The position numbers and the translations under genes are program-made. The notes under the pieces are model-generated. The model worked only from the letters and a program-made list of their open reading frames with translations, did no database searches and was not told the origin of the DNA. Positions 1-64,000 of a DNA stretch of 64,000 nucleotides are shown one piece after another. Within the stretch, counting starts at the first letter, position 1. Every line of letters begins with the position of its first letter. The stretch is from Chryseosolibacter histidinae. Its GTDB lineage: Bacteria > Bacteroidota > Bacteroidia > Cytophagales > Cyclobacteriaceae. The stretch lies in assembly GCF_018598225.1 (NCBI RefSeq), contig NZ_JAHESF010000013.1:62001-126000 (forward strand), in the 5' to 3' direction.

Positions 1-856
1 GGGTGGCATTGCGGCTGCTCATGAGGGTGCCTTCGCGTTTGTGAAACTCGGGATGGCTGAAAATTATTTCGCCCCGCTGCAGGCCCACCAGCACGTAGCG
101 CGCGCCGTGAGCCATGTATTGAAATGCATTGTTGATAGCGTTGAGGCTGCCGGTAGCATCGATCACCACGGTGGGCATGTCGCCAGACGTGATGGCCTTC
201 AGCTGCTCAGTAACATCACCCGTGCGGCCGTTGATGGTATGGGCAACCTTCAGGCGGTCTTTGCAGAAAGCGAGCCGCATGTCATTGATGTCGAGGGCGA
301 TCACTTTTCCACCGGCGATGCGCGCAAATTCCATCACCCCCAGTCCAATGGGGCCCGCTCCCACCACCAGCACAAATTCTCCGGGCCTTACGCCTGCCCG
401 CTTCACACCATGAGCACCGATAGCCAGTGGCTCAACAAGGGCGAGCTCGTCGAACGTTAATCCGTTGCTGTGCACGAGCAGGTGCGATGGAACAGACAGG
501 TATTCTGCCATACCACCATCCACATGCACGCCACATACCTGGAGGCTTGCACAGCAGTTGGTCTTGCCCGCGCGACAGGCCACACAGGTACCGCAGTGAA
601 AGTATGGGATAAAGGTGACGGCCTCCCCTTTACTAAAACCGTTAGCGCCATCCGCCTCCACGAGCTCGCCGGCCAGCTCATGACCGAGGATCCGCGGATA
701 GCTGAAAAAGGGCTGTGTGCCCTCGAAGGCATGAAGGTCTGTGCCACAGATACCGATGCGCCTGATCCGGATGATGGCGTTCCCTTTCGATAGCACGGGC
801 ATTTCCCTATCACTGTATTCAAATTTCCCCGGATTGAGGCATACCAAACTTTTCAT
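1..856 (-). CDS. Zinc-dependent alcohol/polyol dehydrogenase (partial)
   Basis: Medium-chain zinc dehydrogenase that would oxidise an alcohol or polyol with NAD(P). It begins at the ATG on the minus strand at 854-856 and runs off the left edge, so about 285 of the usual ~340 residues are visible. The N-terminal GroES-like part carries the catalytic-zinc motifs GICGTD and GHE. A structural-zinc cysteine cluster (HCGTCVAC...NCC) follows, then the Rossmann motif VVGAGPIGLG with an acidic residue at the end of the second strand (ALDIND), which favours NAD. The visible end (FHKREGTLMSSRNAT) resembles the RspB/LgoD-like branch of sugar-acid and polyol dehydrogenases. That substrate class is inference, and the downstream gene context lies outside the window. 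Confidence 0.9.
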   Translation of the reverse strand, partial: MKSLVCLNPGKFEYSDREMPVLSKGNAIIRIRRIGICGTDLHAFEGTQPFFSYPRILGHELAGELVEADGANGFSKGEAVTFIPYFHCGTCVACRAGKTNCCASLQVCGVHVDGGMAEYLSVPSHLLVHSNGLTFDELALVEPLAIGAHGVKRAGVRPGEFVLVVGAGPIGLGVMEFARIAGGKVIALDINDMRLAFCKDRLKVAHTINGRTGDVTEQLKAITSGDMPTVVIDATGSLNAINNAFQYMAHGARYVLVGLQRGEIIFSHPEFHKREGTLMSSRNAT

Positions 857-1004
857 GAGATGACGTGTATTACTTGTTTTGTTAAGAGCGAATATAGCAC
901 CGGATTTCCTTTATATTAAGTGTAAATTTTACGGTTATAGAATTATTTAAGTTCCGGAAGGCGGAGCTGGTAAATAAATACACGGAAAGAAATCCTTTTA
1001 AAAC
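857..1004. other. Intergenic, no feature seen
   Basis: AT-rich spacer upstream of the dehydrogenase and downstream of the membrane protein. I see no strong hairpin, repeat or ORF in it. Confidence 0.5.
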
Positions 1005-1646
1005 TCAGACAGCCCGGTAAGAAGTTCGCGGTGCCACCCACAGGCCTGCGGCAAAGGCCAGGTTGCAAATAGCGTTGATGATGGAGTGAACATTGTACAT
1101 CATCAGCAGGTCGTCTTTGTCAGGCGCCTTGTATTTGGAAAAAGCAAAGACGATGAAACACGACGAAAAGTAAAAGAGGATAGCGCCGTTGATGAAACAA
1201 AGCCCACCCTCCATCCGCGACTTATCGATGGACACCTCATAAAAAACGTAGCTGCACAACCCGCCAAAATAGATACACTCGATGGCCCGGGGCAGGCTGT
1301 TGAATTCCTTGATGTTGTTGCCAACGCTTGAATACACCAGCGATATGGCGGCGATGGCGATGGTGGCGATCCAGATGATCCGTTTTTCTACAGGCTCCTT
1401 CAGCTGGTGAATGAAGAACATGCTCAGCAGGATGATCTCGGCCAGCGCATAGAAGTGCATGCCAATGAGGTTGTTGGTACCAAAATACGGAAGGCTGAAC
1501 ATCAGCAGCTCTGTTAAAAAGCCGATACCTGCCAGTATCGCTACAAGCTTGTAATGCAACGCAAGCGTGTTGAAACGAATAAATCCCACCAAACAGGGGA
1601 TGAGAATGGTTGCTGCCAGCAGGATCGCGATCTGATAACCGAACAT
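1005..1646 (-). CDS. Unknown polytopic membrane protein
   Basis: Not recognised. From the ATG at 1646 the product is about 213 residues with roughly seven hydrophobic helices, starting FGYQIAILLAATILIPCLVG, and no catalytic motif that I can identify. A longer in-frame start at 1709 exists, but it would overlap the preceding gene, which stops at 1657, and would add a charged non-membrane tail, so 1646 is preferred. It lies about 10 bases downstream of the small gene at 1657-1986 on the same strand, so the two are probably cotranscribed. The topology resembles small 7-TM proteins encoded beside signalling genes in Bacteroidota, but no signalling gene is adjacent here. Confidence 0.7.
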   Translation of the reverse strand: MFGYQIAILLAATILIPCLVGFIRFNTLALHYKLVAILAGIGFLTELLMFSLPYFGTNNLIGMHFYALAEIILLSMFFIHQLKEPVEKRIIWIATIAIAAISLVYSSVGNNIKEFNSLPRAIECIYFGGLCSYVFYEVSIDKSRMEGGLCFINGAILFYFSSCFIVFAFSKYKAPDKDDLLMMYNVHSIINAICNLAFAAGLWVAPRTSYRAV

Positions 1647-1656
1647 CACACGGGGT

Positions 1657-1986
1657 TTAAGGACAATACGGAGGACACGGCAATGAAGCATCTGCGCCGT
1701 CTGAATCATCGGGATCGAAAGTGGAGATCACCTTTTCCGCCACTGTTCTGATGATCTTACCGGTAGCGTCGCAGGCGAAGAACACAGGGTGCATATTGCC
1801 GTCGTCGTCGATACCGTACTGGATGCGCAGGCCAACAGCACCCGGCTTCCGCAGCAGCTTGAGAAGAATGTCCGCGCCAACGAAGCTGCTCTGCGTTACG
1901 ATGCTTGTTTTCTTCCAGTTCTCTGTTAGCTGTCTCTCCCTGGCTTTGCTGATGATCTTGCCTACCTGTTTATTGAAATCGCTCAT
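1657..1986 (-). CDS. Small hypothetical cytoplasmic protein
   Basis: A 109-residue protein of unknown function with no signal peptide or membrane segment. The N-terminal third is basic and helical (VGKIISKARERQLTENWKK). The middle looks like a small beta fold (VGLRIQYGIDDDGNMHPVFFACD), and the C-terminus is acidic and ends in a Cys/Pro-rich tail (CPPYCP). It precedes the membrane protein gene by about ten bases, suggesting a two-gene unit. Confidence 0.65.
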   Translation of the reverse strand: MSDFNKQVGKIISKARERQLTENWKKTSIVTQSSFVGADILLKLLRKPGAVGLRIQYGIDDDGNMHPVFFACDATGKIIRTVAEKVISTFDPDDSDGADASLPCPPYCP

Positions 1987-2138
1987 TGATTTTTTGCGCT
2001 AAAGGTATTCCCTTTGTCTGAAAAGTAAATTTAACTGCTGGTATAAAAATACTAACAACCCATGGTAGAAATGTACCACTTTCTGAGGCTGCACGATATT
2101 GGTGACGGGCTAAAAATTGGTGTTGGACCATGTAATGG

Positions 2139-2217
2139 GGAGTCCACAGTCCACGGTCGACGGTCCACGGCATACGGTATCCTATTCTTGGGTCGCGTCT
2201 GTGGACTGTGGACGGGT
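2139..2217. repeat. GTCCAC-rich dispersed repeat, copy A
   Basis: Variants of GTCCACAG and GTCCACGG repeat from about 2140 to 2170, and the complementary GTGGACTGTGGAC follows at about 2200-2215, giving a self-complementary unit just upstream of the endonuclease III gene. Related copies lie at about 2926-3060, 4215-4275 and 60058-60175. The rest of the 1987-2292 gap shows nothing else clear. Confidence 0.75.
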
Positions 2218-2292
2218 TGCGTGACTTTCAACTTCCTCCTTTTTTTCTCATTTTAGAGTCATAAACGACTACGCATCTTAACAATACCAACA

Positions 2293-2922
2293 ATGGCCGT
2301 TAACTGGCAAAAAGAGATCCAACCCCTGATTAAAAAATACAAGGGCAAGAAGCATCCCCTGGACTACAACAACGCCTATGAGCTTATGGTCATGGTTGTG
2401 TTGTCTGCCCAGGATTCAGACCGGAACATCAACAAGATCGCTCCTGAACTTTTCGCGGCATTTCCCGACATGAAAGCGCTTTCAAAGGCAGACGCAGACT
2501 CCCTGTATCCTTTTGTATCGAAAGTGAGGAACTTCCGGAATAAGGTCAAGTGGCTGCTGGAGATCGCCACCACGGTAAAACAGGACAAAAATATCCCAAC
2601 AACACTCGAAGAGCTGACCGCACTTCCCGGCATCGGCAGAAAATCAGCCAACGTTATTATGCGCGAGCTCGGGCTACCAGCGGAGGGCATCATTGTTGAC
2701 CTTCACGTTGTGCGTGTTGCACCACGCCTGGGTTTAGCAACCGGCACCGACCCAAAGAAAATTGAAAAACAAATGATGGAGGTGCTGGACCAAAAAGACT
2801 GGGGCGAAGCCGGCATGGCGATCTCATTCCTGGGCAGGGAAACCTGCAGGCCCAGCAACCCGAAACATGCGGAATGTGTGATGAATAAGGTTTGCGCGTA
2901 TTATAAGGAGCTGCAGAAATGA
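2293..2922 (+). CDS. nth: Endonuclease III-like DNA glycosylase/AP lyase
   Basis: Base-excision repair enzyme that removes oxidised pyrimidines and nicks abasic sites. At 209 residues it has the normal length of the Nth family. The helix-hairpin-helix motif LPGIGRKSANVI is at residues 111-122, with catalytic Lys117 and, in IVDLHV, the conserved Asp136. The C-terminal iron-sulfur motif is unusual: the family pattern C-x6-C-x2-C-x5-C appears as C185-x6-H192-x2-C195-x5-C201, with the second cysteine replaced by histidine at exactly the right spacing. Glycosylase function is likely. Whether the cluster is His-ligated, labile or absent cannot be told from sequence. The gene stands alone, flanked on both sides by GTCCAC repeats. 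Confidence 0.92.
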   Translation: MAVNWQKEIQPLIKKYKGKKHPLDYNNAYELMVMVVLSAQDSDRNINKIAPELFAAFPDMKALSKADADSLYPFVSKVRNFRNKVKWLLEIATTVKQDKNIPTTLEELTALPGIGRKSANVIMRELGLPAEGIIVDLHVVRVAPRLGLATGTDPKKIEKQMMEVLDQKDWGEAGMAISFLGRETCRPSNPKHAECVMNKVCAYYKELQK

Positions 2923-2925
2923 AAG

Positions 2926-3060
2926 GTCCACAGTCCACGGTCGACAGTCCACAGCCAACCCTTTGAGGGCTTTTCAAGAGCAGTGCTTACTAAATTTTAT
3001 TCACCACATGCATAACCCTCAAAGGGTTGTTCCCTCGTGGTCTGTGGACAGTGGACTCAC
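2926..3060. repeat. GTCCAC-rich dispersed repeat, copy B (split inverted)
   Basis: The stretch 2929-2957 carries GTCCACAG/GTCCACGG units and 3036-3059 carries the complementary GTGGTCTGTGGACAGTGG. The two arms face each other between the convergent endonuclease III gene and the HExxH protein gene. A folded RNA could act as a bidirectional terminator, but that is inference. Confidence 0.65.
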
Positions 3061-4100
3061 TTTAGCACATCGCGGAGATAGTCTGTAGCCAATGGCAATT
3101 GTGTTCCAAAAAAATGAGCCTTCCAGCCAGGCGCAAACCTGTTGATCAAAACGAACACGAGTAACCCACGCTCCTGCGACCACGCAGGCATTTGTTCTAT
3201 CATCCATGAAAGAAGCTCACGCTCGTTGGGCTCGCTGGGCTTGGGAACATTTTTAAGCATGACCCGGAACTGTGCCCACATAGCTGAGCCTTCAAGAGAA
3301 AGGAAAATTTCATCCGCTCGTCCTAATCCCTCATTCTCACCGGTAAAAAATTCACGCTTGCGGGTCTCCGTCAATTGAAGCGCCTGCGCGATCTCAGCTT
3401 TACAACTGTCGTCGTTCGTGGCAAACACAGCCTTCCACAAATGGGCAACTTCTTCAGTGTAAAGTTTAGTGAACCGCTCGTTCTTTGAGAACTCGTTTTC
3501 GACGGTATTGTCATCGAGGCTTTCCCGGTTGCCGGCCTTGCTTATCTCCAGGAGCTGTGGAAGCACAAAAGGCAGCTGGCGTGTATGAGTCAGCTCATGA
3601 ATATTGACGCCCAAAAATAAAAAATCCAGGTAAGACCATTGATCAGGGGTTCGCAGCTTGTGGAACAACGATGGCAGTGGAGCAACAAAGTAAGCTTTTT
3701 TATTGGCAGCATGCGGCATAGCACTTGCCGGTAAGGAAGCCAACGGAATAGGTTCCATGTCCGGCACCCAGACATTTTTTTTGTGACCAATCCTGATCAG
3801 TTGATAATTCTTTCCGGCAAAGTCAATATGATGATTGGTTCTCTCAAAAGGTGGAAGCGCGCTTTCGTCAGCGTTCACATGCCAGGCCGTGGTACTGTCA
3901 TAAAAAATGATCCACGGCAGTGCCTTTGTTTCAATGTTCAGCTCATCCCGGCACGCATACGTCCAGTTGTCCACCACCTTCTGCATCCAAAGAACCTCCT
4001 CCGTCCCGGATTTAGCCAGGTGATTTTCACGTACGGTATGCTGGGCCGTAACGACCTGCGCGGTCGCAAGTAGGAAAACGAACAAGGCGGCACGTAACAT
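3057..4100 (-). CDS. Secreted HExxH-containing protein, putative metallopeptidase
   Basis: A 347-residue protein with a clear signal peptide (LRAALFVFLLATAQVVTAQ, cleavage near residue 20), so it is periplasmic or outside the cell. Around residue 180 it contains NIHELTHTRQ, a textbook HExxH zinc-binding motif in a helix. The later LSLEGSAMWAQF could supply the third glutamate ligand seen in gluzincins, although the spacing of roughly 90 residues is longer than usual. I recognise no named peptidase family. The overall pattern suggests an uncharacterised, possibly inactive or substrate-specific, metallohydrolase. It is a single gene bounded by GTCCAC repeats on both sides. It could also be a non-catalytic zinc-binding lipid or envelope protein. 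Confidence 0.75.
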   Translation of the reverse strand: MLRAALFVFLLATAQVVTAQHTVRENHLAKSGTEEVLWMQKVVDNWTYACRDELNIETKALPWIIFYDSTTAWHVNADESALPPFERTNHHIDFAGKNYQLIRIGHKKNVWVPDMEPIPLASLPASAMPHAANKKAYFVAPLPSLFHKLRTPDQWSYLDFLFLGVNIHELTHTRQLPFVLPQLLEISKAGNRESLDDNTVENEFSKNERFTKLYTEEVAHLWKAVFATNDDSCKAEIAQALQLTETRKREFFTGENEGLGRADEIFLSLEGSAMWAQFRVMLKNVPKPSEPNERELLSWMIEQMPAWSQERGLLVFVLINRFAPGWKAHFFGTQLPLATDYLRDVLK

Positions 4101-4187
4101 AGGTGATCGAGTATATCCTAAGATACAACATAATCACCAGGAAGTCCAGAGAAAGGTACGAGGTACGATTTACGGAGTACGGAGGTA

Positions 4188-4275
4188 CCGATAGCTATCG
4201 GAACAACGACCGGTTTTCATAGGGTCGCGGCCGTGGACCGTGGTCTGTGGACCGTGGTCTGTGGACCGTAGACTC
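4188..4275. repeat. Palindrome plus GTCCAC-rich repeat, copy C
   Basis: The perfect 14-base palindrome CCGATAGCTATCGG (4188-4201) is followed at about 4215-4275 by repeated GTGGACCGTGGTCTGTGGACC units that run up to the stop of the transporter gene. The stretch just before (4155-4185) repeats GGTACGAG/GTACGGAG-like words. Confidence 0.7.
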
Positions 4276-6878
4276 TACCCAGCCTTTGTCATTTCAGACC
4301 GCCCCGGAAAAATTCTGCTAAACACCCACCCAAAGATCACACAGCCGAAGATGCCGATGCCGGGATAGAGGAAAAAGTGGATCCAGTTGCCGGCCTGCAC
4401 AAAGTACAGGATGATGACGCTGAGAAAGAACCCGATCAGGATGCCAATGCTGTTGATGGACTTCACAAAGATGCCGCCGATGAACATTCCCGCCAGGCAA
4501 CCGCCGAACATGCCCATGAGCTTCAGGTATTGATCCCAGATGGAGCTGTTCTTCAGGAACACGAGCCATACGGCGATGAGTATACCCAGCGCGCCGAGTG
4601 CCAGGGTGGTCCAGCGTGCAAAACGGAAACGCTGGATGTCTGTACTCTGCGGCCTGAAGTGTTTATAAAAATCTGTTGTGGCAACGGTGGCGATGGAGTT
4701 CATGCTCGAGCTGATGGTAGACATGGTGGCGGCAAACAACCCTGCGATCACGAGGCCGGAGAGACCGGCGGGCAACTGACGGGAAATGTACCACGGAAAA
4801 ATGTTATCGGTACGTCCGTGCGGATCGAGCAACGCGGGGTTGTGCCTGAAGTAAACCCACAGCGCGGTGCCAACGGCAAAGAAGATCAGCGTGGCTGGCA
4901 CTACCAGCAGCGCGTTGGTATAGACAGAACGTTTTGCCTCCTGAAGGGTAGGTGTGGTCAGGTAACGCTGCACCACCACCTGGTCTGACGTATACACCGT
5001 GAGTTGTGTGAGGAAGTTGCCGATGATCACTACCCACAGCACAGGTTCCGTAATGGACCAGCCCCAGTTGGCCATGGTGAGCTTATCACTGGCAGCAGCC
5101 TCGGAGAAGATCACGTCCATGCCGCCCACAGAATCGGAGATGAAGTAAAAACAAAGGAACGCGCCGCCCAGCAGTACCGTTACCTGCATCACCTCTGTCC
5201 AGATCACGGCTTCAATGCCACCGGAGATGGTGTAGGCTGTGGTGATGATGGTGATGAGCACAATGCAGGTGATCAGGTTCACGCCGGTAACGGTGCTCAG
5301 CACGAGGGCGGGAATGTAGATGACAATACCCAGACGCCCTGCCTGAAACAGCAGGAACGTGAGGCTGCCCACCAGTTTTACGTTCTTGTTGAAACGGATC
5401 GCCAGGTACTCGTACACGCTTGTGATGTTGATCTTTCTGAAATAAGGCAGGAAGAACAGCACTACCACGGGCACCACGGCTACGATCATAAAATTGGAAA
5501 AGATATAAACCCAGTCGGTGGCATACGTCTTCGCAGGGATGGCGATAAACGTGAGCGCGCTGAGCTTCGACCCAAAAATGCTCAGGCCCGCTGCCCACCA
5601 CGGGATCTTCTGACCGCCCAGGAAAAAATCGCCGGTGGAGTGATTCATGCGCGACGACACATACACGCTGATGCCGATCACCACCAGGAAATAAATGCCC
5701 ACCACCGTCCAGTCCAAAGCTTTGAAGGTACCGCTGGGCGACTGGGGTGTTGCGCTCAGCACGTGCGTTGTCCGTACACCGGGCTTCGCCTCGCCGCCGG
5801 GCAGCACAACACTGCCATTCCACACCACCAGCGGCGTAGTAACGGGTGCTTTCACTTTTTCGTCAATGCTTTCGGGTACCTGCCCCATCACTGACCATGT
5901 ACCGGTGATGGTGTGATAAGCCAGGATGTCGCGCCGAAAACCTGGATGATCGCCTTTGAGCTCCATCACACGCGATGCCAGCTGCCCGTCGTCGCCACCG
6001 AAGATCAGCAGGTGCGACTGGCCCGAAGTGAGCGCAGGTGAAGGTGCTGCCACAACAGGGTGCGGCAGATCCGTGACGGCCTCCCATCCACCACCCGGCG
6101 GATGAAAGCGGTATGCATCCTTCAGGTACCTGCGTTGTGCTTTTTCAGTTGTCTTGTCAAAATACAATTCCACGCCGCTGAACACGTAGAGATAACCATC
6201 CTGAACACCGGCTACTGCCAGCATCCGTGCAGGGCCGGGCAATGGGTCGAGCTCCTGCCACTTCGCATTTTTTCCCATGCTCAGGTCCAGGCTCCAGACA
6301 ATGTTCTGAGAAGCGGTATCAGCGGGGTTTGCCAGTCCTCCTATAACATAGAGTGTATTGTTCAGGATCGCGCCCGTGGTGTTGGCCAATGGATGGGGCA
6401 ATGATGGCAGCGTATCGGTGACGAGTTTGCCATTGCTCCACTGCCAGGTCCACACATCGGTATAGTGCCTGTCTCCATCTGCGCCGCCTGCGCACACCAC
6501 GCGATCATTCCAGGTCACTGATATACCGTAACCCATCCGACGCGAAAGCTTCCCGGCCTCGCGCCACTGACCGGCAGGATCGTCAAGCACAAACACCTGA
6601 TCGTACCAGGTCTTTTTCGTATTACCCCAGGGGCCGATGCCATCAGGAAAATTAGCACCACCACCTACGAGTAAAACTCCCTGCGAAACCCCGGCATAGG
6701 AACCGGCAAAACCCACACTATCAGGAATGGAAGGGTATTGCTTCCAGACAAAAAAATCATTCTGAGCCATACTTAAAACCGGAAGGAGTAATAATAAAAA
6801 GAAGAGACAGAACGATCCCAGCTGAGCCGGAACCGTTGTATCCATTGTACCTGGTCTATCATTCAAGTGTACAGACAT
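4275..6878 (-). CDS. Kelch sialic-acid mutarotase fused to sodium/solute symporter
   Basis: Inferred to bring sialic acid across the inner membrane with sodium and to interconvert its anomers first. Residues ~17-38 form a signal/anchor helix. Residues ~40-390 form a kelch beta-propeller (repeated VGGGANFPDG, CAGGADG, VIGGLAN, IFGGDD blades) of the YjhT/NanM cyclically permuted mutarotase type. Residues ~393-860 are a full SSS symporter with about 13 helices; the region around AATMSTISSSMNSIA matches the sodium-site helix of that family. At 867 residues it equals the sum of two normal proteins. The ATG at 6878 starts two bases after the lyase stop; an inner ATG at 6845 is possible. The fused propeller would face the periplasm. 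Confidence 0.88.
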   Translation of the reverse strand: MSVHLNDRPGTMDTTVPAQLGSFCLFFLLLLLPVLSMAQNDFFVWKQYPSIPDSVGFAGSYAGVSQGVLLVGGGANFPDGIGPWGNTKKTWYDQVFVLDDPAGQWREAGKLSRRMGYGISVTWNDRVVCAGGADGDRHYTDVWTWQWSNGKLVTDTLPSLPHPLANTTGAILNNTLYVIGGLANPADTASQNIVWSLDLSMGKNAKWQELDPLPGPARMLAVAGVQDGYLYVFSGVELYFDKTTEKAQRRYLKDAYRFHPPGGGWEAVTDLPHPVVAAPSPALTSGQSHLLIFGGDDGQLASRVMELKGDHPGFRRDILAYHTITGTWSVMGQVPESIDEKVKAPVTTPLVVWNGSVVLPGGEAKPGVRTTHVLSATPQSPSGTFKALDWTVVGIYFLVVIGISVYVSSRMNHSTGDFFLGGQKIPWWAAGLSIFGSKLSALTFIAIPAKTYATDWVYIFSNFMIVAVVPVVVLFFLPYFRKINITSVYEYLAIRFNKNVKLVGSLTFLLFQAGRLGIVIYIPALVLSTVTGVNLITCIVLITIITTAYTISGGIEAVIWTEVMQVTVLLGGAFLCFYFISDSVGGMDVIFSEAAASDKLTMANWGWSITEPVLWVVIIGNFLTQLTVYTSDQVVVQRYLTTPTLQEAKRSVYTNALLVVPATLIFFAVGTALWVYFRHNPALLDPHGRTDNIFPWYISRQLPAGLSGLVIAGLFAATMSTISSSMNSIATVATTDFYKHFRPQSTDIQRFRFARWTTLALGALGILIAVWLVFLKNSSIWDQYLKLMGMFGGCLAGMFIGGIFVKSINSIGILIGFFLSVIILYFVQAGNWIHFFLYPGIGIFGCVIFGWVFSRIFPGRSEMTKAG

Positions 6879-6880
6879 TG

Positions 6881-7828
6881 TTACAGCGCTACTTTTTGTT
6901 TGTCATTGACAGCATGCGGGAGGGTCTCAAGTTTTTTGAAGAATCCGAGATCGTCGAGCTGTTTGATCAGCGATTGCTCGTCTTCTTTGGTGAGGTTGCT
7001 CAACGGCAGGCGGCAAGGTCCGAGGTCAATACCCAGTCGTTTCACAATGGCCTTCTGCGCGGGAATGGGCGGAAACTTCAGCAGGATCTTCACCATCTCC
7101 ACAAGGTAGAACATTTTACTGCGTGCGTCTTCCATGTCACCTTTTTCAAAGCTCTTCATCACCTGCAGGTACAACGGTGCAGCAAACGTGTAGGTGCTTC
7201 CGATCGCTCCCTTCGCTCCAACGGTGAGCGCCGGCAGCAGCATCTCATCAAACCCAAAGAGGATATCGTACTTGCCTTGCGCATAGTTCAGGCACAGCTG
7301 ATATTCCCAGATGGTAGCGGCCGTATACTTGATACCCTTGAGGTTCGGAATACTTTTCTCACCAAGCTTCAGCACTTCCGTCATGTCCATGTTCATGCCG
7401 GTGAGGTGAGGTATGTTGTAATAATAAAACGGGAGCTGAGGCGCAGCACTGGCGATCTCTGCCAGCGCGTCAACAAGATTCTTAACGGATCCCGGCTTGA
7501 AGTAAAATGCCGCTACCGATGAGATGGCATCGGCGCCGATCTCCGCAGCGTGTGCCGCCAGCTTCTGCGACTCGCGGATGCTGGTATGCCCTACGTGAAC
7601 ATATACCTTGATGCGCGAGCCCACCGCATCCTTAAAGGCCTTGGCCACCTCCATCCTTTCTTCCATCATCATATTGGGTCCCTCACCATTGCTGCCGCAC
7701 ACGAATATGCCTTTCAACCCATCCGCGATCATTTTTTCAACATACGCAGGGATGGTCTCTAGACGCAATTCGCCTTTCGCATCAAAAGGTGTGAAGGGAG
7801 CTGCCATTAAGCCTGTAAAATGATTCAT
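6881..7828 (-). CDS. nanA: N-acetylneuraminate lyase
   Basis: Class I aldolase of the DapA/NanA fold that splits N-acetylneuraminate into N-acetylmannosamine and pyruvate in the cytoplasm. At 315 residues it has the expected length. The catalytic Tyr137 sits in YYYNIP and the Schiff-base Lys167 in KGIKYTA. The pyruvate-binding loop reads GSNGEG (residues 45-50), with Asn where Escherichia coli NanA has Thr, a difference common among lyase-family variants. It is flanked by the sialidase upstream and, two bases away, the kelch-symporter downstream, which strongly supports sialic acid over other keto-acid substrates. A TTATGTA half-site lies directly upstream at 7830-7836 but lacks a matching second arm. 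Confidence 0.9.
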   Translation of the reverse strand: MNHFTGLMAAPFTPFDAKGELRLETIPAYVEKMIADGLKGIFVCGSNGEGPNMMMEERMEVAKAFKDAVGSRIKVYVHVGHTSIRESQKLAAHAAEIGADAISSVAAFYFKPGSVKNLVDALAEIASAAPQLPFYYYNIPHLTGMNMDMTEVLKLGEKSIPNLKGIKYTAATIWEYQLCLNYAQGKYDILFGFDEMLLPALTVGAKGAIGSTYTFAAPLYLQVMKSFEKGDMEDARSKMFYLVEMVKILLKFPPIPAQKAIVKRLGIDLGPCRLPLSNLTKEDEQSLIKQLDDLGFFKKLETLPHAVNDKQKVAL

Positions 7829-7888
7829 ATTATGTAATTAAAAATGTAGTTAGTTTTCTGTTTATACTATACTGTTTTCTTTTCACGG

Positions 7889-8000
7889 GATCCTTCGCTC
7901 GCGCAAAGCCCCCACACAAACACCGCTCAGGATGACGGATTGGCGAAGCCCGGGAAGATCCTTCGCTCGCGCAAAGCCACACACAAACCTCACTCAGGAT
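7889..8000. repeat. Two direct copies of a GATCCTTCGCTCGCGC repeat
   Basis: Two units, 7889-7934 and 7957-8000, each start GATCCTTCGCTCGCGC and end CTCAGGAT, about 45 bases long and 23 bases apart. They lie in the gap between the sialidase and the lyase genes. A decayed relative (GAGCGAAGGACC and neighbours) occurs around 17505-17670. Confidence 0.8.
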
Positions 8001-8080
8001 ACCGGTTACCTGCGGACAACATCTCACTAAACCCGTGGGACGCCCTTCTGACTCCTGGCTCCTGACTTCCGGCTTCTCCT

Positions 8081-8115
8081 CCTTACTCCTTACTCCTTAC
8101 TCCTTACTCCTTACC
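8081..8115. repeat. Heptamer tandem array (CCTTACT)n
   Basis: About five copies of the 7-base unit CCTTACT (GGAGTAA on the minus strand). The array overlaps the 3' end of the sialidase gene and supplies its last codons (VRSKE) and stop. Looser CTCCTGAC units precede it at 8048-8070. Confidence 0.85.
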
Positions 8116-9782
8116 CTAGCACCCAAAATCTCCTCTATGGGTAACCGCTGAAACACCATATCAGCCTGACTACTTTCATAGAGGATACCAATCGTCCGCT
8201 CATCCACGGAAGTGAGGCACGAATATCCTCTGCTCTTCAACTCGTCCAGCAACACCTGATATTGTTGAGGCCACGTTTTGCCATCATCGAGACTTGCTTT
8301 GATGGTCATGTGATCGCGTGCTGTTTTCGAGTCAGGATTAGAGAACACGAGCACACTTTTTTTACCCTTGCCGGGGATGTCGTGCCGGTGTATCGAGCCC
8401 ATACACGTAGGCTCACGCAAGGCGCTGAAAGAAGTGGGGTGGCGGGTCCATGTTTCACCCAGATCGTAGGTCACGGCAACGGCACGGCCATTGGTAGCAG
8501 ACGTATCGGTCCGGTTCCGGTTGGCGCGCATGTTGAGCATGATGGCGCCATCGCTCAGCTCAACGGCCATGTTCTCGGTTGTGCTTTCGGCGGAAGCGCG
8601 GTTGCTGGTCTTCCATGTTTTGCCCCCGTCTTTGCTGTAGGTAATATTGGAGAACGAGCCACCATTCTCATCGCGGCCCTGTGTCGGGAATACCAATGTT
8701 CCATCGCGCAATGTGATGCCATGGCCTGGTGCGGGAGCCCACAACCACCACGATTCTTTTTTACACATTTTGGTGAGGTTCACAGGTTCGCTCCAGGTTT
8801 TGCCATCGTCCGTGCTCTTTACCAGCAGGAACTGCGAGGTCTGCTTCACGTCGAATCCTGGCTGCGAGCCTTTGTTGCGCCACTGGTGGTTCCAGTCCTT
8901 GCTCTCGTCATTGAGCCCTTCTATCCATTTTCCGTCTTCGTTGATCACGCCATACATCCACAAACCAGCGATGTAGATGGTGCCTGAATTCCGGTCAACA
9001 AGAATGCAGGCATCCGACACACCGTTGAATTTTTCTCCGAGGCCACCCCACTGTTTCATGTCGATAGCGATGCGCATCGGCTCCCAGGTGTTGCCACCAT
9101 CGGTGCTGCGGCTTACGCCAATATCGATGTTACCCTGAAGGTCACGTGCGCTTTCGCGGCGCACATCGTAAATGGCCAGCAACGTACCCTTGTTGGTGGT
9201 GGTGAGCCCCGGGATGCGGTAAGTATGCACACCGTCGTCGTTGTGCTTCCGCACGGCCACGCCAATTCGCTGTCTGAAGTTGCTCTTCTTTTTGAAAACG
9301 ATCTCACTTCCCGACCGAAGCGAGATCTTCCGGCATGATGCGGCCACAAAGTTCTGAAGCCCCGCGTTGTCGCTCAGCTCGTACGAAAGCCAGAAAAAGT
9401 TGTCGCCAGGCTGAAGCTGATGCTCAAGCGGGAAAACGATCTTCTTTTCAGCTTTGTCCAATTCAGCGAGGGGCGCGGTGTCCGGAGACTTGTCCAGCCA
9501 CTTCTCATCACCGTCGCTGCCAGCGTAGAAGAGGCGCACCTTTTTAATGTCTTTGAGCTGTGTGGTACCTTCGGCACTGAACTCCAGTGCTGTCAATGGG
9601 TCAGAAGACCCATTGACATTAACCCTAACCTGGAACACCGGGTTGTTCTTCTTATACTTCAATACCGGTACCTGAAGTTGCCGTTCGGTGACCGTTATTT
9701 TTTTTTCTACCGGCCTGAAGCTGATGAAAGCGAAGAGGCCAGCGAGAAGCACAAGCAGAACAAAACCACGTTTCATATTCAT
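8097..9782 (-). CDS. Exo-alpha-sialidase, GH33 family, with N-terminal beta domain
   Basis: Releases terminal sialic acid from glycans. The 561-residue product has an N-terminal export helix (FVLLVLLAGLFAFISF) without a lipobox cysteine, so it is periplasmic or secreted. Residues ~30-165 form a beta-rich domain found in front of some Bacteroidota sialidases. The six-bladed catalytic domain follows: the arginine motif YRIPGL (~residue 187), four Asp boxes (STDGGNTW, STDDGKTW, SKDGGKTW, SLDDGKTW), an acidic ENMAVELSDG segment, and late GILYE, where the nucleophile tyrosine is expected. The C-terminus is written by a heptamer repeat array. Neighbours are a PKD/LamG lipoprotein upstream and the lyase downstream. 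Confidence 0.92.
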   Translation of the reverse strand: MNMKRGFVLLVLLAGLFAFISFRPVEKKITVTERQLQVPVLKYKKNNPVFQVRVNVNGSSDPLTALEFSAEGTTQLKDIKKVRLFYAGSDGDEKWLDKSPDTAPLAELDKAEKKIVFPLEHQLQPGDNFFWLSYELSDNAGLQNFVAASCRKISLRSGSEIVFKKKSNFRQRIGVAVRKHNDDGVHTYRIPGLTTTNKGTLLAIYDVRRESARDLQGNIDIGVSRSTDGGNTWEPMRIAIDMKQWGGLGEKFNGVSDACILVDRNSGTIYIAGLWMYGVINEDGKWIEGLNDESKDWNHQWRNKGSQPGFDVKQTSQFLLVKSTDDGKTWSEPVNLTKMCKKESWWLWAPAPGHGITLRDGTLVFPTQGRDENGGSFSNITYSKDGGKTWKTSNRASAESTTENMAVELSDGAIMLNMRANRNRTDTSATNGRAVAVTYDLGETWTRHPTSFSALREPTCMGSIHRHDIPGKGKKSVLVFSNPDSKTARDHMTIKASLDDGKTWPQQYQVLLDELKSRGYSCLTSVDERTIGILYESSQADMVFQRLPIEEILGARVRSKE

Positions 9783-9820
9783 ACCGATCTTTTATCCGGT
9801 GAAACCATCATTTAAATTTA

Positions 9821-11326
9821 TCAAAGATTGAACAAAGCGGTGATCTCTGCCGGTGTCAATGCTTTTTTGTAGACGATCAGGTCGTCGATGAGGCCACTGT
9901 ACTGGTTGCTGTAACCTGTAGTGGTTTCCTGCATGCCTACTTTGAAGTTACCTTCGTTGGAAACCACCTTCAAGCCGTTTGTGGAAGCCCTTGTTCCGGC
10001 CTGCACACCATCGATGAATATCGTGGTATTCAAACCATCGCGAACACACACCACATGGTGCCATACACCATCATGGATCTTGGCGCTTGCTGCAGTAAGG
10101 TTCAGCGTTGATCCGCCGGCTACATCTTCCGTTGCAAACGCTGTGAGGTTGGTTGCTGTGCCCAGGATCCGCATCCAGGTCTGGTTATCGCCAGTGCCCT
10201 TGCCACCACTCTCCTGCCACACCATCGCCCTGACGGCAACGCTCGTTTTCACCCAGCACGATACACTGTAATTGCCACTTCCAAAATTGAATGCATCGTG
10301 GTTTGGAACAAAAAATCCGCCTGTAGCATTGAACACCGCTGCGTTACTGGCTACCGACTTCCTGTCCATATCCGTGAATGCGATGGTGCCTACTGTTGTG
10401 GTCGTCACCTTTGACGGCCCTGCGTCGTTGATGCTGCCGTGGAAAGGGAAGAATGCCGTAAGGTCTCCACCGGGCACCACCAGCACGTAGCTCTCCTTCT
10501 CGATGGTAGAAGACCTGATCGGGTTGTAGGCCACCAGCTTTACTTTATAACGTCCCGGCGTGTTGTAGGTAATGGACGGATTCTGTGCTGTTGAAGAAGA
10601 CGGCGTGCCACCATCGAAGGTCCACGTCCATGACTCCGCGCGGCCTATCGATTCATCCGTAAAGCTAACGGAACCACCTGTATACGTCGCCGCAAGATCG
10701 CTTCTGAACCCGGCCACTACGGCATTGGGATCGATCACTGTGATATAATTTTCCTTCGTCTTCTCCCCTGAATACTCGGGATTGGACGCCTTGAGCTTAA
10801 CAGTATACGTGCCCAATTCTGTAAAGGTCATGGATGGATTCTGATTCGAAGAGGTCAGCACCGTTCCGGCTGCCGACTTAAACTCCCACTGCCATGTTTT
10901 AGGTATTCCCGTACTCTTATCCGTAAATACCACAGGCTCTCCCTGTTTCACAACGGTATTCTCAACACTGAAGTCAGCGGTGATCTCGTTATATCCTACC
11001 GTAATGTACGACTCTTTCGTCTGAACAGAAGTGCCGCTCTTGTTGGCGAGCTCCAGTGTCACTGCATAGGTTCCGGGAACAGTGTACACTACAGTCGGCC
11101 CTGAAAGACCCGACGTCGATGGCTCTGCACCTTCGAATGTCCATTTCCACGATGAAGCCTGACCGAGGGATATATCGGTAAAGGTCACGCTCTGACCCGC
11201 ACGGATCGACTCGGCTGATGCTTCAAAATCGGCTTTCAACGGTTTTTCATCTTCATCGTCGCATGACATGAGACACACCGCCGCGATCCAGAAAAGGGAG
11301 AGAAGTGTTGGTTTGATATTTTTCAT
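9821..11326 (-). CDS. PKD and LamG-domain surface lipoprotein
   Basis: A 501-residue lipoprotein, probably cell-surface, with lipobox CLMSC near residue 22 followed by an acidic DDEDEK stretch, the export signal typical of Bacteroidota surface lipoproteins. Three PKD domains occupy roughly residues 32-110, 115-195 and 200-285; each repeats a W-W-F and PGTY/TYTVKL core. Residues ~290-500 form a concanavalin-like LamG domain, with SCWVKT, WHHVVCVRDG and IDDLIVYKKALT motifs. It is inferred to bind the target glycan beside SusD, in the position a SusE/F-like protein holds in other loci. It is encoded between the two sialidases with ~20-40 base gaps, so it is in the same transcript. Confidence 0.88.
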   Translation of the reverse strand: MKNIKPTLLSLFWIAAVCLMSCDDEDEKPLKADFEASAESIRAGQSVTFTDISLGQASSWKWTFEGAEPSTSGLSGPTVVYTVPGTYAVTLELANKSGTSVQTKESYITVGYNEITADFSVENTVVKQGEPVVFTDKSTGIPKTWQWEFKSAAGTVLTSSNQNPSMTFTELGTYTVKLKASNPEYSGEKTKENYITVIDPNAVVAGFRSDLAATYTGGSVSFTDESIGRAESWTWTFDGGTPSSSTAQNPSITYNTPGRYKVKLVAYNPIRSSTIEKESYVLVVPGGDLTAFFPFHGSINDAGPSKVTTTTVGTIAFTDMDRKSVASNAAVFNATGGFFVPNHDAFNFGSGNYSVSCWVKTSVAVRAMVWQESGGKGTGDNQTWMRILGTATNLTAFATEDVAGGSTLNLTAASAKIHDGVWHHVVCVRDGLNTTIFIDGVQAGTRASTNGLKVVSNEGNFKVGMQETTTGYSNQYSGLIDDLIVYKKALTPAEITALFNL

Positions 11327-11346
11327 AACACAGTTATTCTAATTTC

Positions 11347-12537
11347 TTACATAAAATCTGAAATGTTCACTATTCGGTAAGCGATGCCATCCCAATACTT
11401 GCTGGTGCCGGCCTCATACAGGATACCGACCTGGGTATTGGACAACATCACGATGTCTGAGTAACCGGAAAGCCCGGTATACACGCTGTACTGTTTCGTC
11501 CACGACGCGCCGTCATCCTGGCTCATTTTGATGGTCATGTTCGTGCGTGTAGTAGCCGCAGCGTTGGAGAAGAACAGGGTGTGCTTGTTGTCGATGATGG
11601 CCGACAGCAGGCTTGCCTGGCAGACCGGATCCACAAGTCCGTAGGCCGTAGCCACAGGCGCCCAGGTGATGCCGGCATCCGTGCTCCGCGATACCAGGCG
11701 CAGGTTATTGTTTCCACTGACGCGCATGTTCAGCATGAGCTTTCCGTCAGAGAGCTCCGCCACGGTGCTTTCGTTGGGATTGAGGCTATGCTGCGGTGTA
11801 ACGCCGCCGAGCTTCCAGGTCACGCCTGCATCGTCGGAGTAGATCACGTGTGAGTAACCTCTTCCGCCGGCCGACTTCAGCTCGATATTGTCGCAGGGAA
11901 TCACAAGCCGTCCTGCATGTGCGCCCTTCGTAAGCTGGATGCCATGGCAAGGGCCCGTAGCATACCAGCCCCAGGTGGCCAGCTTCACCGAGGATGTGAT
12001 CTCCTTCGGGGTCGCCCAGGTAACACCATCGTCTTCGGAGCCCGTATAAAATACGCGGCGGGTATCGGTGCTCGTTCCGGCGTTGATCGTTCCGATATCG
12101 TCGGCACCGAAGTTCCAGGTCATGAGCAGGTGGATCTTGCCGGTGGCCTGATCGACAACCGGTGCAGGATTGCCGCAGGTGTTTTTGCCATCGCTCCAGA
12201 CCACGCTCAGCTTGCTCCACGTTTTGCCGTCGTCAGAAGAACGTTTTACCACCAGGTCGATGTCGTCTTCGTCCGAGCAGTTGGTCTTGCGTCCTTCGGC
12301 AAAAGCCAGCAACGTTCCTGCCCTGGTCTTGATAATGGCCGGGATACGGAAACAGCTATATCCTTCCGAGTTCACGGCATAGATGTGCGTGAACGCTGTA
12401 TTGGATGGAGGCTCTTCTGTTTCATCCGGGTCAGGCTTGGGATTTACGGGATCATCATCTCCGCCACAGGAAAGCAGGAAGATGACCGCCGGCAGCAGTA
12501 ATAAATTTCTGTACAACGTAGCAGCTATTCTTTTCAT
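11347..12537 (-). CDS. Sialidase lipoprotein, GH33 family
   Basis: Second sialidase of the locus, shorter than its neighbour. From the ATG at 12537 it has 396 residues, with signal helix and lipobox FLLSC followed by GGDDD, so it is probably anchored on the cell surface. It carries the arginine motif FRIPAI, Asp boxes SSDDGKTW, SEDDGVTW, SDDAGVTW, STDAGITW and SQDDGASW, the NESTVAELSDGKLMLNMR segment and terminal GILYEAG. A longer in-frame start at 12606 overlaps the susD stop and is disfavoured. Being surface-tethered and lacking the extra N-terminal domain, it likely makes the first cut on host or environmental sialoglycans. Specific linkage preference cannot be seen. Confidence 0.9.
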   Translation of the reverse strand: MKRIAATLYRNLLLLPAVIFLLSCGGDDDPVNPKPDPDETEEPPSNTAFTHIYAVNSEGYSCFRIPAIIKTRAGTLLAFAEGRKTNCSDEDDIDLVVKRSSDDGKTWSKLSVVWSDGKNTCGNPAPVVDQATGKIHLLMTWNFGADDIGTINAGTSTDTRRVFYTGSEDDGVTWATPKEITSSVKLATWGWYATGPCHGIQLTKGAHAGRLVIPCDNIELKSAGGRGYSHVIYSDDAGVTWKLGGVTPQHSLNPNESTVAELSDGKLMLNMRVSGNNNLRLVSRSTDAGITWAPVATAYGLVDPVCQASLLSAIIDNKHTLFFSNAAATTRTNMTIKMSQDDGASWTKQYSVYTGLSGYSDIVMLSNTQVGILYEAGTSKYWDGIAYRIVNISDFM

Positions 12538-12577
12538 ACGCACTTTTCGGTTAACAGCGTCCGGTTCTTTTCTGAGG

Positions 12578-14014
12578 TTATTGCTGATAACCCGTTGTTT
12601 GTTCAAGGTTACCGTTGATGGCGATCTGGGTTTTCGGGATCGGGAAGAACAGCGGGATGTTCTTTCCGTTCAGGTTAGGCACCTCGTTGTAAGCGTTGAT
12701 GGTGCCGCCATAGTGGAACCTCACCAGGTCGGGCCAGCGTTTCAGCTCGAACCACAGCTCCCTGAAACGTTCATCCAGGATCGCCTTCTCTACAGACTGT
12801 TTGTCCGTTGCGCCTGTATAGTTGCCGGTGCCTGCCCTGACCCGCACTTTGTCAAGCTCCGTCACGGCTTCGGTAGGGCGGTTCAGCGCTGCAAGGGCTT
12901 CGGCACGGAACAGGATCAGCTCCGCCGCTCGGTAGATCACAATGTCGTCTTCCCAGTAACGGTCATCTGTATAAACCGTCCCCCTGAACTTGTTGTCGAA
13001 GACGCCGATCACATTGTTGCTGGCATCCACGGCTGTGATCATGGAAGCTGCTTTCCGCACATCGTTGGCGGCAAACATGCCCAGCGCTTTCGGGCTCGGA
13101 GAATACACGCTCCGGGCACCGTTCTTGGAATACGGCACGGAAGCTTTGTTGCTCGCATTGTTCACGAAGATATCCCGGGCTTTCAACCGGCTGCCATACT
13201 GGTCAGACTTCTCGTTGCGGAGGAAATAAAGGGAGAAAATAATCTCGGCATTTTTCTTCTTGTCAGTGGCATGGATCTCGGCAAAGTTCTGCAGGAGCGA
13301 AACACCCGATGCCAACGCCTGGTCTACAGCCGCGATGACTGCCTGCAGGTCCTCATTCGAACCTTGCAGCACTTTGTACTTCCACAACAGCGCATCTGCC
13401 TTGAGGCTCAGCGCTGTGGGCACCGAAGCCTGGTTCTTATTCACAAATCCTGATTCAGGGAAGGATGCAAGCGATTGCTCGATATCGTTAAGGATCAGGT
13501 TCATCACTTCTGTTGCAGGCGCACGCGACGGTAGTTTTCGGTCACCGCTTTCGGTAGGTTCCAGCACGATCGGCACATCACCCCAGATGCGCACCATGAG
13601 GAAGTATGTGTAAGCCCGCAGGAAGTAAGCCTGCGCGATAGACCTCCTGATCTTCTCGCTGTTGCCGATGCCCGGCGCGTATTTGATCACGAGGTTGCAA
13701 TGGTGCACGATGTAGTAGAAGTCCTGCCAGTCAGGCGCATTCGATTCAGTCAAATTCTGCGCCCAGGCTACGGATACAGATCCTTCGAGCCCTGCAACGA
13801 AGGCGTCACCACGGTCTTCGAGGAAGTACGTTTGATTCATGAGGTTCCGGAATACGAAGTAGATACCCGTGACGTATCCTGTCACATCGCCCTCTCCCTT
13901 CCAATAGCTGGCGTTCGTGATGTCTGACACCGGCGCGATCTCAAGCGTGTCTTTGCACCCGAAGGGCAGCATCAGACAACCGATGAGCGTACATATTGTT
14001 ATGACCTTCTTCAT
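12578..14014 (-). CDS. SusD/RagB-family glycan-binding lipoprotein
   Basis: Outer-membrane lipoprotein that captures glycan at the cell surface and forms a lid on the SusC transporter. It has 478 residues and a lipobox at FGC (~residue 20) followed by the usual KDTLEIAP start of mature SusD proteins. TPR-like helices include AYFLRAYTYFLMVRIWGDVP and RAAELILFRAEALAALNR, and the family C-terminal signature reads ILDERFRELWFELKRWPDLVRF, ending in FPIPKTQI. It begins 12 bases after susC. Sialidase neighbours suggest sialylated oligosaccharides as ligand, which is inference. Confidence 0.95.
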   Translation of the reverse strand: MKKVITICTLIGCLMLPFGCKDTLEIAPVSDITNASYWKGEGDVTGYVTGIYFVFRNLMNQTYFLEDRGDAFVAGLEGSVSVAWAQNLTESNAPDWQDFYYIVHHCNLVIKYAPGIGNSEKIRRSIAQAYFLRAYTYFLMVRIWGDVPIVLEPTESGDRKLPSRAPATEVMNLILNDIEQSLASFPESGFVNKNQASVPTALSLKADALLWKYKVLQGSNEDLQAVIAAVDQALASGVSLLQNFAEIHATDKKKNAEIIFSLYFLRNEKSDQYGSRLKARDIFVNNASNKASVPYSKNGARSVYSPSPKALGMFAANDVRKAASMITAVDASNNVIGVFDNKFRGTVYTDDRYWEDDIVIYRAAELILFRAEALAALNRPTEAVTELDKVRVRAGTGNYTGATDKQSVEKAILDERFRELWFELKRWPDLVRFHYGGTINAYNEVPNLNGKNIPLFFPIPKTQIAINGNLEQTTGYQQ

Positions 14015-14026
14015 GTGTTGTTCTAA

Positions 14027-17000
14027 TTAAAGGGTGATTTTGAAACCAAAGTTGAATTGTCGTGGACGGGGATAAGAGCCCTGGTCGGCACCGGTGTAGA
14101 CCTCCGGCATCAGGCCATCGTATTTTGTGATGTAGCCGATGTTATACACACCGCCGTAAACATCCACTGCCTGCAGCCTGGCCTTTTGTGTCAGCGAACG
14201 CGGCAAAGTGTAGTTCAGCGAGACTTCGCGGAAGGCGAGGAAATCACCTTTTGAGAAGTAGAGTGAATTGTTGGTGGAATATCCGCTGCTGGTGCCCAGG
14301 CCGTTGGTTGCGCGCAAGTGGTTGCGGTATCCGTAGTCGGCATCGCTCTGCACCGTGTACTTGGGAATGCTGGCAATGTCTCCCTGCTCTTTCCACACTT
14401 TGTCGCTCAGTACATCTTTCAACGTCATGTTGTTGTTACGCGCGCTGGCCAGTGAACGGCCGCGGAACGAGTTATCGATCACGTGGCCGATGGCGTAGTC
14501 CGCCACCACCCGCAGCGAAAGCCCCTTGTACCGGAAAGTGTTCACAATACCGCCTGTTTTATCAGGACGGATATATCCCATGAACACCATGTCCTCCACG
14601 TCGATCCTGCCATTGCCATCTACATCCTGCCAAATGGCATCTCCGCCTTTTTTTACCCGGCCATTGGCGTATACGTCGTAAGGAGCATCTGCCGCATCGG
14701 CATCCGTAGCATAAACACCGATCATATTGAAGGCCCAGCGTCCGCCATAACGTTCACCTTCTGCCAACCCTCCTACTTTCTTATAAGATTGTGTTGCAGG
14801 GTCATATATCGTGTTGCCACCGATCCGGTTCTTATCTTCGCCGTTGGTTGGCAGTTTTACCACGGTAGACCGGTTGAAGGCAAACGTAAAGTTTACGTCC
14901 CATGAAAAGTCAGTGCGCTCAATAACGTTGGCCGCGAGCTCAACTTCGAAGCCCCTGCTCCTCAAGGTTCCATAATTGCTCTTGATGGAATTGAAACCTG
15001 ATGTGGCATCGACCGGCAGGTCAAAGATCCTGTCACTGGTCAGCTTGTTATAGTAGTCCAGCAACAGTGTGACCTTATTATCGAACAAGCCGATGTCAAC
15101 ACCTGCGTCAAACGATGTTGTGGTCTCCCATACGAGGTTGCTGTTGGCCATGGTGGTATTCAGGATACCGATCTGACCCATGTAGTTCAGCGGAAAATCC
15201 GTACCCCCTACGTTGAGCACACTGCTGTAACGACCTTGTGTATCGTAGATCGACAGCTCGTTGTTACCGGTCTGTCCCCAGCTGGTGCGCAGCTTGAAGG
15301 TTGAAACGCGGCGACTCATAGGCTCCCAGAAGTCCTCGCTGTGAATGTTCCAGCCGGCAGATACGCCGGGAAATGTTCCCCATTTATGCGAGGGCGTGAA
15401 CTTCGATGATCCGTCACGGCGCAAGCTTGCCGAAAGCAGGTACTTCTTGTCGTAGTCGTAATTGACGCGTCCGAAAAAGCTCATGATGGCATCCGAGCTT
15501 TCCGTAGACGAGATCTTCTGCGTAGCGGCTGCCGTGGCGTTCAGTGTGGGAACGTTATCCGTCGCTGCTCCGTATCCGCTGCCGTTCAGGTTATAGGTGT
15601 AGTTGTTGATGTAACTGAAACCCAGTACTGCATTGATGCCATGCGCATTGAAATTTTTGTCGTAGTTCAGCACGGCATCTGCCTGGCCCTGGCGGATGTA
15701 CTCATGTTCGGCAGAAGCATTCCGGTTGATGTTCACTTCGTTGTAGGCTTCAAAACGGTTCTGAATTCCTTCCGTGGTGAACCAGTAAACAGCGGGTTTG
15801 AAGCTGAGCTCGGGCAGAATGTCCCAGGTGAGTCCGGCGTTCAAAGTATTGCGGAACACCCTGTTGTCGTTGTATTTGTCACGGTAGTAGATCTCATGGT
15901 TCCGGTTGCGGAAAGAGGTCACGCCTTCACCCGGCGCCGGTGTGCCATCTTCATAGGTGAGGCGGTAGGTAAAGGGCATGGTCACAGACCGGCTCAGCAC
16001 GTTCTGATAATTGCTGAGTCCATTGGAGTTCCTGTACTGGAAGCTTGCGTCTGCATTGACCTTCACTTTGTCGCTTAGCCTGTACGTAGTGTTCAGCAGG
16101 AAGCTGTAGTTCTTATACCAGGTACCGGCCACGATGCCGTCCTGGTTAAGGTGACCCAAGCTGGCATAGTAAGTAGCTTTCTCCGTGCCACCGCTGATGC
16201 TCAGGTCGTATTCCTGGCGGTGCGCGGTCTGGAAGGTGACATCCTGGTAATTGGTTTCCTTGAAGATCAGCTTCTTGCCGGTGACGGGGTCGGTCATGGT
16301 CTCCCATCCCTGGTTATCGATGAGGTCGGTAACATATTCCTGGCCGTAGTTCTGAATATAGGTATCGAGGAATTCGAGTGTATTGCGGCTGTTGCGCGGA
16401 TTACCCGTAGACATACCGTAGGTTCCACCCGTCAGGTACAGGTTGGGGTTGGTGGTGTTGTAGTTCATGATGTTCCGGCGGCTCACTTCGATGTATTCAC
16501 GCGCGCTGGTAAAATCGTAGGTCTTGCCCTGCTTTTCGATGCCTGACGTGTGTTTGAAAGTGATCACCGGCCTGGTGCTGATCTTGCCTGATTTTGTCTT
16601 GACGATGATAACACCGTTTGCCGCCCTTGCTCCATAGATAGCTGTTGAAGCAGCGTCTTTCAATACCTGGATCGATTCGATGTCATCGGGGTTGAGATCG
16701 CTGATGTTGCGCATAACACCCACCACACCGTTCACGATGATAAGGGGGCTGTCGCCTTCGGGTGACGTGGAAGCACCGCCGCGAATGAAGATCTGCGGGT
16801 TGGCGCCGGGTTGTCCGTCAGAGATCTGCAGTGACACACCGGCAACCTTGCCCTGTAACTGTACGAGGGGGTTGGCGCTCGGCGCATTCCGGAACTCCTT
16901 CTCATCAACTTTCGATACCGCGGTGGTCATGGTGGCGCGCGATTGCTCACCGTAACCGATCACCACCACTTCGTCGAGTGAAGTGATGTTGGGTGACAGA

Positions 17001-17299
17001 ACAACATCCACGGTAGTGCGGTTGTCGATCGATACTTCCGTGTCGGTGAATCCGATAAAAGAAAAGATCAGCACGCCGTTCGGGTCCTGCACTTTGAGTG
17101 AATAACGTCCTTCGGCGTCGGTGATCGTTCCCTGCGAGGTTCCTTTCAGCAGGATGCTCACACCAGGCAACGATTCGTTCGTCTCCGAATCGGTCACCCG
17201 GCCTTGCACCACCAGATCCGTGGCCTGGCCATAGCCCGCATAGCACTGCAGCAGCAACAGGGCTGCTAAAATGGCTTTTTGGTAAAAACTTCTCATCAT
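14027..17299 (-). CDS. SusC/RagA-family TonB-dependent receptor
   Basis: Outer-membrane beta-barrel importer of the sialoglycan locus, 1090 residues. It has a signal peptide ending YAGYGQ, a carboxypeptidase-regulatory-like domain (residues ~27-105), a TonB-box region SLDEVVVIGYGEQ, a plug domain with the SusC-type NPLVQLQGKVAGV and IRGGAS motifs, and a barrel ending in PRQFNFGFKITL. It is the first gene of the minus-strand operon. A perfect palindrome (TTATGTAGTACATAA) lies 37 bases upstream of its ATG and is the probable binding site of the GntR regulator encoded next door. Confidence 0.96.
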   Translation of the reverse strand: MMRSFYQKAILAALLLLQCYAGYGQATDLVVQGRVTDSETNESLPGVSILLKGTSQGTITDAEGRYSLKVQDPNGVLIFSFIGFTDTEVSIDNRTTVDVVLSPNITSLDEVVVIGYGEQSRATMTTAVSKVDEKEFRNAPSANPLVQLQGKVAGVSLQISDGQPGANPQIFIRGGASTSPEGDSPLIIVNGVVGVMRNISDLNPDDIESIQVLKDAASTAIYGARAANGVIIVKTKSGKISTRPVITFKHTSGIEKQGKTYDFTSAREYIEVSRRNIMNYNTTNPNLYLTGGTYGMSTGNPRNSRNTLEFLDTYIQNYGQEYVTDLIDNQGWETMTDPVTGKKLIFKETNYQDVTFQTAHRQEYDLSISGGTEKATYYASLGHLNQDGIVAGTWYKNYSFLLNTTYRLSDKVKVNADASFQYRNSNGLSNYQNVLSRSVTMPFTYRLTYEDGTPAPGEGVTSFRNRNHEIYYRDKYNDNRVFRNTLNAGLTWDILPELSFKPAVYWFTTEGIQNRFEAYNEVNINRNASAEHEYIRQGQADAVLNYDKNFNAHGINAVLGFSYINNYTYNLNGSGYGAATDNVPTLNATAAATQKISSTESSDAIMSFFGRVNYDYDKKYLLSASLRRDGSSKFTPSHKWGTFPGVSAGWNIHSEDFWEPMSRRVSTFKLRTSWGQTGNNELSIYDTQGRYSSVLNVGGTDFPLNYMGQIGILNTTMANSNLVWETTTSFDAGVDIGLFDNKVTLLLDYYNKLTSDRIFDLPVDATSGFNSIKSNYGTLRSRGFEVELAANVIERTDFSWDVNFTFAFNRSTVVKLPTNGEDKNRIGGNTIYDPATQSYKKVGGLAEGERYGGRWAFNMIGVYATDADAADAPYDVYANGRVKKGGDAIWQDVDGNGRIDVEDMVFMGYIRPDKTGGIVNTFRYKGLSLRVVADYAIGHVIDNSFRGRSLASARNNNMTLKDVLSDKVWKEQGDIASIPKYTVQSDADYGYRNHLRATNGLGTSSGYSTNNSLYFSKGDFLAFREVSLNYTLPRSLTQKARLQAVDVYGGVYNIGYITKYDGLMPEVYTGADQGSYPRPRQFNFGFKITL

Positions 17300-17336
17300 A
17301 AGGGTAAAGGTTGACGGTTATATTGTTCTATGGTAC

Positions 17337-17351
17337 TTATGTAGTACATAA
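17337..17351. promoter_or_regulatory. Putative GntR operator, site 1
   Basis: TTATGTAGTACATAA, two perfect 7-base inverted arms around one central base, with the GTnnnAC core typical of FadR-subfamily operators. It lies 37 bases upstream of the susC start. Two further copies flank the regulator and sulfatase starts. Confidence 0.75.
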
Positions 17352-17765
17352 TATTTAATGTAATGATAGAAGCCCCTGTTCATAAATCCAAACGATTCCG
17401 GAAAAATTTAAAACGATTGCGGTGAAGTGGAGGGGCGGCTTTGGAACGCAGAAATGCAGAAATTAAGGGGATTTAAGGGATTTTGTCCGCTATATCCTAC
17501 GGAGACCGTTGTCCTGAGCGATGAGTGTGGATGGACTGTGGGAGCGAAGGACCCTCCTGTCGTTTACTGCGTACTTAGTTCGTGCATCTGCCTTGTTGTA
17601 AGCATTTCGTTTCAAGGGGATTCTTCACTCCCTCAGCCAACCGCGCATGCCTCATTCAGAATGACGGATATAACACGATCCAGCACAACGAAATCTGAAT
17701 GTAAGGAGCACTATTGTCAACTGCCCCCGATGCCAATCGGGGATTTGTCAACTGCCAATTGATTC
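17352..17765. repeat. Intergenic stretch with decayed repeats and a hairpin
   Basis: No convincing gene. About 17505-17670 contains degraded pieces of the GATCCTTCGCTC/CTCAGGAT repeat type (GAGCGAAGGACC, CCTCATTCAGAATGACGG). At 17714-17756 two identical 12-base words TTGTCAACTGCC flank a hairpin with CCCCGAT/ATCGGGG arms (17725-17742). This is just downstream of the regulator stop and could serve as its terminator, though no U-tract follows on the minus strand. Confidence 0.55.
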
Positions 17766-18461
17766 TCACAGGTGTTGAAAATGCGGCGAAAGGTGTTTCC
17801 GCATGGCATTGGGAAACTCTTCGGCATTGTTGCTGTACAGGATCTTGACCAGGTCGGCGTGGGTCACCGATCCTACGGACGTATGCTGAAGCTTTGATTC
17901 GTATTCTACTACATATTCAAAGACAGGAAGCAGGATCGTCTGGAAACGTTTCAGCGTATCGTTACCGGCCATTTCATAGAGGGTGGAGTGGAAATCGAGC
18001 TCACAACGGATCTTTTCGATCTGGGTGGTGGCCTTCCGCTCGCGTTCAACAATGGCATCGAGCTTCTTCAGATGGACTTCGGTTTTACGGGCAAAGATCA
18101 GATCGCCCAGGCCTACTTCCAGCACCAGGCGGAGCTCGAACAGCTGCTTTCTTACCTGCTCATCCAGGATCGCAGGGTGAAGGATCCGCTCCAGGCCCTT
18201 CATTACGTCCGGGCGTGTGAGGATCATGCCGCGTTTCTTTTTAGAATCGATCAGTCCCAGCATCCGTAACCGGCTGAGCGCCTCCCTCACCACATTGCGA
18301 CTCACCCCCAGCGCATCGGCCAGCTCCTGCTCCTTGGGAATGGCATCGCCAGGGCGGATCGCTCTCTTAATGATGTATTCGTGCAGCTGCGCCTCTACCT
18401 GGTCGGCCATCGTCAGTGATGCGATCGGCTGAAGGGTATACAAATCCTGGTCACCTTTCAT
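17766..18461 (-). CDS. GntR-family (FadR/FCD) transcriptional regulator
   Basis: A 231-residue ligand-responsive repressor or activator. Residues ~17-85 are a GntR winged helix (PKEQELADALGVSRNVVREALSRL). Residues ~95-225 are an all-helical FCD ligand domain with the usual metal-binding residues: Asp and His in ELDFHSTLYEMAGN, His in SVTHADL and His in MRKHLSPH. NanR, the sialic-acid regulator of enterobacteria, has this same architecture, so a NanR-like role is a reasonable inference, not a proven one. It is divergent from the sulfatase and downstream of the susC promoter region. A TTATGTAATACATAA palindrome 32 bases upstream of its own start suggests autoregulation. Confidence 0.92.
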   Translation of the reverse strand: MKGDQDLYTLQPIASLTMADQVEAQLHEYIIKRAIRPGDAIPKEQELADALGVSRNVVREALSRLRMLGLIDSKKKRGMILTRPDVMKGLERILHPAILDEQVRKQLFELRLVLEVGLGDLIFARKTEVHLKKLDAIVERERKATTQIEKIRCELDFHSTLYEMAGNDTLKRFQTILLPVFEYVVEYESKLQHTSVGSVTHADLVKILYSNNAEEFPNAMRKHLSPHFQHL

Positions 18462-18492
18462 GGGTCTCTATATTATTTTGTTGCCGTAAAAT

Positions 18493-18507
18493 TTATGTAA
18501 TACATAA
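18493..18507. promoter_or_regulatory. Putative GntR operator, site 2
   Basis: TTATGTAATACATAA, perfect 7-base inverted arms, 32 bases upstream of the GntR regulator start. It matches site 1 except for the central base. Confidence 0.75.
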
Positions 18508-18609
18508 ACAGCGCATAATGATAGTCTGGCGGCAACTCTCCGGCAAGGGATTCATTAAATATTTAAAAAATCACCCGCTAAAACCACCAACTTGCCCGTT
18601 GGACCACCA

Positions 18610-18624
18610 TTATGTATAACATAA
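18610..18624. promoter_or_regulatory. Putative GntR operator, site 3
   Basis: TTATGTATAACATAA, arms matching at six of seven positions, upstream of the sulfatase (57 bases to the ATG at 18681). It places the divergent sulfatase under the same regulator as susC. Confidence 0.7.
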
Positions 18625-18680
18625 CCAATTTAAGTTAAATTACCCGCAAATTCAATGTCCGCAGCGAAGGTGGACCACCA

Positions 18681-20177
18681 ATGCACGATAAACCCCTTAA
18701 TATAATGAGTGGAATCCGTACTTGCAGACCCGTGAAGGCCTTGACCACCATCACATTCACCTTTGTGCTTTGTGTGACAGCGGCTGTGTGTGGAGCACAA
18801 AGCACGGCGCGCAAAAATGTGCTCTTCATTGCCGTTGACGATCTCCGGCCAGCGCTGGGATGTTACGGCGACAAGGTGGCCATCACACCGCACATCGATC
18901 AGCTCGCCGCCGAAGGTATGGTGTTCGACAAAGCCTATTGCCAGCAAGCCGTCTGCGCACCCTCGCGCACCTCGCTGATGACAGGGCTGCGTCCTGACAA
19001 GACGAAAGTATGGGGACTGAACACACTGTTCCGTAATACCATGCCTGAAGTGATCACGCTTCCGCAGTTCTTCAAAGCGCAGGGATATCACACCGATGCT
19101 GTGGGAAAGATCTATCATGATCCCAAGTCACACCAGGATCCGGCATCGTGGTCGGGAAAGACGGTGCTCACCATCACACAAAACGGCGCAGGCAACAAAT
19201 ACGTGCTGCCTGAGAATCTCTCTTCGAAAAAAGGTGCTTCCACGGAACGCCAACCTGTTGCCGACAGCGCTTACATCGACGGCAAGGTAACAGACGCCGC
19301 ACTACAGCTTCTTCACAAAGTAAAAGACACACCTTTCTTCCTGGCTGTGGGATTCCGCCGGCCTCACCTGCCCTTCACGGCACCGGACCGCTACTGGCGC
19401 ATGTATGATACTGTGAGATTCAAACCACCGATCAATTCCGGGCCGCCGACCAACGCACCTGCTATTGCATTTCACAATTCGCAGGAGCTCAGGGGCTACA
19501 ACGACATCCCCAACAGTGGACCGCTGCCTCCCGAAACCGTTCGCAAGCTCCAGCATGGCTACTATGCCGCGGTGAGCTATATCGACTTCCAGGTAGGCCG
19601 TCTGCTGCAAGAGCTCGAGCGGCTCAACCTCAAAGACAACACCATTGTGGTACTGTGGTCAGACCATGGCTTTCACCTGGGTGAGCAGGGATTGTGGTGT
19701 AAGTCTACCAACTTTGAAAATGCGGTACGTGTACCGTTGATCATTTCCGCGCCCGGCATGAAAACGAAAGGAACCCACACGCAATCGCTGGTAGAGCTTG
19801 TTGATGTTTATCCAACGCTGGTCGATCTTTGTGGCTTCCCTGTTCCCGGCAACCTGGATGGAAAAAGCCTGAAGCCTGTGCTGGAGAGTCCGGCTGCCTC
19901 CGTAAAATCTTTCGCCCTGAGTCAATTCGTTCGGCCCTACGATGCTTTGTTCAACGATGCCGATATCAAAGCGATGGGTTATTCCTTGCGCACGGAAGAC
20001 TATCGTTATACCGAGTGGCGTAAGTTTGGCACCGATACAGTGATCGCAACAGAATTATATGATCACAGGAATGACCCGGAAGAAACAGTGAATATTGCCG
20101 GCAGCGTAAGCAAAACGAAGCTGCGGAGATTTAAAAACACACTTGAAGGGGTGTTAGAAGAAAGGAGTCAGAAGTAG
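18681..20177 (+). CDS. Secreted sulfatase, iduronate-2-sulfatase-like
   Basis: Type I sulfatase that removes sulfate esters from sugars. It has 498 residues and an N-terminal export helix ending VCGAQ. The metal-binding start is FIAVDDLRPALGCYG. The formylglycine motif CAPSRTSLMTG has its modifiable Cys at residue 92. WSDHGFHLGEQGLWCK is the second metal/substrate motif typical of the iduronate-2-sulfatase-like S1 subgroup. It needs a formylglycine-generating enzyme that is not in the window. An inner ATG at 18705 also gives a good signal peptide. It is divergent from the GntR gene, with an operator upstream, so sulfate removal from sulfated sialoglycans is a sensible inference. A different sulfated sugar in the same glycan is equally possible. 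Confidence 0.9.
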   Translation: MHDKPLNIMSGIRTCRPVKALTTITFTFVLCVTAAVCGAQSTARKNVLFIAVDDLRPALGCYGDKVAITPHIDQLAAEGMVFDKAYCQQAVCAPSRTSLMTGLRPDKTKVWGLNTLFRNTMPEVITLPQFFKAQGYHTDAVGKIYHDPKSHQDPASWSGKTVLTITQNGAGNKYVLPENLSSKKGASTERQPVADSAYIDGKVTDAALQLLHKVKDTPFFLAVGFRRPHLPFTAPDRYWRMYDTVRFKPPINSGPPTNAPAIAFHNSQELRGYNDIPNSGPLPPETVRKLQHGYYAAVSYIDFQVGRLLQELERLNLKDNTIVVLWSDHGFHLGEQGLWCKSTNFENAVRVPLIISAPGMKTKGTHTQSLVELVDVYPTLVDLCGFPVPGNLDGKSLKPVLESPAASVKSFALSQFVRPYDALFNDADIKAMGYSLRTEDYRYTEWRKFGTDTVIATELYDHRNDPEETVNIAGSVSKTKLRRFKNTLEGVLEERSQK

Positions 20178-20275
20178 GTTGTTGGTGAAGAACACCAACA
20201 ACGGCAAAACGGCACACATCAACAACGGCACAGGGCAAAGGAGTAATTAAGAAGAAGCCCGCAGTCCGGCTCCCC

Positions 20276-22663
20276 TTATTCAGATCGCAATGACTTTACC
20301 GGATTGGCCATCGAAGCTTTTACGGTCTGGAAGCTCACGGTGAGCAGGGTGATGAGCAACGCTCCACCTACAGCTCCGATCAGTGCCAATAACGATATCG
20401 TTGTACGGTACTCGAACTGCTGCAACCACTGATCCAGCAGGTGCGCGGCAATGGGAAGTCCGATCAGGCATGAGACGCCGACCAGCACCAGGAATTCTGC
20501 GGACAACATTTTCCACAAGTTGAGTACCGAGGCGCCCATGATCTTGCGGATGCCGATCTCTTTCCTGCGTTGTTCCGCAACGAACGAAGCCATGCCGAAC
20601 AATCCCATGCAGCTAATGAAAATGGCGAGTGTGGCGAAGATGCCGGCCAGCGCGCCGATGCGTTCTTCGGCAGCAAATTTCAGGGCATACTCCTGGTCGG
20701 TAAATTTGAATTCGAACGGAACAGCGGGCAGCAGGTTCTGAAACACTTTTTCGATTTTGGCCAGCGCATCGTGAGCGCTCATTTCGGGATTGATCCTGAT
20801 GTTGATCCAGACCGTATCGTTGTAGCTGAGGTAAAAGACCGTTTGCTTCACCGGTGAATAAGGAGAATCCATGATCATGTTTTTGATCACGCCGATGACC
20901 GTGTATTTGCGGCCATTCCAGGTGATCTCTTCATCGACGGGATCCTCAAGTCCCATATACTCGGCCGCAGCTTCATTGAGCACGATGCCTGCCGAATCTG
21001 TGGAGAATTCACGCGAAAAATCACGGCCCCTGATGAAGGTCCAGCCCATGGTCTTCCCGAAATCGTGCGTGACGGCCATGGTTGCGAAGTCGTCCTGCAA
21101 GTTGGGATCTTTACCTTTCCAGTTAAAGCCGGTAAAGTTGAACCAGATCTCGGTTGCCGGGCTTGATGATTCTGCCATGTCAACAATGGCACCGCTGGCC
21201 TTGAGCTCGTTCCGGATCACCTCAAATTTACCCCAGAACTCCGGCGCCGTTTTCCGGATCATGATGAGGCCCTGGCGATCATATCCGATGGGCCTGTTCT
21301 TGGCGTGCTGCACCTGCTGGTATACGATGATCGTTCCGAGAATGAGCGCGATGGAGATGGTGAATTGAGTCACCACCAGGATCTTGCGGGGCACCGAAGC
21401 GAAACGTCCTGCTTTGAAAGTACCCTTCAATACTTTCACAGGCTGAAAAGAAGACAGGTACAGCGCGGGGTAACTTCCCGACAGCAGTCCGGTGATCAGG
21501 ATAAAGGCGACGCTCACCAGCCAGAAATACAGGTTGGTCCACGGCATATCTATACGCTTCTCAGAGATCGTATTAAACCACGGCAGCACTCCGGTAACGA
21601 TGGCCAGCGCTATGATAAAAGAAATTACCACCACCACGAGCGACTCACCCAGGAACTGCGAGATGAGCTGCGTCCTCACGGAGCCGACTGATTTGCGGAT
21701 GCCCACTTCCTTGGCGCGCTTCTCTGAACGGGCGGTGCTCAAATTCATAAAATTGATACACGCCAGCAGCAGCACAAAGGTGCCGATGATGCCGAACAAC
21801 CATACAAGCTCGATCCGTCCACCTGCGGCCTGCCCGTCCTTCCATACCGAATACAAATGCCACCGGCTCATGGGATTGAGGAACACCTGTGGCTTTTCCC
21901 TCGCAGCCTGCTCTTTGCTGATCTTGCTCACCTTGATGTCTTTGATCTTCTCCGAAACCGCCTCAAAGGTTGTGGTGGGCTGAATCTCGACGAAGATACT
22001 ATAACCGTTGTTATTCCAGTTGTGCTCCTGCACTTTCATCCACGGGTTGGACGTTACCCAAAAATCCCAGGTGGAAACAAAGTGAATGTTGTTCAGCTTT
22101 GAGTTGGAAGGAAACTCCTGATACACGCCGGTCACGCGTACATCCAGCGTATTGTCGATCTTCAGCATTTTGTCGATCGGGTCCTGGTCTCCGAAGATGG
22201 CACGGGCACAACTTTCCGAAAGTACAATAGAAGCGGGATCTTTCAGGCTGGTCAGCGTACCCTTCAGCATATTGAAGGAGAACATCTCCAGTCCTTCGCC
22301 GTCCATGAAAGTACCGCTCTGTGAGGTCTTGTGATCATCGATGGAAAGGATGTGATTCATCGGCCACCACGCCATTACCACATGTTTGAAGTCGCTCTTA
22401 TAATTCGCCTTGAGCTCGGTACCCAGCGGCATGGGCATGGTCATGGAAGTGCTGACCACATCATTGAAGGTCTGGTGCTGGTATACCTGGGCAATGTGCT
22501 CATAGTTCTTGTGATGCCGGTTGTATGACAGCTCATCGTATAGCCACAGGCCGATCAGCATCGTTACGCTGATGCCCACGGCAAGGCCACTGATATTGAT
22601 AAGCGAGTAGCCTCTGCTCCTGGTAAGGTTACGCAAAGCGATCTTGATGTAGTTGCTGATCAT
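20276..22663 (-). CDS. MacB/FtsX-like ABC transporter permease
   Basis: A 795-residue permease of the large family expanded in Cytophagales. It starts with the signature KIALRNLTRSRGYSLINISGLAVGI (first helix), then a MacB-type periplasmic domain (~45-245), three FtsX helices around residues 285-420, a second periplasmic domain (~440-665), and a final FtsX block with the GIRKIMGAS motif. This is a full duplicated MacB arrangement without an ATPase domain, and no ATPase gene is adjacent. Such proteins export peptides or lipoproteins or relay envelope stress; the substrate cannot be told. It is monocistronic between the sulfatase and the AraC gene. Confidence 0.88.
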   Translation of the reverse strand: MISNYIKIALRNLTRSRGYSLINISGLAVGISVTMLIGLWLYDELSYNRHHKNYEHIAQVYQHQTFNDVVSTSMTMPMPLGTELKANYKSDFKHVVMAWWPMNHILSIDDHKTSQSGTFMDGEGLEMFSFNMLKGTLTSLKDPASIVLSESCARAIFGDQDPIDKMLKIDNTLDVRVTGVYQEFPSNSKLNNIHFVSTWDFWVTSNPWMKVQEHNWNNNGYSIFVEIQPTTTFEAVSEKIKDIKVSKISKEQAAREKPQVFLNPMSRWHLYSVWKDGQAAGGRIELVWLFGIIGTFVLLLACINFMNLSTARSEKRAKEVGIRKSVGSVRTQLISQFLGESLVVVVISFIIALAIVTGVLPWFNTISEKRIDMPWTNLYFWLVSVAFILITGLLSGSYPALYLSSFQPVKVLKGTFKAGRFASVPRKILVVTQFTISIALILGTIIVYQQVQHAKNRPIGYDRQGLIMIRKTAPEFWGKFEVIRNELKASGAIVDMAESSSPATEIWFNFTGFNWKGKDPNLQDDFATMAVTHDFGKTMGWTFIRGRDFSREFSTDSAGIVLNEAAAEYMGLEDPVDEEITWNGRKYTVIGVIKNMIMDSPYSPVKQTVFYLSYNDTVWINIRINPEMSAHDALAKIEKVFQNLLPAVPFEFKFTDQEYALKFAAEERIGALAGIFATLAIFISCMGLFGMASFVAEQRRKEIGIRKIMGASVLNLWKMLSAEFLVLVGVSCLIGLPIAAHLLDQWLQQFEYRTTISLLALIGAVGGALLITLLTVSFQTVKASMANPVKSLRSE

Positions 22664-22788
22664 AACAAAGATGGGTTAAAGGCACACCAGCGTATTCAAG
22701 TTACATGCCAGTATAAGATTCACCCGCAAGCGCAGAATCAAAGCCTGGCGGGCGTTTCCGTGTTCATAAGCGAGATCACTTTGTGCGA

Positions 22789-23718
22789 ATGCGGGCATTA
22801 TTAAAAAGAACGATACCTTTGCTTCGAAGTATGGCAAGATCTTACAAGAACAACGAAGCGCCGGTATATGCGCTCGACGCTTTTAGTAAAAAGGCGCATG
22901 ACAGCGCTTTCTACATTGAAAAAATGGAGACGCACCTGCACGATCACAAATTCATCAGCAAACCACACAAGCACGATTTTTATCTGCTGCTCTATATCAC
23001 CCGCGGCGGCGGCACCCATAACATCGATTTCAAAACATACCCGGTATCACCCGGCAGCTTTTTCCTGATGACCCCGGGCCAGGTGCATTCATGGAACCTC
23101 ACAGCGGGAACCGATGGCTTCATCATTTTCTTTCTGCCTGCCTTTTACAAGATGCAGGCCGTGGAAAACAACCTGGTGGCCTTCCCTTTCTTCCACTCGC
23201 TCAACGCCAACCCGCTGGTACAGCTTGAAGGCGAACAGCAAAAGGTGATCAGCTTTATGATAGACCGCATGTACGATGAGTTCAAAGCTGAAACTCCGAT
23301 CGATCTGCGCATCGTCAGAAGTTACCTGGAGATCGTGCTGCTGACCCTGGGCAGGAACTACCCGGCGGAGATAAAAGACGACCAGCCAGGCAAAAACACC
23401 TACAAGATCAGGCAGCTCGAGCAGCTTATCGAAAAGCACTACATCAAGAAGAAACAACCCCGTGACTATGCGGATATGATGAACCTCTCCCCCTCCTACC
23501 TCAACACCATCTGCAAGGACGCGCTGGGCAAAACACTCACAGACCTGATCTCAGAAAGGCTGATCCTGGAAGCGAAAAGATTGTTCTCATATTCCGATCT
23601 GAATGTGACCCAGGTAGCCGGCAGGCTGAACTTTGCTGATCCTTCTTACTTTACACGTTTTTTCAGGAAACATAGCGGCGTTACGCCGGAGGAGTTTAGG
23701 GAAGGAGTAAGGAGTTGA
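22789..23718 (+). CDS. AraC-family transcriptional regulator
   Basis: About 309 residues. An N-terminal cupin sensor (KPHKHDFYLLLYITRGGGTH, then PGSFFLMTPGQVHSW) precedes a C-terminal double helix-turn-helix (residues ~205-305) with the signatures YADMMNLSPSYLNTICKDALGKT and FADPSYFTRFFRKHSGVTPEEFR. Starts at 22789 (ATG) or 22831 (ATG) are both possible. The second follows TACCTTTG (22814-22821), which fits the Bacteroidota -7 element TAnnTTTG, though I see no properly spaced -33 element. The last codons (REGVRS) come from the GGAGTAA repeat. Target unknown; it lies between the permease and the second polysaccharide locus. Confidence 0.9.
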   Translation: MRALLKRTIPLLRSMARSYKNNEAPVYALDAFSKKAHDSAFYIEKMETHLHDHKFISKPHKHDFYLLLYITRGGGTHNIDFKTYPVSPGSFFLMTPGQVHSWNLTAGTDGFIIFFLPAFYKMQAVENNLVAFPFFHSLNANPLVQLEGEQQKVISFMIDRMYDEFKAETPIDLRIVRSYLEIVLLTLGRNYPAEIKDDQPGKNTYKIRQLEQLIEKHYIKKKQPRDYADMMNLSPSYLNTICKDALGKTLTDLISERLILEAKRLFSYSDLNVTQVAGRLNFADPSYFTRFFRKHSGVTPEEFREGVRS

Positions 23719-23757
23719 AAGTTCAAAGTTGAAAGTTAGAAGTTAAAAGTTAGTTAG
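23703..23757. repeat. GGAGTAA and AAAGTT repeat tail
   Basis: GGAAGGAGTAAGGAGT at the end of the AraC gene is followed by repeated (G)AAAGTT units up to the stop of the convergent GH43 gene. It is related to the heptamer array at 8081-8115. Confidence 0.75.
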
Positions 23758-25418
23758 TTTCTGGTGATGATCAATTTCCTGACCTGAACAGTGTTTTCAG
23801 AATAGATCTTCAATAGATAACAACCTGGGTTGAATCTACTAACGTCCAATAAAATCCTGTCTTTATTTGTCCTGTTGTCCAATATTTCAATTACCCGCCC
23901 CCTCATGTCGAAGATCGCTGTACGCAAAATAAAAGGATCTTGTTCGGGGCTCTCAATAGTCACTTCCGTGGAAGCCGGATTTGGATAGACCTGGTGTGTA
24001 ATGTGCGTCTCAAAGACGGAAGTAATTACGGCTTCTTTCTCGATTGTGATCTTGTCGATATTGAAGCCACCGGTTTCCTCAAACAATTGAAGAATATGTG
24101 TCCCGGCATCCAGGCTGATTCCTTTCGTCGGGATCGTACGGTAATTCTGCCATCCGCCTGTATTAGGGATCATCACCGAACCAGTGATATCATTTCCATC
24201 CAGCTTGTAACGAACACTGCTGTTGTTATTGGGTGAGGCCGCCACGGTCTTGATGGTGTAAGTGGAATTCTCTGCAACATTCACCGTGTACTCCATCCAT
24301 TCTCCCCCATTGGTCCATCCAACATTATAATTTCCAGGGCTGTTCATCTCAACATCTACGCCTTCATCCTTGCGATAGGCATTACCGTTGTTCGCGACCT
24401 CCGAGTCGCTATACGCTTTGCCCTGGCCTCCCAGGTCATAATCTTCTGCTTCAATGGTTCCCGGGATCGGCGACGCATGCTCCGGATAGGGTGTTCCGTG
24501 CGCACGTGTTTGCCTGATCAGTTGTATGGTACCATCTTCATTATAGAACAGCGGGTCGACACAAATGGAACGCAGCCACGGATTTCCTGACAGGATACTG
24601 TTGTGATAAAATGCATACGACTGGCCTTTGTACTCGATGATGGAGCCATGATTGGTCGGGCTTCCTGTCGGTTTGATATAAACACCTTTGTAAGTCCATG
24701 GACCAAGCGGACTGTTGCTCACGGCATACCGCAGTTGATTTCCGCCGGATGGATTATTATCCGCATACGAGAGATAGTACTTACCATTATACTTGTGTAC
24801 CCATGTGCCTTCATGAAAATCCTGCAGGCCCTGCATGGGTTTCATGCCCCCATCAATTTCCATCATATTGTCTTTCAGCTTGCCCCCTTCGCATTGACCA
24901 CCTCCACCGTAATACAGGTATGCCTGTCCGTCGTCATCAACAAAGACGCAGGGATCGATCATTGATTTCAACCCTTCGATGTATCCCTGCACTTTAAAAT
25001 TGGCTGCCGGTTGAGAACTGGTTGCCACGCCGATCTTCCAGGTAGAATTCCATTGATCGCCGCTGCCCGTGGGATGTGGGAAATAAAAATAGTACGTTCC
25101 GTTTTTATAGGCACAATCCGGCGCCCACATAAAGCCACCTTCCGGTCTGCCCCAGTCAACATCAGCAGCACCTAAAATTTCTCCATGATCGGTCCAGTGA
25201 ACCATGTCGTCCGTGGAAAAGACGTGGTACTTATCCATCAGATCGCAGCCTCTGGGTGGGTCGATGTCGTGCGAAGGATATACATATAACCGGCCATCAG
25301 CCCAGACGTGAGCCGATGGATCCGCCGTGTAGATACTCCGGATGAACGGATTCTGAGTCTGCGCCATAATAGGCATCCAGCACAAAAACAAAACGAGCAC
25401 TATTGAAGCTGCTTTCAT
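23754..25418 (-). CDS. GH43-family glycosidase with CBM6 and type IX sorting domain
   Basis: A secreted 554-residue enzyme, probably an arabinosidase or xylosidase-type hydrolase. Signal peptide ends IMAQ. Residues ~24-325 form a five-bladed GH43 propeller with the three family acids in TADPSAHVW (base), SMIDPCVF (pKa modulator) and FHEGTWV (acid). Residues ~330-460 are a CBM6-like jelly roll (IEAEDYDLGG, NGGEWMEYTVNV, GGFNIDKITI). The last ~80 residues, starting YPNPAST, are a Por-type sorting domain, so export is by the type IX system. It starts 3 bases after the stop of the beta-helix gene, clearly the same transcript. The exact substrate is not visible. Confidence 0.92.
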   Translation of the reverse strand: MKAASIVLVLFLCWMPIMAQTQNPFIRSIYTADPSAHVWADGRLYVYPSHDIDPPRGCDLMDKYHVFSTDDMVHWTDHGEILGAADVDWGRPEGGFMWAPDCAYKNGTYYFYFPHPTGSGDQWNSTWKIGVATSSQPAANFKVQGYIEGLKSMIDPCVFVDDDGQAYLYYGGGGQCEGGKLKDNMMEIDGGMKPMQGLQDFHEGTWVHKYNGKYYLSYADNNPSGGNQLRYAVSNSPLGPWTYKGVYIKPTGSPTNHGSIIEYKGQSYAFYHNSILSGNPWLRSICVDPLFYNEDGTIQLIRQTRAHGTPYPEHASPIPGTIEAEDYDLGGQGKAYSDSEVANNGNAYRKDEGVDVEMNSPGNYNVGWTNGGEWMEYTVNVAENSTYTIKTVAASPNNNSSVRYKLDGNDITGSVMIPNTGGWQNYRTIPTKGISLDAGTHILQLFEETGGFNIDKITIEKEAVITSVFETHITHQVYPNPASTEVTIESPEQDPFILRTAIFDMRGRVIEILDNRTNKDRILLDVSRFNPGCYLLKIYSENTVQVRKLIITRN

Positions 25419-25421
25419 TCC

Positions 25422-28400
25422 TTATCGTTTAACCAGTTTTTTTGTCTGTACTCCTTCCGCCGAACGAAACCGGAACAAATAAACACCTGGTGAAAAACCT
25501 TCTAACGGCATCGACACCTGGTTCTCACCTGCGTTTGATGGAAACGTTGTTGTTCTCACTGCAAGCCCATGCATATTAAAAACCTCTGCATGAACTTCCT
25601 GAGGTTTGTTCAGCCTGTAGCTTATTGTAACACTGCCTGAAGCAGGGTTCGGAAATAACCGCAGCGCATCATCATCCGGATCGACAGGCGCATCGGTACC
25701 GGTTACGGCTCCATCACCTACAATCACGTTAAGGTTTGCTTTCCTGATCCCGTCCATCGTGACCGCGGTAATGGTGGCAACACCGGATGCAATCCCCGTT
25801 ACTTTACCATTGTTGTCAACGGTTGCGATATTTGTTTTACTTGATTTCCAGAATACGATCTTGTTGGCAGCGTCCTCCGGATTAAGTGCAGCCTGAGTCT
25901 CGTAAGCACCACCGACCGGCAAAGTTGTTTCTGCTTCTTTCAGGCTGATGCCCGTGACACTGACCGGTAATTCACTGCCGAAGGCATACGCTTCGTGAAC
26001 CGACCACCAATTGCCTTTCGATCCGGTCTGAACGATCCGTATATATTGCACCGTTGTGGAAGGAAAACTTACAACGGTCATCATATCGGCACCGGCGCCC
26101 GACACACCGGGTCCATACCAATCGGTGCCATTATCTGACACAAACAATTGATACTTTTGAGGCGAGTCAGACGGGCTTCCTTTAACATCTAACAGTATCT
26201 GCTCTATTTTTTCCGGCTTGCCAAAGTTGATGGTGAACCACTGCCCTGCGGCTTGTGGACCACCGGTATACCATCGGGTTGCCGGGTTTCCGTCAATTGC
26301 CTGGACAGCGTTACCTGAATTAACGGATGCTGAAACTTTCCACGCGCTCCGGCTCAGGGCAGACCCGGTTGAAACTTCCGGGGCGTTTCCCATATTGTTC
26401 AGCCACAAATCACATTTGGTCTTATCAATCCCCGAAGGATCAACGATGGAAGAATGAATGGAAAGGCGCGGCTCCGTACCGGTTGCCAATAACTGGTTGA
26501 TGGGATAAATACTGGAAGCCTCTATATGCAACGTATCGCCATTAAGCAAGGCCATTCGTTGCTGACCCGGCTGATTGATATTTACTTGCTGCAGCGTAAG
26601 CACACCTTTATCCATGTAAATACCATTGGATGGATTTCCCCAAAAATCGGCATTAAACAACGTAACGCCTGACGTATACGCACCACCTGTTTCGATGTAC
26701 TTGGTGTTCTGATTGCCAATAGAAACGATCTGTGAGTTCACAAAATCGAAACCATCGGGGCCAGACGCTTTAATCACAAGCGCGTTTCGCGAGCCGTCAA
26801 TTCCACTGCCGATACTCAAGCCTGAAGGGCCTGTTCCATCGAGATCGCTCAGGACCACGCCGTTGTTGGAGCCATAGTGAAAGTCGTTGTACAGCAGCTG
26901 ATTTTTACAATTGCCCAGGATCATAAAATTGAAATAGGCAAACCCATAATCATAGGCGGGGCCTCCATCGCCAACAGAATTCGGCCAGCTTCCGTATTTC
27001 GATTCGTCACCCGCCGCATAGGCTATCACGTTGAACTGTGTGTTGTATATTTTTCCATTGGTTGTGCCGCCACCCACCCGGATGCCCACATCAAATGCGT
27101 GACCGGCCATGTAATCGATATAATGGTTGTCGCAGCGATAACTAAACAGGTCCACTCCTTTGTGAACAGCACGCATGCCGATGTTGATCATGTAAGTGTT
27201 GCTGCCCGTTGCCTGTATGCAGTATGGATATTTTGCAATCGCGGGTAACTGGCTGATCAACTGTTCGGGGTAATTGAACACAATGCCACGGATGCCGCTA
27301 CCAGCCGATAACTTGAGAAAGGGCTCACCGTCGGGATTATTTTTATCGGCATAAACTTCCAGGATACTCCCCGGGCCAGTGGGCGTGGTGCTTACATCAA
27401 CAGAGCCTTTTAACTCAACGTTTGAAGGAACAACCAGATGCCCCAAAACCTTATATTTCCCGGGAGGGAGGAACACCACACCACCGCCATCGGCAGCAGC
27501 CTGATCAAGCGCTGACTGAATAGCGAGGGTATTATCAGTGGTGCCATTGGCCACAGCATTGTAGGGAGCATCAGTTGCCACATATAATTTGATACGGGTG
27601 GGCTTGTGTGTCTCCGCCCTCACCTCCATTATCTCAGGTAGTGATTTGGTGCTAACCGGTGTGTGGTCGACAATGTTTTTGAAGATCGAACGCTGTATGA
27701 TCTGCACGGGTTGCGCAAACCGGTTGCCGGTGATGATCGCACGTGCGTTTCGGGTGATGTTGATCTGAGGAGCAGCGTTTTTAAAATCAGAGTCTGTTAC
27801 CGTAAAAGTACCGCCACTTACATTCACGGCGCCGCTATTGATATCCGACTGCAGCATCATCAAACGAGTGCTGGCAGACTCATCCACCAATATGGCATTC
27901 TTTGTAGCGTCAAGCGAACAGGTATGAAGCTGCACTACGCCCGATGCCGAGTTCTGAACGGCAATGCCTGTTTCACATTTCACGGTTTTAATTCCCGTAC
28001 ACATTAACCCAACAGAATTTGCCGCGCTGATATCGAGGCCCGTTTTACAGTTGGTAAAGGTCATCGAATAATTGTGTCCGTTCGGCTGCGTGCCAGGACT
28101 GGTAATGGACTCGACGGCGTGAAAACCTTTATTGTAACCTTCAATATTTACAAAACAGGTATACGACCAGTCATTCCTCCGCATCACAATTCCCGTCCCG
28201 TTTTCATAGATCCATGCTTTATGGTTTCCGCCGATGGAGGGAGAATTGGGCAATCCTGAACCTGCCCAGTAGTCGGGAGAAAAATCGATCCATTCGATGC
28301 GTCCAACGTCCACGATATTGTCTATTTCGATACCTCTTGACAAAGGTGTTCCGTAAACACCATTGATGGTAGGACACGTCCCGCCATTCTTTCTTGAGAA

Positions 28401-28988
28401 AACAATACCGGCATACGAATTTATCAGCGTGATATTTTTGGCGTTACAGTTCTCATTGCCAAAATAGTTTGGTTTACCGAACTCGACCGTGGGAGGATAA
28501 GGGGTGATGTTGGATGGTGTTTGTTCGGGATACCAGATCACAAGATCCATCACTGCCGATGAAGGTTCCATGGTAATAAAAGGCGTTGCCTGCTCGTCAC
28601 CCCTGCCTGCGTACGCCATTAAAATTGTTCCTGCGACAGGCGCGCCTCTTTCGGGTTTCTTCCATTCGCCTCTCAGCGTAATTCCTTTGGGAAGCATCAG
28701 GTTGCCTTTTATCACGTATTGTCCCTCGGGCACAAACAAGGTCCCGCCACCCAAAGCTCCCAACTGATTGAGCGCATTCTGAAATTGTTGCGTAACATCG
28801 GTAACACCATCTCCGGTAACGCCGAAGTCTGCCACGGAATAGGCGATCACAACATTGTCAATGGTTGGATATTTTGTATCGACCAGTCTCCAGTTCTGTG
28901 CAAGTAGTGTAGAAAATGAAAAGAGAAGAATAATGCTTAGCCAAAGCGTTGCGAATGATCGTGTCTTATGTTTTGGTATTGGCTTCAT
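25422..28988 (-). CDS. Large secreted protein: two beta-helix domains, discoidin, Big2, sorting domain
   Basis: A 1188-residue modular exoprotein. Signal peptide ends STLLAQ. Two right-handed beta-helix units of the pectate-lyase-3/GH55-like type begin at about residue 45 (SVADFGVTGDGVTDVTQQF) and residue 475 (AVANGTTDNTLAIQSAL). A discoidin/F5-8C domain (~900-1030, NAVQAIDGNPATRWYTG), a Big2 Ig-like domain (~1035-1110) and a Por sorting domain (LFPNPASGSVTISY to the end) follow. It could be a lyase or glucanase, or a binder; the catalytic residues are not assignable by eye. The first helix shares the motif WYPEQT...PYPPT with the single-domain protein at 36049-37383. It belongs to the SusCD/DUF3823/GH43 operon. 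Confidence 0.88.
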   Translation of the reverse strand: MKPIPKHKTRSFATLWLSIILLFSFSTLLAQNWRLVDTKYPTIDNVVIAYSVADFGVTGDGVTDVTQQFQNALNQLGALGGGTLFVPEGQYVIKGNLMLPKGITLRGEWKKPERGAPVAGTILMAYAGRGDEQATPFITMEPSSAVMDLVIWYPEQTPSNITPYPPTVEFGKPNYFGNENCNAKNITLINSYAGIVFSRKNGGTCPTINGVYGTPLSRGIEIDNIVDVGRIEWIDFSPDYWAGSGLPNSPSIGGNHKAWIYENGTGIVMRRNDWSYTCFVNIEGYNKGFHAVESITSPGTQPNGHNYSMTFTNCKTGLDISAANSVGLMCTGIKTVKCETGIAVQNSASGVVQLHTCSLDATKNAILVDESASTRLMMLQSDINSGAVNVSGGTFTVTDSDFKNAAPQINITRNARAIITGNRFAQPVQIIQRSIFKNIVDHTPVSTKSLPEIMEVRAETHKPTRIKLYVATDAPYNAVANGTTDNTLAIQSALDQAAADGGGVVFLPPGKYKVLGHLVVPSNVELKGSVDVSTTPTGPGSILEVYADKNNPDGEPFLKLSAGSGIRGIVFNYPEQLISQLPAIAKYPYCIQATGSNTYMINIGMRAVHKGVDLFSYRCDNHYIDYMAGHAFDVGIRVGGGTTNGKIYNTQFNVIAYAAGDESKYGSWPNSVGDGGPAYDYGFAYFNFMILGNCKNQLLYNDFHYGSNNGVVLSDLDGTGPSGLSIGSGIDGSRNALVIKASGPDGFDFVNSQIVSIGNQNTKYIETGGAYTSGVTLFNADFWGNPSNGIYMDKGVLTLQQVNINQPGQQRMALLNGDTLHIEASSIYPINQLLATGTEPRLSIHSSIVDPSGIDKTKCDLWLNNMGNAPEVSTGSALSRSAWKVSASVNSGNAVQAIDGNPATRWYTGGPQAAGQWFTINFGKPEKIEQILLDVKGSPSDSPQKYQLFVSDNGTDWYGPGVSGAGADMMTVVSFPSTTVQYIRIVQTGSKGNWWSVHEAYAFGSELPVSVTGISLKEAETTLPVGGAYETQAALNPEDAANKIVFWKSSKTNIATVDNNGKVTGIASGVATITAVTMDGIRKANLNVIVGDGAVTGTDAPVDPDDDALRLFPNPASGSVTISYRLNKPQEVHAEVFNMHGLAVRTTTFPSNAGENQVSMPLEGFSPGVYLFRFRSAEGVQTKKLVKR

Positions 28989-29135
28989 TTTATCAATGCG
29001 TTTTCGCTCAGCGCCGTTGCTCGATACAAGCTACGGGGAGACAGCCATTTTTATTATTGGGGGAAGAATGTAGCAACAGATCTGGAAAAAGTTGTCCATC
29101 ACCGGAGCGACGGACAACTATTTACCCAATTACCC

Positions 29136-30425
29136 TTAATCCACTTTTTCCAGTTTCAGCCAGGATGGCCTTACATTTTGTTCCGTACCGGTGAAGCTTA
29201 CAACAAAACCAGCCGATACTTTTTTAGGAGCACTCAGGAAGAACTCAATACTTGTTGATCCGCTATTTGCAAGCCCCGCAAAGTTGGTAGAGGCTAGCGC
29301 AGTAGACAGGTTTTCAATATCCGGCAACGTTTCACCCTCTGTCGCGGCAATGTACCTTGGATCGTTGCCGTTGTTACTGATGATGGGATTATCTCCGGCA
29401 AGACTCATCGTGAGCTTGTAGGCTCCGGCAGGAAGATCGAACGTCTGATACAGTTTACCGTTAACGATCGGCGTTTCACCAGCGCCCCAACGTTCAAACC
29501 CAAGACTCTTTTTATCATTGGCCGCTCCTTCCCATCCACCATCATAACCACCCATTCCGTTCCTGGTGCGCATGGCTGCATTCGTGGTCCAGCCCGACAA
29601 ATTTCCCCAACGGTTGCCATCCCACTCAGAACGGCTGAAGGGCCATTGTGCATTATTGAAGAAGTTATCAGGTACCTCCGTGGGATCGTTCTTGGCATCT
29701 GCCGGTACTACTACCTTGATGATCTCTGTGTAGTTATATTTCCTGTTTGCATCGTTGACGTTGGCGCCCAGACGCACGTAATAGGTATAACCAGGTTTTA
29801 CCGGAAGCGGTCCTACACGATAAATTTTGCTCGTTTCAACATCACCAACCTCTTCCATCCACGACTTGTTGATCTGCTTCCGTTGGTTGTTATACTCGGG
29901 TATATCAATAAAATTCGATGCACCTGAAAATGAGTTGAGACTCAAGAAAGGTTTGATCTCAACAAGGTTGGGAAGCCCATTGCGGATAGGTGCTTTCAGC
30001 TGACAGCTCAAGGTCAGTTTCAAACCATTCAATGTGGCTTCAAAACCCTGCAGCTGCAAGTACGGGATAACGGTGAAATTCTGTTCTGTATTTCCGTTAA
30101 AGACCACATCTTTCAATGTATCAACCGGCCAGAAAGGACCACCGTACGGAAGCATATCATACCGGCCTGCAAAGAGCTTCGTGTTGGTATAGGTGCCATC
30201 CTGTTTCACGTTCAGTGTTTGAGGCGTGGGGGCCGATGCCGTCCAGGTTCTTTCCCAGATGCGAATACCCCAGTCTCCCTGTGTCGTCAGTAAATTTTCG
30301 CCGGTGTATGAATCGATGATGCGACCGCGCACCGTTACATCGGGCTCGCCCCAGTTGTCTACCTCCATGCAGGAAGTAGCCGCCACCAGAAGTATGCTGA
30401 GCACTGTATATATTATCTTTTTCAT
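29136..30425 (-). CDS. DUF3823-type SusE-like lipoprotein
   Basis: A 429-residue lipoprotein encoded directly after SusD. Lipobox ATSC at ~residue 19 is followed by MEVDNWGEPD, the usual DUF3823 start. The N-terminal ~190 residues are a carboxypeptidase-like beta domain (VRGRIIDSYTGENL, DGTYTNTKLFAGRYDMLP), then a fibronectin-like part with GPLPVKPGYTYYVRLGA, and a C-terminal DUF5013-like domain with EGAANDKKSLGFERWG. Such proteins sit on the cell surface and help glycan binding. The ATG at 30425 is chosen over an upstream TTG at 30449 because it begins a proper signal peptide (KKIIYTVLSILLVAATSC). Confidence 0.85.
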   Translation of the reverse strand: MKKIIYTVLSILLVAATSCMEVDNWGEPDVTVRGRIIDSYTGENLLTTQGDWGIRIWERTWTASAPTPQTLNVKQDGTYTNTKLFAGRYDMLPYGGPFWPVDTLKDVVFNGNTEQNFTVIPYLQLQGFEATLNGLKLTLSCQLKAPIRNGLPNLVEIKPFLSLNSFSGASNFIDIPEYNNQRKQINKSWMEEVGDVETSKIYRVGPLPVKPGYTYYVRLGANVNDANRKYNYTEIIKVVVPADAKNDPTEVPDNFFNNAQWPFSRSEWDGNRWGNLSGWTTNAAMRTRNGMGGYDGGWEGAANDKKSLGFERWGAGETPIVNGKLYQTFDLPAGAYKLTMSLAGDNPIISNNGNDPRYIAATEGETLPDIENLSTALASTNFAGLANSGSTSIEFFLSAPKKVSAGFVVSFTGTEQNVRPSWLKLEKVD

Positions 30426-30449
30426 AGTATTGATCTCAATATTTAACAA

Positions 30450-32390
30450 TTAATACAATGGATTTTGCGGCAGGAGGTTTCTGTTCTTACCAATCTCACC
30501 CCAGGGAATCGGTTCATAGTAGCATTGCTTGGAGGCTGTCCAGCTCCTGTTCCACCGGTTGATCTCATCCAGGTAAATGTATTTTCCTTCATTGGCCACG
30601 AAGTAACAGCTCAGCATCCGGTGACGGAACTGGTTCAACACCTGGTCGGCAGTTCTCCAGCGGCGCAGATCCCACCACCAGTGATTTTCTCCATACAGCT
30701 CGCGTATGCGTTCATCCCGAATGAACTGCAATGACTTCTCGATAGAATAAGGATAGTTCGCCTTGTTGATGGTGCCGATATTGGATGTGGTCATATCAAT
30801 GGCAGGGCGAGCCACTTTGGAACCGGCGCGGATCCGGATCTTTTCTATGTAATTGAAAGCTTCGTTGCGGTTACCCAATTCGTACAGGGCCTCAGCTGAG
30901 TTCAGGTAGATCTCTCCCAGTCGGAATACAACCCAATGCTGATCGCTGCGATATTCGCGTACATCGCTTGTTGCCTGCGCGGGATTCACATATTTACGAA
31001 TGAACGCCGAACCCCATCCATTGTTCTCGCCACCCTGGTCCTCGAAATTTCCATGGGTGCCGGCGATGGTATACGTCACACCGTTGATGGCCGTGGTCCA
31101 CCCTCTTCCTCCTAAAATACGGTTGTCACCAGCATTGATCGGTGCTGCGCTGCTACCCTGTTGTGCATCGGCAGCCAGCACATTGAATTTTTTGTAAATG
31201 CCTCTTTGGATGTTGAAGGTCTTGCCACGCAGCTCGTCACCATCAAAAAACATAGTACCCAACGCACGGGGCTCCATCTCATTTCTGATGTCGCCACGGT
31301 TGTTGAAACGAACCGGTGTTCCATCGGGGTTTACAACGGCCGGCATATCATATAGCTCTATAAAGTCCAGCGGCGGATAACTTTCTGCGCCAACAAATGA
31401 CGACATATCCGGAGAAGGAGACATCAACGCATCATAGCTGTGACGCAAACGGTTATTGCCGGGAGACGTTATATCGTAGCTCTTAATAAAAATGCTTTCG
31501 GAAGATGTGGCATCCAGGAAAAGATCGGCAAAGTTTTTTGCCTTGTCCGGATAACCCCTGGTGTACAATGAATAAGGACCTGCTTCCACAACTTTTCCGG
31601 CATCGACGCAGTACTGAAAAAATTCATTTGCCTTCGAAGCATCCATGCCAGCCATACCGGCGCTCGTTGCTGCTTCACCCTGAAAGCCCAGATACTGACT
31701 GTATTTTGCAATAGAGCCTGCATAGAGCATGGTGCGCGACAACAACGCTGCAGCAACATATTTGTTTGCGCGGCCGGCTTCACTCGTCGCATCCATGTTT
31801 TGGATGGCAAAGGTCAGATCTTCATAGATAAATTTCCAGGTATCGTATTCTGTATTCCGGGGTACTTCCAACGTTGCCTTATCAGCCAGGGGATTCTGTA
31901 CCGTTTTAATGAGGGGAACACCACCGTAACGTTTCGCAAGACCGAAGTAATAGAACGCCCGTAAAAAATGCGCTTCACCCTGCAGGTTGGCAAATACTTT
32001 ATCGGTGTAGTTCTTCTGATACTTGGGGAAGTTCTCGATAAAGGTGTTGATGTCACGTATCCGATCGTAAGGCCAGTAAGCAAAACCATCGTTATCAACC
32101 AGCACCCACGTGTTATAAAATTCGCCACTCATATTTCCCTGGCTGTTCTTACCCTGCTCCCAGTAGTTATCCGGACGGTATGCCGATGCGCTACCTGAAT
32201 TGGTTCCGTAGTAAAGAAAATCTTCGATGGGAAGATTGTTATAAATAGCCGCGAAGTACTTCTTCACACCATACTCATTGCCGAAGAGCTCGGGTTCACC
32301 CAGGATACCTTTGGGTTCCAGGTTCAGATCCTGGCAGGAAAAGATCCCGATGCCCAAAAGTGTTATGTATATTAAAAATTGTTTTTTCAT
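30450..32390 (-). CDS. SusD/RagB-family lipoprotein of second locus
   Basis: A 646-residue surface lipoprotein with lipobox FSC at ~residue 19 and mature start QDLNLEPKG. The typical helices are present (LQGEAHFLRAFYYFGLAKRYGGVPL; FRLGEIYLNSAEALYELGNRNEAF), and the C-terminal signature reads IRDERIRELYGENHWWWDLRRW. It is longer than the SusD of the sialic-acid locus by about 170 residues, mostly in the middle insertion and the C-terminal region, and it clearly belongs to a different SusD subgroup. It starts 13 bases downstream of the SusC stop. Confidence 0.95.
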   Translation of the reverse strand: MKKQFLIYITLLGIGIFSCQDLNLEPKGILGEPELFGNEYGVKKYFAAIYNNLPIEDFLYYGTNSGSASAYRPDNYWEQGKNSQGNMSGEFYNTWVLVDNDGFAYWPYDRIRDINTFIENFPKYQKNYTDKVFANLQGEAHFLRAFYYFGLAKRYGGVPLIKTVQNPLADKATLEVPRNTEYDTWKFIYEDLTFAIQNMDATSEAGRANKYVAAALLSRTMLYAGSIAKYSQYLGFQGEAATSAGMAGMDASKANEFFQYCVDAGKVVEAGPYSLYTRGYPDKAKNFADLFLDATSSESIFIKSYDITSPGNNRLRHSYDALMSPSPDMSSFVGAESYPPLDFIELYDMPAVVNPDGTPVRFNNRGDIRNEMEPRALGTMFFDGDELRGKTFNIQRGIYKKFNVLAADAQQGSSAAPINAGDNRILGGRGWTTAINGVTYTIAGTHGNFEDQGGENNGWGSAFIRKYVNPAQATSDVREYRSDQHWVVFRLGEIYLNSAEALYELGNRNEAFNYIEKIRIRAGSKVARPAIDMTTSNIGTINKANYPYSIEKSLQFIRDERIRELYGENHWWWDLRRWRTADQVLNQFRHRMLSCYFVANEGKYIYLDEINRWNRSWTASKQCYYEPIPWGEIGKNRNLLPQNPLY

Positions 32391-32403
32391 AGCTAAGTTC
32401 TTT

Positions 32404-35400
32404 TCAGAATTTGACAGTTGCTCCGATCGTATAACTCTTGTTCACAGGGTAATTGTAGAATTCAACGGTTGCGGCACCGGTCACGCCTGGCATCGCTGAC
32501 GCGGGACGTTCAGGGTCTGTGTTCTTAAGTCCGGTAAACGTCAGCAAATTGTATCCGCTCACGTAGAACCTCAGATTCTTCATCCCGATTCTGGAGAGCC
32601 ATGCATCGGGAAGTGAATAACCGAGCTGTGCGGTTTTTAAACGCATGTACGATGCATTCTGCACGCCGTTGGTACCGGTGCGGCGGCCGTCATGGCCTGT
32701 AACCGGGTAGTAGCCACTCACCCACTGTGTGCTGGGGTTAAAGTAATCCGCGTTGGGATCTACCGGATGCCACCGGTCCATAAAATAGTCCAGGGTATTT
32801 TGGCCGCCGAAAGGCAATGCCTCGGTGAGCACTTCAGCATATTGCACGTAAACACCCCACGCGCCTTGAAAATCCAGTGCGAGGTCAAGTCCTTTCCACG
32901 CTCCTCCAAGAGAGATACCGTAGTTGAACACCGGGCGGCCAATGGAAGCAATAGGATGCTGATCGGAATCATTGATCACGCCATCACCGTTCCAGTCATT
33001 CAGCACCCAGTCTCCGGGCAATGTATTCTGCCCCAGCGGAAGTCCATAGTTCTGGATCTGGTCGTAGCTGGTGAGCTGTGTTTGAGACTCGTTACCCCAC
33101 CAGATATCATTGTAACGTCCGCTGGTGCGGTTTCTCCACCGGTCATACGAATTACCCGCCGGCGTTTCAAGCCATCTGGTCCGCATGCTCTTCGTGGCAG
33201 AAAGTTGTCCACCTACATAGTACTTAATATCCTTGAACGTGTTATCGTACCTCAAAGCTATTTCATATCCGAAGTTCCGATCGCTGTTGTAGTTGATCTC
33301 GGGCAACGTAGCGCCTACCGTTCCGGGGATCACAACGTTGCTGACTGCTTTCAAACCCGTGCGGTCGCGCTTATAAACGTCTATGCTACCGCTCAGTTTC
33401 TGGTCGAGAAGTCCAAAGTCGATACCAGCGTTATAGGTCTTTGCTGCGTACCAGGTCAGGTCAGGATTGGTGATGGGAGAAGGTGATACACCACCGGTCA
33501 ATACGGAGCCATAGATCCATCCATATTCATTGCCATTCAGGTTGAAACCGCGTGCAGGAGGATAATTGGAAAACTCGCTATCATCAGCCATCTCTCCATA
33601 AGAAGCTCTTAATTTCAGGTTGCTCAGGAATGCAAAATTGTTTTTGATGAAACCTTCTTCACTCAGGCGCCATCCTGCTGAAATGGAGGGGAAGAAACCA
33701 TAACGGTTGGCGGCAGGGAAACGCGAAGATCCATCACGACGGAATTTGAAATCCAGCAAGTACTTACCCTTGAAATCATAGTTCACCGAACCGATGAGCG
33801 ACCTGGTGGCCCGGTCATACAGATCTCCGGAAGTAGCCTGCTGACCTTCCGATTCACCGGCAGACAGGTATTCCGAATCCACCAGCAACCGGCGATAGGC
33901 ATTGAACCCATCCCAGCTATTGTATCTTTCTTCGTAGATCAAAAAGCTGCTGACATTGTGGTCACCAAAGCTGTGGTTGTAATGCAATCCCAACTGCATG
34001 TTGGTGCTGTACTGAAGATTGATCGACCTTGTAATGTCTGAAGGTGTGTTCCTTGCAATCGGTGAATAAGTATCGGCGTCCGGGTTATAACGATACAGCT
34101 CGTAGGCGCGTTTGTAACTGGTGAAATCCGGTAAGCTCGGAGAATAATCATAAACTCCTTTGGCCGACAATCCTTCCACGCCGGGGATCTCATACTCGAG
34201 CGTAAGCGTTCCGTTGTACTTTCTATCCTTGGTGATGTTATAGCCCACATAATCGGCATCGGTCTGCACGATCATGTTGGCACCTTCATTCAACAATTGA
34301 GAGTCGCCATTGGGGTACTCCGGGTTATCGTTGGCATAAAAAGGAGCATCAGGACGGGTTAACCAGGTGAGCTTGTAAGTTGTCCAGCCCGTTCCATTCG
34401 GCTGGTGGGTATCGACCATGATGGCGCCCAAAGAGATCCGCGCACTCAGCCGTTTGTTAATTTGAGCGTCGATATTGGTACGCATGTTCCAGCGTGAGGA
34501 ATAATAATCGCCGCTTTTATAGGAGCCATCCTGCTTGGAATAACCGAGGTTGAAGAAATACCGGATTTTTTCATTTCCGCCATTGACCGTCAGATCGGTC
34601 TGATTTTGTGGCGTGGTCTTCTTAAACACCTGGTCAAACCAATCATAGGATTTTTTAGTACCGTTACGGTATTCCTCGATCTGGGCATCGGTAAACATGG
34701 GGTTTGTGCGCACGACGTAGTTCTTCCCGAAGTCCTGCCAGTTCTGTTCATTTCGCAACGTCATGTAATCGACGGCGCCGACACTTTTCGGCACGTACAG
34801 AAATTGTTGCCAGGATACGCTGGAATTTAAAGTGACATCAACTTTTCCTCCCGGGTTTACCACACCTTTTTTAGTAGTAACCACCACCACACCGTTGGCG
34901 GAGCGTAAACCATAGACGGCTGCGCTGCCATCTTTCAATACGGATACACTTTCTATTTCTTCGGAGCTCATGCGCGCGAAAAAATCCTTATCGCGAACAA
35001 TGCCGTCGATCACAAACAACGGATCGCCCATGCCGCGAATGTCGATCTGTGTATCGTAGGCGCCCGGTGCGGCACTCTTTTGTACGATGCGGACACCTGG
35101 CAATTTGCCGGTCATCGCGTTCAGCACGTTTTCGTTTTTGGTACGAACAATGTCCTTGTTCTCGATCACCGATACAGATCCGGTCAAGGTTGCTCTTTTC
35201 TGTGTGCTGTAACCTGTGACAACCACTTCGCCGAGGTTTGTGACATCGGCTACCAGTGAAACATCGACTACTGAAAGGTTTGCAACGGTGACCTTCTGAG
35301 TCACATAACCTATAAAGCTGAAGATCAGCACCGATTCGTTGGAGGGGACCACAATTTTAAAATGTCCGTCATTGTCAGTCACCGTCCCGTCTGACGTCCC

Positions 35401-35607
35401 CTCGATCAATACGCTTACACCAGGGAGCCCTGAGCCACCTTCCTCGGTAACTTTACCGGTAATTTCCCGGCCCTGCTGACGGATCTCGGCAGGCTGCCTG
35501 ATCTCTGATGGCGCAGTAGCCGTGATTCCCCAGACCGGCGCCGCCTGCGCTGGAGCCATGGAGGACCAGACTAGAGAAATAAGCAAAAACATGTAGATTT
35601 TACTCAT
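32404..35607 (-). CDS. SusC/RagA-family TonB-dependent receptor of second locus
   Basis: A 1067-residue outer-membrane importer. Signal peptide ends PAQA. After a short linker the carboxypeptidase-regulatory-like domain runs from ~50 to 125 (ITGKVTEEGGSGLPGVSVLIEGTSDGTVTDNDG is its core). The TonB-box region is NLGEVVVTGYSTQK and the plug motifs are LNAMTGKLPGVRIV and DIRGMGDPLFVIDG. The barrel ends in NKSYTIGATVKF. It heads an operon of SusC, SusD, DUF3823 lipoprotein, double beta-helix protein and GH43. No SusR, hybrid kinase or sigma gene is adjacent; the upstream gap holds a 13-base direct repeat that may be regulatory. Confidence 0.95.
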   Translation of the reverse strand: MSKIYMFLLISLVWSSMAPAQAAPVWGITATAPSEIRQPAEIRQQGREITGKVTEEGGSGLPGVSVLIEGTSDGTVTDNDGHFKIVVPSNESVLIFSFIGYVTQKVTVANLSVVDVSLVADVTNLGEVVVTGYSTQKRATLTGSVSVIENKDIVRTKNENVLNAMTGKLPGVRIVQKSAAPGAYDTQIDIRGMGDPLFVIDGIVRDKDFFARMSSEEIESVSVLKDGSAAVYGLRSANGVVVVTTKKGVVNPGGKVDVTLNSSVSWQQFLYVPKSVGAVDYMTLRNEQNWQDFGKNYVVRTNPMFTDAQIEEYRNGTKKSYDWFDQVFKKTTPQNQTDLTVNGGNEKIRYFFNLGYSKQDGSYKSGDYYSSRWNMRTNIDAQINKRLSARISLGAIMVDTHQPNGTGWTTYKLTWLTRPDAPFYANDNPEYPNGDSQLLNEGANMIVQTDADYVGYNITKDRKYNGTLTLEYEIPGVEGLSAKGVYDYSPSLPDFTSYKRAYELYRYNPDADTYSPIARNTPSDITRSINLQYSTNMQLGLHYNHSFGDHNVSSFLIYEERYNSWDGFNAYRRLLVDSEYLSAGESEGQQATSGDLYDRATRSLIGSVNYDFKGKYLLDFKFRRDGSSRFPAANRYGFFPSISAGWRLSEEGFIKNNFAFLSNLKLRASYGEMADDSEFSNYPPARGFNLNGNEYGWIYGSVLTGGVSPSPITNPDLTWYAAKTYNAGIDFGLLDQKLSGSIDVYKRDRTGLKAVSNVVIPGTVGATLPEINYNSDRNFGYEIALRYDNTFKDIKYYVGGQLSATKSMRTRWLETPAGNSYDRWRNRTSGRYNDIWWGNESQTQLTSYDQIQNYGLPLGQNTLPGDWVLNDWNGDGVINDSDQHPIASIGRPVFNYGISLGGAWKGLDLALDFQGAWGVYVQYAEVLTEALPFGGQNTLDYFMDRWHPVDPNADYFNPSTQWVSGYYPVTGHDGRRTGTNGVQNASYMRLKTAQLGYSLPDAWLSRIGMKNLRFYVSGYNLLTFTGLKNTDPERPASAMPGVTGAATVEFYNYPVNKSYTIGATVKF

Positions 35608-35687
35608 AAGAATGAATTTTAAGGTTTGATTTGGAATTCTGTCACCGTTTGCGATTTGGGTTTCAATCGTTATCGGTTAGTCAAACC

Positions 35688-35849
35688 TAGGCGGGATCAA
35701 TTAATTTTCTATTAAATCCCTATTAATGCGAGATTTTTTAGAAAAAACTTCAAAATAACACGTTGAGAGACCGGGTCGTCCGGCCACTGAGCATCGACAG
35801 CATCGTCATTTAAATATGAACCTGATTGTATTAAAATAGGCGGGATCAA
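35688..35849. promoter_or_regulatory. 13-base direct repeat TAGGCGGGATCAA upstream of susC
   Basis: Two identical copies, at 35688-35700 and 35837-35849, 149 bases apart in the divergent gap between the second susC and the beta-helix gene. They may be regulator sites for either or both promoters. Elsewhere in the 35608-36048 gap I see only AT-rich sequence. Confidence 0.4.
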
Positions 35850-36048
35850 GCGCCCGGAGTGGTTTTGTCTGAATCCGGAATACATAAAAAGTGATCGGTC
35901 ATCGACTCAATTTCAATGATCATCACCCGCTTTTTCGAACCGTGGTATAATTTCAATAAAAACCATTCGGCCAGTCATTTTAAGTCAAAATTAATTCTGC
36001 TTTAATAGGGTCGGGCTTATTTCGAACGCAGAACAAACGTATACAGCC

Positions 36049-37383
36049 ATGACATCAGGAACAGGATTAACAGGATTTTCAGGATTAAGATCAGGATTAG
36101 CAGGATTTACACGATTAACAGGATCAACGAACAGGATTTTTATAGGGCTTATAGTCTGTCTTCTGCTGGGGATAAATTTTGGATACGCTCAGAACCTTGT
36201 GAGTGTGAAGAGCTTTGGCGTGACGCCGGCTAATTCGGCGGAGGTGAATAAGGTCAATTTGCAGAAAGCGATTGACTGGGCATCGACGGTGGGCGCGGCC
36301 ATTTTTATTGAGCCTACGGATGAGCCTTACCCGATCGCCGGGGGGATCATTTTAAAGAAGAACACATCGCTGGTGGGTGTCAACGGACCGACACCGAGGG
36401 GCACAATTCATCCTTCAAAAAAACAACCTGTGGGCAGCGTCATAAAGATCACCGACCAGGCGCGCGCATTTATCACGGTCGAGTCCAGCACACAAATAAA
36501 AGGGATCCAGTTTTGGTACCCTGAGCAGACCCTTGATAATCCTGACTCCATTATTCCGTATCCGCCAACCATTCAAGTATCACAAACAAGCCACACACAG
36601 GGTGTCTATCTTTCGTGCCTCACGTTTTACGGCGAGTACCTGGCGATGGATTTCAACGCCCCGAAACGATTTCCCTGCGAGCTGATGATCTTTGAACATT
36701 GTTACGGTTATCCGCTGAGCGGTCAGTTCATCCGCATCGACTACTGCTATGATGTGCCCAGGATCCTCCATTGTCACATCAATCCCTCCGTTCAACGTTT
36801 TATACGGGGCGGATTCAGCCGCAAGGTGGTGGATGCCGTTATCGCGAAGAAAACTTTTGCCTACGCGATCAATCATACGGACAATGCACAGCTGATGGAC
36901 CTGTTTACTTTTGGCACTTATGGTGGGATCTTGTTGGATGATGAAAGCTATGGGCAATTGACCAACTTCAATTTTGATTGCGTTGCTGTTGGCATTCATA
37001 AAAAGGGATCGAATACAAAAAACAGGAACTGGCAGATAGCCCAGGGCTCAATTATTGCCAACTGCGGAAACAGCGTGCGCGATGTTCACCCGATCATCAT
37101 CGAGGGCCAGGGACATACATCGATCACCAACGTGGAAGCCTTTTCCGGTGGTAATGGGGCTTTGACCACCGTGCCGGAAAATCAATCATGGGATTATATG
37201 CTGGTGAGAGGTGAGCAAAAATTGACGATCAGTTTGTTCGGCAGCCGAATGCGCAATTACGTCTCGGATCAGCCGTTCACCATCGAAAACAAACAAGCCG
37301 TGATCCAGGCGGTTGCCTGCGTGGATAAGCATGAAAAAGAATACGAAACAACCATTGAAAGTCCTGACTACCACAGAAAGTAG
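36049..37383 (+). CDS. Secreted single beta-helix protein (pectate-lyase-3-like)
   Basis: A 444-residue exported protein with a right-handed beta-helix starting SVKSFGVTPANSAEVNKVNLQKAI. It shares the motif FWYPEQT...IPYPPT with the first helix domain of the 1188-residue protein encoded divergently, so the two are paralogues that probably act on the same glycan. Catalytic residues are not assignable. The N-terminus is odd: residues 2-28 are encoded by an AACAGGATT-type dispersed repeat ahead of a normal signal peptide core (IFIGLIVCLLLGINFGYAQ). No ATG, GTG or TTG codon lies in frame between 36049 and that core, so the repeat appears to be truly translated unless a rarer start is used. Confidence 0.85.
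   Translation: MTSGTGLTGFSGLRSGLAGFTRLTGSTNRIFIGLIVCLLLGINFGYAQNLVSVKSFGVTPANSAEVNKVNLQKAIDWASTVGAAIFIEPTDEPYPIAGGIILKKNTSLVGVNGPTPRGTIHPSKKQPVGSVIKITDQARAFITVESSTQIKGIQFWYPEQTLDNPDSIIPYPPTIQVSQTSHTQGVYLSCLTFYGEYLAMDFNAPKRFPCELMIFEHCYGYPLSGQFIRIDYCYDVPRILHCHINPSVQRFIRGGFSRKVVDAVIAKKTFAYAINHTDNAQLMDLFTFGTYGGILLDDESYGQLTNFNFDCVAVGIHKKGSNTKNRNWQIAQGSIIANCGNSVRDVHPIIIEGQGHTSITNVEAFSGGNGALTTVPENQSWDYMLVRGEQKLTISLFGSRMRNYVSDQPFTIENKQAVIQAVACVDKHEKEYETTIESPDYHRK
36050..36142. repeat. ACAGGATTaacAGGATT dispersed repeat inside a coding start
   Basis: About eight approximate copies of CAGGATT(A/T) words (ACAGGATTAACAGGATTTTC and variants). This is a widespread intergenic repeat type in Bacteroidota, but here it is the 5' coding end of the beta-helix gene. 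Confidence 0.8.
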
Positions 37384-37405
37384 AAACTATTGAGGACACT
37401 CTATT

Positions 37406-37444
37406 AAAAAAGAAAGGCTTCACGAGTGAGGCCTTTTCTTTTTC
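37406..37444. terminator. Bidirectional rho-independent terminator
   Basis: A stem with GAAAGGCTTCAC and TGAGGCCTTTTC arms around GAG, flanked by A-rich and T-rich tracts on opposite sides. It lies between the convergent beta-helix and GH92 genes, so it can end transcription from both sides. Confidence 0.8.
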
Positions 37445-37480
37445 AGGTAATAGCTTTCGTGACGATACCGTATCTCGTAC

Positions 37481-39751
37481 TTACGGTCTAACGGGTTGAT
37501 CACTCATAGTGAATTCCAAAGTGCCACCTTTCATGAGGTCTGCATGTGAAAAGAAAGGTGTACGCAAGACTTTGCCGTTGAGCTTCACCTGTTTCACATA
37601 CTTTGTGGCGGCGTTGTTACCCGGCGCCCTGATCACAAACTGTTTTCCATTGCCGAGCTGCAACGTCACTTCTTCAAACAGCGGACGGCCGATGGTATAA
37701 ACAGGATTTCCGGGGCTCACCTGATAAAATCCGAGGCTGCTCAAAATATACCAGGCCGACATTTGTCCACAGTCCTCATTTCCTGACAGGCCATTCTGAT
37801 CGTTGAAGTACAAACTGGTGAGGATGCGGTCCACAAGCTCCTGTGTTTTCCAGGGCTCGCCTGCATAATTATAGAGATAGGCGATGTGGTGACTCGGCTC
37901 GTTGCCATGCGCATACTGGCCGATGAGTCCTGAAATATCGGCGGATGAATTTGTGCCGTCGATCGCAGAATTGGTGGCGAACAGGCTATCGAGCTTGTGA
38001 ATGAAGTTTTGTTTTCCGCCGTGCAGCGCAACCAGGCCCTCCACATCGTGTGGAACAAACCACGACCACTGCCAGGCATTGCCTTCCACATACTCGTCTT
38101 CACGGTGATTGGAGAAACGTGGATTGAATGGCTTTTTCCAGGTACCATCTGAATTTTTACCACGCATAAAACCGGTACTTGTATCGAAGTACAACGCGTA
38201 ACGTTTCGAACGTGCCATGAATCGCTCGTAGTCAGCCTTCTTACCCAGCGCCTTCGCCATCTGTGCGATGCACCAGTCGTTGTAAGCATATTCCAGCGCC
38301 TTGGATACAGACTCGTTCTCACGGTCGCAGGGAATGAAGCCCAATTCCTGGTTATAATATTTCGCGCGTGGCATCAGGTTGCGCTTCACTTCGTCATCCG
38401 GGAAAGAAATCGAAGTGGTGTCGTATGTGGATGAATGAACGATGGCCTCATACGCTTTTTCCACATTGAAATTCCTGTATCCTTTAAAATAGGCATCCAC
38501 AATCACCGGCACGGCGTGATAGCCGATCATGGTGCCCGTTTCGTTCGACGACAGCTCCCACATCGGCAGCACGGCACCTTCTTCATATTTTTTCACCAGC
38601 GCCCTCACCCACTCCTCATTCATAAACGGGTTGATGATGGTCATCAGCGGGTGGAAGGCGCGGAAGGTATCCCACAGGGAGAACACCGTATAATTCTGCG
38701 ATCCGTTGGCCTGGTGGATCTTTTTATCCATGCCGCGGTAACGTCCGTCAGCATCCGTAAAAACATTGGGGCTGATGGCGGTGTGATACAAGGCCGTGTA
38801 AAAAATCTTGCGCTGGTCGGGGGTTCCGCCTTTCACCTCGATCTTGTCGAGCCAGTTTTTCCAAAGACCGGAGGCTGTGTTTTTTACAGCATTGAAGTCC
38901 CAGCCGGCGATCTCACGCACAACGTTGTTTTTGGCACCTTCATAATCGACACCGGAGATCCCGACCTTCACCATCACTTCACCCGCATTCGCGAAATTCA
39001 GCAACGCCTTGGCCCCGGCCTCACGAACAGACCGCTCCTTCGCATCGGTCAGCCGGTCTTTCACAGCAAGGCTGTAAGTGAAAGGTTTCGAAAAAATGGC
39101 GTGAAAGAAAACACGGTGGTCCCTGGCCCATCCTTTGGTGAGCTTGTAACCGCGGATCTCATATTCGCTGATCACCTCTATCTCGTTGACCTCGTTGTGG
39201 TGGCTCTGCAGCGTGTGCCCTACATCGATGATCACACCTGCCTGGCTGCCGGCGGGATACGTGTACCGGTGCATGCCTGCCCGCGCGGTGGCGGTGAGCT
39301 CTGCCTTCACTCCGTAGTCCTGAAGAGTCACGGTATAATAGCCGGGCGAAGCTGATTCTGTTCCCGGCGTTTTACGTGAGCAATATCCCGCATCCGGATC
39401 TTCGGCGGTTCCCTGCACGAGCTCCTGCTTGCCGGTGGTGGGCATGAACAGGATGTCGCCATAATCACCGATCCCCGTTCCGCTCAGGTGCGTGTGCGAA
39501 AAACCCAGAATGGCCCGGTCGGAGCTGTGGTAACCCGAGCACGCATCCCACCCGTTCAGCCGTGTATCAGGACTGAGCTGAACCATGCCATACGGTACAG
39601 TGGCGCCGGGAAAAGTATGGCCATGCCCGCCCGTTCCGATAAATGGGTTGACAAGCTCCATTTTGCTTTCTCCGGCGAAGGATCTTTTCAGTGGCTGCGC
39701 CATGGCTGGGATTGCGAGCATGAGCGCGATAACAATTGACACGGTCTTCAT
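37481..39751 (-). CDS. GH92-family alpha-mannosidase
   Basis: Calcium-dependent exo-mannosidase of family GH92, 756 residues, with signal peptide ending AMAQ. The N-terminal beta-sandwich begins NPFIGTGGHGHTFPGATVPYGMVQLSPDTR, the family hallmark. The (alpha/alpha)6 barrel contains SLWDTFRAFHPL, the NEPSHHIAYLYNYAG motif and GLSGNEDCGQMSAWYILSSLGFYQVSPG, which hold the expected calcium and acid/base residues. There is no sorting domain or lipobox, so it is probably periplasmic. It removes alpha-linked mannose, for example from N-glycans or mannans. It stands alone, divergent from the kelch/SARP-like regulator with 166 bases between the starts, which makes it a candidate target of that regulator. 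Confidence 0.95.
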   Translation of the reverse strand: MKTVSIVIALMLAIPAMAQPLKRSFAGESKMELVNPFIGTGGHGHTFPGATVPYGMVQLSPDTRLNGWDACSGYHSSDRAILGFSHTHLSGTGIGDYGDILFMPTTGKQELVQGTAEDPDAGYCSRKTPGTESASPGYYTVTLQDYGVKAELTATARAGMHRYTYPAGSQAGVIIDVGHTLQSHHNEVNEIEVISEYEIRGYKLTKGWARDHRVFFHAIFSKPFTYSLAVKDRLTDAKERSVREAGAKALLNFANAGEVMVKVGISGVDYEGAKNNVVREIAGWDFNAVKNTASGLWKNWLDKIEVKGGTPDQRKIFYTALYHTAISPNVFTDADGRYRGMDKKIHQANGSQNYTVFSLWDTFRAFHPLMTIINPFMNEEWVRALVKKYEEGAVLPMWELSSNETGTMIGYHAVPVIVDAYFKGYRNFNVEKAYEAIVHSSTYDTTSISFPDDEVKRNLMPRAKYYNQELGFIPCDRENESVSKALEYAYNDWCIAQMAKALGKKADYERFMARSKRYALYFDTSTGFMRGKNSDGTWKKPFNPRFSNHREDEYVEGNAWQWSWFVPHDVEGLVALHGGKQNFIHKLDSLFATNSAIDGTNSSADISGLIGQYAHGNEPSHHIAYLYNYAGEPWKTQELVDRILTSLYFNDQNGLSGNEDCGQMSAWYILSSLGFYQVSPGNPVYTIGRPLFEEVTLQLGNGKQFVIRAPGNNAATKYVKQVKLNGKVLRTPFFSHADLMKGGTLEFTMSDQPVRP

Positions 39752-39917
39752 CTTTATTTTTTGATTGGAAAGCCGTGAAAGTATCGCGCCACGCTTAAAA
39801 AGGAATTAATATCCTATTAAAGGAGATGCCGCAGGCGAATTTTGAATTCGAATTCTACTTTTTTTTGAATAAATTGTAATCCTGTGATAACCATGTGAAG
39901 GAGAAATCTTAGTTGCG

Positions 39918-42482
39918 ATGCTGCTCAAAAGGAATTTGGTTCTTATACTCCTGATCCTGTTTTTGATTCAAGGACTCCGGGGACAAAATGTTACGCCGGA
40001 GCTGGACTATGGGCTGGTCTTTTCTTCTCACGAAGTGACCAAAGACCAGAGAACCTCGCTGGCCCTCACACCGGAGGCGCCGTTCATCATGAAAGATGGT
40101 TTCGAGATCAAATTCGACCTCAGCCTCAGGCGGCTCACAGACGCCTATGGGTACGTGCTCCGCATCATCGCCAACGACTCGCTCAACATCGACCTGGTGT
40201 CGAGCCCCGAACATGAAGACTTCGATGACCTGAACCTGATCATCAACAACCGCCAGACGGGCATCCATTTCAACCATGCGGATATTGGACTGCAGGCAAT
40301 GGCATGGACGACTGTAGCTATCCGGTTCAACCTGCGCGAACACCGCATATCCATGACGTGGGCCGGCCAGGAGAAAACACACGAGCTCGCCACTACCGCA
40401 GACCTTTCCAGCTTCCGTTTTTATTTTGGTGCCAACGAATTTGGAAAATTCAATACCTCAGACGTGCCCCCGATGATCATCCGTAATGTGGAACTCGTCA
40501 GGAATGTTGGTGAAACAATCCGGTGGGACCTGCGGAAACACGGTATCGGTGAAGTATATGACAACACCCTCACCCTCGCCGCCACCACGCGCAACCCTAC
40601 GTGGCTTGCAGACCGGCACATCCGATGGGTCCATGCCAGGGATTTTCAACTTGAGAAGTACCCATCGGTAGCGTTCAACAGCATTTCAGGTGCGCTTTAC
40701 GCGATCGACAAGAACAACGTCTATATTTATAATGCCGATGGAAAGATCGATCGCCGGAAAATACAACACGGCAAACCCATCTACAGCGACGCCAACCAAC
40801 TGCTGTACGTCGGGGCCGGCAACACCCTGGTGAACTACGATCTCTTCAGCGGGCGCCTGTCCCGTTTCGATTTTGAGCGGAACGCCTGGGAGAATACCGA
40901 CACTACTTACAACCTGCCCAACTACTGGCACAACAACAAGTTCTACAATCCGTTTGACCGGTCAGTCTACACGTTCGGAGGCTATGGTCATTTCACCTAC
41001 AAGAACAAGTTCATGCGGTACGACAGCGCCGCCCGCAAATGGATGGAAGTGCAGACAACAGGCGCCATTCCTCCCCGGTACCTGGGTGCGCTGGGTCTCA
41101 CAGCTAAAAAAGACAAAGCGTTGATCTTTGGCGGATACGGCAGTGAAAGTGGAAAACAGGAGCTCTTCCCGCAAAGTTTTTACGACCTCTATTCATTTGA
41201 CCTTCGCAAGCATGACATCAAAAAGATCTGGGAGTTCAAGTCCGGCCACAGTGACGAGGATATTGTTTTTTCAAATTCGCTGGTGATCAACGAGGAGGAC
41301 AGCTGTTTTTATGTGCTGAGCTTCCCCAAGAACAGGCACGACAGCTTCATCACCCTGCGGCGGTATTCGCTGAACAAACCCGAGTGGCAGGCGCTGGCCG
41401 ACACCATCCCGTTCCAGTTCCATGACGAGCATTCTTTCTGCGACCTGTTCCTCTCCCAGGCAACGCGGCAGCTGGTGGCTGTTACCTCGCACAAAGAAAA
41501 AGATCATTACCGGATCAATACCTACGCCATCAACTACCCACCCGTAAGCACACAGGATGTTTTTCAGGAAGTTGAAAAAACTTCAACCGCTGCTGTGTAT
41601 ATGATCCTGGCAATCGTCCTTATCGCAGGTAGTGCAGCAACATTTGTATGGATCCGGAAGAAAAGAAAACAACCTGAAGTCCCCAGCGTACAGGAGGAAA
41701 GATCCGTCATCCCTTCTGTTGCAGGCAGTGCCACACCGATCAACTTCCCTGAAACTGAAAAAGCCGCATCGGCGATTCATTTATTCGGAGGGTTCCAGGT
41801 GCTGGACAAGGATGGCAACGACATCACCGGCAAATTTTCGATGACGGTGAAAGAGCTCTTCCTGCTGATCCTGCTCCACTCCGCTAAAACGGAGCACGGC
41901 ATTTCAACAACAACACTGCAGGAGCAGCTCTGGCCCGACAAAGACGACATGAGCGCGCGCAACAACCGGAACGTAAACCTCAAAAAGCTCAGGGGTCTTC
42001 TCGAAGAGGTTGGCGACGTGACCATCGAAAACAACAATGCATACCTGCGCCTGGTGATCAGCGATAACGTTGTATGCGATTACCACGTGGTGTCACGCAT
42101 CCTGGCAAGCGGTAACGCCGTAGACAACACCATGATCGAAGCGCTGCTGAAGCACGTGAAACGCGGCAACCTGCTGCCCGACATCCAGAGCGCCTGGCTC
42201 GACAATTTCAAATCAGACATCTCCAACAGGATCATCGACATGCTGCTGGAGTACTCAGAAAAGCTCGATGTGAACCGTGACGACCGGATCCTGCTCGAGA
42301 TCGCCGACACCATCTTCAACTACGACAGCATCAACCAGGAAGCGCTGGTCATCAAATGTTCAGTGCTGAACAAAAAAGGAAAATACTCCCTTGCAAAAAC
42401 CTGGTACGATCATTTTGCCAAGGAGTATAAATCACTCTACGCTGAAAGTTATCCCAAAACTTTTGACGAGGTGATCTCGTGA
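39918..42482 (+). CDS. Transmembrane kelch sensor with SARP-like DNA-binding domain
   Basis: An 854-residue apparent one-component membrane regulator. Signal peptide/first helix (LVLILLILFLIQGLRGQ) is followed by a periplasmic LamG-like domain (~25-205) and a kelch-type propeller (~225-540; VYTFGGYGHF, ALIFGGYGSE). One membrane helix (~556-578) precedes a basic stop-transfer (WIRKKRKQ). Residues ~619-720 form a winged helix like those of OmpR/SARP regulators (IHLFGGFQVLDKDG, LQEQLWPDKDD...NRNVNLKKLRGLLEE). The C-terminal ~130 residues are helical, resembling the BTAD/TPR region of SARPs. Signal binding outside, DNA binding inside is inference. It is divergent from the GH92 gene. Confidence 0.85.
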   Translation: MLLKRNLVLILLILFLIQGLRGQNVTPELDYGLVFSSHEVTKDQRTSLALTPEAPFIMKDGFEIKFDLSLRRLTDAYGYVLRIIANDSLNIDLVSSPEHEDFDDLNLIINNRQTGIHFNHADIGLQAMAWTTVAIRFNLREHRISMTWAGQEKTHELATTADLSSFRFYFGANEFGKFNTSDVPPMIIRNVELVRNVGETIRWDLRKHGIGEVYDNTLTLAATTRNPTWLADRHIRWVHARDFQLEKYPSVAFNSISGALYAIDKNNVYIYNADGKIDRRKIQHGKPIYSDANQLLYVGAGNTLVNYDLFSGRLSRFDFERNAWENTDTTYNLPNYWHNNKFYNPFDRSVYTFGGYGHFTYKNKFMRYDSAARKWMEVQTTGAIPPRYLGALGLTAKKDKALIFGGYGSESGKQELFPQSFYDLYSFDLRKHDIKKIWEFKSGHSDEDIVFSNSLVINEEDSCFYVLSFPKNRHDSFITLRRYSLNKPEWQALADTIPFQFHDEHSFCDLFLSQATRQLVAVTSHKEKDHYRINTYAINYPPVSTQDVFQEVEKTSTAAVYMILAIVLIAGSAATFVWIRKKRKQPEVPSVQEERSVIPSVAGSATPINFPETEKAASAIHLFGGFQVLDKDGNDITGKFSMTVKELFLLILLHSAKTEHGISTTTLQEQLWPDKDDMSARNNRNVNLKKLRGLLEEVGDVTIENNNAYLRLVISDNVVCDYHVVSRILASGNAVDNTMIEALLKHVKRGNLLPDIQSAWLDNFKSDISNRIIDMLLEYSEKLDVNRDDRILLEIADTIFNYDSINQEALVIKCSVLNKKGKYSLAKTWYDHFAKEYKSLYAESYPKTFDEVIS

Positions 42483-42540
42483 TTATTTGCTATTTTTAGC
42501 TGCGGCCGATTCAAGGCCCGCAACAATAATAAGACACTCC

Positions 42541-43668
42541 ATGAACAAGTCCTTAACGATTGGCGACTACAAGAAGTGGTTGCTCTACAGCTTCGACAAT
42601 CAGAATTTCGAAACCCACTACAACTTACTCAAGGCGCTGAAGGCAGGCGACAGCTTTAAAACGGTGACCGTTACCGTTGCCGGAAATACCTATACGTTGT
42701 CTGCAGAAGGCATCAGCGACTCACTGGAGATCACCGACGACCAGCGCCAGGCCTTTATAAAGTACCTGATCGATTACTATTTCCAGACAGACGATGTTGA
42801 TAGTGCCATGCTGGAAAAAAGCCAGGCTGGAGAACGTGCTGTCAACCACGGGTATGTTGCATCGGGCGCCCGTGGTCACGCCCCGGATGAAAAATATGTT
42901 GTCAGGCAGCACCCGAAAGAAAGCATTTATTACAACATCAGGCTGACCATCAGCGCACTCTTCTACCTGGCCGTGGGCGGGATATTGGCGTATACCTTTA
43001 TTACTGACATCGGTGGTTCACTACTCTTACTGATGATCGGCGTTCCTTTTGTGCTGGTTGTCCTGCTGACCGCCAGGGTGCTCCACGGGATCTTTATCGG
43101 TATGATCCGCGGAAATTCCATCAGGGTAACCAAAGACCAGTTCCCGGAGGTTTACAGCATCATTGAAGCGCAGGCGAAGGCCATCAACACAACCATCCCG
43201 GAGATCTACATCACCTCAGGACACTTTAACGCATTTGTTACAAAATTCTCGAGGGCACACATCCTGATGATCTATTCCGAGGTGATCGAAACAACGCTCA
43301 AAGGAAATTATGATGTACTGAAATATGTGACAGCACACGAACTATGTCACATCAAACGAAAGCACCTTACAATAGAGAAATATCTTCTGCCTTCCAAGAT
43401 CGTCCCTTTCCTCAGCCTCGCCCACTCGCGCGGCTGTGAGTATACCTGCGACAGGGCCGGCTATGATTTTTCGCCACAAGGTTCAATCGAGGGCATCCTC
43501 ATCATGACCACGGGCAAAGAGATCCATTCCAAATTCAATGTGGAGAAACATATTAAACACTCACTGGAAAATGAAGGGTTCTGGACCTGGCTCAGCGAAA
43601 AATTCCTGACACATCCGCACCTGTACAAAAGGCTTGCTGAGATAAAAGAATACAGCATTGGAAAATAA
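42541..43668 (+). CDS. M48-family membrane zinc metallopeptidase
   Basis: A 375-residue HtpX/Ste24-like peptidase of the inner membrane. Two hydrophobic helices lie at ~140-195 (LFYLAVGGILAYTFI; LLLLMIGVPFVLVVLLTA). The zinc motif HELCHIKRKH follows at ~275, with the third ligand likely the Glu of CEYTCDRAG about 40 residues on, as in M48. The first 120 residues are a soluble unknown region. The ATG at 42541 is preferred to an upstream ORF start at 42487, since that region overlaps a spacer right after the regulator's stop. It probably degrades damaged membrane proteins. It is cotranscribed or closely downstream of the kelch/SARP gene, but no functional link is evident. Confidence 0.9.
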   Translation: MNKSLTIGDYKKWLLYSFDNQNFETHYNLLKALKAGDSFKTVTVTVAGNTYTLSAEGISDSLEITDDQRQAFIKYLIDYYFQTDDVDSAMLEKSQAGERAVNHGYVASGARGHAPDEKYVVRQHPKESIYYNIRLTISALFYLAVGGILAYTFITDIGGSLLLLMIGVPFVLVVLLTARVLHGIFIGMIRGNSIRVTKDQFPEVYSIIEAQAKAINTTIPEIYITSGHFNAFVTKFSRAHILMIYSEVIETTLKGNYDVLKYVTAHELCHIKRKHLTIEKYLLPSKIVPFLSLAHSRGCEYTCDRAGYDFSPQGSIEGILIMTTGKEIHSKFNVEKHIKHSLENEGFWTWLSEKFLTHPHLYKRLAEIKEYSIGK

Positions 43669-43715
43669 TATAAGATTCGAGGTGCTCCTCTGTTTGGCAG
43701 TCTATAATTGCATTC

Positions 43716-43973
43716 AAGCCCCAACGGGGGCTTAATGTGAATAACCCGCGGTGAAGCGCGGGTTATTCAGTGTGATGCGTAAATGCGCCAAGCACAATAG
43801 CGATCTGGCGCTGTCTGTTTATGGCGCATCGATCGCGATCCCGGATCTGGCGTGTGCTTTACGTGCCAGAGAAAGCGTACCCCGATCCGGATTACCTGTG
43901 GCAGGTGAAATGCAAAACCGCAATATCCATGGGCTGCACCCACGGATATTGACATTCAGCCCTTTCAGGGCTG
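43716..43973. repeat. Cluster of REP-like hairpins
   Basis: Four clear inverted repeats lie in one gene-free stretch: AAGCCCC/GGGGGCTT (43716-43733), GAATAACCCGCG/CGCGGGTTATTC (43739-43768), AATATCCATGGG/CCCACGGATATT (43922-43950) and CAGCCC/GGGCTG (43957-43973). A weaker CTGGC/GCCAG pair is near 43849-43871. This composite type, with CCCAACGGGG and CAGCCCT..AGGGCTG words, is common in Bacteroidota intergenic regions. It separates convergent genes. Confidence 0.8.
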
Positions 43974-43988
43974 AAACACACCCTGACG

Positions 43989-44735
43989 TTATTTTTTCCA
44001 GTTCATCCTCCTCAGTTTTGTACCGTACCCGATGAAGAGCGTCATGTAGGGTCCCTGCACAGCATACCGGGGTGCGCCGTTGATCTGCTGATCGTTGTAT
44101 TCGCCTTTTCCTTTGCTGAGGCCTAACAAATAGCCTGCCCGTATGCCTACAGTGGCAAAGCTTGCGTTCTGCGGACAGTCGTTCCGGCCGTTCACAATGG
44201 GAATGATGCGTTCGAGCTGAAAACCGAGGTCGAGTGAATTGCTCACGAAATCCAAAGTAAAGTTCCGTTGCGGTGTGTCGAGCAGATCATTCCATCCACT
44301 TACCTGGGTCTGGTCCTTCACTTTCAGGTGGCTGAACGCCGATTGAAAACCAACATAGGGATAAAAACGCACTTTAGGTTTTTCAACAACGGAATATCCT
44401 ATCGCCCAACCGAAGGAATGACCTTCAACCGTTGCCTTCAGGTTATTGCCGATACTGGCATCGGAAGCGCTAAAGATGGATGCCTCTGAATGAAATACAA
44501 ATCTTTTCATGGAAACGCCCACCGATAAGGAAAACGTGGAGAAGTTCTCATTCAGCGGTTTGTATCCAAAATCCTTCAGGGCAGTGTTCAACGCGCCAAG
44601 ATCATTGCGCCGGTACCCGAATCCAAAATCTGTATGAATGTATTGGTTAAACGATCGGGTGATCAGGCTATCCTGCGCAAATGCGCCTGACAATGCCGAA
44701 GTAAAAATGATGGTCAAAAAAAATATCCTGTTCAT
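43989..44735 (-). CDS. Putative outer-membrane beta-barrel protein
   Basis: A 248-residue exported protein (signal peptide ending GAFAQ) with the alternating hydrophobic/polar strands and aromatic girdle of a small outer-membrane barrel, for example FGYRRNDLG, FSLSVGVSMKRFVFHSEASIF, VRFYPYVGFQSAF and a C-terminal MTLFIGYGTKLRRM. No named family is recognised. It is the last gene of an apparent operon with sigma factor, anti-sigma protein and a DUF4097-like protein, with only 8 bases to its upstream neighbour. It is likely an envelope-stress output of that sigma factor. Confidence 0.75.
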   Translation of the reverse strand: MNRIFFLTIIFTSALSGAFAQDSLITRSFNQYIHTDFGFGYRRNDLGALNTALKDFGYKPLNENFSTFSLSVGVSMKRFVFHSEASIFSASDASIGNNLKATVEGHSFGWAIGYSVVEKPKVRFYPYVGFQSAFSHLKVKDQTQVSGWNDLLDTPQRNFTLDFVSNSLDLGFQLERIIPIVNGRNDCPQNASFATVGIRAGYLLGLSKGKGEYNDQQINGAPRYAVQGPYMTLFIGYGTKLRRMNWKK

Positions 44736-44743
44736 AATATGGT

Positions 44744-45640
44744 TTATTTGATCGTGATGGAATTATAAGTTGTGGTGGCCCTGATCATTTTCTGCGATGA
44801 TGCCGGCTGATCATATCGCAACAGGGTTTGTTTGTTCTCTGTGCGGAGGTGTGCGCGGTAAGGGTCCGGTGCATGAATAGTACCTGATCTTGCCTGGAGG
44901 TTGTACGAGTAACGTTCACCATTCGCGAGCCGCAATGTGATGGGTGTACGCAGAACGTCGATATCGAGCGAGCCGATCTCCTGAACCGTCAGGTCCATGT
45001 CGCACAGGTTTCCTTTCAGCACGTACCGGCCTGTTGTGAGCACGAGCTCTACCGTTGTTTTCTCTGCATCGCAGAAGAAATCAGTCAGCCGAAGCGCGTC
45101 ACCCCTGATCTCGCTGTAGGCCGCCGCAATGTGCAACTGCCCGCTTAATTGTTCAAGTGAAACATTATTGAATCGTACAGACGTTTGAACATTGCCCGAC
45201 AAATTTCTGAGATTGACAGAACCGTACTTGTTCTCGATGAACAGTTTTTGCTTTTCCGGGAACATGATCTCCATTGAAACCGTGAGCCTGCTGTTGATCT
45301 GGTCCACATCGAAGGGCAACATAAAAGCGTTCTGCAGGGTTACGGTTCCGTCGTCACCGCGGGCAATGGCATATTGAATGTAGTCGAGCTCTTTTTGCGC
45401 AACGCTTTTGCTGGCGTTCTCGGCAGTCATGGTTAGCCTCACCTGTACAAAATCCTTCTCCCAGCCCGTGACAGAAATGTCAGCCTTTTCGCCGGCAATC
45501 CTGAACAGCTCTTTTACCGCGAGCGGAATGTTCTTGGTCACCTGCTTATTCACCGCCTGCAACTGTTGAGAGAAGCCAGGAGAAGCGATCGACAGGAGGT
45601 ATGTTGTACAGACCCATACCAGGAATCGTTTAGTCATCAT
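44744..45640 (-). CDS. Secreted DUF4097-like beta-solenoid protein
   Basis: A 298-residue exported protein (signal peptide ending PGFSQ). The body is a chain of short beta strands (ISVTGWEKDFVQVRLTM, KYGSVNLRNLSGNVQTSVRFNNVSLEQLSGQLHIAAAYSEIRGDAL), the pattern of DUF4097/adhesin-like beta-helices that often follow sigma/anti-sigma pairs in Bacteroidota. Family assignment is by pattern only. Two adjacent ATG codons (45640 and 45637) can start it. Confidence 0.7.
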   Translation of the reverse strand: MMTKRFLVWVCTTYLLSIASPGFSQQLQAVNKQVTKNIPLAVKELFRIAGEKADISVTGWEKDFVQVRLTMTAENASKSVAQKELDYIQYAIARGDDGTVTLQNAFMLPFDVDQINSRLTVSMEIMFPEKQKLFIENKYGSVNLRNLSGNVQTSVRFNNVSLEQLSGQLHIAAAYSEIRGDALRLTDFFCDAEKTTVELVLTTGRYVLKGNLCDMDLTVQEIGSLDIDVLRTPITLRLANGERYSYNLQARSGTIHAPDPYRAHLRTENKQTLLRYDQPASSQKMIRATTTYNSITIK

Positions 45641-45677
45641 TGTTTCGACTGTTAAGCTTATGATCCGATGATCGTCT

Positions 45678-46277
45678 CTAGATCATCAGGGTTATTTCTT
45701 TCAGCACCGTGGCCCGGTACTTTTCAATGGTTGATTTTGCCTGGAGCAGCGTTGGATCGTTTTGAAATACCGAAAGCTGTTTACTGATCTCCTTCAGCTC
45801 CTCGGTGGACTCATCCAGCTCCGCCTTCAGCTCTAAAAATGCCGTCGAGGTACAAATGACATTCCCCCCTTTGCAAAACCTTTCAATGAACCTCATGGCC
45901 TCCTCTTCGCTGGCCTCGGGCGACATTGCCATATCTTGCGTTTCATACTTTGTACCGTTCTTTGTACTCAGGTACACGCCTACACAAACACCAATGACCA
46001 GGGCAGCGGCAACACCGGACAACCAGTAGCCAGTATTTGATAATGAAAAGATCTTCTTCCTGGAACTACCAGCTTCCGCGGTACGCAGTGCAAGCTTCTC
46101 CCAGGAAACAGGTGACTTCACCGGCTCCTTATAGTCACGCAAAGCTTTTTCAAACGCTCCCCGGTTTTGCTCCGGCACAATTTCAGATTGGATGCCTGCC
46201 CATACCCTTTCCGGGGCAACATGTGTTGGCAACTCGTTGATGGCCTTTTTCAGGATCTGTACATTTTCATGGTCCAT
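45678..46277 (-). CDS. Membrane-anchored anti-sigma factor candidate
   Basis: A 199-residue protein with a cytoplasmic N-terminal ~85 residues, one membrane helix (WLSGVAAALVIGVCVGVYL, ~90-108) and a periplasmic coiled-coil-like C-terminus (LKAELDESTEELKEISKQL). It lacks the HxxxCxxC zinc motif, so it is not a ZAS-type factor. It begins 3 bases after the stop of the ECF sigma gene, which is the main reason for the call. It is inferred to hold the sigma factor at the membrane until a signal arrives. Confidence 0.75.
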   Translation of the reverse strand: MDHENVQILKKAINELPTHVAPERVWAGIQSEIVPEQNRGAFEKALRDYKEPVKSPVSWEKLALRTAEAGSSRKKIFSLSNTGYWLSGVAAALVIGVCVGVYLSTKNGTKYETQDMAMSPEASEEEAMRFIERFCKGGNVICTSTAFLELKAELDESTEELKEISKQLSVFQNDPTLLQAKSTIEKYRATVLKEITLMI

Positions 46278-46280
46278 ATT

Positions 46281-46820
46281 TCAGTACATCAGTTTTTTCA
46301 GTTTTTGCTGCAAGATCTTTTTCGCATTAAACAACTGCGACTTGGATGTTCCTTCCGTGATCTGCAGGAGCCCGGCAGCTTCTTTATGCGAGTATCCCTC
46401 CACCTCGATCAGGAGAAAAACATTGCGATATCCCGGAGACAACTGACGGATCGCCGCATGCAGGTATTCTCCCGTCATGTTCTCATCCCAAACCAGCGAT
46501 TGTTCTTCCGGAAGACGGTCGGTGATCGGTTCAAAGTCGAGCTTCTTCGTTCTCTGCTGCGCCAGTCCTGCACGGATCACAATAACCTTGATCCAGGCCC
46601 CGAGCGACGACAATCGTCTGTATTTCTCCAACGATCTGAACACCTCTACAAATGCCTCCTGTAAAGCATCGGCGGCATCATCCTCATCATCAAGCATGCG
46701 GAACAAGATCGTATACATGGCATCCTTATACCTGTCGTACAACAAGCGCTGGGCATGCTGCTCACGATTCATGCATCGTTGCACAAGGTCAGCCTCGAAA
46801 GGATCCAGTAAATAAGCCAA
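46281..46820 (-). CDS. ECF-type RNA polymerase sigma factor
   Basis: A 179-residue sigma-70 family factor with region 2 (YDRYKDAMYTILFRMLDDEDDAADALQEAFVEVFRSLEKYR) and region 4 (LSPGYRNVFLLIEVEGYSHKEAAGLL), a YSHKEAA helix-turn-helix like FecI-type factors. It directs transcription in response to a signal relayed by the adjacent anti-sigma candidate. It heads a four-gene operon running down to 43989. An autoregulated promoter in the AT-rich stretch 46821-47008 is plausible, but I cannot point to its motif. Confidence 0.93.
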   Translation of the reverse strand: MAYLLDPFEADLVQRCMNREQHAQRLLYDRYKDAMYTILFRMLDDEDDAADALQEAFVEVFRSLEKYRRLSSLGAWIKVIVIRAGLAQQRTKKLDFEPITDRLPEEQSLVWDENMTGEYLHAAIRQLSPGYRNVFLLIEVEGYSHKEAAGLLQITEGTSKSQLFNAKKILQQKLKKLMY

Positions 46821-46914
46821 GGACGAAGTAATTCAGTTTGGAGTAAAGTGGTGAAAGGAAGGAAAAAGGTTGTACGGTAGGAAAAATAATTTTAACAATA
46901 ACTACCGGGTTTCA

Positions 46915-47003
46915 TCGTTTCATATCGAATCGCGAATATTGAATGTCGAATTTCGAAGCGCTACGTTGGAAATTCGGTGCTCCTTGATCAATACTTGTTA
47001 TTC
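46915..47003. repeat. CGAATATTGAATGTCGAATTTCGAA-type spacer
   Basis: Short run of overlapping (TC)GAAT(A/T)T words between the sigma factor and the esterase genes, a low-complexity repeat kind common in Bacteroidota spacers. No ORF or clear hairpin is visible in it. Confidence 0.45.
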
Positions 47004-47008
47004 AAATC

Positions 47009-49012
47009 TTATTCGTCAGTACGAAACGGTGACGCCGGAAGTCCTTCTTTATTATAAAGATTGGCACCAACGGGATTGTCGGCCCAGGCATAACGTACAG
47101 CAACCGGTTGCGAAATGCTGTCGTGCCATACCTCAACATGATCATCTTTGATGATGGCATTGGCCCACACAAATTTTTTATCTGCGCCCGCGATGGCAAA
47201 CTGGCCCAACGCTTCTCCATCGGAAGAGATCAATCCGCCGCCGATATGATCGAAGCTGATGATGATCTTGTTGCCTTCGACCTTATGCGCGCGATAGATC
47301 GGCCCGGAGTAAACTACATTTTTCTCTCCGTATGCCAGTGCCTCTGCCGCCAGCGCCAGCCTCTCTCCGATGGGTTTCTTATTGCCGGGGTGGATATCAT
47401 TCCATTCACCAAGATCGATCGCCACAGCCATACCCGTATTTGGTACACGTAGCGCCTGAAGCTGGGCTTCGCGCAAGATTGCCCACTGACTCTCCGAAGG
47501 TGAATAACTGGCATCCATAAAATTGGGCAGCTGCACATACAGGAAAGGAAGGTCGCCCTGCTTCCATTGACTTCTCCAATCGGCGATCAACGCGGGCAGC
47601 AATTTTTTATACTGATCAGCCCTGTCAGCATTGCTTTCACCCTGGTACCACAAAACTCCTTTGATGGCAAAGTTCGTGACGGGCGCCACCATGGCATTGA
47701 ACAACGCCGAGGGCTGATGAGGTCCTGAGATGCCTCCCGTGGGATTCATGTCAGGTGAATACACTGCAGCTACCTTATACTGCCAGTAGCCCTTGAGGTC
47801 GATCGTATCTCCGCCGGCTGCCAGATAATAGGGCTTATCAGGAACAAAACCTCCTTTGCCGCCATTGTTGATAACACGCACAACAAATATATTCTTGCCC
47901 GCTTTCAGCACACCTGCCGGCACCTGGTACCTCCGCTGCGGATACTGGTAGGTTGTGTTGCCAATAAGCTTACCGTTGATGTATAAAAAATCCGCATCCA
48001 CGATCCGGCCCAGCGCAACTTTTGCCGGAATACCCGCCATGGAGGCCGGCACCTCGATCTCCCTTCTGTACCACACCACGCCATCCAGACCTTTAACGCC
48101 CTGGTCTTCCCAGTACCCCGGAATGTTGATGGTATGCCAGTTCTTCGGAACGTAGCTGACGTCATGCCACGGCTTCGAACCCGTCAGGCCTGCATCACCT
48201 GGCTTCCTCCGCTCGCGTTCACGATTGGCCAGGGCCGCTGCACGGTTGGTGCTGTTAACGTAGGCGCTATCCTTATTTTTCTGAATGATTTTCAGCATGT
48301 CAGGAAACTCCTTCAACCCCGCTTCACTGGTCCATGCTTCGATTGGCGTTCCGCCCACGCTGGTGTTGATCAGTCCGATGGGAACGTGATATTGTTCATA
48401 AAGCTTCTTTGCAAAAAAATACGCCACCACCGAAAACCGGTTGATGTTGCCAGGCGTGGCTGTCTTCCAGTGAACGTTTGGAAAGTCGCTGGCCGGTGCC
48501 TGAAGGTTGTGCAGCGTGGGCACTAAGAATTGTCTGATCTCCGGAAAGTTCGCCGCCGCGATCTCTTTTGCATAACGTTCCTTGTGCAGGTCCAGGTAGT
48601 GAACCATGTTCGACTGCCCCGCGCAAAGCCACACGTCGCCCACGAGAATATTGTTCAGGGTGATCTGGTTGCTCGCCTTGATGCGCATCGAATAAGGTCC
48701 ACCTGCCTTCATCGGCGACAATTTCACCAGCCACTTTCCGGCAGCATCTGTGCGTGTCTTATAGTTTTTCCCGTTGAAGCTGATGCTCACCTGTTCTCCT
48801 TTCGCGGCCCATCCCCAGATCCTGAGCTCGGCATCGCGCTGCAACACCATGCTGTCGCTTACCAGCCGTGGCAATGTGACCTGGCCGAAAAGCGAATGAC
48901 CGCTGATCATCATGAGGATCAACAGTAACTCCCTCGCTTTTCCTGCGGAAATGCGTGTCCTTCTTTGGCAAGAGGGATAGGAGGGTATTTTAACAGGAGT
49001 GTTTGTAAGCAT
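47009..49012 (-). CDS. Sialate O-acetylesterase-like SGNH hydrolase
   Basis: A 667-residue secreted enzyme inferred to remove O-acetyl groups from sialic acids or other acetylated sugars. The basic N-terminus precedes a signal helix (ELLLILMMISGHSLFGQ). An Ig-like domain (~50-115) leads to the catalytic Ser in WLCAGQSNMV, with KGVLWYQGESNAD and the Asp/His pair in GEWNDIHPGNK. A galactose-binding/GH2-like jelly roll is inserted at ~290-400 (WYRREIEVPASMAG; DADFLYINGKLIG), as in the bacterial sialate O-acetylesterase family. It stands alone, ~30 kb from the sialidase operon and without the GntR palindrome, so acetyl-xylan-type substrates remain possible. Confidence 0.85.
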   Translation of the reverse strand: MLTNTPVKIPSYPSCQRRTRISAGKARELLLILMMISGHSLFGQVTLPRLVSDSMVLQRDAELRIWGWAAKGEQVSISFNGKNYKTRTDAAGKWLVKLSPMKAGGPYSMRIKASNQITLNNILVGDVWLCAGQSNMVHYLDLHKERYAKEIAAANFPEIRQFLVPTLHNLQAPASDFPNVHWKTATPGNINRFSVVAYFFAKKLYEQYHVPIGLINTSVGGTPIEAWTSEAGLKEFPDMLKIIQKNKDSAYVNSTNRAAALANRERERRKPGDAGLTGSKPWHDVSYVPKNWHTINIPGYWEDQGVKGLDGVVWYRREIEVPASMAGIPAKVALGRIVDADFLYINGKLIGNTTYQYPQRRYQVPAGVLKAGKNIFVVRVINNGGKGGFVPDKPYYLAAGGDTIDLKGYWQYKVAAVYSPDMNPTGGISGPHQPSALFNAMVAPVTNFAIKGVLWYQGESNADRADQYKKLLPALIADWRSQWKQGDLPFLYVQLPNFMDASYSPSESQWAILREAQLQALRVPNTGMAVAIDLGEWNDIHPGNKKPIGERLALAAEALAYGEKNVVYSGPIYRAHKVEGNKIIISFDHIGGGLISSDGEALGQFAIAGADKKFVWANAIIKDDHVEVWHDSISQPVAVRYAWADNPVGANLYNKEGLPASPFRTDE

Positions 49013-49230
49013 AGATGAAGCGGAAAATTATTCTCTGAGCCGGTAATCCGGTAGCTGCCACCGATTACTGATCACTGTTACCGATCACCGACTTTAGCTC
49101 CAATAAAAATACACCGGCGGCATTAAAAACTAAAACTCCGGTACAACAATGACCGAACTTTTGACGAACGGTAGGTCACAAAATCTGCAACCGGTTTGAC
49201 AACTGGCCAAACTAGTGATACCTTCACTGC

Positions 49231-49875
49231 ATGGCGCAGATAAAAAAACTGATCGAAACATTGGACTATGACGGGCTGCGCCGGCTGCTCTCGGCAAATC
49301 CCGCACTGGCCAATAAAGGCATAGCGTTCGATGAAAAAAATCCCGCCGAGGCGCATCCCCTGCACAGGATCTGTGACGGTGTTTTTTGTGGAATCTATTC
49401 AGATGAGCAAGCCACAGAGATCGCCCGGATCTTCCTGGAGCACGGAGCCCATATCGATGGCTTCAGCCTGGTACAAAAAAAGGATACACCCCTGATCGCT
49501 GCCGCCAGTCTTCATGCCGAAAAGGTGGGCATGCTCTATGCAGACCGTGGTGCAAATCTCCACCACCCCGGATGCCATGGCGGAACAGCCCTGCACTGGG
49601 CAGCCTGGACGGGCCGGGAAAACCTCGTAAGAAAATTGATCGCTGCGGGCGCTGACATCCATAAAAAATGCATCGACTTCGGCGGCACTCCCCTGCTGTG
49701 GGCGGTGCACGGTTATAAATTCGGTGGTGGCAAGAACAGACACCACCAGATCGATTGCGTGCAGCTGCTGCTGGAAGCCGGCGCTGACAAAACTGTTACA
49801 AACAACGAAGGCACTCCCCTCCTGGGTTTCCTCAACGGTGAAGATGAGGCAATGAAAGCCGCCCTTCTGCAATAA
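49231..49875 (+). CDS. Ankyrin-repeat protein
   Basis: A 214-residue cytoplasmic protein (no signal or membrane helix) with about four to five ankyrin repeats: LSANPALANKG, ARIFLEHGAHIDGFSL, KDTPLIAAASLHAEKVGMLYADRGANLHHPG, GGTALHWAAWTGRENLVRKLIAAGADIHKK, GGTPLLWAVHGYKF and CVQLLLEAGADKTVTNNEGTPL. It presumably mediates protein-protein contact; the partner is unknown. It lies immediately upstream of the radical SAM fusion gene with ~120 bases between, but no functional link is visible. Confidence 0.9.
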   Translation: MAQIKKLIETLDYDGLRRLLSANPALANKGIAFDEKNPAEAHPLHRICDGVFCGIYSDEQATEIARIFLEHGAHIDGFSLVQKKDTPLIAAASLHAEKVGMLYADRGANLHHPGCHGGTALHWAAWTGRENLVRKLIAAGADIHKKCIDFGGTPLLWAVHGYKFGGGKNRHHQIDCVQLLLEAGADKTVTNNEGTPLLGFLNGEDEAMKAALLQ

Positions 49876-49992
49876 ACTCGACCTGCCAACATATTCCATT
49901 TCTGCCATCGGTTTGGCCTAAAACGTTCATGGCATCGCCCCGGGAAAATTCCATTTTTTCTTTCTAAATTATAACTATCCAGCATTGATCTC

Positions 49993-51822
49993 GTGACAGA
50001 TCCATCTGGAAAAATTTCACCTGCCTTAGCTGAAATGAAAACAGAAACGTTATCCAGGCCCGGCCTTTTTAAACATGTGCTGATCCAGACAAATGTAAAA
50101 TGTACACTTCAGTGCTCGTTTTGCCTGTATGGGATGAAGGATGTGCAAGTTGAAAATGTGGATATGTCAGACGCACTGTTCAGGAAGATCGTTCAGGAAC
50201 TGGCTGATATTGACTACGCAGGGCGCGTCAGCCTGTTCGAGATCAATGAACCTTTGATGGACGAAAACCTTGTGGAGAAGATCCGCTACGTAAAACAAAG
50301 GGTGCCCAAAAGCTGGCAGTACATCAGTACGAACGGCGACCTGTTAACAGTAGAAAAAACCGTCGAGATGATCGATGCGGGACTCGACTACCTTACCATC
50401 AACTCATATTCTTACGCGAGCTACCGCAAGATCAAAACATTAAAAAGCGCTCTGCCCAGCGAGGTCCGGTTGCGCGTTATCCACACTGATCATTTCAACC
50501 CCGATTTCGCGGCAGACAACAGGGCAGGAAATCTTCCGCACATCGCCTCCGTGCAAGAGCCTTTGAAGGAAAGCTGCAGCCGGGTGAACAACGTCCTGTA
50601 CATCAAACCCGATGGAACGGTGGTATCCTGCTTCGGCGATTTTTTCAACAAGAACGTGATGGGGGACGCCAACACCGAAAACATCGTGGATATCTGGTAC
50701 GGAGCGCCCTTCACAAAACTGAGAAGCCACCTCGACAACGCCGACCGCACACCGAACGAACTCTGCCGCAAATGCAACATGCGGGCATCGGGCAATTACC
50801 TGGAGCGTTACGACATACTTCCGAAACTGGCACAAAGCTCCAATCTTCCCAGGGGCGCGATCATAGGTGCAAGCTCCAGTGCACAGATGTTCTATCCGTA
50901 CCTTGAAAAATACGCAAAGGTGGAATGGCTTGTTTCCCATACAGTAGCCTCAACCCAACCGTCTAAAAAGATCGGACGGCTGAAGGTTTCTGACAACTAT
51001 TCCAAAGTGTTGACTGATCCAACATTGGATTTTGTATTCATCGCTAATGCCAACGGGCTTCACTATGAAACAGCAGTCAGGGCGTTGGAGGCAGAAAAGC
51101 ACGTGCTCATTGAAAAACCGTTGTCGCTTTCGCTGGAAGAATGCGATACGTTGATCAGGCTGGGCCGCGAAAAGAACCTGGTGGTGGGCGGCGTCTTTCA
51201 ATGGCGGTTCATGCATACGGTTAAATTTGTAAAAGAGCTCTTGCGCACCCGTGCCCTGGGGAACATCATTTTTGTCAATTGCAACCTGTTGTGGAAGCGT
51301 GACGCGGATTATTTCGTTAACGGCCGGGGTACCTGGAAAAATGACGGTGGTGGCGTGCTCATGAAACAAGCGATCCATTGCATCGACCTGCTCCTTTACC
51401 TGTTCGGCGCCCCGGTTTCCCATCATGCCTTTGTATCGAACACCGTGGGCCACCGCGAAACAGAAGACAGCGCCAGTGTTCTCATTCAATTCCCGGAAGG
51501 TATTGCAACCCTGAATGCCACCATCGTAAACGCCGATAACCTGACGCCGGAAGTGGATATCATCGGAACAGCAGGAAGGATCACCTTCGACTTCAACGAT
51601 GTTTTTAAATGCTGGCAATGTGCAGTGCCTGAACCGGAGCTAAAACCAAATGGCCTTACTGTATTCGACAAACAGATCATGAATTTCATCAATGCCATCC
51701 AGGGAAAAGAGTCTTTGAATGTGACCGCTGAATCGTGTATAGGATCGCTGTCACTGATACTGGATATCTATAAGGATAACACCCAATCACCTAACGCCTT
51801 CCAGTCCCTGACGTCTTCTTGA
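49993..51822 (+). CDS. Radical SAM-SPASM protein fused to Gfo/Idh/MocA oxidoreductase
   Basis: An unusual two-enzyme fusion of 609 residues. Residues ~28-180 are a radical SAM core with the cluster motif C37-x3-C41-x2-C44 (CTLQCSFC). Residues ~195-265 are a SPASM-like region with Cys at 195, 213, 258 and 261, enough for one auxiliary 4Fe-4S cluster. Residues ~287-600 are a Gfo/Idh/MocA oxidoreductase: a Rossmann start IIGASSSAQ instead of GxGxxG, NANGLHYETAVRAL, catalytic-type EKPL at 373-376, and GGGVLMKQAIHCIDLL. The last aligns with the GGGxLMNQGIH motif of sugar-nucleotide 3-dehydrogenases but has Lys for Asn/Asp. Start is GTG at 49993 or ATG at 50035. A paired radical/redox modification of a sugar or cyclitol is inferred; the substrate is unknown. 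Confidence 0.85.
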   Translation: MTDPSGKISPALAEMKTETLSRPGLFKHVLIQTNVKCTLQCSFCLYGMKDVQVENVDMSDALFRKIVQELADIDYAGRVSLFEINEPLMDENLVEKIRYVKQRVPKSWQYISTNGDLLTVEKTVEMIDAGLDYLTINSYSYASYRKIKTLKSALPSEVRLRVIHTDHFNPDFAADNRAGNLPHIASVQEPLKESCSRVNNVLYIKPDGTVVSCFGDFFNKNVMGDANTENIVDIWYGAPFTKLRSHLDNADRTPNELCRKCNMRASGNYLERYDILPKLAQSSNLPRGAIIGASSSAQMFYPYLEKYAKVEWLVSHTVASTQPSKKIGRLKVSDNYSKVLTDPTLDFVFIANANGLHYETAVRALEAEKHVLIEKPLSLSLEECDTLIRLGREKNLVVGGVFQWRFMHTVKFVKELLRTRALGNIIFVNCNLLWKRDADYFVNGRGTWKNDGGGVLMKQAIHCIDLLLYLFGAPVSHHAFVSNTVGHRETEDSASVLIQFPEGIATLNATIVNADNLTPEVDIIGTAGRITFDFNDVFKCWQCAVPEPELKPNGLTVFDKQIMNFINAIQGKESLNVTAESCIGSLSLILDIYKDNTQSPNAFQSLTSS

Positions 51823-52667
51823 ATGCCGGCACTGCGAGCGATGAGCGTATAGATATCGCCGGGTGTTTTGCCTTGCTTTCGCAGGTATTGGATCGAAGTG
51901 TCACCAGCAGATTTTGAGAGTTTTCTTCCACCAGGTCCCGTGAACAACGCATGGTGATGGAAAGTGCTATTGGTAAAACTATCTATTCCCAGTACGCCGG
52001 CCAGATAATGCTGCGCCAGGGTCGAGGGCCACAGATCCATTCCCCGCACAATGAGATCGATGCCAAAGTATTGGTCATCCACCAGTGAGGCCAGGTGGTA
52101 AGCGGGGAAACCGTCTTTTTTACGCACGATAAAATCCTGCTGTTCGCGTGGCAGGAAAGCATTAACGGGGTATGCCAGTGTCTTTACAGTAAGTGGTAGG
52201 TCATCCGTTGTGTGCAGACGCCAGCTCACTTCCTTCGCATCAAAAGGCAGCCCTCTTTGGCGGCACCGGCCAGTATAGGCACCGGTAGGATCGGCCTTCA
52301 GAATATCGGTTCTGGAGCAATCGCATACAAAGAGCGCCCCACCGTCCCTCAGCGCGTTCAATGCCTCGTTATACAAACCCAAACGGTGCACCTGCGAATA
52401 GTCGCGTTCAAACTCATGCGCGTTCCGGGGACCTTCGTGCCATGGAATACCAAGAAAATTGAGCGTATCAAAAATATCCTGTATGTAAGCGGGTTGTGCT
52501 CGTTGCCGGTCGAGGTCATCGATCCTCAGTAAAATGCCGGCCTTGTACCTGTCGGCCAGTGCTGCCGTGAGTGCGAAGGAGAAAGCATTGCCCAGGTGCA
52601 GGTAGCCACTGGGCGTGGGTGCTATTCTGGTCTTGCGCACAAGTGCGTGGCCGGGATTGGTGTCCAT
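51768..52667 (-). CDS. gluQ: Glutamyl-Q tRNA(Asp) synthetase
   Basis: A 299-residue glutamyl-tRNA synthetase paralogue without the anticodon-binding domain, as expected for GluQ-RS (YadB). It attaches glutamate to the queuosine at position 34 of tRNA-Asp. The class I signatures are PTPSGYLHLGNAF (HIGH-type) and GGRKLSKSAG (KMSKS-type). A zinc-type pattern FVCDCSR...YTGRCR is present. Its 3' end overlaps the 3' end of the convergent radical SAM fusion gene by 55 bases. It is transcribed away from the tRNA-Asp gene, whose 5' end is 83 bases from its start codon. Confidence 0.93.
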   Translation of the reverse strand: MDTNPGHALVRKTRIAPTPSGYLHLGNAFSFALTAALADRYKAGILLRIDDLDRQRAQPAYIQDIFDTLNFLGIPWHEGPRNAHEFERDYSQVHRLGLYNEALNALRDGGALFVCDCSRTDILKADPTGAYTGRCRQRGLPFDAKEVSWRLHTTDDLPLTVKTLAYPVNAFLPREQQDFIVRKKDGFPAYHLASLVDDQYFGIDLIVRGMDLWPSTLAQHYLAGVLGIDSFTNSTFHHHALFTGPGGRKLSKSAGDTSIQYLRKQGKTPGDIYTLIARSAGIQEDVRDWKALGDWVLSL

Positions 52668-52749
52668 GAAAAATAAAATTCAAAAATACGGAATCGTGGA
52701 TTGTATTTAGGAAGTAATTTTTACATTTGCGACCCCGAACATGAATTTT

Positions 52750-52823
52750 GGACCGGTAGTTCAGCTGGTTAGAATGCCGCCCTGTCACGGCGGAGGTCGC
52801 GGGTTCGAGTCCCGTCCGGTCCG
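52750..52823 (+). tRNA. tRNA-Asp (anticodon GTC)
   Basis: A 74-base cloverleaf: acceptor arms GGACCGG and CCGGTCC plus discriminator G, anticodon stem CCGCC/GGCGG around loop CTGTCAC (anticodon GTC), and T-arm GGGTTCGAGTCCC. A hairpin terminator follows at 52825. It is the substrate of the GluQ enzyme encoded divergently next to it. Confidence 0.95.
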
Positions 52824-52824
52824 C

Positions 52825-52858
52825 AAAAAGCTTCACAGAGATGTGGAGCTTTTTGTTT
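52825..52858 (+). terminator. Rho-independent terminator of tRNA-Asp
   Basis: Stem AAAAGCTTCACA/TGTGGAGCTTTT around GAGA, followed by T-rich sequence, directly behind the tRNA. Confidence 0.85.
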
Positions 52859-52888
52859 TAAGATTTGTCAGTCGACACACATTGTGAA

Positions 52889-52953
52889 GCGTGATTAGAA
52901 TGCCGCCCTGTCACGGTCCCGGCTCAGCAGGGACGGGTTCGAGTCCCGTCCGC
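52889..52953 (+). pseudogene. Decayed duplicate of tRNA-Asp
   Basis: The segment repeats GATTAGAATGCCGCC, the loop CTGTCACGG and the T-arm GGGTTCGAGTCCCGTCC of the tRNA just upstream. It lacks the 5' acceptor strand and most of the D-arm. It carries a ~15-base replacement (TCCCGGCTCAGCAGG) that destroys the 3' side of the anticodon stem. It cannot form a working tRNA. Its terminator hairpin is also duplicated. Confidence 0.8.
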
Positions 52954-52954
52954 A

Positions 52955-52990
52955 GAAAGCTTCACAGAAATGTGGAGCTTTTTGTTTTTT
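52955..52990 (+). terminator. Duplicated terminator hairpin
   Basis: Copy of the tRNA-Asp terminator with stem AAAGCTTCACA/TGTGGAGCTTT around GAAA and a T-rich tail, behind the decayed tRNA copy. Confidence 0.8.
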
Positions 52991-53049
52991 AGGATTTATC
53001 ACTCAACCCTGGCTTTTTCCGGATAACATGGATTTGCTATATTGACTGT

Positions 53050-54114
53050 ATGGTTGACTTCATTCTGGTAGTCTTGAAATATGCAGCCACGTTGCTTAGT
53101 GGCTTCTTCGGTGTCTATGGCCTCTTGCTCGACTTCAAAGACAAAGATGGCAAGATCACAAAGGCGGGCAGGTTTGCGCTCTATGTAATTATTATTTCCG
53201 GAGTGATTGCATTGGTAACTCAATCCATCGAGCTTTATATAGATAATCAGAAGTCGATCAGTGATGGCCAGAGAATATTGGCACAGCTTGATCAAAACAC
53301 CAAAGTGCTTAATGGGCTTGACCGTACACTGAATCCGATCGAAGACCTCACTGTTTCTTATGATGTGATAATTCCATCCAACCATACCCGTCTCAAATCT
53401 TACACTTCAAGTTTGTTCAAAAACCTCCATGAGCTTTTGGATACGATGAAGTACAATGCTTCCCTTCAAAGCCGGCTTTGGAGACATGGTATACTTGCAT
53501 CAAGGGTAGCCGGAATGGAACACATTCCAACAATAGAAGAAGTTGAGCTATCAAGGCAATGTTGGTTGCTTCCACACCGGAACGAATTCACGCATACCAT
53601 CCTGGCATATTCCGATGTTGATCTCGTATTCTTCCGCAACCCCCTTCCGATCGACAGCTTAAGGAAGATTCGTTTTTCCGCTTATTCGTCGGGAGATCTT
53701 AGCATGAGCCTTACCAGCGGGCTTATTCCTCAAGGTCTTTCAGGTGAACATACAATAACAGTAGACTTCCCTCAAAATACCATCGCGTTGAAAGCTAGAA
53801 ATTTAAGATCTGATCCGCAATACTGGTTAAACAATGGCAGGGTGTTGAGCATCCCGGACTTGTTAGGATGCCAGTTGATTCTCCACCTGCCAGGCATCAT
53901 GGACTCCGGAAATGAAGAACACGATCAATATTTAAGAGACGTTCGTAAGGATTTTGAATTGCACGATCTTGAGATCAGTATGTCGAAAGGACGAAGGTAC
54001 TGGATCCATCGCGATCAGCTGACAAAAATTGAAAGTAGCGATGGCATGCCCACGTATGTGTTTCAATTCCCGTCAACAGACGAAGAATTATGGCGTATGG
54101 ACATATTGCGATAA
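53050..54114 (+). CDS. Unknown membrane-anchored protein
   Basis: Not recognised. 354 residues with two N-terminal membrane helices (FILVVLKYAATLLSGFFGVYGLLL and FALYVIIISGVIALV) and a long soluble C-terminal part beginning with a coiled-coil-like stretch (NQKSISDGQRILAQLDQNTKVL). The rest has mixed alpha/beta character without a known motif. The sequence looks more AT-rich than the neighbours, and the gene lies directly after the duplicated tRNA-Asp segment, which would fit acquisition by transfer. No integrase is present, so this is weak. Confidence 0.6.
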   Translation: MVDFILVVLKYAATLLSGFFGVYGLLLDFKDKDGKITKAGRFALYVIIISGVIALVTQSIELYIDNQKSISDGQRILAQLDQNTKVLNGLDRTLNPIEDLTVSYDVIIPSNHTRLKSYTSSLFKNLHELLDTMKYNASLQSRLWRHGILASRVAGMEHIPTIEEVELSRQCWLLPHRNEFTHTILAYSDVDLVFFRNPLPIDSLRKIRFSAYSSGDLSMSLTSGLIPQGLSGEHTITVDFPQNTIALKARNLRSDPQYWLNNGRVLSIPDLLGCQLILHLPGIMDSGNEEHDQYLRDVRKDFELHDLEISMSKGRRYWIHRDQLTKIESSDGMPTYVFQFPSTDEELWRMDILR

Positions 54115-54145
54115 TATTGGTACCAGCCCGTGCAGGAACAACCTA

Positions 54146-55567
54146 TTACAACATCACCCCTACCGAATATCCAGGCCAGAGCAGGGCGTGATACTGACGC
54201 AACTTTCCGGCTTCGAAGGTTTTGCTTCTGATCTCAAAGGCCGATTCGCCAATCGCCGGATCGTAAAGAAAATAATTGACGGCAACACCACCATACCGGT
54301 ATACAGATCTCAGGATCTTAGATCCTTTTCTGCCCCACTCAAAATGAAGCCGCGATACCAGGTTAAATCTCTTATCCACTTCCATCCACTCACGGTTCAG
54401 GTGAAGGAACCGGATGCCATAGGTCATCACGCGCAGCTCGTTCCGCTTGTCGAAAGGACGGATCGAAGCTTTGTTTAACAATATTTTCTGAAATCCCCAG
54501 CCAAAGCCCCAGTGCTTTTCGTTCGGATCGTAGCCGAGAATGAGCGCGTTCTGGTTAAGCTTCTTGTTGTCTTCGAGATACGGCATCCCGATAGGCCCTG
54601 CAACGGTCCAGGTACAGTTCTGGCAATTACCTGTGGTGTATTCAAGATTGGCCGGAAAGAGCTCGTTGAAGTGAACTTTGAAAACAGATCCGGTAGACCC
54701 GAGGTTGAGCAAGCCGATGGGTGTACCGGCGTCAGCGAACTCCTTCGACTTCAGTTTTTGGTAAAAGTTGATCAACCCGATCTGTGTGCCTCTCGCTTCT
54801 CCGCCAAAGTTGATGAGCCCGATCTGCGTGCCGTGCATCTCCTTGCTGAAGTTGAACAACCCGATCTGAAGCGATCTGGCTTTTGTGGGAGGCGTTGAAT
54901 TTTTCCCCTGCATGGAACGCGCCTTGTTGATGAGGGCGATCTGTGTACCTGAGAGGTAGCTGTCAGTATAGTTGAAGAAGCCCGCAACCTGAAGTCCGGC
55001 TACGGATCCTTTCGCAGCGTTGTAGAATCCCGCAAGGTGAACACCCAAAGAAAAACCACCCGTGCTGTTACCGATGCCGGCGATCTGCAGGCCGGTAAAA
55101 TTGTTGCCGGTGTGATTCAGTCCCGCGGAGATCTGCGCACCCCTGGTATGATTGAGCACATAGTTGAGAAAACCTGCGACCTGAAAGCCCATGTGATTTA
55201 CTTCATAGTTGTCGTGGATCAGGGCACGCTCTTCCCATAACGTGAGGTTGACGAAAGCGTTGGCGCCGATGATGTTGGCAAACCCGGCGAGCTGAATACC
55301 GGAGGAGCTTCGGAAGTGTGAGTTGGTGATCAGTCCTGCTTCGAAAGTTCGGTTGCTGGCCGAAAGCCCGCCGAACAGGTTCAAAGAATACTTGTTTATA
55401 TACGATCCGCTGCTGATGCCATTGGTGCTGATGCCCGGAAATAGCGATAGCTGAAACGTTCTCTCATAGAGGCGGATCTTCTTTTTCGCTTCTTCCTCCT
55501 GACCAAATGCCATCAAGGGCACCATCGTCAGGCAGACAAGGCTGTTCAGGTAGGTCTTAAGGGGCAT
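54146..55567 (-). CDS. Surface repeat protein of the LA_2272 type
   Basis: A 473-residue exported protein (signal peptide ending MAFGQ). Residues ~90-290 contain about twelve degenerate repeats of the form G-x-Q-(I/V)-(A/G)-G-x-x-N, such as GIQLAGFAN, GFQVAGFLN, GLQIAGIGN, GLQVAGFFN, GTQIALIN, LQIGLFN, GTQIGLINF (twice) and GTPIGLLN. This is typical of the LA_2272-type surface repeat family and suggests a regular beta structure. The C-terminal ~150 residues (GFGWGFQKILL to GYSVGVML) look like outer-membrane strands. Function unknown; it is probably an outer-membrane or surface-exposed protein. The call rests on the repeat pattern. Confidence 0.8.
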   Translation of the reverse strand: MPLKTYLNSLVCLTMVPLMAFGQEEEAKKKIRLYERTFQLSLFPGISTNGISSGSYINKYSLNLFGGLSASNRTFEAGLITNSHFRSSSGIQLAGFANIIGANAFVNLTLWEERALIHDNYEVNHMGFQVAGFLNYVLNHTRGAQISAGLNHTGNNFTGLQIAGIGNSTGGFSLGVHLAGFYNAAKGSVAGLQVAGFFNYTDSYLSGTQIALINKARSMQGKNSTPPTKARSLQIGLFNFSKEMHGTQIGLINFGGEARGTQIGLINFYQKLKSKEFADAGTPIGLLNLGSTGSVFKVHFNELFPANLEYTTGNCQNCTWTVAGPIGMPYLEDNKKLNQNALILGYDPNEKHWGFGWGFQKILLNKASIRPFDKRNELRVMTYGIRFLHLNREWMEVDKRFNLVSRLHFEWGRKGSKILRSVYRYGGVAVNYFLYDPAIGESAFEIRSKTFEAGKLRQYHALLWPGYSVGVML

Positions 55568-55804
55568 CTTTTAGTAAACAAACAACGGGTGGCCCGCTGA
55601 ATTATTGCCGGAGATGCAAAGAATCAAGTTCTGATCTCCCGAAATGATCGATACCCACAAGCCGGTCTTGCATAATATTGCTGTTCTTTTCAGATCGCAT
55701 GAAACAACCTGGGCAACGCTGTGCGCCCTATTGTATATTCAATTGATTTTGTGCCGAAGGAAGATCTGATCACTATCATTTACAGCTAACCCTGCGATCG
55801 TACT

Positions 55805-56581
55805 ATGAACAATGCGTATTTATTAAAGTCGGGCCGGATCATTTTTGCCATCGGCATGATGGGCCTGGGTATCTATTGTCTCGTCTTTCAAAATTTTATC
55901 GTGGCGCGCCCCCCGGGCTGGAAAGTTCCTGTGAGCATGCTGGTAGCGTACACCTCTGGCTCGCTGCTGGTCATCGCTTCTGTTTTGATACTCTTTAATA
56001 AAAAGGCTGGCATTGCAGCGCTGGTCATGGGCGCGGTGATCCTCATCTTCTCCGTGTTTAAGAACTTCCCGAATTTTGGTCCTGATGCCGTGGGCGCTTA
56101 CAAAGCCCTGGCTTATTTCGGAGCGGCGCTGATCGTCTTTGCTGCTTCGTTACCGGACGATGCAGGTTTTAAAAACCGTCTGCTCAGCGATAGGAATTTT
56201 TCCAGGTGGATTTTTATTTCCGGATGCGTGTTGCTGGCGGCGTTCTTTATTATTGGCGGACGGGCACATTTCAAGTGGGCCGATGGCGTGCAGTACCTCA
56301 TTCCGGAATACATTCCATGGCGACTCTTCTGGACCTATTTCGCCGGCGTGTGCTTATTCGCGGGAGGCATCGGTCTGCTCCTGCCACCCACCAGGAAGCT
56401 CGCGGCTATTCTCTCCGGCGTGATGATCATGGGATGGGTGCTCCTGTTACACCTTCCCCGGTTAATATACAATCCCACCGATCCCGACATCCGGTTAGAA
56501 ATTTTCGAAGCCACTGCCTTTTCAGGGATCTTCTTTTTTGTGGCGGGGATGGTAACGAAGCGAGGTGCTTTAAATACATAA
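55805..56581 (+). CDS. DoxX-like integral membrane protein
   Basis: A 258-residue protein with about seven or eight hydrophobic helices (RIIFAIGMMGLGIYCLVF; MLVAYTSGSLLVIASVLILF; AALVMGAVILIFSVF; WIFISGCVLLAAFFIIGG; GVCLFAGGIGLLL; LAAILSGVMIMGWVLLLHLPRL). The pattern of small helices with GxGLL and LLLHLPR resembles the DoxX/DUF417 group, whose members are linked to redox functions. This is a loose call. It appears monocistronic and ends at a GC-rich inverted repeat. Confidence 0.65.
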   Translation: MNNAYLLKSGRIIFAIGMMGLGIYCLVFQNFIVARPPGWKVPVSMLVAYTSGSLLVIASVLILFNKKAGIAALVMGAVILIFSVFKNFPNFGPDAVGAYKALAYFGAALIVFAASLPDDAGFKNRLLSDRNFSRWIFISGCVLLAAFFIIGGRAHFKWADGVQYLIPEYIPWRLFWTYFAGVCLFAGGIGLLLPPTRKLAAILSGVMIMGWVLLLHLPRLIYNPTDPDIRLEIFEATAFSGIFFFVAGMVTKRGALNT

Positions 56582-56672
56582 CCGCAGAGATCGCGGAGAG
56601 GCCGCGGAGGGCCGCAAAGTTTCTATGCATTTCCTCTAAAGGTTCTTTGCGCTTTCTCTGCGATCTCCGCGG
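56582..56672. repeat. CCGCAGAGATCGCGGAG inverted repeat
   Basis: Left arm 56582-56598 and right arm 56656-56672 are complementary over 17 bases with two mismatches. The unit lies between convergent genes and could end transcription both ways. It belongs to the CGCAGAG/CTCTGCG repeat kind seen in many genomes. Confidence 0.75.
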
Positions 56673-56680
56673 TTTGCATT

Positions 56681-59600
56681 TTAGGACTTCCTCCCTTTTT
56701 TATCCTTTCCAAGCCCTACCTGGAAGTTGTCGGGTTTACCGGTGACCTTCAGGTTCATGAAGGCGATCTTTTTGTCTTTGTCGATGTACTCGATTTCGTC
56801 AACCTGGTTGATGTCTACCTCCTCTTGTTTGCGATTGAACAACGCGCTGAACCCAACCCTGGTCACCATTTTCATCGGGACACGCAGGTAGTATTCCATG
56901 CTGAGATCGAGCGATTGCTTGCCCGACATCTGTATGTATCCGAGCGATGAGTTGATCTCCATTGCAGGGATATCGAGCACGCCATTGGTGAAGGTCAGTT
57001 TGTTGTGCAGCGTATCGAAGCGGATCAGCCGTAGGTTCTTGTCTTTGAAGTAGCTGGCCATAGCCTGCATCGGCGCAAAGTCCACCAGGCTTCCGTTGTA
57101 GATGGTGAGGTTCATCTCCGCTTTGGTGTTGCTCACGATCGGCACCAGGTCAGGGTGCACCTGCACATAACTTCTGATCTGCCCGCTGACACGCCCTTTC
57201 AGGTTTTTGTTCACCACCACATCCTGGCCGAAGTGGTCGAACTTGAGCAGCATTTTTTCAAGGTCTACCTGGTCAAGTTTGATCCGGCTCCGGAAATAGA
57301 TCTTGTCTGGATTGCTGCCGTTGAATTTTCCGCGCACACCCACTGTGCCACCGGCTACTTTCATGCTGATGGTATCGACGGTGATCGTCTGGTCCTGCAT
57401 CATCGTGATCTTGGCATTCACGTCTTTCAGCCAGAGTCTGTTGTATTTCAGTTTGCCGATGTTGACCTGCGCATTAAAATCCGAGAACGGGATCATAAAA
57501 ATATTGAAGGCCTCCTTGTGCGGGGTTGAATCCACCTTGGCAACAACCGCCGTATTCCTGGAACCTCTCCTGGTTCGCGCCTGGCTTGGAGCAAGATCGT
57601 ACTTGCTGATCTCGTCGGCATCCAGCAATTGAGATTTGAACTGCAGTGAGTTCGCGACCTTGTTGTTATACCGGTCCGTGCCCTTGAAGTAGTATTTCAG
57701 GTTGATGTCGAAATCAGTGTTGCCGATCTTTCCCCGCATGGTATCGAGGCTGAGGATCTTGCTGCCGTACTTCACACCGCCGCTGATGCTGTGCAATTTC
57801 AGGTTGTGTTGCTTCAGGTCGGCAGTGACGTTCGCGATCTTGGCTTTGGCGAACCTGAAGATAGTGTCGTACCGCAGATCGACCTTTGCCCTGAGCCACA
57901 CGTTGCTGAGCGCTTCACGCCGGTAGCCCCTGGGAAGATATCTGCGGATCTCCCTGCCGAAGACATCGCGCAGCGCAAAACGGTTCGATTTGAAATCAAA
58001 GGCGATCTGCGTTTTCCCCTTCTTCAGGTCATCGAACCAGAGGTTGTAGTTGACGACCCGTCCTTTGAAGTTGATGTCAGAGCTGTCGATCATGCCCGTG
58101 AGGTCGCGAAGCCGCAAAAGGGTGTCATTAATTTGAACTGTTGCGTTCAGGTTTTTAACGGTATGCGCATATTTTTTGAACGAGCCCTGCAGGTTCTTCA
58201 TCTCGAATGTTCCTTTGGGCAGCGGCGCAGGATCCAGCAGCTCCTCAACGGTGGTCTCGAACGCAAGACCGATGTTGAACCCGTGAACTTCTTCGTTCCA
58301 CCGGCGTGCCAGGGCGGTGTCATACGACAAGAGGTCTGACAGCACCAGTTGATTGCTGCCCGCGTTCAGCGCCAGCTTGATCGTTTTGTGACGGTCGCGC
58401 AAAAAGCCCCGCACATCGCTGATAGAGCCATTGAGCGTGAGGTCTGATTGCCCGATCTTTAATGAAGCGCCACTCACAGTTACCCTACCGTTTTTCATTT
58501 CGGCCGAGATGTTCATGTCCCTTACGGGATGCGGATACCCCGGAATATGAAACGAAAGGTTCTCCACCGTGAGGCGGCTTTCAATACCTTCCTTCAATTT
58601 GTTCAGCGATTCTTCCGGCAGGTTGATATCATGAACCTCCCTGAAATTCATATCGAGCTTGATCTTGCCCGTCATCTGCTTCAGATCGGGGATGCCCAGG
58701 AACTCTCCCAGGAACTTCAGCTCGAGCTCGGAGCTCACGAGTATCAGCGCCTGGGGCCGGGTGAAGTCACGCACCACGAAGTGTCCTTTAAAGATTCCTT
58801 TTTCCGGTCGCGCGCTGATGTTGAGCATGCGCAGCTCGGAGGTCTTTAACGAATGTTCACTGCCATTGGTATAGTATCCCTTGAAGCCAAGCTGGTCGAG
58901 TTTTTTGTTTGCGCCCGTGTTCAGGAACCACGCCTCTTCGCAGCCAAACGTGACCTGGATCAGCGGAAGCTGTTCTTCCGTTACCTTGCCTTGCACTACC
59001 GCATCGAAGTAGAGGCGCCCGTCATACTGAAATGGTTGCAGGTCTTCTTTTACATGATGCGGAAGAAAAGCCGTGAGCAGATTGAAATCCTGCCGATCGC
59101 CTTTGATCTTCAGGTTAAGATCGAGGGTATCCGAAAGATCGACATATCCTTTCACGTTGAAGCCGGCCTCCTCAACTTTGAAATTACAGTGTAAAATGTC
59201 CAGGCGGTTTGCATGCCGTTTATAACCTGCGGCGATGTCGAGCTGAAATCTTTTATTGTGAAACAGCGCGGTATCGGTTTCAGTGGTAATGTCGAGGACC
59301 ATTTCGCTGGTTAGTACCGCTGTAAGAACACTGCTGTCCATCTTGAAAGACGAGGTGAGCTTGTCGACACGGCTGCTGTATTTTCTGCCACTGGTCTTAT
59401 CCAGGAAAGAGATGTTCAGGTCACTGAGCACGGCTTTCTCCAGGTCGATGGTGAGTGAAGAAGCGGAATCCTTTGCTGCCGGTTGAGCGGTTGTAGAATC
59501 CGCGCTGGCACTATTGGCTTCCACGAGGTTGATCTTACCATCTTTTTCCCGCACAAGCGCAAGGTAGCCCCCTTTGAGAAACAGTTTTTTCACTTTGTAA

Positions 59601-59926
59601 TTTTCCTCCAGGAGATCGGGCAGGCTGAAGCCGACATAGAGGCGGTCAAACTGATAAATAGGCGTTCCCGTTTTTTCTTTATCTGCGAAAAAACGCCCGT
59701 TGTGAAGCGCGATGGAGATGTACGGGAAATTCCGGAAAAGGGAGATCCTGCTCTTTTCAACCGAAAGCTCACCTTTCAGTTGTTTATTCACTTCGCCGAT
59801 GGCCAGGGTCACCAGTCGTTCCTGCTGGGTCGACAGCACCAAAAAACTGATACCGGCAAACGCGCCAATAGCGATGATGATAATAAGGAGTGGCCTTACA
59901 ATCCATTTCCTGACAGTGGGATTCAT
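56681..59926 (-). CDS. AsmA-like envelope assembly/lipid-transport protein
   Basis: A 1081-residue protein with one N-terminal membrane helix (LLIIIIAIGAFAGISFLVL, ~12-32) and a long periplasmic body made of repeated beta-strand pairs, the AsmA/YhdP bridge-like pattern. The start (QQERLVTLAIGEVNKQLKGELSVEKSRISLFRNFPYISIALHNG) is typical of the N-terminal AsmA domain in Bacteroidota. The end (VDFAPMQAMASYFKDKNLRLIRFDTLHNKLTFTNGVLDIPAMEINSSLGYIQMSG is the AsmA C-terminal core) matches the AsmA-like C-terminal domain. Such proteins help lipid movement to the outer membrane. Monocistronic; no neighbour hints at a more specific role. Confidence 0.9.
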   Translation of the reverse strand: MNPTVRKWIVRPLLIIIIAIGAFAGISFLVLSTQQERLVTLAIGEVNKQLKGELSVEKSRISLFRNFPYISIALHNGRFFADKEKTGTPIYQFDRLYVGFSLPDLLEENYKVKKLFLKGGYLALVREKDGKINLVEANSASADSTTAQPAAKDSASSLTIDLEKAVLSDLNISFLDKTSGRKYSSRVDKLTSSFKMDSSVLTAVLTSEMVLDITTETDTALFHNKRFQLDIAAGYKRHANRLDILHCNFKVEEAGFNVKGYVDLSDTLDLNLKIKGDRQDFNLLTAFLPHHVKEDLQPFQYDGRLYFDAVVQGKVTEEQLPLIQVTFGCEEAWFLNTGANKKLDQLGFKGYYTNGSEHSLKTSELRMLNISARPEKGIFKGHFVVRDFTRPQALILVSSELELKFLGEFLGIPDLKQMTGKIKLDMNFREVHDINLPEESLNKLKEGIESRLTVENLSFHIPGYPHPVRDMNISAEMKNGRVTVSGASLKIGQSDLTLNGSISDVRGFLRDRHKTIKLALNAGSNQLVLSDLLSYDTALARRWNEEVHGFNIGLAFETTVEELLDPAPLPKGTFEMKNLQGSFKKYAHTVKNLNATVQINDTLLRLRDLTGMIDSSDINFKGRVVNYNLWFDDLKKGKTQIAFDFKSNRFALRDVFGREIRRYLPRGYRREALSNVWLRAKVDLRYDTIFRFAKAKIANVTADLKQHNLKLHSISGGVKYGSKILSLDTMRGKIGNTDFDINLKYYFKGTDRYNNKVANSLQFKSQLLDADEISKYDLAPSQARTRRGSRNTAVVAKVDSTPHKEAFNIFMIPFSDFNAQVNIGKLKYNRLWLKDVNAKITMMQDQTITVDTISMKVAGGTVGVRGKFNGSNPDKIYFRSRIKLDQVDLEKMLLKFDHFGQDVVVNKNLKGRVSGQIRSYVQVHPDLVPIVSNTKAEMNLTIYNGSLVDFAPMQAMASYFKDKNLRLIRFDTLHNKLTFTNGVLDIPAMEINSSLGYIQMSGKQSLDLSMEYYLRVPMKMVTRVGFSALFNRKQEEVDINQVDEIEYIDKDKKIAFMNLKVTGKPDNFQVGLGKDKKGRKS

Positions 59927-60057
59927 GAGAGCTTATTCGATGTCAACAGGACCTTTTAGCAATTATTAGTCCTAAACGCTGAAAACAGCTTACAAATATC
60001 GAGTTCCGAAGAGAAATTTGAAGGGAAACCGAAGTGTTTTTTTCGAAGTCAGTTCGT

Positions 60058-60320
60058 TAAGTCCACGGTCCACAGACCACGGTCCACGGCAGTTCAGTGT
60101 TGCCTCCAACACCAAAGGTCAAATCCGATCAGTAAAACGCAGAAGATCATTACTCCGCGCTCACTGTGGACTCTTCTGCACCCCTAAAAAAGTCAAAAAC
60201 TGCTTCCAATGAAAGATGCAATCGTATGCTATCATTGTCTGACGTTCGTGTCCCGCACGATCACGCAGGTTTACGCGGAAATTTTTGAGTGAGTCTGCGA
60301 ACATCTGCGCAATCTGCGGG
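60058..60320. repeat. GTCCAC repeat copy D and CTGCGxAATCTGCG repeat
   Basis: GTCCACGGTCCACAGACCACGG lies at about 60060-60090 with a complementary CACTGTGGACTC at about 60163-60175, the same kind of repeat as around 2150-4275. A second repeat type, CACGCAGGTTTACGCG and CTGCGCAATCTGCGGG, follows at 60258-60320. The 59927-60373 gap holds no gene that I can support. Confidence 0.65.
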
Positions 60321-60373
60321 AGATGCATTTAGAATTTCCAAACTTCAACTCAGATCCAATCCAAAGAAGCACC

Positions 60374-60988
60374 ATGAAAAAGATATCCGGCATTATGATC
60401 CTGGTCGTCATACTGATTGAATCCGGTCAGATCGCGGCCCAACCAACAAGTATATCCAACAACAAAATGACAAACGCTTCACTCGACAAAAATGGGAACC
60501 TGGTTATCACGCCCTCCGGCACTTCGTCTTCGCGTGATTTTGATTTCCTTATGGGAAACCACAACGTGCATCACAAATTCTTAACGGCACGCCTGGAGGG
60601 CACCAAAACCTGGGCTGAATTTGACGGAACCCACCAGATGCAGCCCCTGCTGGGCGGTAAGGGTAATTTAGAGCAGCATCAGATGACCGATCCCAAAGGC
60701 AACCCGGTTGAAGGTGTAGCCTTCCGGTTGTTCAACCCCGTTACCAGACTCTGGAGCATCTATTGGGCAGACAGCAGAACGGTGACCATGGATGTGCCCG
60801 TGGTCGGCTCTTTCGAAAATGGCATCGGGTACTTTTATGCCAAAGACGTGTTCAACAACAAACCGGTGCTCATCCAGTTTAAATGGGATGCCAGCAACCC
60901 GGGCAAACCGGTGTGGAGCCAGGCATTTTCTACTGACAACGGGGAAACATGGGAGTGGAACTGGTATATGTACTTCACTAAAAAGTAA
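60374..60988 (+). CDS. Secreted protein, first of a tandem paralogous pair
   Basis: A 204-residue exported protein (KKISGIMILVVILIESGQIAAQ is the signal peptide), starting at the ATG at 60374; an upstream in-frame ATG at 60323 would bury the signal peptide. The body (RDFDFLMGNHNVHHK, GTHQMQPLLGGKGNLEQH, RLWSIYWADS, PVVGSFENGIGYFY, WSQAFSTDNGETWEWNW) resembles DUF1579-type lipocalin-like folds by its FDFxxG and final TW/WNW motifs. Function unknown. It shares these motifs in order with the next gene, 12 bases downstream. Confidence 0.8.
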   Translation: MKKISGIMILVVILIESGQIAAQPTSISNNKMTNASLDKNGNLVITPSGTSSSRDFDFLMGNHNVHHKFLTARLEGTKTWAEFDGTHQMQPLLGGKGNLEQHQMTDPKGNPVEGVAFRLFNPVTRLWSIYWADSRTVTMDVPVVGSFENGIGYFYAKDVFNNKPVLIQFKWDASNPGKPVWSQAFSTDNGETWEWNWYMYFTKK

Positions 60989-61000
60989 TGATAATTACGC

Positions 61001-61624
61001 ATGAAAAGAAGAATCGTTAGCTCCGGCATAATAGCTTGCCTGTTGATAATGGGCATCAAAGGGTTCTGCCAGGAAGAAAAGTCCGGTGCCGACGTGCGTG
61101 CCATCCCGAAAGTAAAATTCAACGCGGCAGGCGAGCTTGAAATAATGCCGTCACCCACCTCCTCGCCGAATGATTTCGATTTCTATGTCGGCGCATGGAA
61201 GGTTCACAACCTCCGGCAAAAGAAAACGAACGATGGAAAGATCACCTGGATAGAATTTGAAGCAACGTCAACGATGAACAAAATGCTCAGGGGGCTTGGC
61301 AACATCGATTATTTTGCTGCGGACATCGAGGGCAAACCCATTGAAGGCATGACACTTCGGTTGTTCGATCCGAAGAAAAAACTATGGAGCATCTACTGGG
61401 CCAGCTCCAACGATGGCGTATTGGGCATGCCTCCCGTGGTGGGCTCTTTCGAAAACAAGGTGGGGTACTTCTTCTCGCAGGACATTTACGAAGGCGCCAG
61501 TATCATCACAGTGTACCGGTGGGATGCCCGCGATGCCGGTAAACCGGTCTGGAGCCAAACCTACTCGGAAGACAACGGGCAAACATGGAAAGAATGGAAT
61601 TGGGTGATGCATATGAGCAAATAG
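61001..61624 (+). CDS. Secreted protein, second of a tandem paralogous pair
   Basis: A 207-residue exported protein with signal peptide IVSSGIIACLLIMGIKGFCQ. It repeats the motif order of its upstream neighbour: NDFDFYVGAWKVHN, NKMLRGLGNIDYF, KKLWSIYWASS, PVVGSFENKVGYFFSQDIY, WSQTYSEDNGQTWKEWNW. The two clearly arose by tandem duplication and are cotranscribed. Function unknown; a DUF1579-like fold is a loose suggestion. Confidence 0.8.
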   Translation: MKRRIVSSGIIACLLIMGIKGFCQEEKSGADVRAIPKVKFNAAGELEIMPSPTSSPNDFDFYVGAWKVHNLRQKKTNDGKITWIEFEATSTMNKMLRGLGNIDYFAADIEGKPIEGMTLRLFDPKKKLWSIYWASSNDGVLGMPPVVGSFENKVGYFFSQDIYEGASIITVYRWDARDAGKPVWSQTYSEDNGQTWKEWNWVMHMSK

Positions 61625-61772
61625 ATCCTGGCAACCACTGCTGTCAGGACCTATTAGTTACGGCTTACTATCAATATCTGTTAGCTCACATCGATATTAC
61701 CCTTCGTAGCCACGCGCTGGCGTAACTGTCCCTCGATAAACATGATGGCGATTGTTTCCTGTTACAGCTGTT

Positions 61773-62153
61773 TCAATAAAAGAACTGCTCCAATACGATC
61801 TGGCCGTCTTTTACCTCATATAACATGATCTCCTCGATCTTGATTCTTCCATGATCTTTGGTAGTAACTTCAACGCCTCTTCCTACCGCAAAATGATTAC
61901 CGGCAACAACGGGCTGGGTTGTATAAGCGCCATGAAATTGCTCGATCCGCTCCACAAAGTCCATTCCTTTTTTGCGAACCGGAAGCTTGCCTTCCGCATA
62001 ACCGAAATACGGTGAATTTTCAGGATCTATACTCCTGACATTGTCGGCAAAAAGTTCGTCCTGGATCTCGAACCATTTTTCCTGCTGAGCAAGTTCATTG
62101 AATCGGGCTGCAACTTCCTGTGTTGTCATGTCTCTGCTTGTTACGTTTGTCAT
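61773..62153 (-). CDS. SnoaL-like (NTF2-fold) protein
   Basis: A 126-residue cytoplasmic protein of the NTF2/SnoaL-like group. It has VAARFNELAQQEKWFEIQDELFADNVRSIDPENSP at the start, then the pattern VRKKGMDFVERIEQFHGAY and a closing KIEEIMLYEVKDGQIVLEQFFY typical of the cone-shaped fold. Such proteins bind or isomerise small molecules; the ligand is unknown. The 150 bases downstream hold no gene that I can support. Confidence 0.85.
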   Translation of the reverse strand: MTNVTSRDMTTQEVAARFNELAQQEKWFEIQDELFADNVRSIDPENSPYFGYAEGKLPVRKKGMDFVERIEQFHGAYTTQPVVAGNHFAVGRGVEVTTKDHGRIKIEEIMLYEVKDGQIVLEQFFY

Positions 62154-62314
62154 TGGTTTATTTTTTTAATGGACCATCGATTATTGAAAAGTACTACCGC
62201 TCCGCAGCAAAGTTTTTATGCCGCGTGGTAATTACATTAGCAAAGTAAATGTCTGAAAAGGTGACTTATGCGGTGTAAAATGGACCTTATAAGGGGGAGA
62301 TTTGGACTTGCCCC
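62154..62314. other. Short AT-rich spacer, no feature seen
   Basis: Spacer between the two SnoaL-type genes. No hairpin or recognised promoter element stands out. Confidence 0.4.
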
Positions 62315-63166
62315 CTATTGCTTCACACGCACTACTTTATCTCCGGAAGTATGAGATGAGATGGCCTTCCATTGGCCGTTTCTTTTGATCAGGATGTTGG
62401 ACGATTGATAGACCAGGTTGTATACTCCCTGCTTGTCTTTGTTCCGTATGGTACCGGTGCCGGAGACAACCGCCGTATTGTTGTCGAAGATGTCCAGCCT
62501 TTCGATCTTGAATTCAAAAGAGATGTATGTGGGTTTGTGAGCTTTGATATATTCCAGTTGATCACGCTTGTTGGATGATTCGCCATCTGAGCCGATCATT
62601 TGAAACTCATCGGCCAGGATGCGGTCGAGCAGTACGGTATCCTGTTCGCGGTACGCCTTCGGCCACTCCACCTGCTTCAGATGCCGCAGCGTGGCTTCAT
62701 CCTTTTCGCGGGTCCGTTTCCTGTTGTGTGCTTCCACCACGCTATACCACTCCCTGTTATCATAGTAATCGTACTGCCTGATGATCTTACCATCTTTAAA
62801 ATGGAAGATATTCACGAACCGCATGGTGTAAGGCGCGCCGGCATAAAGGGCTTGTAACAAACCTTCTGTCACCAACGTATCGCCACATGCAATTTGCTGA
62901 TCGACGCGCCAGGTATAATGATTATTGACATTGTTCTGCGTAAAATTTCTGAAGATGCCTTCCTTCGATCGTCCTACCCAGTCATAGGTCGGGTCGTCAA
63001 TCACAACAGAATCGGCATAAAAGTGTAAGAGCCGTTCTGCCGTGGGCACATCGCTGTAAGCCTGGTAATAGTTGTTAACAAAATTCCGGGGAATGGTGCT
63101 CTTTTGTTTCTGTCCGTAGGCAATGAAACAAAAGCCGGTCATGATCAACAGGAAAACTGATTTCAT
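62315..63166 (-). CDS. Secreted protein with two SnoaL/DUF4440-like domains
   Basis: A 283-residue exported protein (signal peptide KSVFLLIMTGFCFIAYGQ), with the ATG at 63166 chosen over an upstream TTG at 63175. Two NTF2-type units lie in tandem: ~25-150 (YQAYSDVPTAERLLHFYADSVVIDDP, then FVNIFHFKDGKIIRQYDYYD) and ~155-283 (AYREQDTVLLDRILADEFQMIGSDGE, then FDNNTAVVSGTGTIRNKDKQG and a closing IKRNGQWKAISSHTS). The second unit is DUF4440-like. Function unknown. It is encoded on the same strand as the SnoaL-like gene at 61773, about 160 bases away. Confidence 0.85.
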   Translation of the reverse strand: MKSVFLLIMTGFCFIAYGQKQKSTIPRNFVNNYYQAYSDVPTAERLLHFYADSVVIDDPTYDWVGRSKEGIFRNFTQNNVNNHYTWRVDQQIACGDTLVTEGLLQALYAGAPYTMRFVNIFHFKDGKIIRQYDYYDNREWYSVVEAHNRKRTREKDEATLRHLKQVEWPKAYREQDTVLLDRILADEFQMIGSDGESSNKRDQLEYIKAHKPTYISFEFKIERLDIFDNNTAVVSGTGTIRNKDKQGVYNLVYQSSNILIKRNGQWKAISSHTSGDKVVRVKQ

Positions 63167-63209
63167 AAGGGTCAAATATTTCCTTTACGGAATCTACATA
63201 CAGGGTAAT

Positions 63210-63398
63210 TTAATCCATCGGATGATCCATTTCAACACGCATGGACGAACAAACCCTTGTACACATCGAACAACTGTCGGCTGGTACGCATTCCTCTTCG
63301 CATACAGGAATCAAGTCAATCACTTGCGTACTATACAAAGCCAAATAGGAATAACCCATAACCAATTTGGGACAAGCATGATCAAATATTGTCGCCAT
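63210..63398 (-). CDS. Doubtful Cys-rich small protein
   Basis: An ATG-started 62-codon reading frame in an otherwise empty gap. It encodes a protein with seven cysteines, six of them clustered in the C-terminal half (VCEEECVPADSCSMCTRVCSS), and no signal peptide. Its start sits immediately beside an inverted repeat at 63398-63427. I recognise no family and cannot judge expression; it may be chance. Confidence 0.2.
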   Translation of the reverse strand: MATIFDHACPKLVMGYSYLALYSTQVIDLIPVCEEECVPADSCSMCTRVCSSMRVEMDHPMD

Positions 63399-63427
63399 TT
63401 AGCAATAAAAAGCGCTATTTTGCTAAA
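63398..63427. repeat. Inverted repeat TTTAGCAA/TTGCTAAA
   Basis: Eight-base perfect arms separated by 14 bases containing AGCGCT, in the 63176-63557 gap. It could be an operator or a weak hairpin; nothing else in the gap explains it. Confidence 0.45.
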
Positions 63428-63557
63428 GCAAGCGCCGATTTTATACCCTGGTACAGCGTTTGTCATGGATGCGAGCCGGCGGGTGTTGTTGGGGTAATAA
63501 AACCAATTAGGTTATATTTTTTTTTGAAATCGCCTGACACATAACCTTTAAATCTAT

Positions 63558-64000
63558 ATGCGTGTACTTCTTTCTGCAATGATGGGGCTATGTCTCGTCA
63601 TTCCTGCGCTCTCTCAAGATCAGCCTGCTTTCGAAAAGAAACCTTTTAAAGATCCGGAAGGAAATCTCTTTTGGCCCCTGGCCTTACCGGTTTACGTTCA
63701 ATTGTCTACGTCTCCCAATTCAACGGATGGGATGATGCTCGCCGACGCGAAGCAGACCACCTATCCCATGACCTGGGATGGTCACGGCAAACATTTTATC
63801 AAACATGAAGACATCAAAAATCCAAAGGATGGTGTAACCGCCGTTGCCTTTCCTGTCAATGTAGATGGGATCGCTCCGGTATCTGCGCTGGAACTGACAG
63901 GTGCACCCCGTTATGCAGCTGCTAAAGTTTACTTTGGAAAAAGTCTTACACTTTTTGCGAAAGCGACAGATGAAATGTCAGGGCTGGAAGGTGTGTACCT
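63558..64000 (+). CDS. Secreted hypothetical protein (partial)
   Basis: Runs off the right edge; 147 complete codons are visible. It starts at ATG 63558 with a signal peptide (RVLLSAMMGLCLVIPALSQ) and continues FEKKPFKDPEGNLFWPLALPVYVQLSTSP. A later stretch (DGIAPVSALELTGAPRY... LTLFAKATDEMSGLEGVY) resembles the repeated OmpL47/Ig-like domains that begin by naming a projected change. The complete function cannot be judged from the visible part. Confidence 0.8.
   Translation, partial: MRVLLSAMMGLCLVIPALSQDQPAFEKKPFKDPEGNLFWPLALPVYVQLSTSPNSTDGMMLADAKQTTYPMTWDGHGKHFIKHEDIKNPKDGVTAVAFPVNVDGIAPVSALELTGAPRYAAAKVYFGKSLTLFAKATDEMSGLEGVY

Follow-up and report, generated by a model that had tools for sequence, protein, structure and literature searches.

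A twitch radical SAM domain and a Gfo/Idh/MocA oxidoreductase joined in a single reading frame of Chryseosolibacter histidinae

One open reading frame of Chryseosolibacter histidinae appears to hold both a radical SAM enzyme and a nicotinamide-type oxidoreductase, which raises the question of whether the two are truly one protein and, if so, what they might do together. The gene lies in a window of 64,000 nucleotides, the whole stretch of DNA that was analysed. An earlier note on the letters of this DNA had drawn attention to the joining of two chemistries that are normally separate, and the fusion proved to be real, with all the homologues seen being split.

Organisation of the fused gene

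The frame was found to run unbroken, as had been claimed, from a GTG start at 49993 to a TGA stop at 51822 (609 codons). It is open already from 49975 and there is an alternative in-frame ATG at 50035, from which all the domains are kept. All four Pfam domains score above their cut-offs, which excludes chance, and the frame contains complete domains together with the cluster and catalytic motifs (Table 1). Codon use is host-like in both halves, at -1.09 and -1.11 compared with a gene mean of -1.11 (sd 0.06, 37 window genes), and the gene sits within a 222-kb contig. A further in-frame ATG, Met263 (50779-50781), precedes the linker region and no Shine-Dalgarno-like stretch was seen by eye ahead of it; a separate product may start there, which counts against the single-chain reading. 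A scan for promoters and terminators gave fewer sites than were found in shuffled sequence. The flanking genes are those named in the earlier note, an ankyrin gene and gluQ, the latter here a GluQRS-like gene that overlaps the 3' end of the fusion tail-to-tail by 55 bases. Neither a pathway partner nor an aminocyclitol pathway was recognised near the fusion among the open reading frames of the window, most of which were read by eye, in agreement with what had been stated before; that the gene is a self-contained enzyme system, as was then added, is a guess.

Table 1. Coordinates of the fused gene, its domains and key residues, and its neighbours within the window
Feature	Position	Strand	Basis
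Fusion gene, twitch radical SAM + Gfo/Idh/MocA oxidoreductase	49993..51822	+	609 aa; ORF + Pfam
Radical_SAM core, residues 34-137, C37-x3-C41-x2-C44	50092..50403	+	Pfam 32.1 bits, cut-off 29.5
Arg177 of N-R-A-G motif, aligned with BtrN Arg152	50521..50523	+	BtrN alignment; number counted along alignment
SPASM/twitch domain, residues 195-262, C195, C213, C258, C261	50575..50778	+	Pfam 44.3 bits, cut-off 21.5
Linker region, residues 267-285	50791..50847	+	pLDDT <50 at end of first-half model
GFO_IDH_MocA (PF01408) nucleotide-binding domain, residues 289-398	50857..51186	+	Pfam 62.5 bits, cut-off 24
Ser294, second glycine position of dinucleotide-binding loop	50872..50874	+	Gly in 44/45 relatives, Ala in 1 (A7)
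Glu374-Lys375-Pro376, EKP motif	51112..51120	+	Lys 45/45, Pro 45/45, Glu 44/45 relatives
GFO_IDH_MocA_C3 (PF22725) C-terminal domain, residues 412-530	51226..51582	+	Pfam 85.3 bits, cut-off 27
Lys458, family's usual Asp/Asn position	51364..51366	+	Asp in 30 of 45 relatives, Asn in 5, Lys in none
His462, catalytic histidine position	51376..51378	+	39 His, 6 Tyr of 45 relatives
Ankyrin-repeat gene, upstream neighbour, no evident link	49231..49875	+	Pfam Ank_2 77.5 bits
GluQRS-like gene, convergent neighbour	51768..52667	-	Pfam tRNA-synt_1c; NCBIfam GluQRS 187.5 bits, under cut-off 250

The radical half occupies residues about 25-276 and belongs to the radical SAM superfamily (PF04055) by its CxxxCxxC motif and a score over the cut-off; the positions given earlier for the three core cysteines were correct. 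Four later cysteines had been assigned to a SPASM auxiliary cluster, and while the cysteines themselves stand, all four aligning with those of BtrN in what would be an auxiliary site, the label does not. Full SPASM enzymes are described as having a seven-cysteine motif and two auxiliary clusters (PMC6231123), but only four cysteines follow the core motif in residues 1-285, and this single four-Cys site makes the domain a twitch. The seven cluster ligands are the only cysteines in residues 1-285, with none to spare and none of the NeoN/HygY donor type; the half formed by residues 286-609 holds six, and a cysteine donating a hydrogen atom may come from there. At least eight cysteines were present in each of the other 11 rows of alignment A1 and in all 52 uncut viral relatives of alignment A6 (53 used of the 54 viral proteins that had been selected, on E-value, length and redundancy, out of 221 matching frames); the sole row with seven or fewer, L328, has six and is cut short, without two ligand cysteines. 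The count is suggestive only, since the established dehydrogenase BtrN has an eighth cysteine of its own. No viral relative was found by a single-protein scan. Arg177 is invariant in the seven rows of alignment A3 and was considered as a marker of BtrN-type oxidation; this was rejected, since the arginine of the N-R-x-G motif is common to 47 of the 53 functionally unassigned viral relatives and hence no mark of a dehydrogenase.

Comparison with solved structures pointed consistently to BtrN. It was the nearest to the radical half by phmmer (E 7e-32; the match spans residues 25-276 and takes in the seven cluster cysteines), and with a profile of seven relatives it scored 222 bits, no other chain reaching more than 44. 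An AF2 model of the first half (pLDDT 84) matches BtrN with a Z of 29.5 (rmsd 2.2, 236 residues), compared with 17.2 for the best entry other than BtrN. BtrN is a cyclitol-amine dehydrogenase, and the earlier guess at a ketosugar or cyclitol substrate gains support from its being the nearest structure. On the tree, however, BtrN forms a clade with the Sodalis and G986 sequences (99/97) that excludes the radical half, which is a long branch without a supported sister and joins another long branch, L023, at 89/23. Orthology with BtrN was therefore rejected, with the caution due to a long branch, and the BtrN reaction is not simply transferable to the radical half. The only AroB-family matches in the genome itself are two that lie on contigs other than that of the fusion and share 34% identity each with the Sodalis enzyme over 256-260 residues; both pass the NCBIfam cut-offs for 3-dehydroquinate synthase and the Sodalis enzyme does not. 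Neither the window nor these matches gave a 2-deoxystreptamine pathway with a 2-deoxy-scyllo-inosose synthase around the fusion.

The second half, residues about 286-609, is a full dehydrogenase, as had been noted, with both Gfo/Idh/MocA domains complete and over their cut-offs, EKPL from residue 374 and IHCID from 461. His462 takes the place of the family's catalytic histidine, and the EKP motif, the second loop glycine and an Asp/Asn four residues before the histidine are further motifs of the family. The EKP and histidine are kept; the loop glycine and the Asp/Asn (the usual letters in 44/45 and 35/45 relatives) are replaced by Ser294 and Lys458, and the loop IIGASSSAQ (290-298) and the lysine are indeed as unusual as had been remarked. 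These counts come from alignment A7, whose 45 relatives, 44 of them viral and the other L012, were retained from 55 selected Gfo proteins. Position 458 is neither Asp nor Asn in 10 of the 45; for all five of the nearest stand-alone Gfo genes found, the best match carries Asn there, and the gene of a congener carries Thr. Since positions 294 and 458 vary within the family, the changes bear on function more than on membership. To judge from the residues, they could weaken or abolish hydride transfer, although serine occurs in the nucleotide loop of another Gfo protein encoded in this genome (L028), so that Ser294 alone need not disable the enzyme. The model of this half (pLDDT 88) predicts an intact fold, closest to 1,5-anhydrofructose reductase (Z 35.9) and tied with WlbA (35.4). 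Both halves, each modelled on its own because radical SAM rows in the combined alignment A4 had been placed in part on the wrong half, are predicted to fold as expected.

Relatives with the two halves apart

Eight genome searches with the whole protein or its radical half (3-395 genomes each, in overlapping draws) and one with the Gfo half (296 genomes, E limit 1e-30) gave no second fusion. The query was the whole protein for 3 genomes of the genus and the radical half for 295, 395, 390, 200, 150, 86 and 178 genomes from partly shared pools at E limits of 1e-8 to 1e-15, all the genomes belonging to one phylum. With exact peptides of the fusion as queries, a scan across 84,980 species gave two distant Gfo genes and nothing else. 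By tblastn no place on plasmids covered 80% of the whole protein, and the radical half matched 27 plasmid records and 1 phage record. Among 377 loci, with 260 radical SAM and 110 Gfo frames, both domains occurred together only in the window's own gene. The pairing of radical SAM and Gfo is without a counterpart among the relatives searched, and narrow searches of titles and the starts of abstracts gave no sign that such a fusion is described in the open literature. It had been proposed that the reading would fall if homologues were always split and the fusion stemmed from a sequencing error; the first half of this came true, every homologue seen being without the other half, and of an error there was no sign. 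A 579 aa open frame at L128 was rejected as a second fusion, because what precedes the ordinary Gfo gene there is a long open stretch of the frame, in a context without a radical SAM match. A bi-domain frame at L026/L038 was also rejected, its partner domain reading as a zinc-type dehydrogenase.

Relatives of the radical half occur beside 2-deoxy-scyllo-inosose synthase, within glycan clusters or in fusions with glycosyltransferase domains, which counts for the sugar or cyclitol reading given below. A Gfo gene was present in one of 16 radical SAM contexts (L126), but BLAST related it to the fusion at no better than E 0.41, which is not significant. In 240 viral loci picked by pattern there were 164 with a strong radical SAM match, two of which had a Gfo gene (L159, L183), and 80 viral loci picked by Gfo gave a weak radical SAM match in two (L090, L121). 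Around L133-L137, the five nearest stand-alone Gfo genes, there was no radical SAM match. Co-location of the two as separate genes is rare, and as proof of partnership it is weak.

A proposed reaction and its alternatives

The reading preferred here, which is tentative and falls a little short of an even chance, is that of a bifunctional single-chain enzyme of sugars or cyclitols, the radical half making a ketone and the nicotinamide half reducing that ketone or its dehydration product. In the first step the twitch radical SAM half would cleave SAM and take a hydrogen atom from the carbinol carbon, after which the second electron would pass to the auxiliary [4Fe-4S] cluster and leave a ketone, as in BtrN, for which a two-electron oxidation and a fully Cys-ligated auxiliary cluster are described (PMC9012708). 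We infer this chemistry from the family and the fold, from the ligands of the clusters and from the absence of any spare cysteine. In the second step the Gfo half, which is expected to bind NAD(P)(H), would act through EKP and His462, and the ketone or its dehydration product would be reduced before it could escape. Epimerisation at one alcohol carbon would be the likely net result and deoxygenation a less likely one; activity, the order of the steps and the class of substrate are all what we infer. The hydrogen donor of the epimerase NeoN is given as Cys249 (PMC10991966), and as the radical half, unlike NeoN, has the seven ligand cysteines only, the better fit is a dehydrogenase that depends on a separate reductant, not an epimerase working alone. 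A more specific form of the preferred reading is rather unlikely to hold in full: a one-chain radical epimerase that would oxidise and then re-reduce, with a nicotinamide dehydrogenase, joined to a radical dehydrogenase of BtrN type, in place of the NeoN-type donor cysteine, irreversible radical oxidation driving inversion or removal of a sugar hydroxyl, and Lys458 adapting the second active site to the radical product.

Several alternatives must be weighed. The Gfo half might carry out no redox chemistry and serve as a substrate-binding or oligomerising scaffold, which is unlikely: the loop serine, the lysine seen in none of the 45 relatives and the asparagine at 458 in all five nearest stand-alone relatives found speak for it, while the retained EKP and His462, a fold predicted to be intact and normal codon use speak against it, as do the departures from Asp/Asn at position 458 in other relatives and the loop serine of L028. 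The order might be reversed, the Gfo half oxidising the sugar before the radical half acts on the activated ketosugar. WlbA oxidises UDP-GlcNAcA, and dehydrogenases of sugars and nucleotide-sugars are among the closest solved relatives of the Gfo half, namely WlbA, levoglucosan dehydrogenase, GenD2 and KanD2; however, the equivalog cut-off for UDP-GlcNAc 3-dehydrogenase (NF040723) is far from reached (75.4 against 450 bits), and the four-Cys auxiliary site and the resemblance to BtrN suggest that the radical half is itself the oxidant, making a reversed order distinctly improbable. Equally doubtful is deoxygenation, in which an AprD4-like diol dehydratase and an AprD3-like NADPH reductase would remove one hydroxyl. 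A radical SAM/NADPH-reductase pair of this kind acting at one sugar position is described for the aminoglycoside apramycin (PMC5461906), and the fusion would unite the same two roles, but the nearest structure by a wide margin is that of a dehydrogenase.

It is very improbable that the radical half is a maturase in cis whose target is a residue in the oxidoreductase half. Maturases of peptides and of sulfatases are known among SPASM/twitch enzymes (PMC6231123), and the NCBIfam matches of the radical half, weak and all far under cut-off, include putative metalloenzyme maturases; against this no peptide-binding domain was found with Pfam and the closest fold belongs to a dehydrogenase of small molecules. 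That the fusion is an artefact of assembly or sequencing, or a decaying gene, is hardly credible. It is a singleton in every search, but there is no stop or frame break, it lies inside a long contig with typical codon use in both halves, and the cluster ligands, EKP and His462 have been kept.

To return to the oxidising and reducing enzyme preferred here, if both halves work it would be a radical SAM dehydrogenase fused to its own NAD(P)H-dependent partner, so that one protein could oxidise an alcohol group and re-reduce it in a different orientation. Transfer of the radical product to the nicotinamide step would be testable in one purified protein, and there would be a second route to radical-driven epimerisation, independent of a hydrogen-donor cysteine. 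The claim is limited by the fusion being a singleton without a known substrate.

Comparison with known systems

The radical half and BtrN, the 2-deoxy-scyllo-inosamine dehydrogenase of butirosin biosynthesis (PDB 4m7s, 4m7t), are 28% identical (A1) and have in common CxxxCxxC, the four auxiliary cysteines, the N-R-x-G motif and a Phe after the second auxiliary cysteine. They differ in that Glu189 of BtrN is Gly215 in the fusion, that the solved BtrN chain stands alone whereas a Gfo half follows here, and that the cyclitol-synthase cluster is absent around the fusion. The Gfo half has the two-domain fold, EKP and histidine of 1,5-anhydro-D-fructose reductase, WlbA and other Gfo oxidoreductases (PDB 2glx, 3q2i, 3q2k), from which it is set apart by the loop serine, the lysine for Asp/Asn and the radical SAM enzyme in front. 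In the same genome a Gfo domain is likewise fused behind another oxidoreductase (L038:4-1941), the partner there being, as read by eye, a zinc-type alcohol dehydrogenase and not a radical enzyme. The radical SAM epimerases NeoN and HygY, the latter reportedly with a twitch domain, might share the net reaction, epimerisation, but NeoN ends with a hydrogen atom from Cys249 and the radical half here is without a spare cysteine. The pair AprD4 and AprD3 offers a precedent by role, a radical step followed by a nicotinamide step, carried out there by two partner proteins with a dehydration and here, it is proposed, by one chain with a dehydrogenation.

The fusion frame and its occurrence

On contig C27 of the 8.04 Mb source genome a stop-free frame of 609 codons carries Radical_SAM, SPASM and GFO_IDH_MocA domains together with the C-terminal domain of the last, all on a single chain and each over its Pfam cut-off. 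With exactly seven cysteines in the radical SAM half (37, 41, 44, 195, 213, 258 and 261), the one-frame fusion described in the earlier note was borne out; the Gfo/Idh/MocA (Gfo) half holds six. That note had allowed that the fusion might stem from a sequencing error, which found no support: codon-usage scores were typical in both halves (-1.09 radical, -1.11 Gfo; 37 window genes averaged -1.11, sd 0.06), third-position G+C was 0.63 and 0.58 against a gene mean of 0.61, and reading of the sequence revealed no break at the junction. The fusion does not look like a sequencing or assembly artefact. An in-frame ATG, Met263, lies directly ahead of the linker, from which a second, shorter product may start.

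Searches with the whole protein in 3 genomes, with the radical half in partly overlapping draws of 295, 395, 390, 200, 150, 86 and 178 genomes of one phylum, and with the Gfo half in 296 genomes of the same phylum found no second fusion, and the radical half was found in neither of the 2 congeners searched. A scan of 84,980 species for exact peptides, which detects close relatives alone, returned two distant Gfo genes only. Among 377 collected loci the radical SAM profile hit 260 frames and the Gfo one 110; the window's own gene was the sole frame hit by both. The database search for the same domain order proposed earlier thus recovered the halves separately and no second fusion, and in these loci the homologues were always split, a result that the earlier note had held would count against its reading if combined with a sequencing error. 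No description of such a fusion was found in narrow searches of titles and abstract openings in the open literature. Two known families are combined in a single chain only here among the material searched; the architecture is clear, testable and unusual, yet a singleton.

Coordinates of the fusion gene and of other features
Feature	Position	Content
Fusion gene	window 49993-51822 (+)	609 codons
Gfo-half stretch	window 51610-51621	Cys-Trp-Gln-Cys, residues 540-543
3' overlap	window 51768-51822	55 bases, tail to tail with convergent GluQRS-like gene
Sialidase region	window 6881-12606	DHDPS-family gene (perhaps N-acetylneuraminate lyase) adjoining BNR sialidase-type gene; further sialidase-like gene
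G908 (genome) gene run	L126:7283-13629	glycosyltransferase, polysaccharide deacetylase, radical SAM, possible methyltransferase, TauD-type dioxygenase, Gfo-type gene
G468 (genome) fused frame	L035:5830-9069	1,080 residues: glycosyltransferase group 1 domains and BtrN-like radical SAM domain
G468 second radical SAM frame	L035:9088-10119	directly after the 1,080-residue frame
Viral gene row	L183:7874-10334	Gfo-type, 2-oxoglutarate oxygenase-like and BtrN-like radical SAM genes, consecutive

The two halves compared with solved enzymes

The top solved relative of the radical half (residues 25-276) was BtrN, the 2-deoxy-scyllo-inosamine dehydrogenase of butirosin (7e-32), and a seven-relative profile gave BtrN 222 bits against 44 for the next-best chain. 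Structure prediction, a check suggested in the earlier note, was run per half and matched the radical half to BtrN and the Gfo half to sugar oxidoreductases. With an AlphaFold2 model of the radical half built with 53 viral relatives (mean pLDDT 84.2), Foldseek ranked BtrN first (1e-21) and VIA-align gave Z 29.5 (rmsd 2.2, 236 residues); after BtrN, ChlB came next with Z 17.2, and the twitch dehydrogenase SpeY reached 14.2. In the alignment the N-R-x-G motif coincides with that of BtrN, as do the cysteines of the core and auxiliary sites. Both proteins have Phe directly after the second auxiliary cysteine, where the 53 viral relatives have Cys (29), Ser (15) or other residues (9) and never Phe; the following residue is Glu in BtrN but Gly in the window protein. 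In a maximum likelihood tree of 67 rows a supported clade of BtrN with the Sodalis and G986 relatives (99/97) excluded the window protein, which sits on a long branch; its drawn join with L023 (89/23) was flagged as possibly false, and the nearest row by tree path was G330 (31% identity). Judged from model and alignment, the radical half is BtrN-like in fold and ligands, and in view of its tree position orthology with BtrN was rejected.

The Gfo half, modelled by AlphaFold2 with 45 relatives (mean pLDDT 88.4), was nearest in fold to 1,5-anhydrofructose reductase (Z 35.9, rmsd 2.2, 309 residues), tied with WlbA (35.4); further matches were the aminoglycoside enzymes GenD2 (34.1) and KanD2 (32.4). 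Lys375 is conserved in 45/45 relatives; 39 of them share the fusion's His462, and the other 6 have Tyr there. The Rossmann loop and Lys458, both called unusual in the earlier note, proved so: Ser294 takes the place of the nucleotide loop's second glycine, which 44/45 relatives keep, and position 458 is Asp in 30, Asn in 5, another letter in 10 and Lys in none. The top match in each of L128-L132, the closest five stand-alone relatives recovered, carries Asn at 458; a more distant second gene of L132 carries His there, and the gene of the congener (L010) Thr. The loop Ser recurs in another Gfo protein of the source genome (L028). With two odd positions in an otherwise whole domain, the Gfo half reads as complete but altered. 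Its Cys-Trp-Gln-Cys stretch falls where 28 to 44 of the 45 relatives have a gap.

Gene contexts

The Sodalis relative shares a gene run with 2-deoxy-scyllo-inosose synthase, PIG-L deacetylase and glycosyltransferase genes, an aminotransferase being ~10 kb away; rhamnan and dTDP-rhamnose genes surround a Brachyspira plasmid relative, the G501 relative lies inside what reads as a glycan cluster, and the G908 run looks like a sugar natural-product cluster. The G330 relative has housekeeping-like neighbours and no sugar genes of that kind, and the G986 relative permease-like neighbours and one glycosyltransferase-like gene. At least 164 of 240 pattern-picked viral loci matched the BtrN-like radical SAM profile strongly; a Gfo gene was present in 2 of these 164, among the matches listed, and near a radical SAM relative in 1 of 16 contexts. 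These contexts point to sugar chemistry and are no proof of a radical SAM-Gfo partnership. One group of aligned viral relatives shares the motifs N-N-R-S-G and F-C-x-N-D-W. Portal-, scaffold- and capsid-like genes were read from the sequence of a phage contig upstream of the L183 row, whose Gfo-type protein matched no PHROG family.

Elsewhere in the source genome, locus L379 (contig C32) has UbiA-like, AroB-like (NCBIfam 561 bits) and maybe isomerase-like genes side by side, a group that presumably resembles the ebo cluster and is a possible cyclitol source on a different contig from the fusion. The window's sialidase region, with SusD- and SusC-like genes beyond, is probably a locus for sialic acid use. 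The SusC/SusD-type proteins encoded in the window suggest a member of Bacteroidota.

Proposed reaction and its precedents

Excerpts of published accounts describe a two-electron oxidation by BtrN, its auxiliary cluster fully ligated (PMC9012708), and a last step of the epimerase NeoN in which Cys249 gives a hydrogen atom (PMC10991966). Because residues 1-285 hold no spare cysteine beyond the seven, a dehydrogenase is the better guess for the radical half than a NeoN-type epimerase. At least eight cysteines occur in the same core in all 52 uncut viral relatives (alignment A6) and in every other row of alignments A3 (six) and A1 (eleven); BtrN itself has eight, so a low count is no rule for dehydrogenases, and the six cysteines of the Gfo half may be possible hydrogen donors.

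The best-supported reading, from sequence, models and analogy, is a two-step enzyme in which the radical half would oxidise a substrate to a ketone and the Gfo half, with nicotinamide, would reduce that ketone or its dehydration product; the two steps may also run in reversed order. In view of Ser294 and Lys458 the Gfo half may instead be a scaffold without redox chemistry. For the two-step enzyme the net result may be epimerisation or deoxygenation. Such a pair of steps has a working precedent, according to an excerpt of PMC5461906, in AprD4 and AprD3 of apramycin, which act as separate proteins, whereas here both halves share a single chain.
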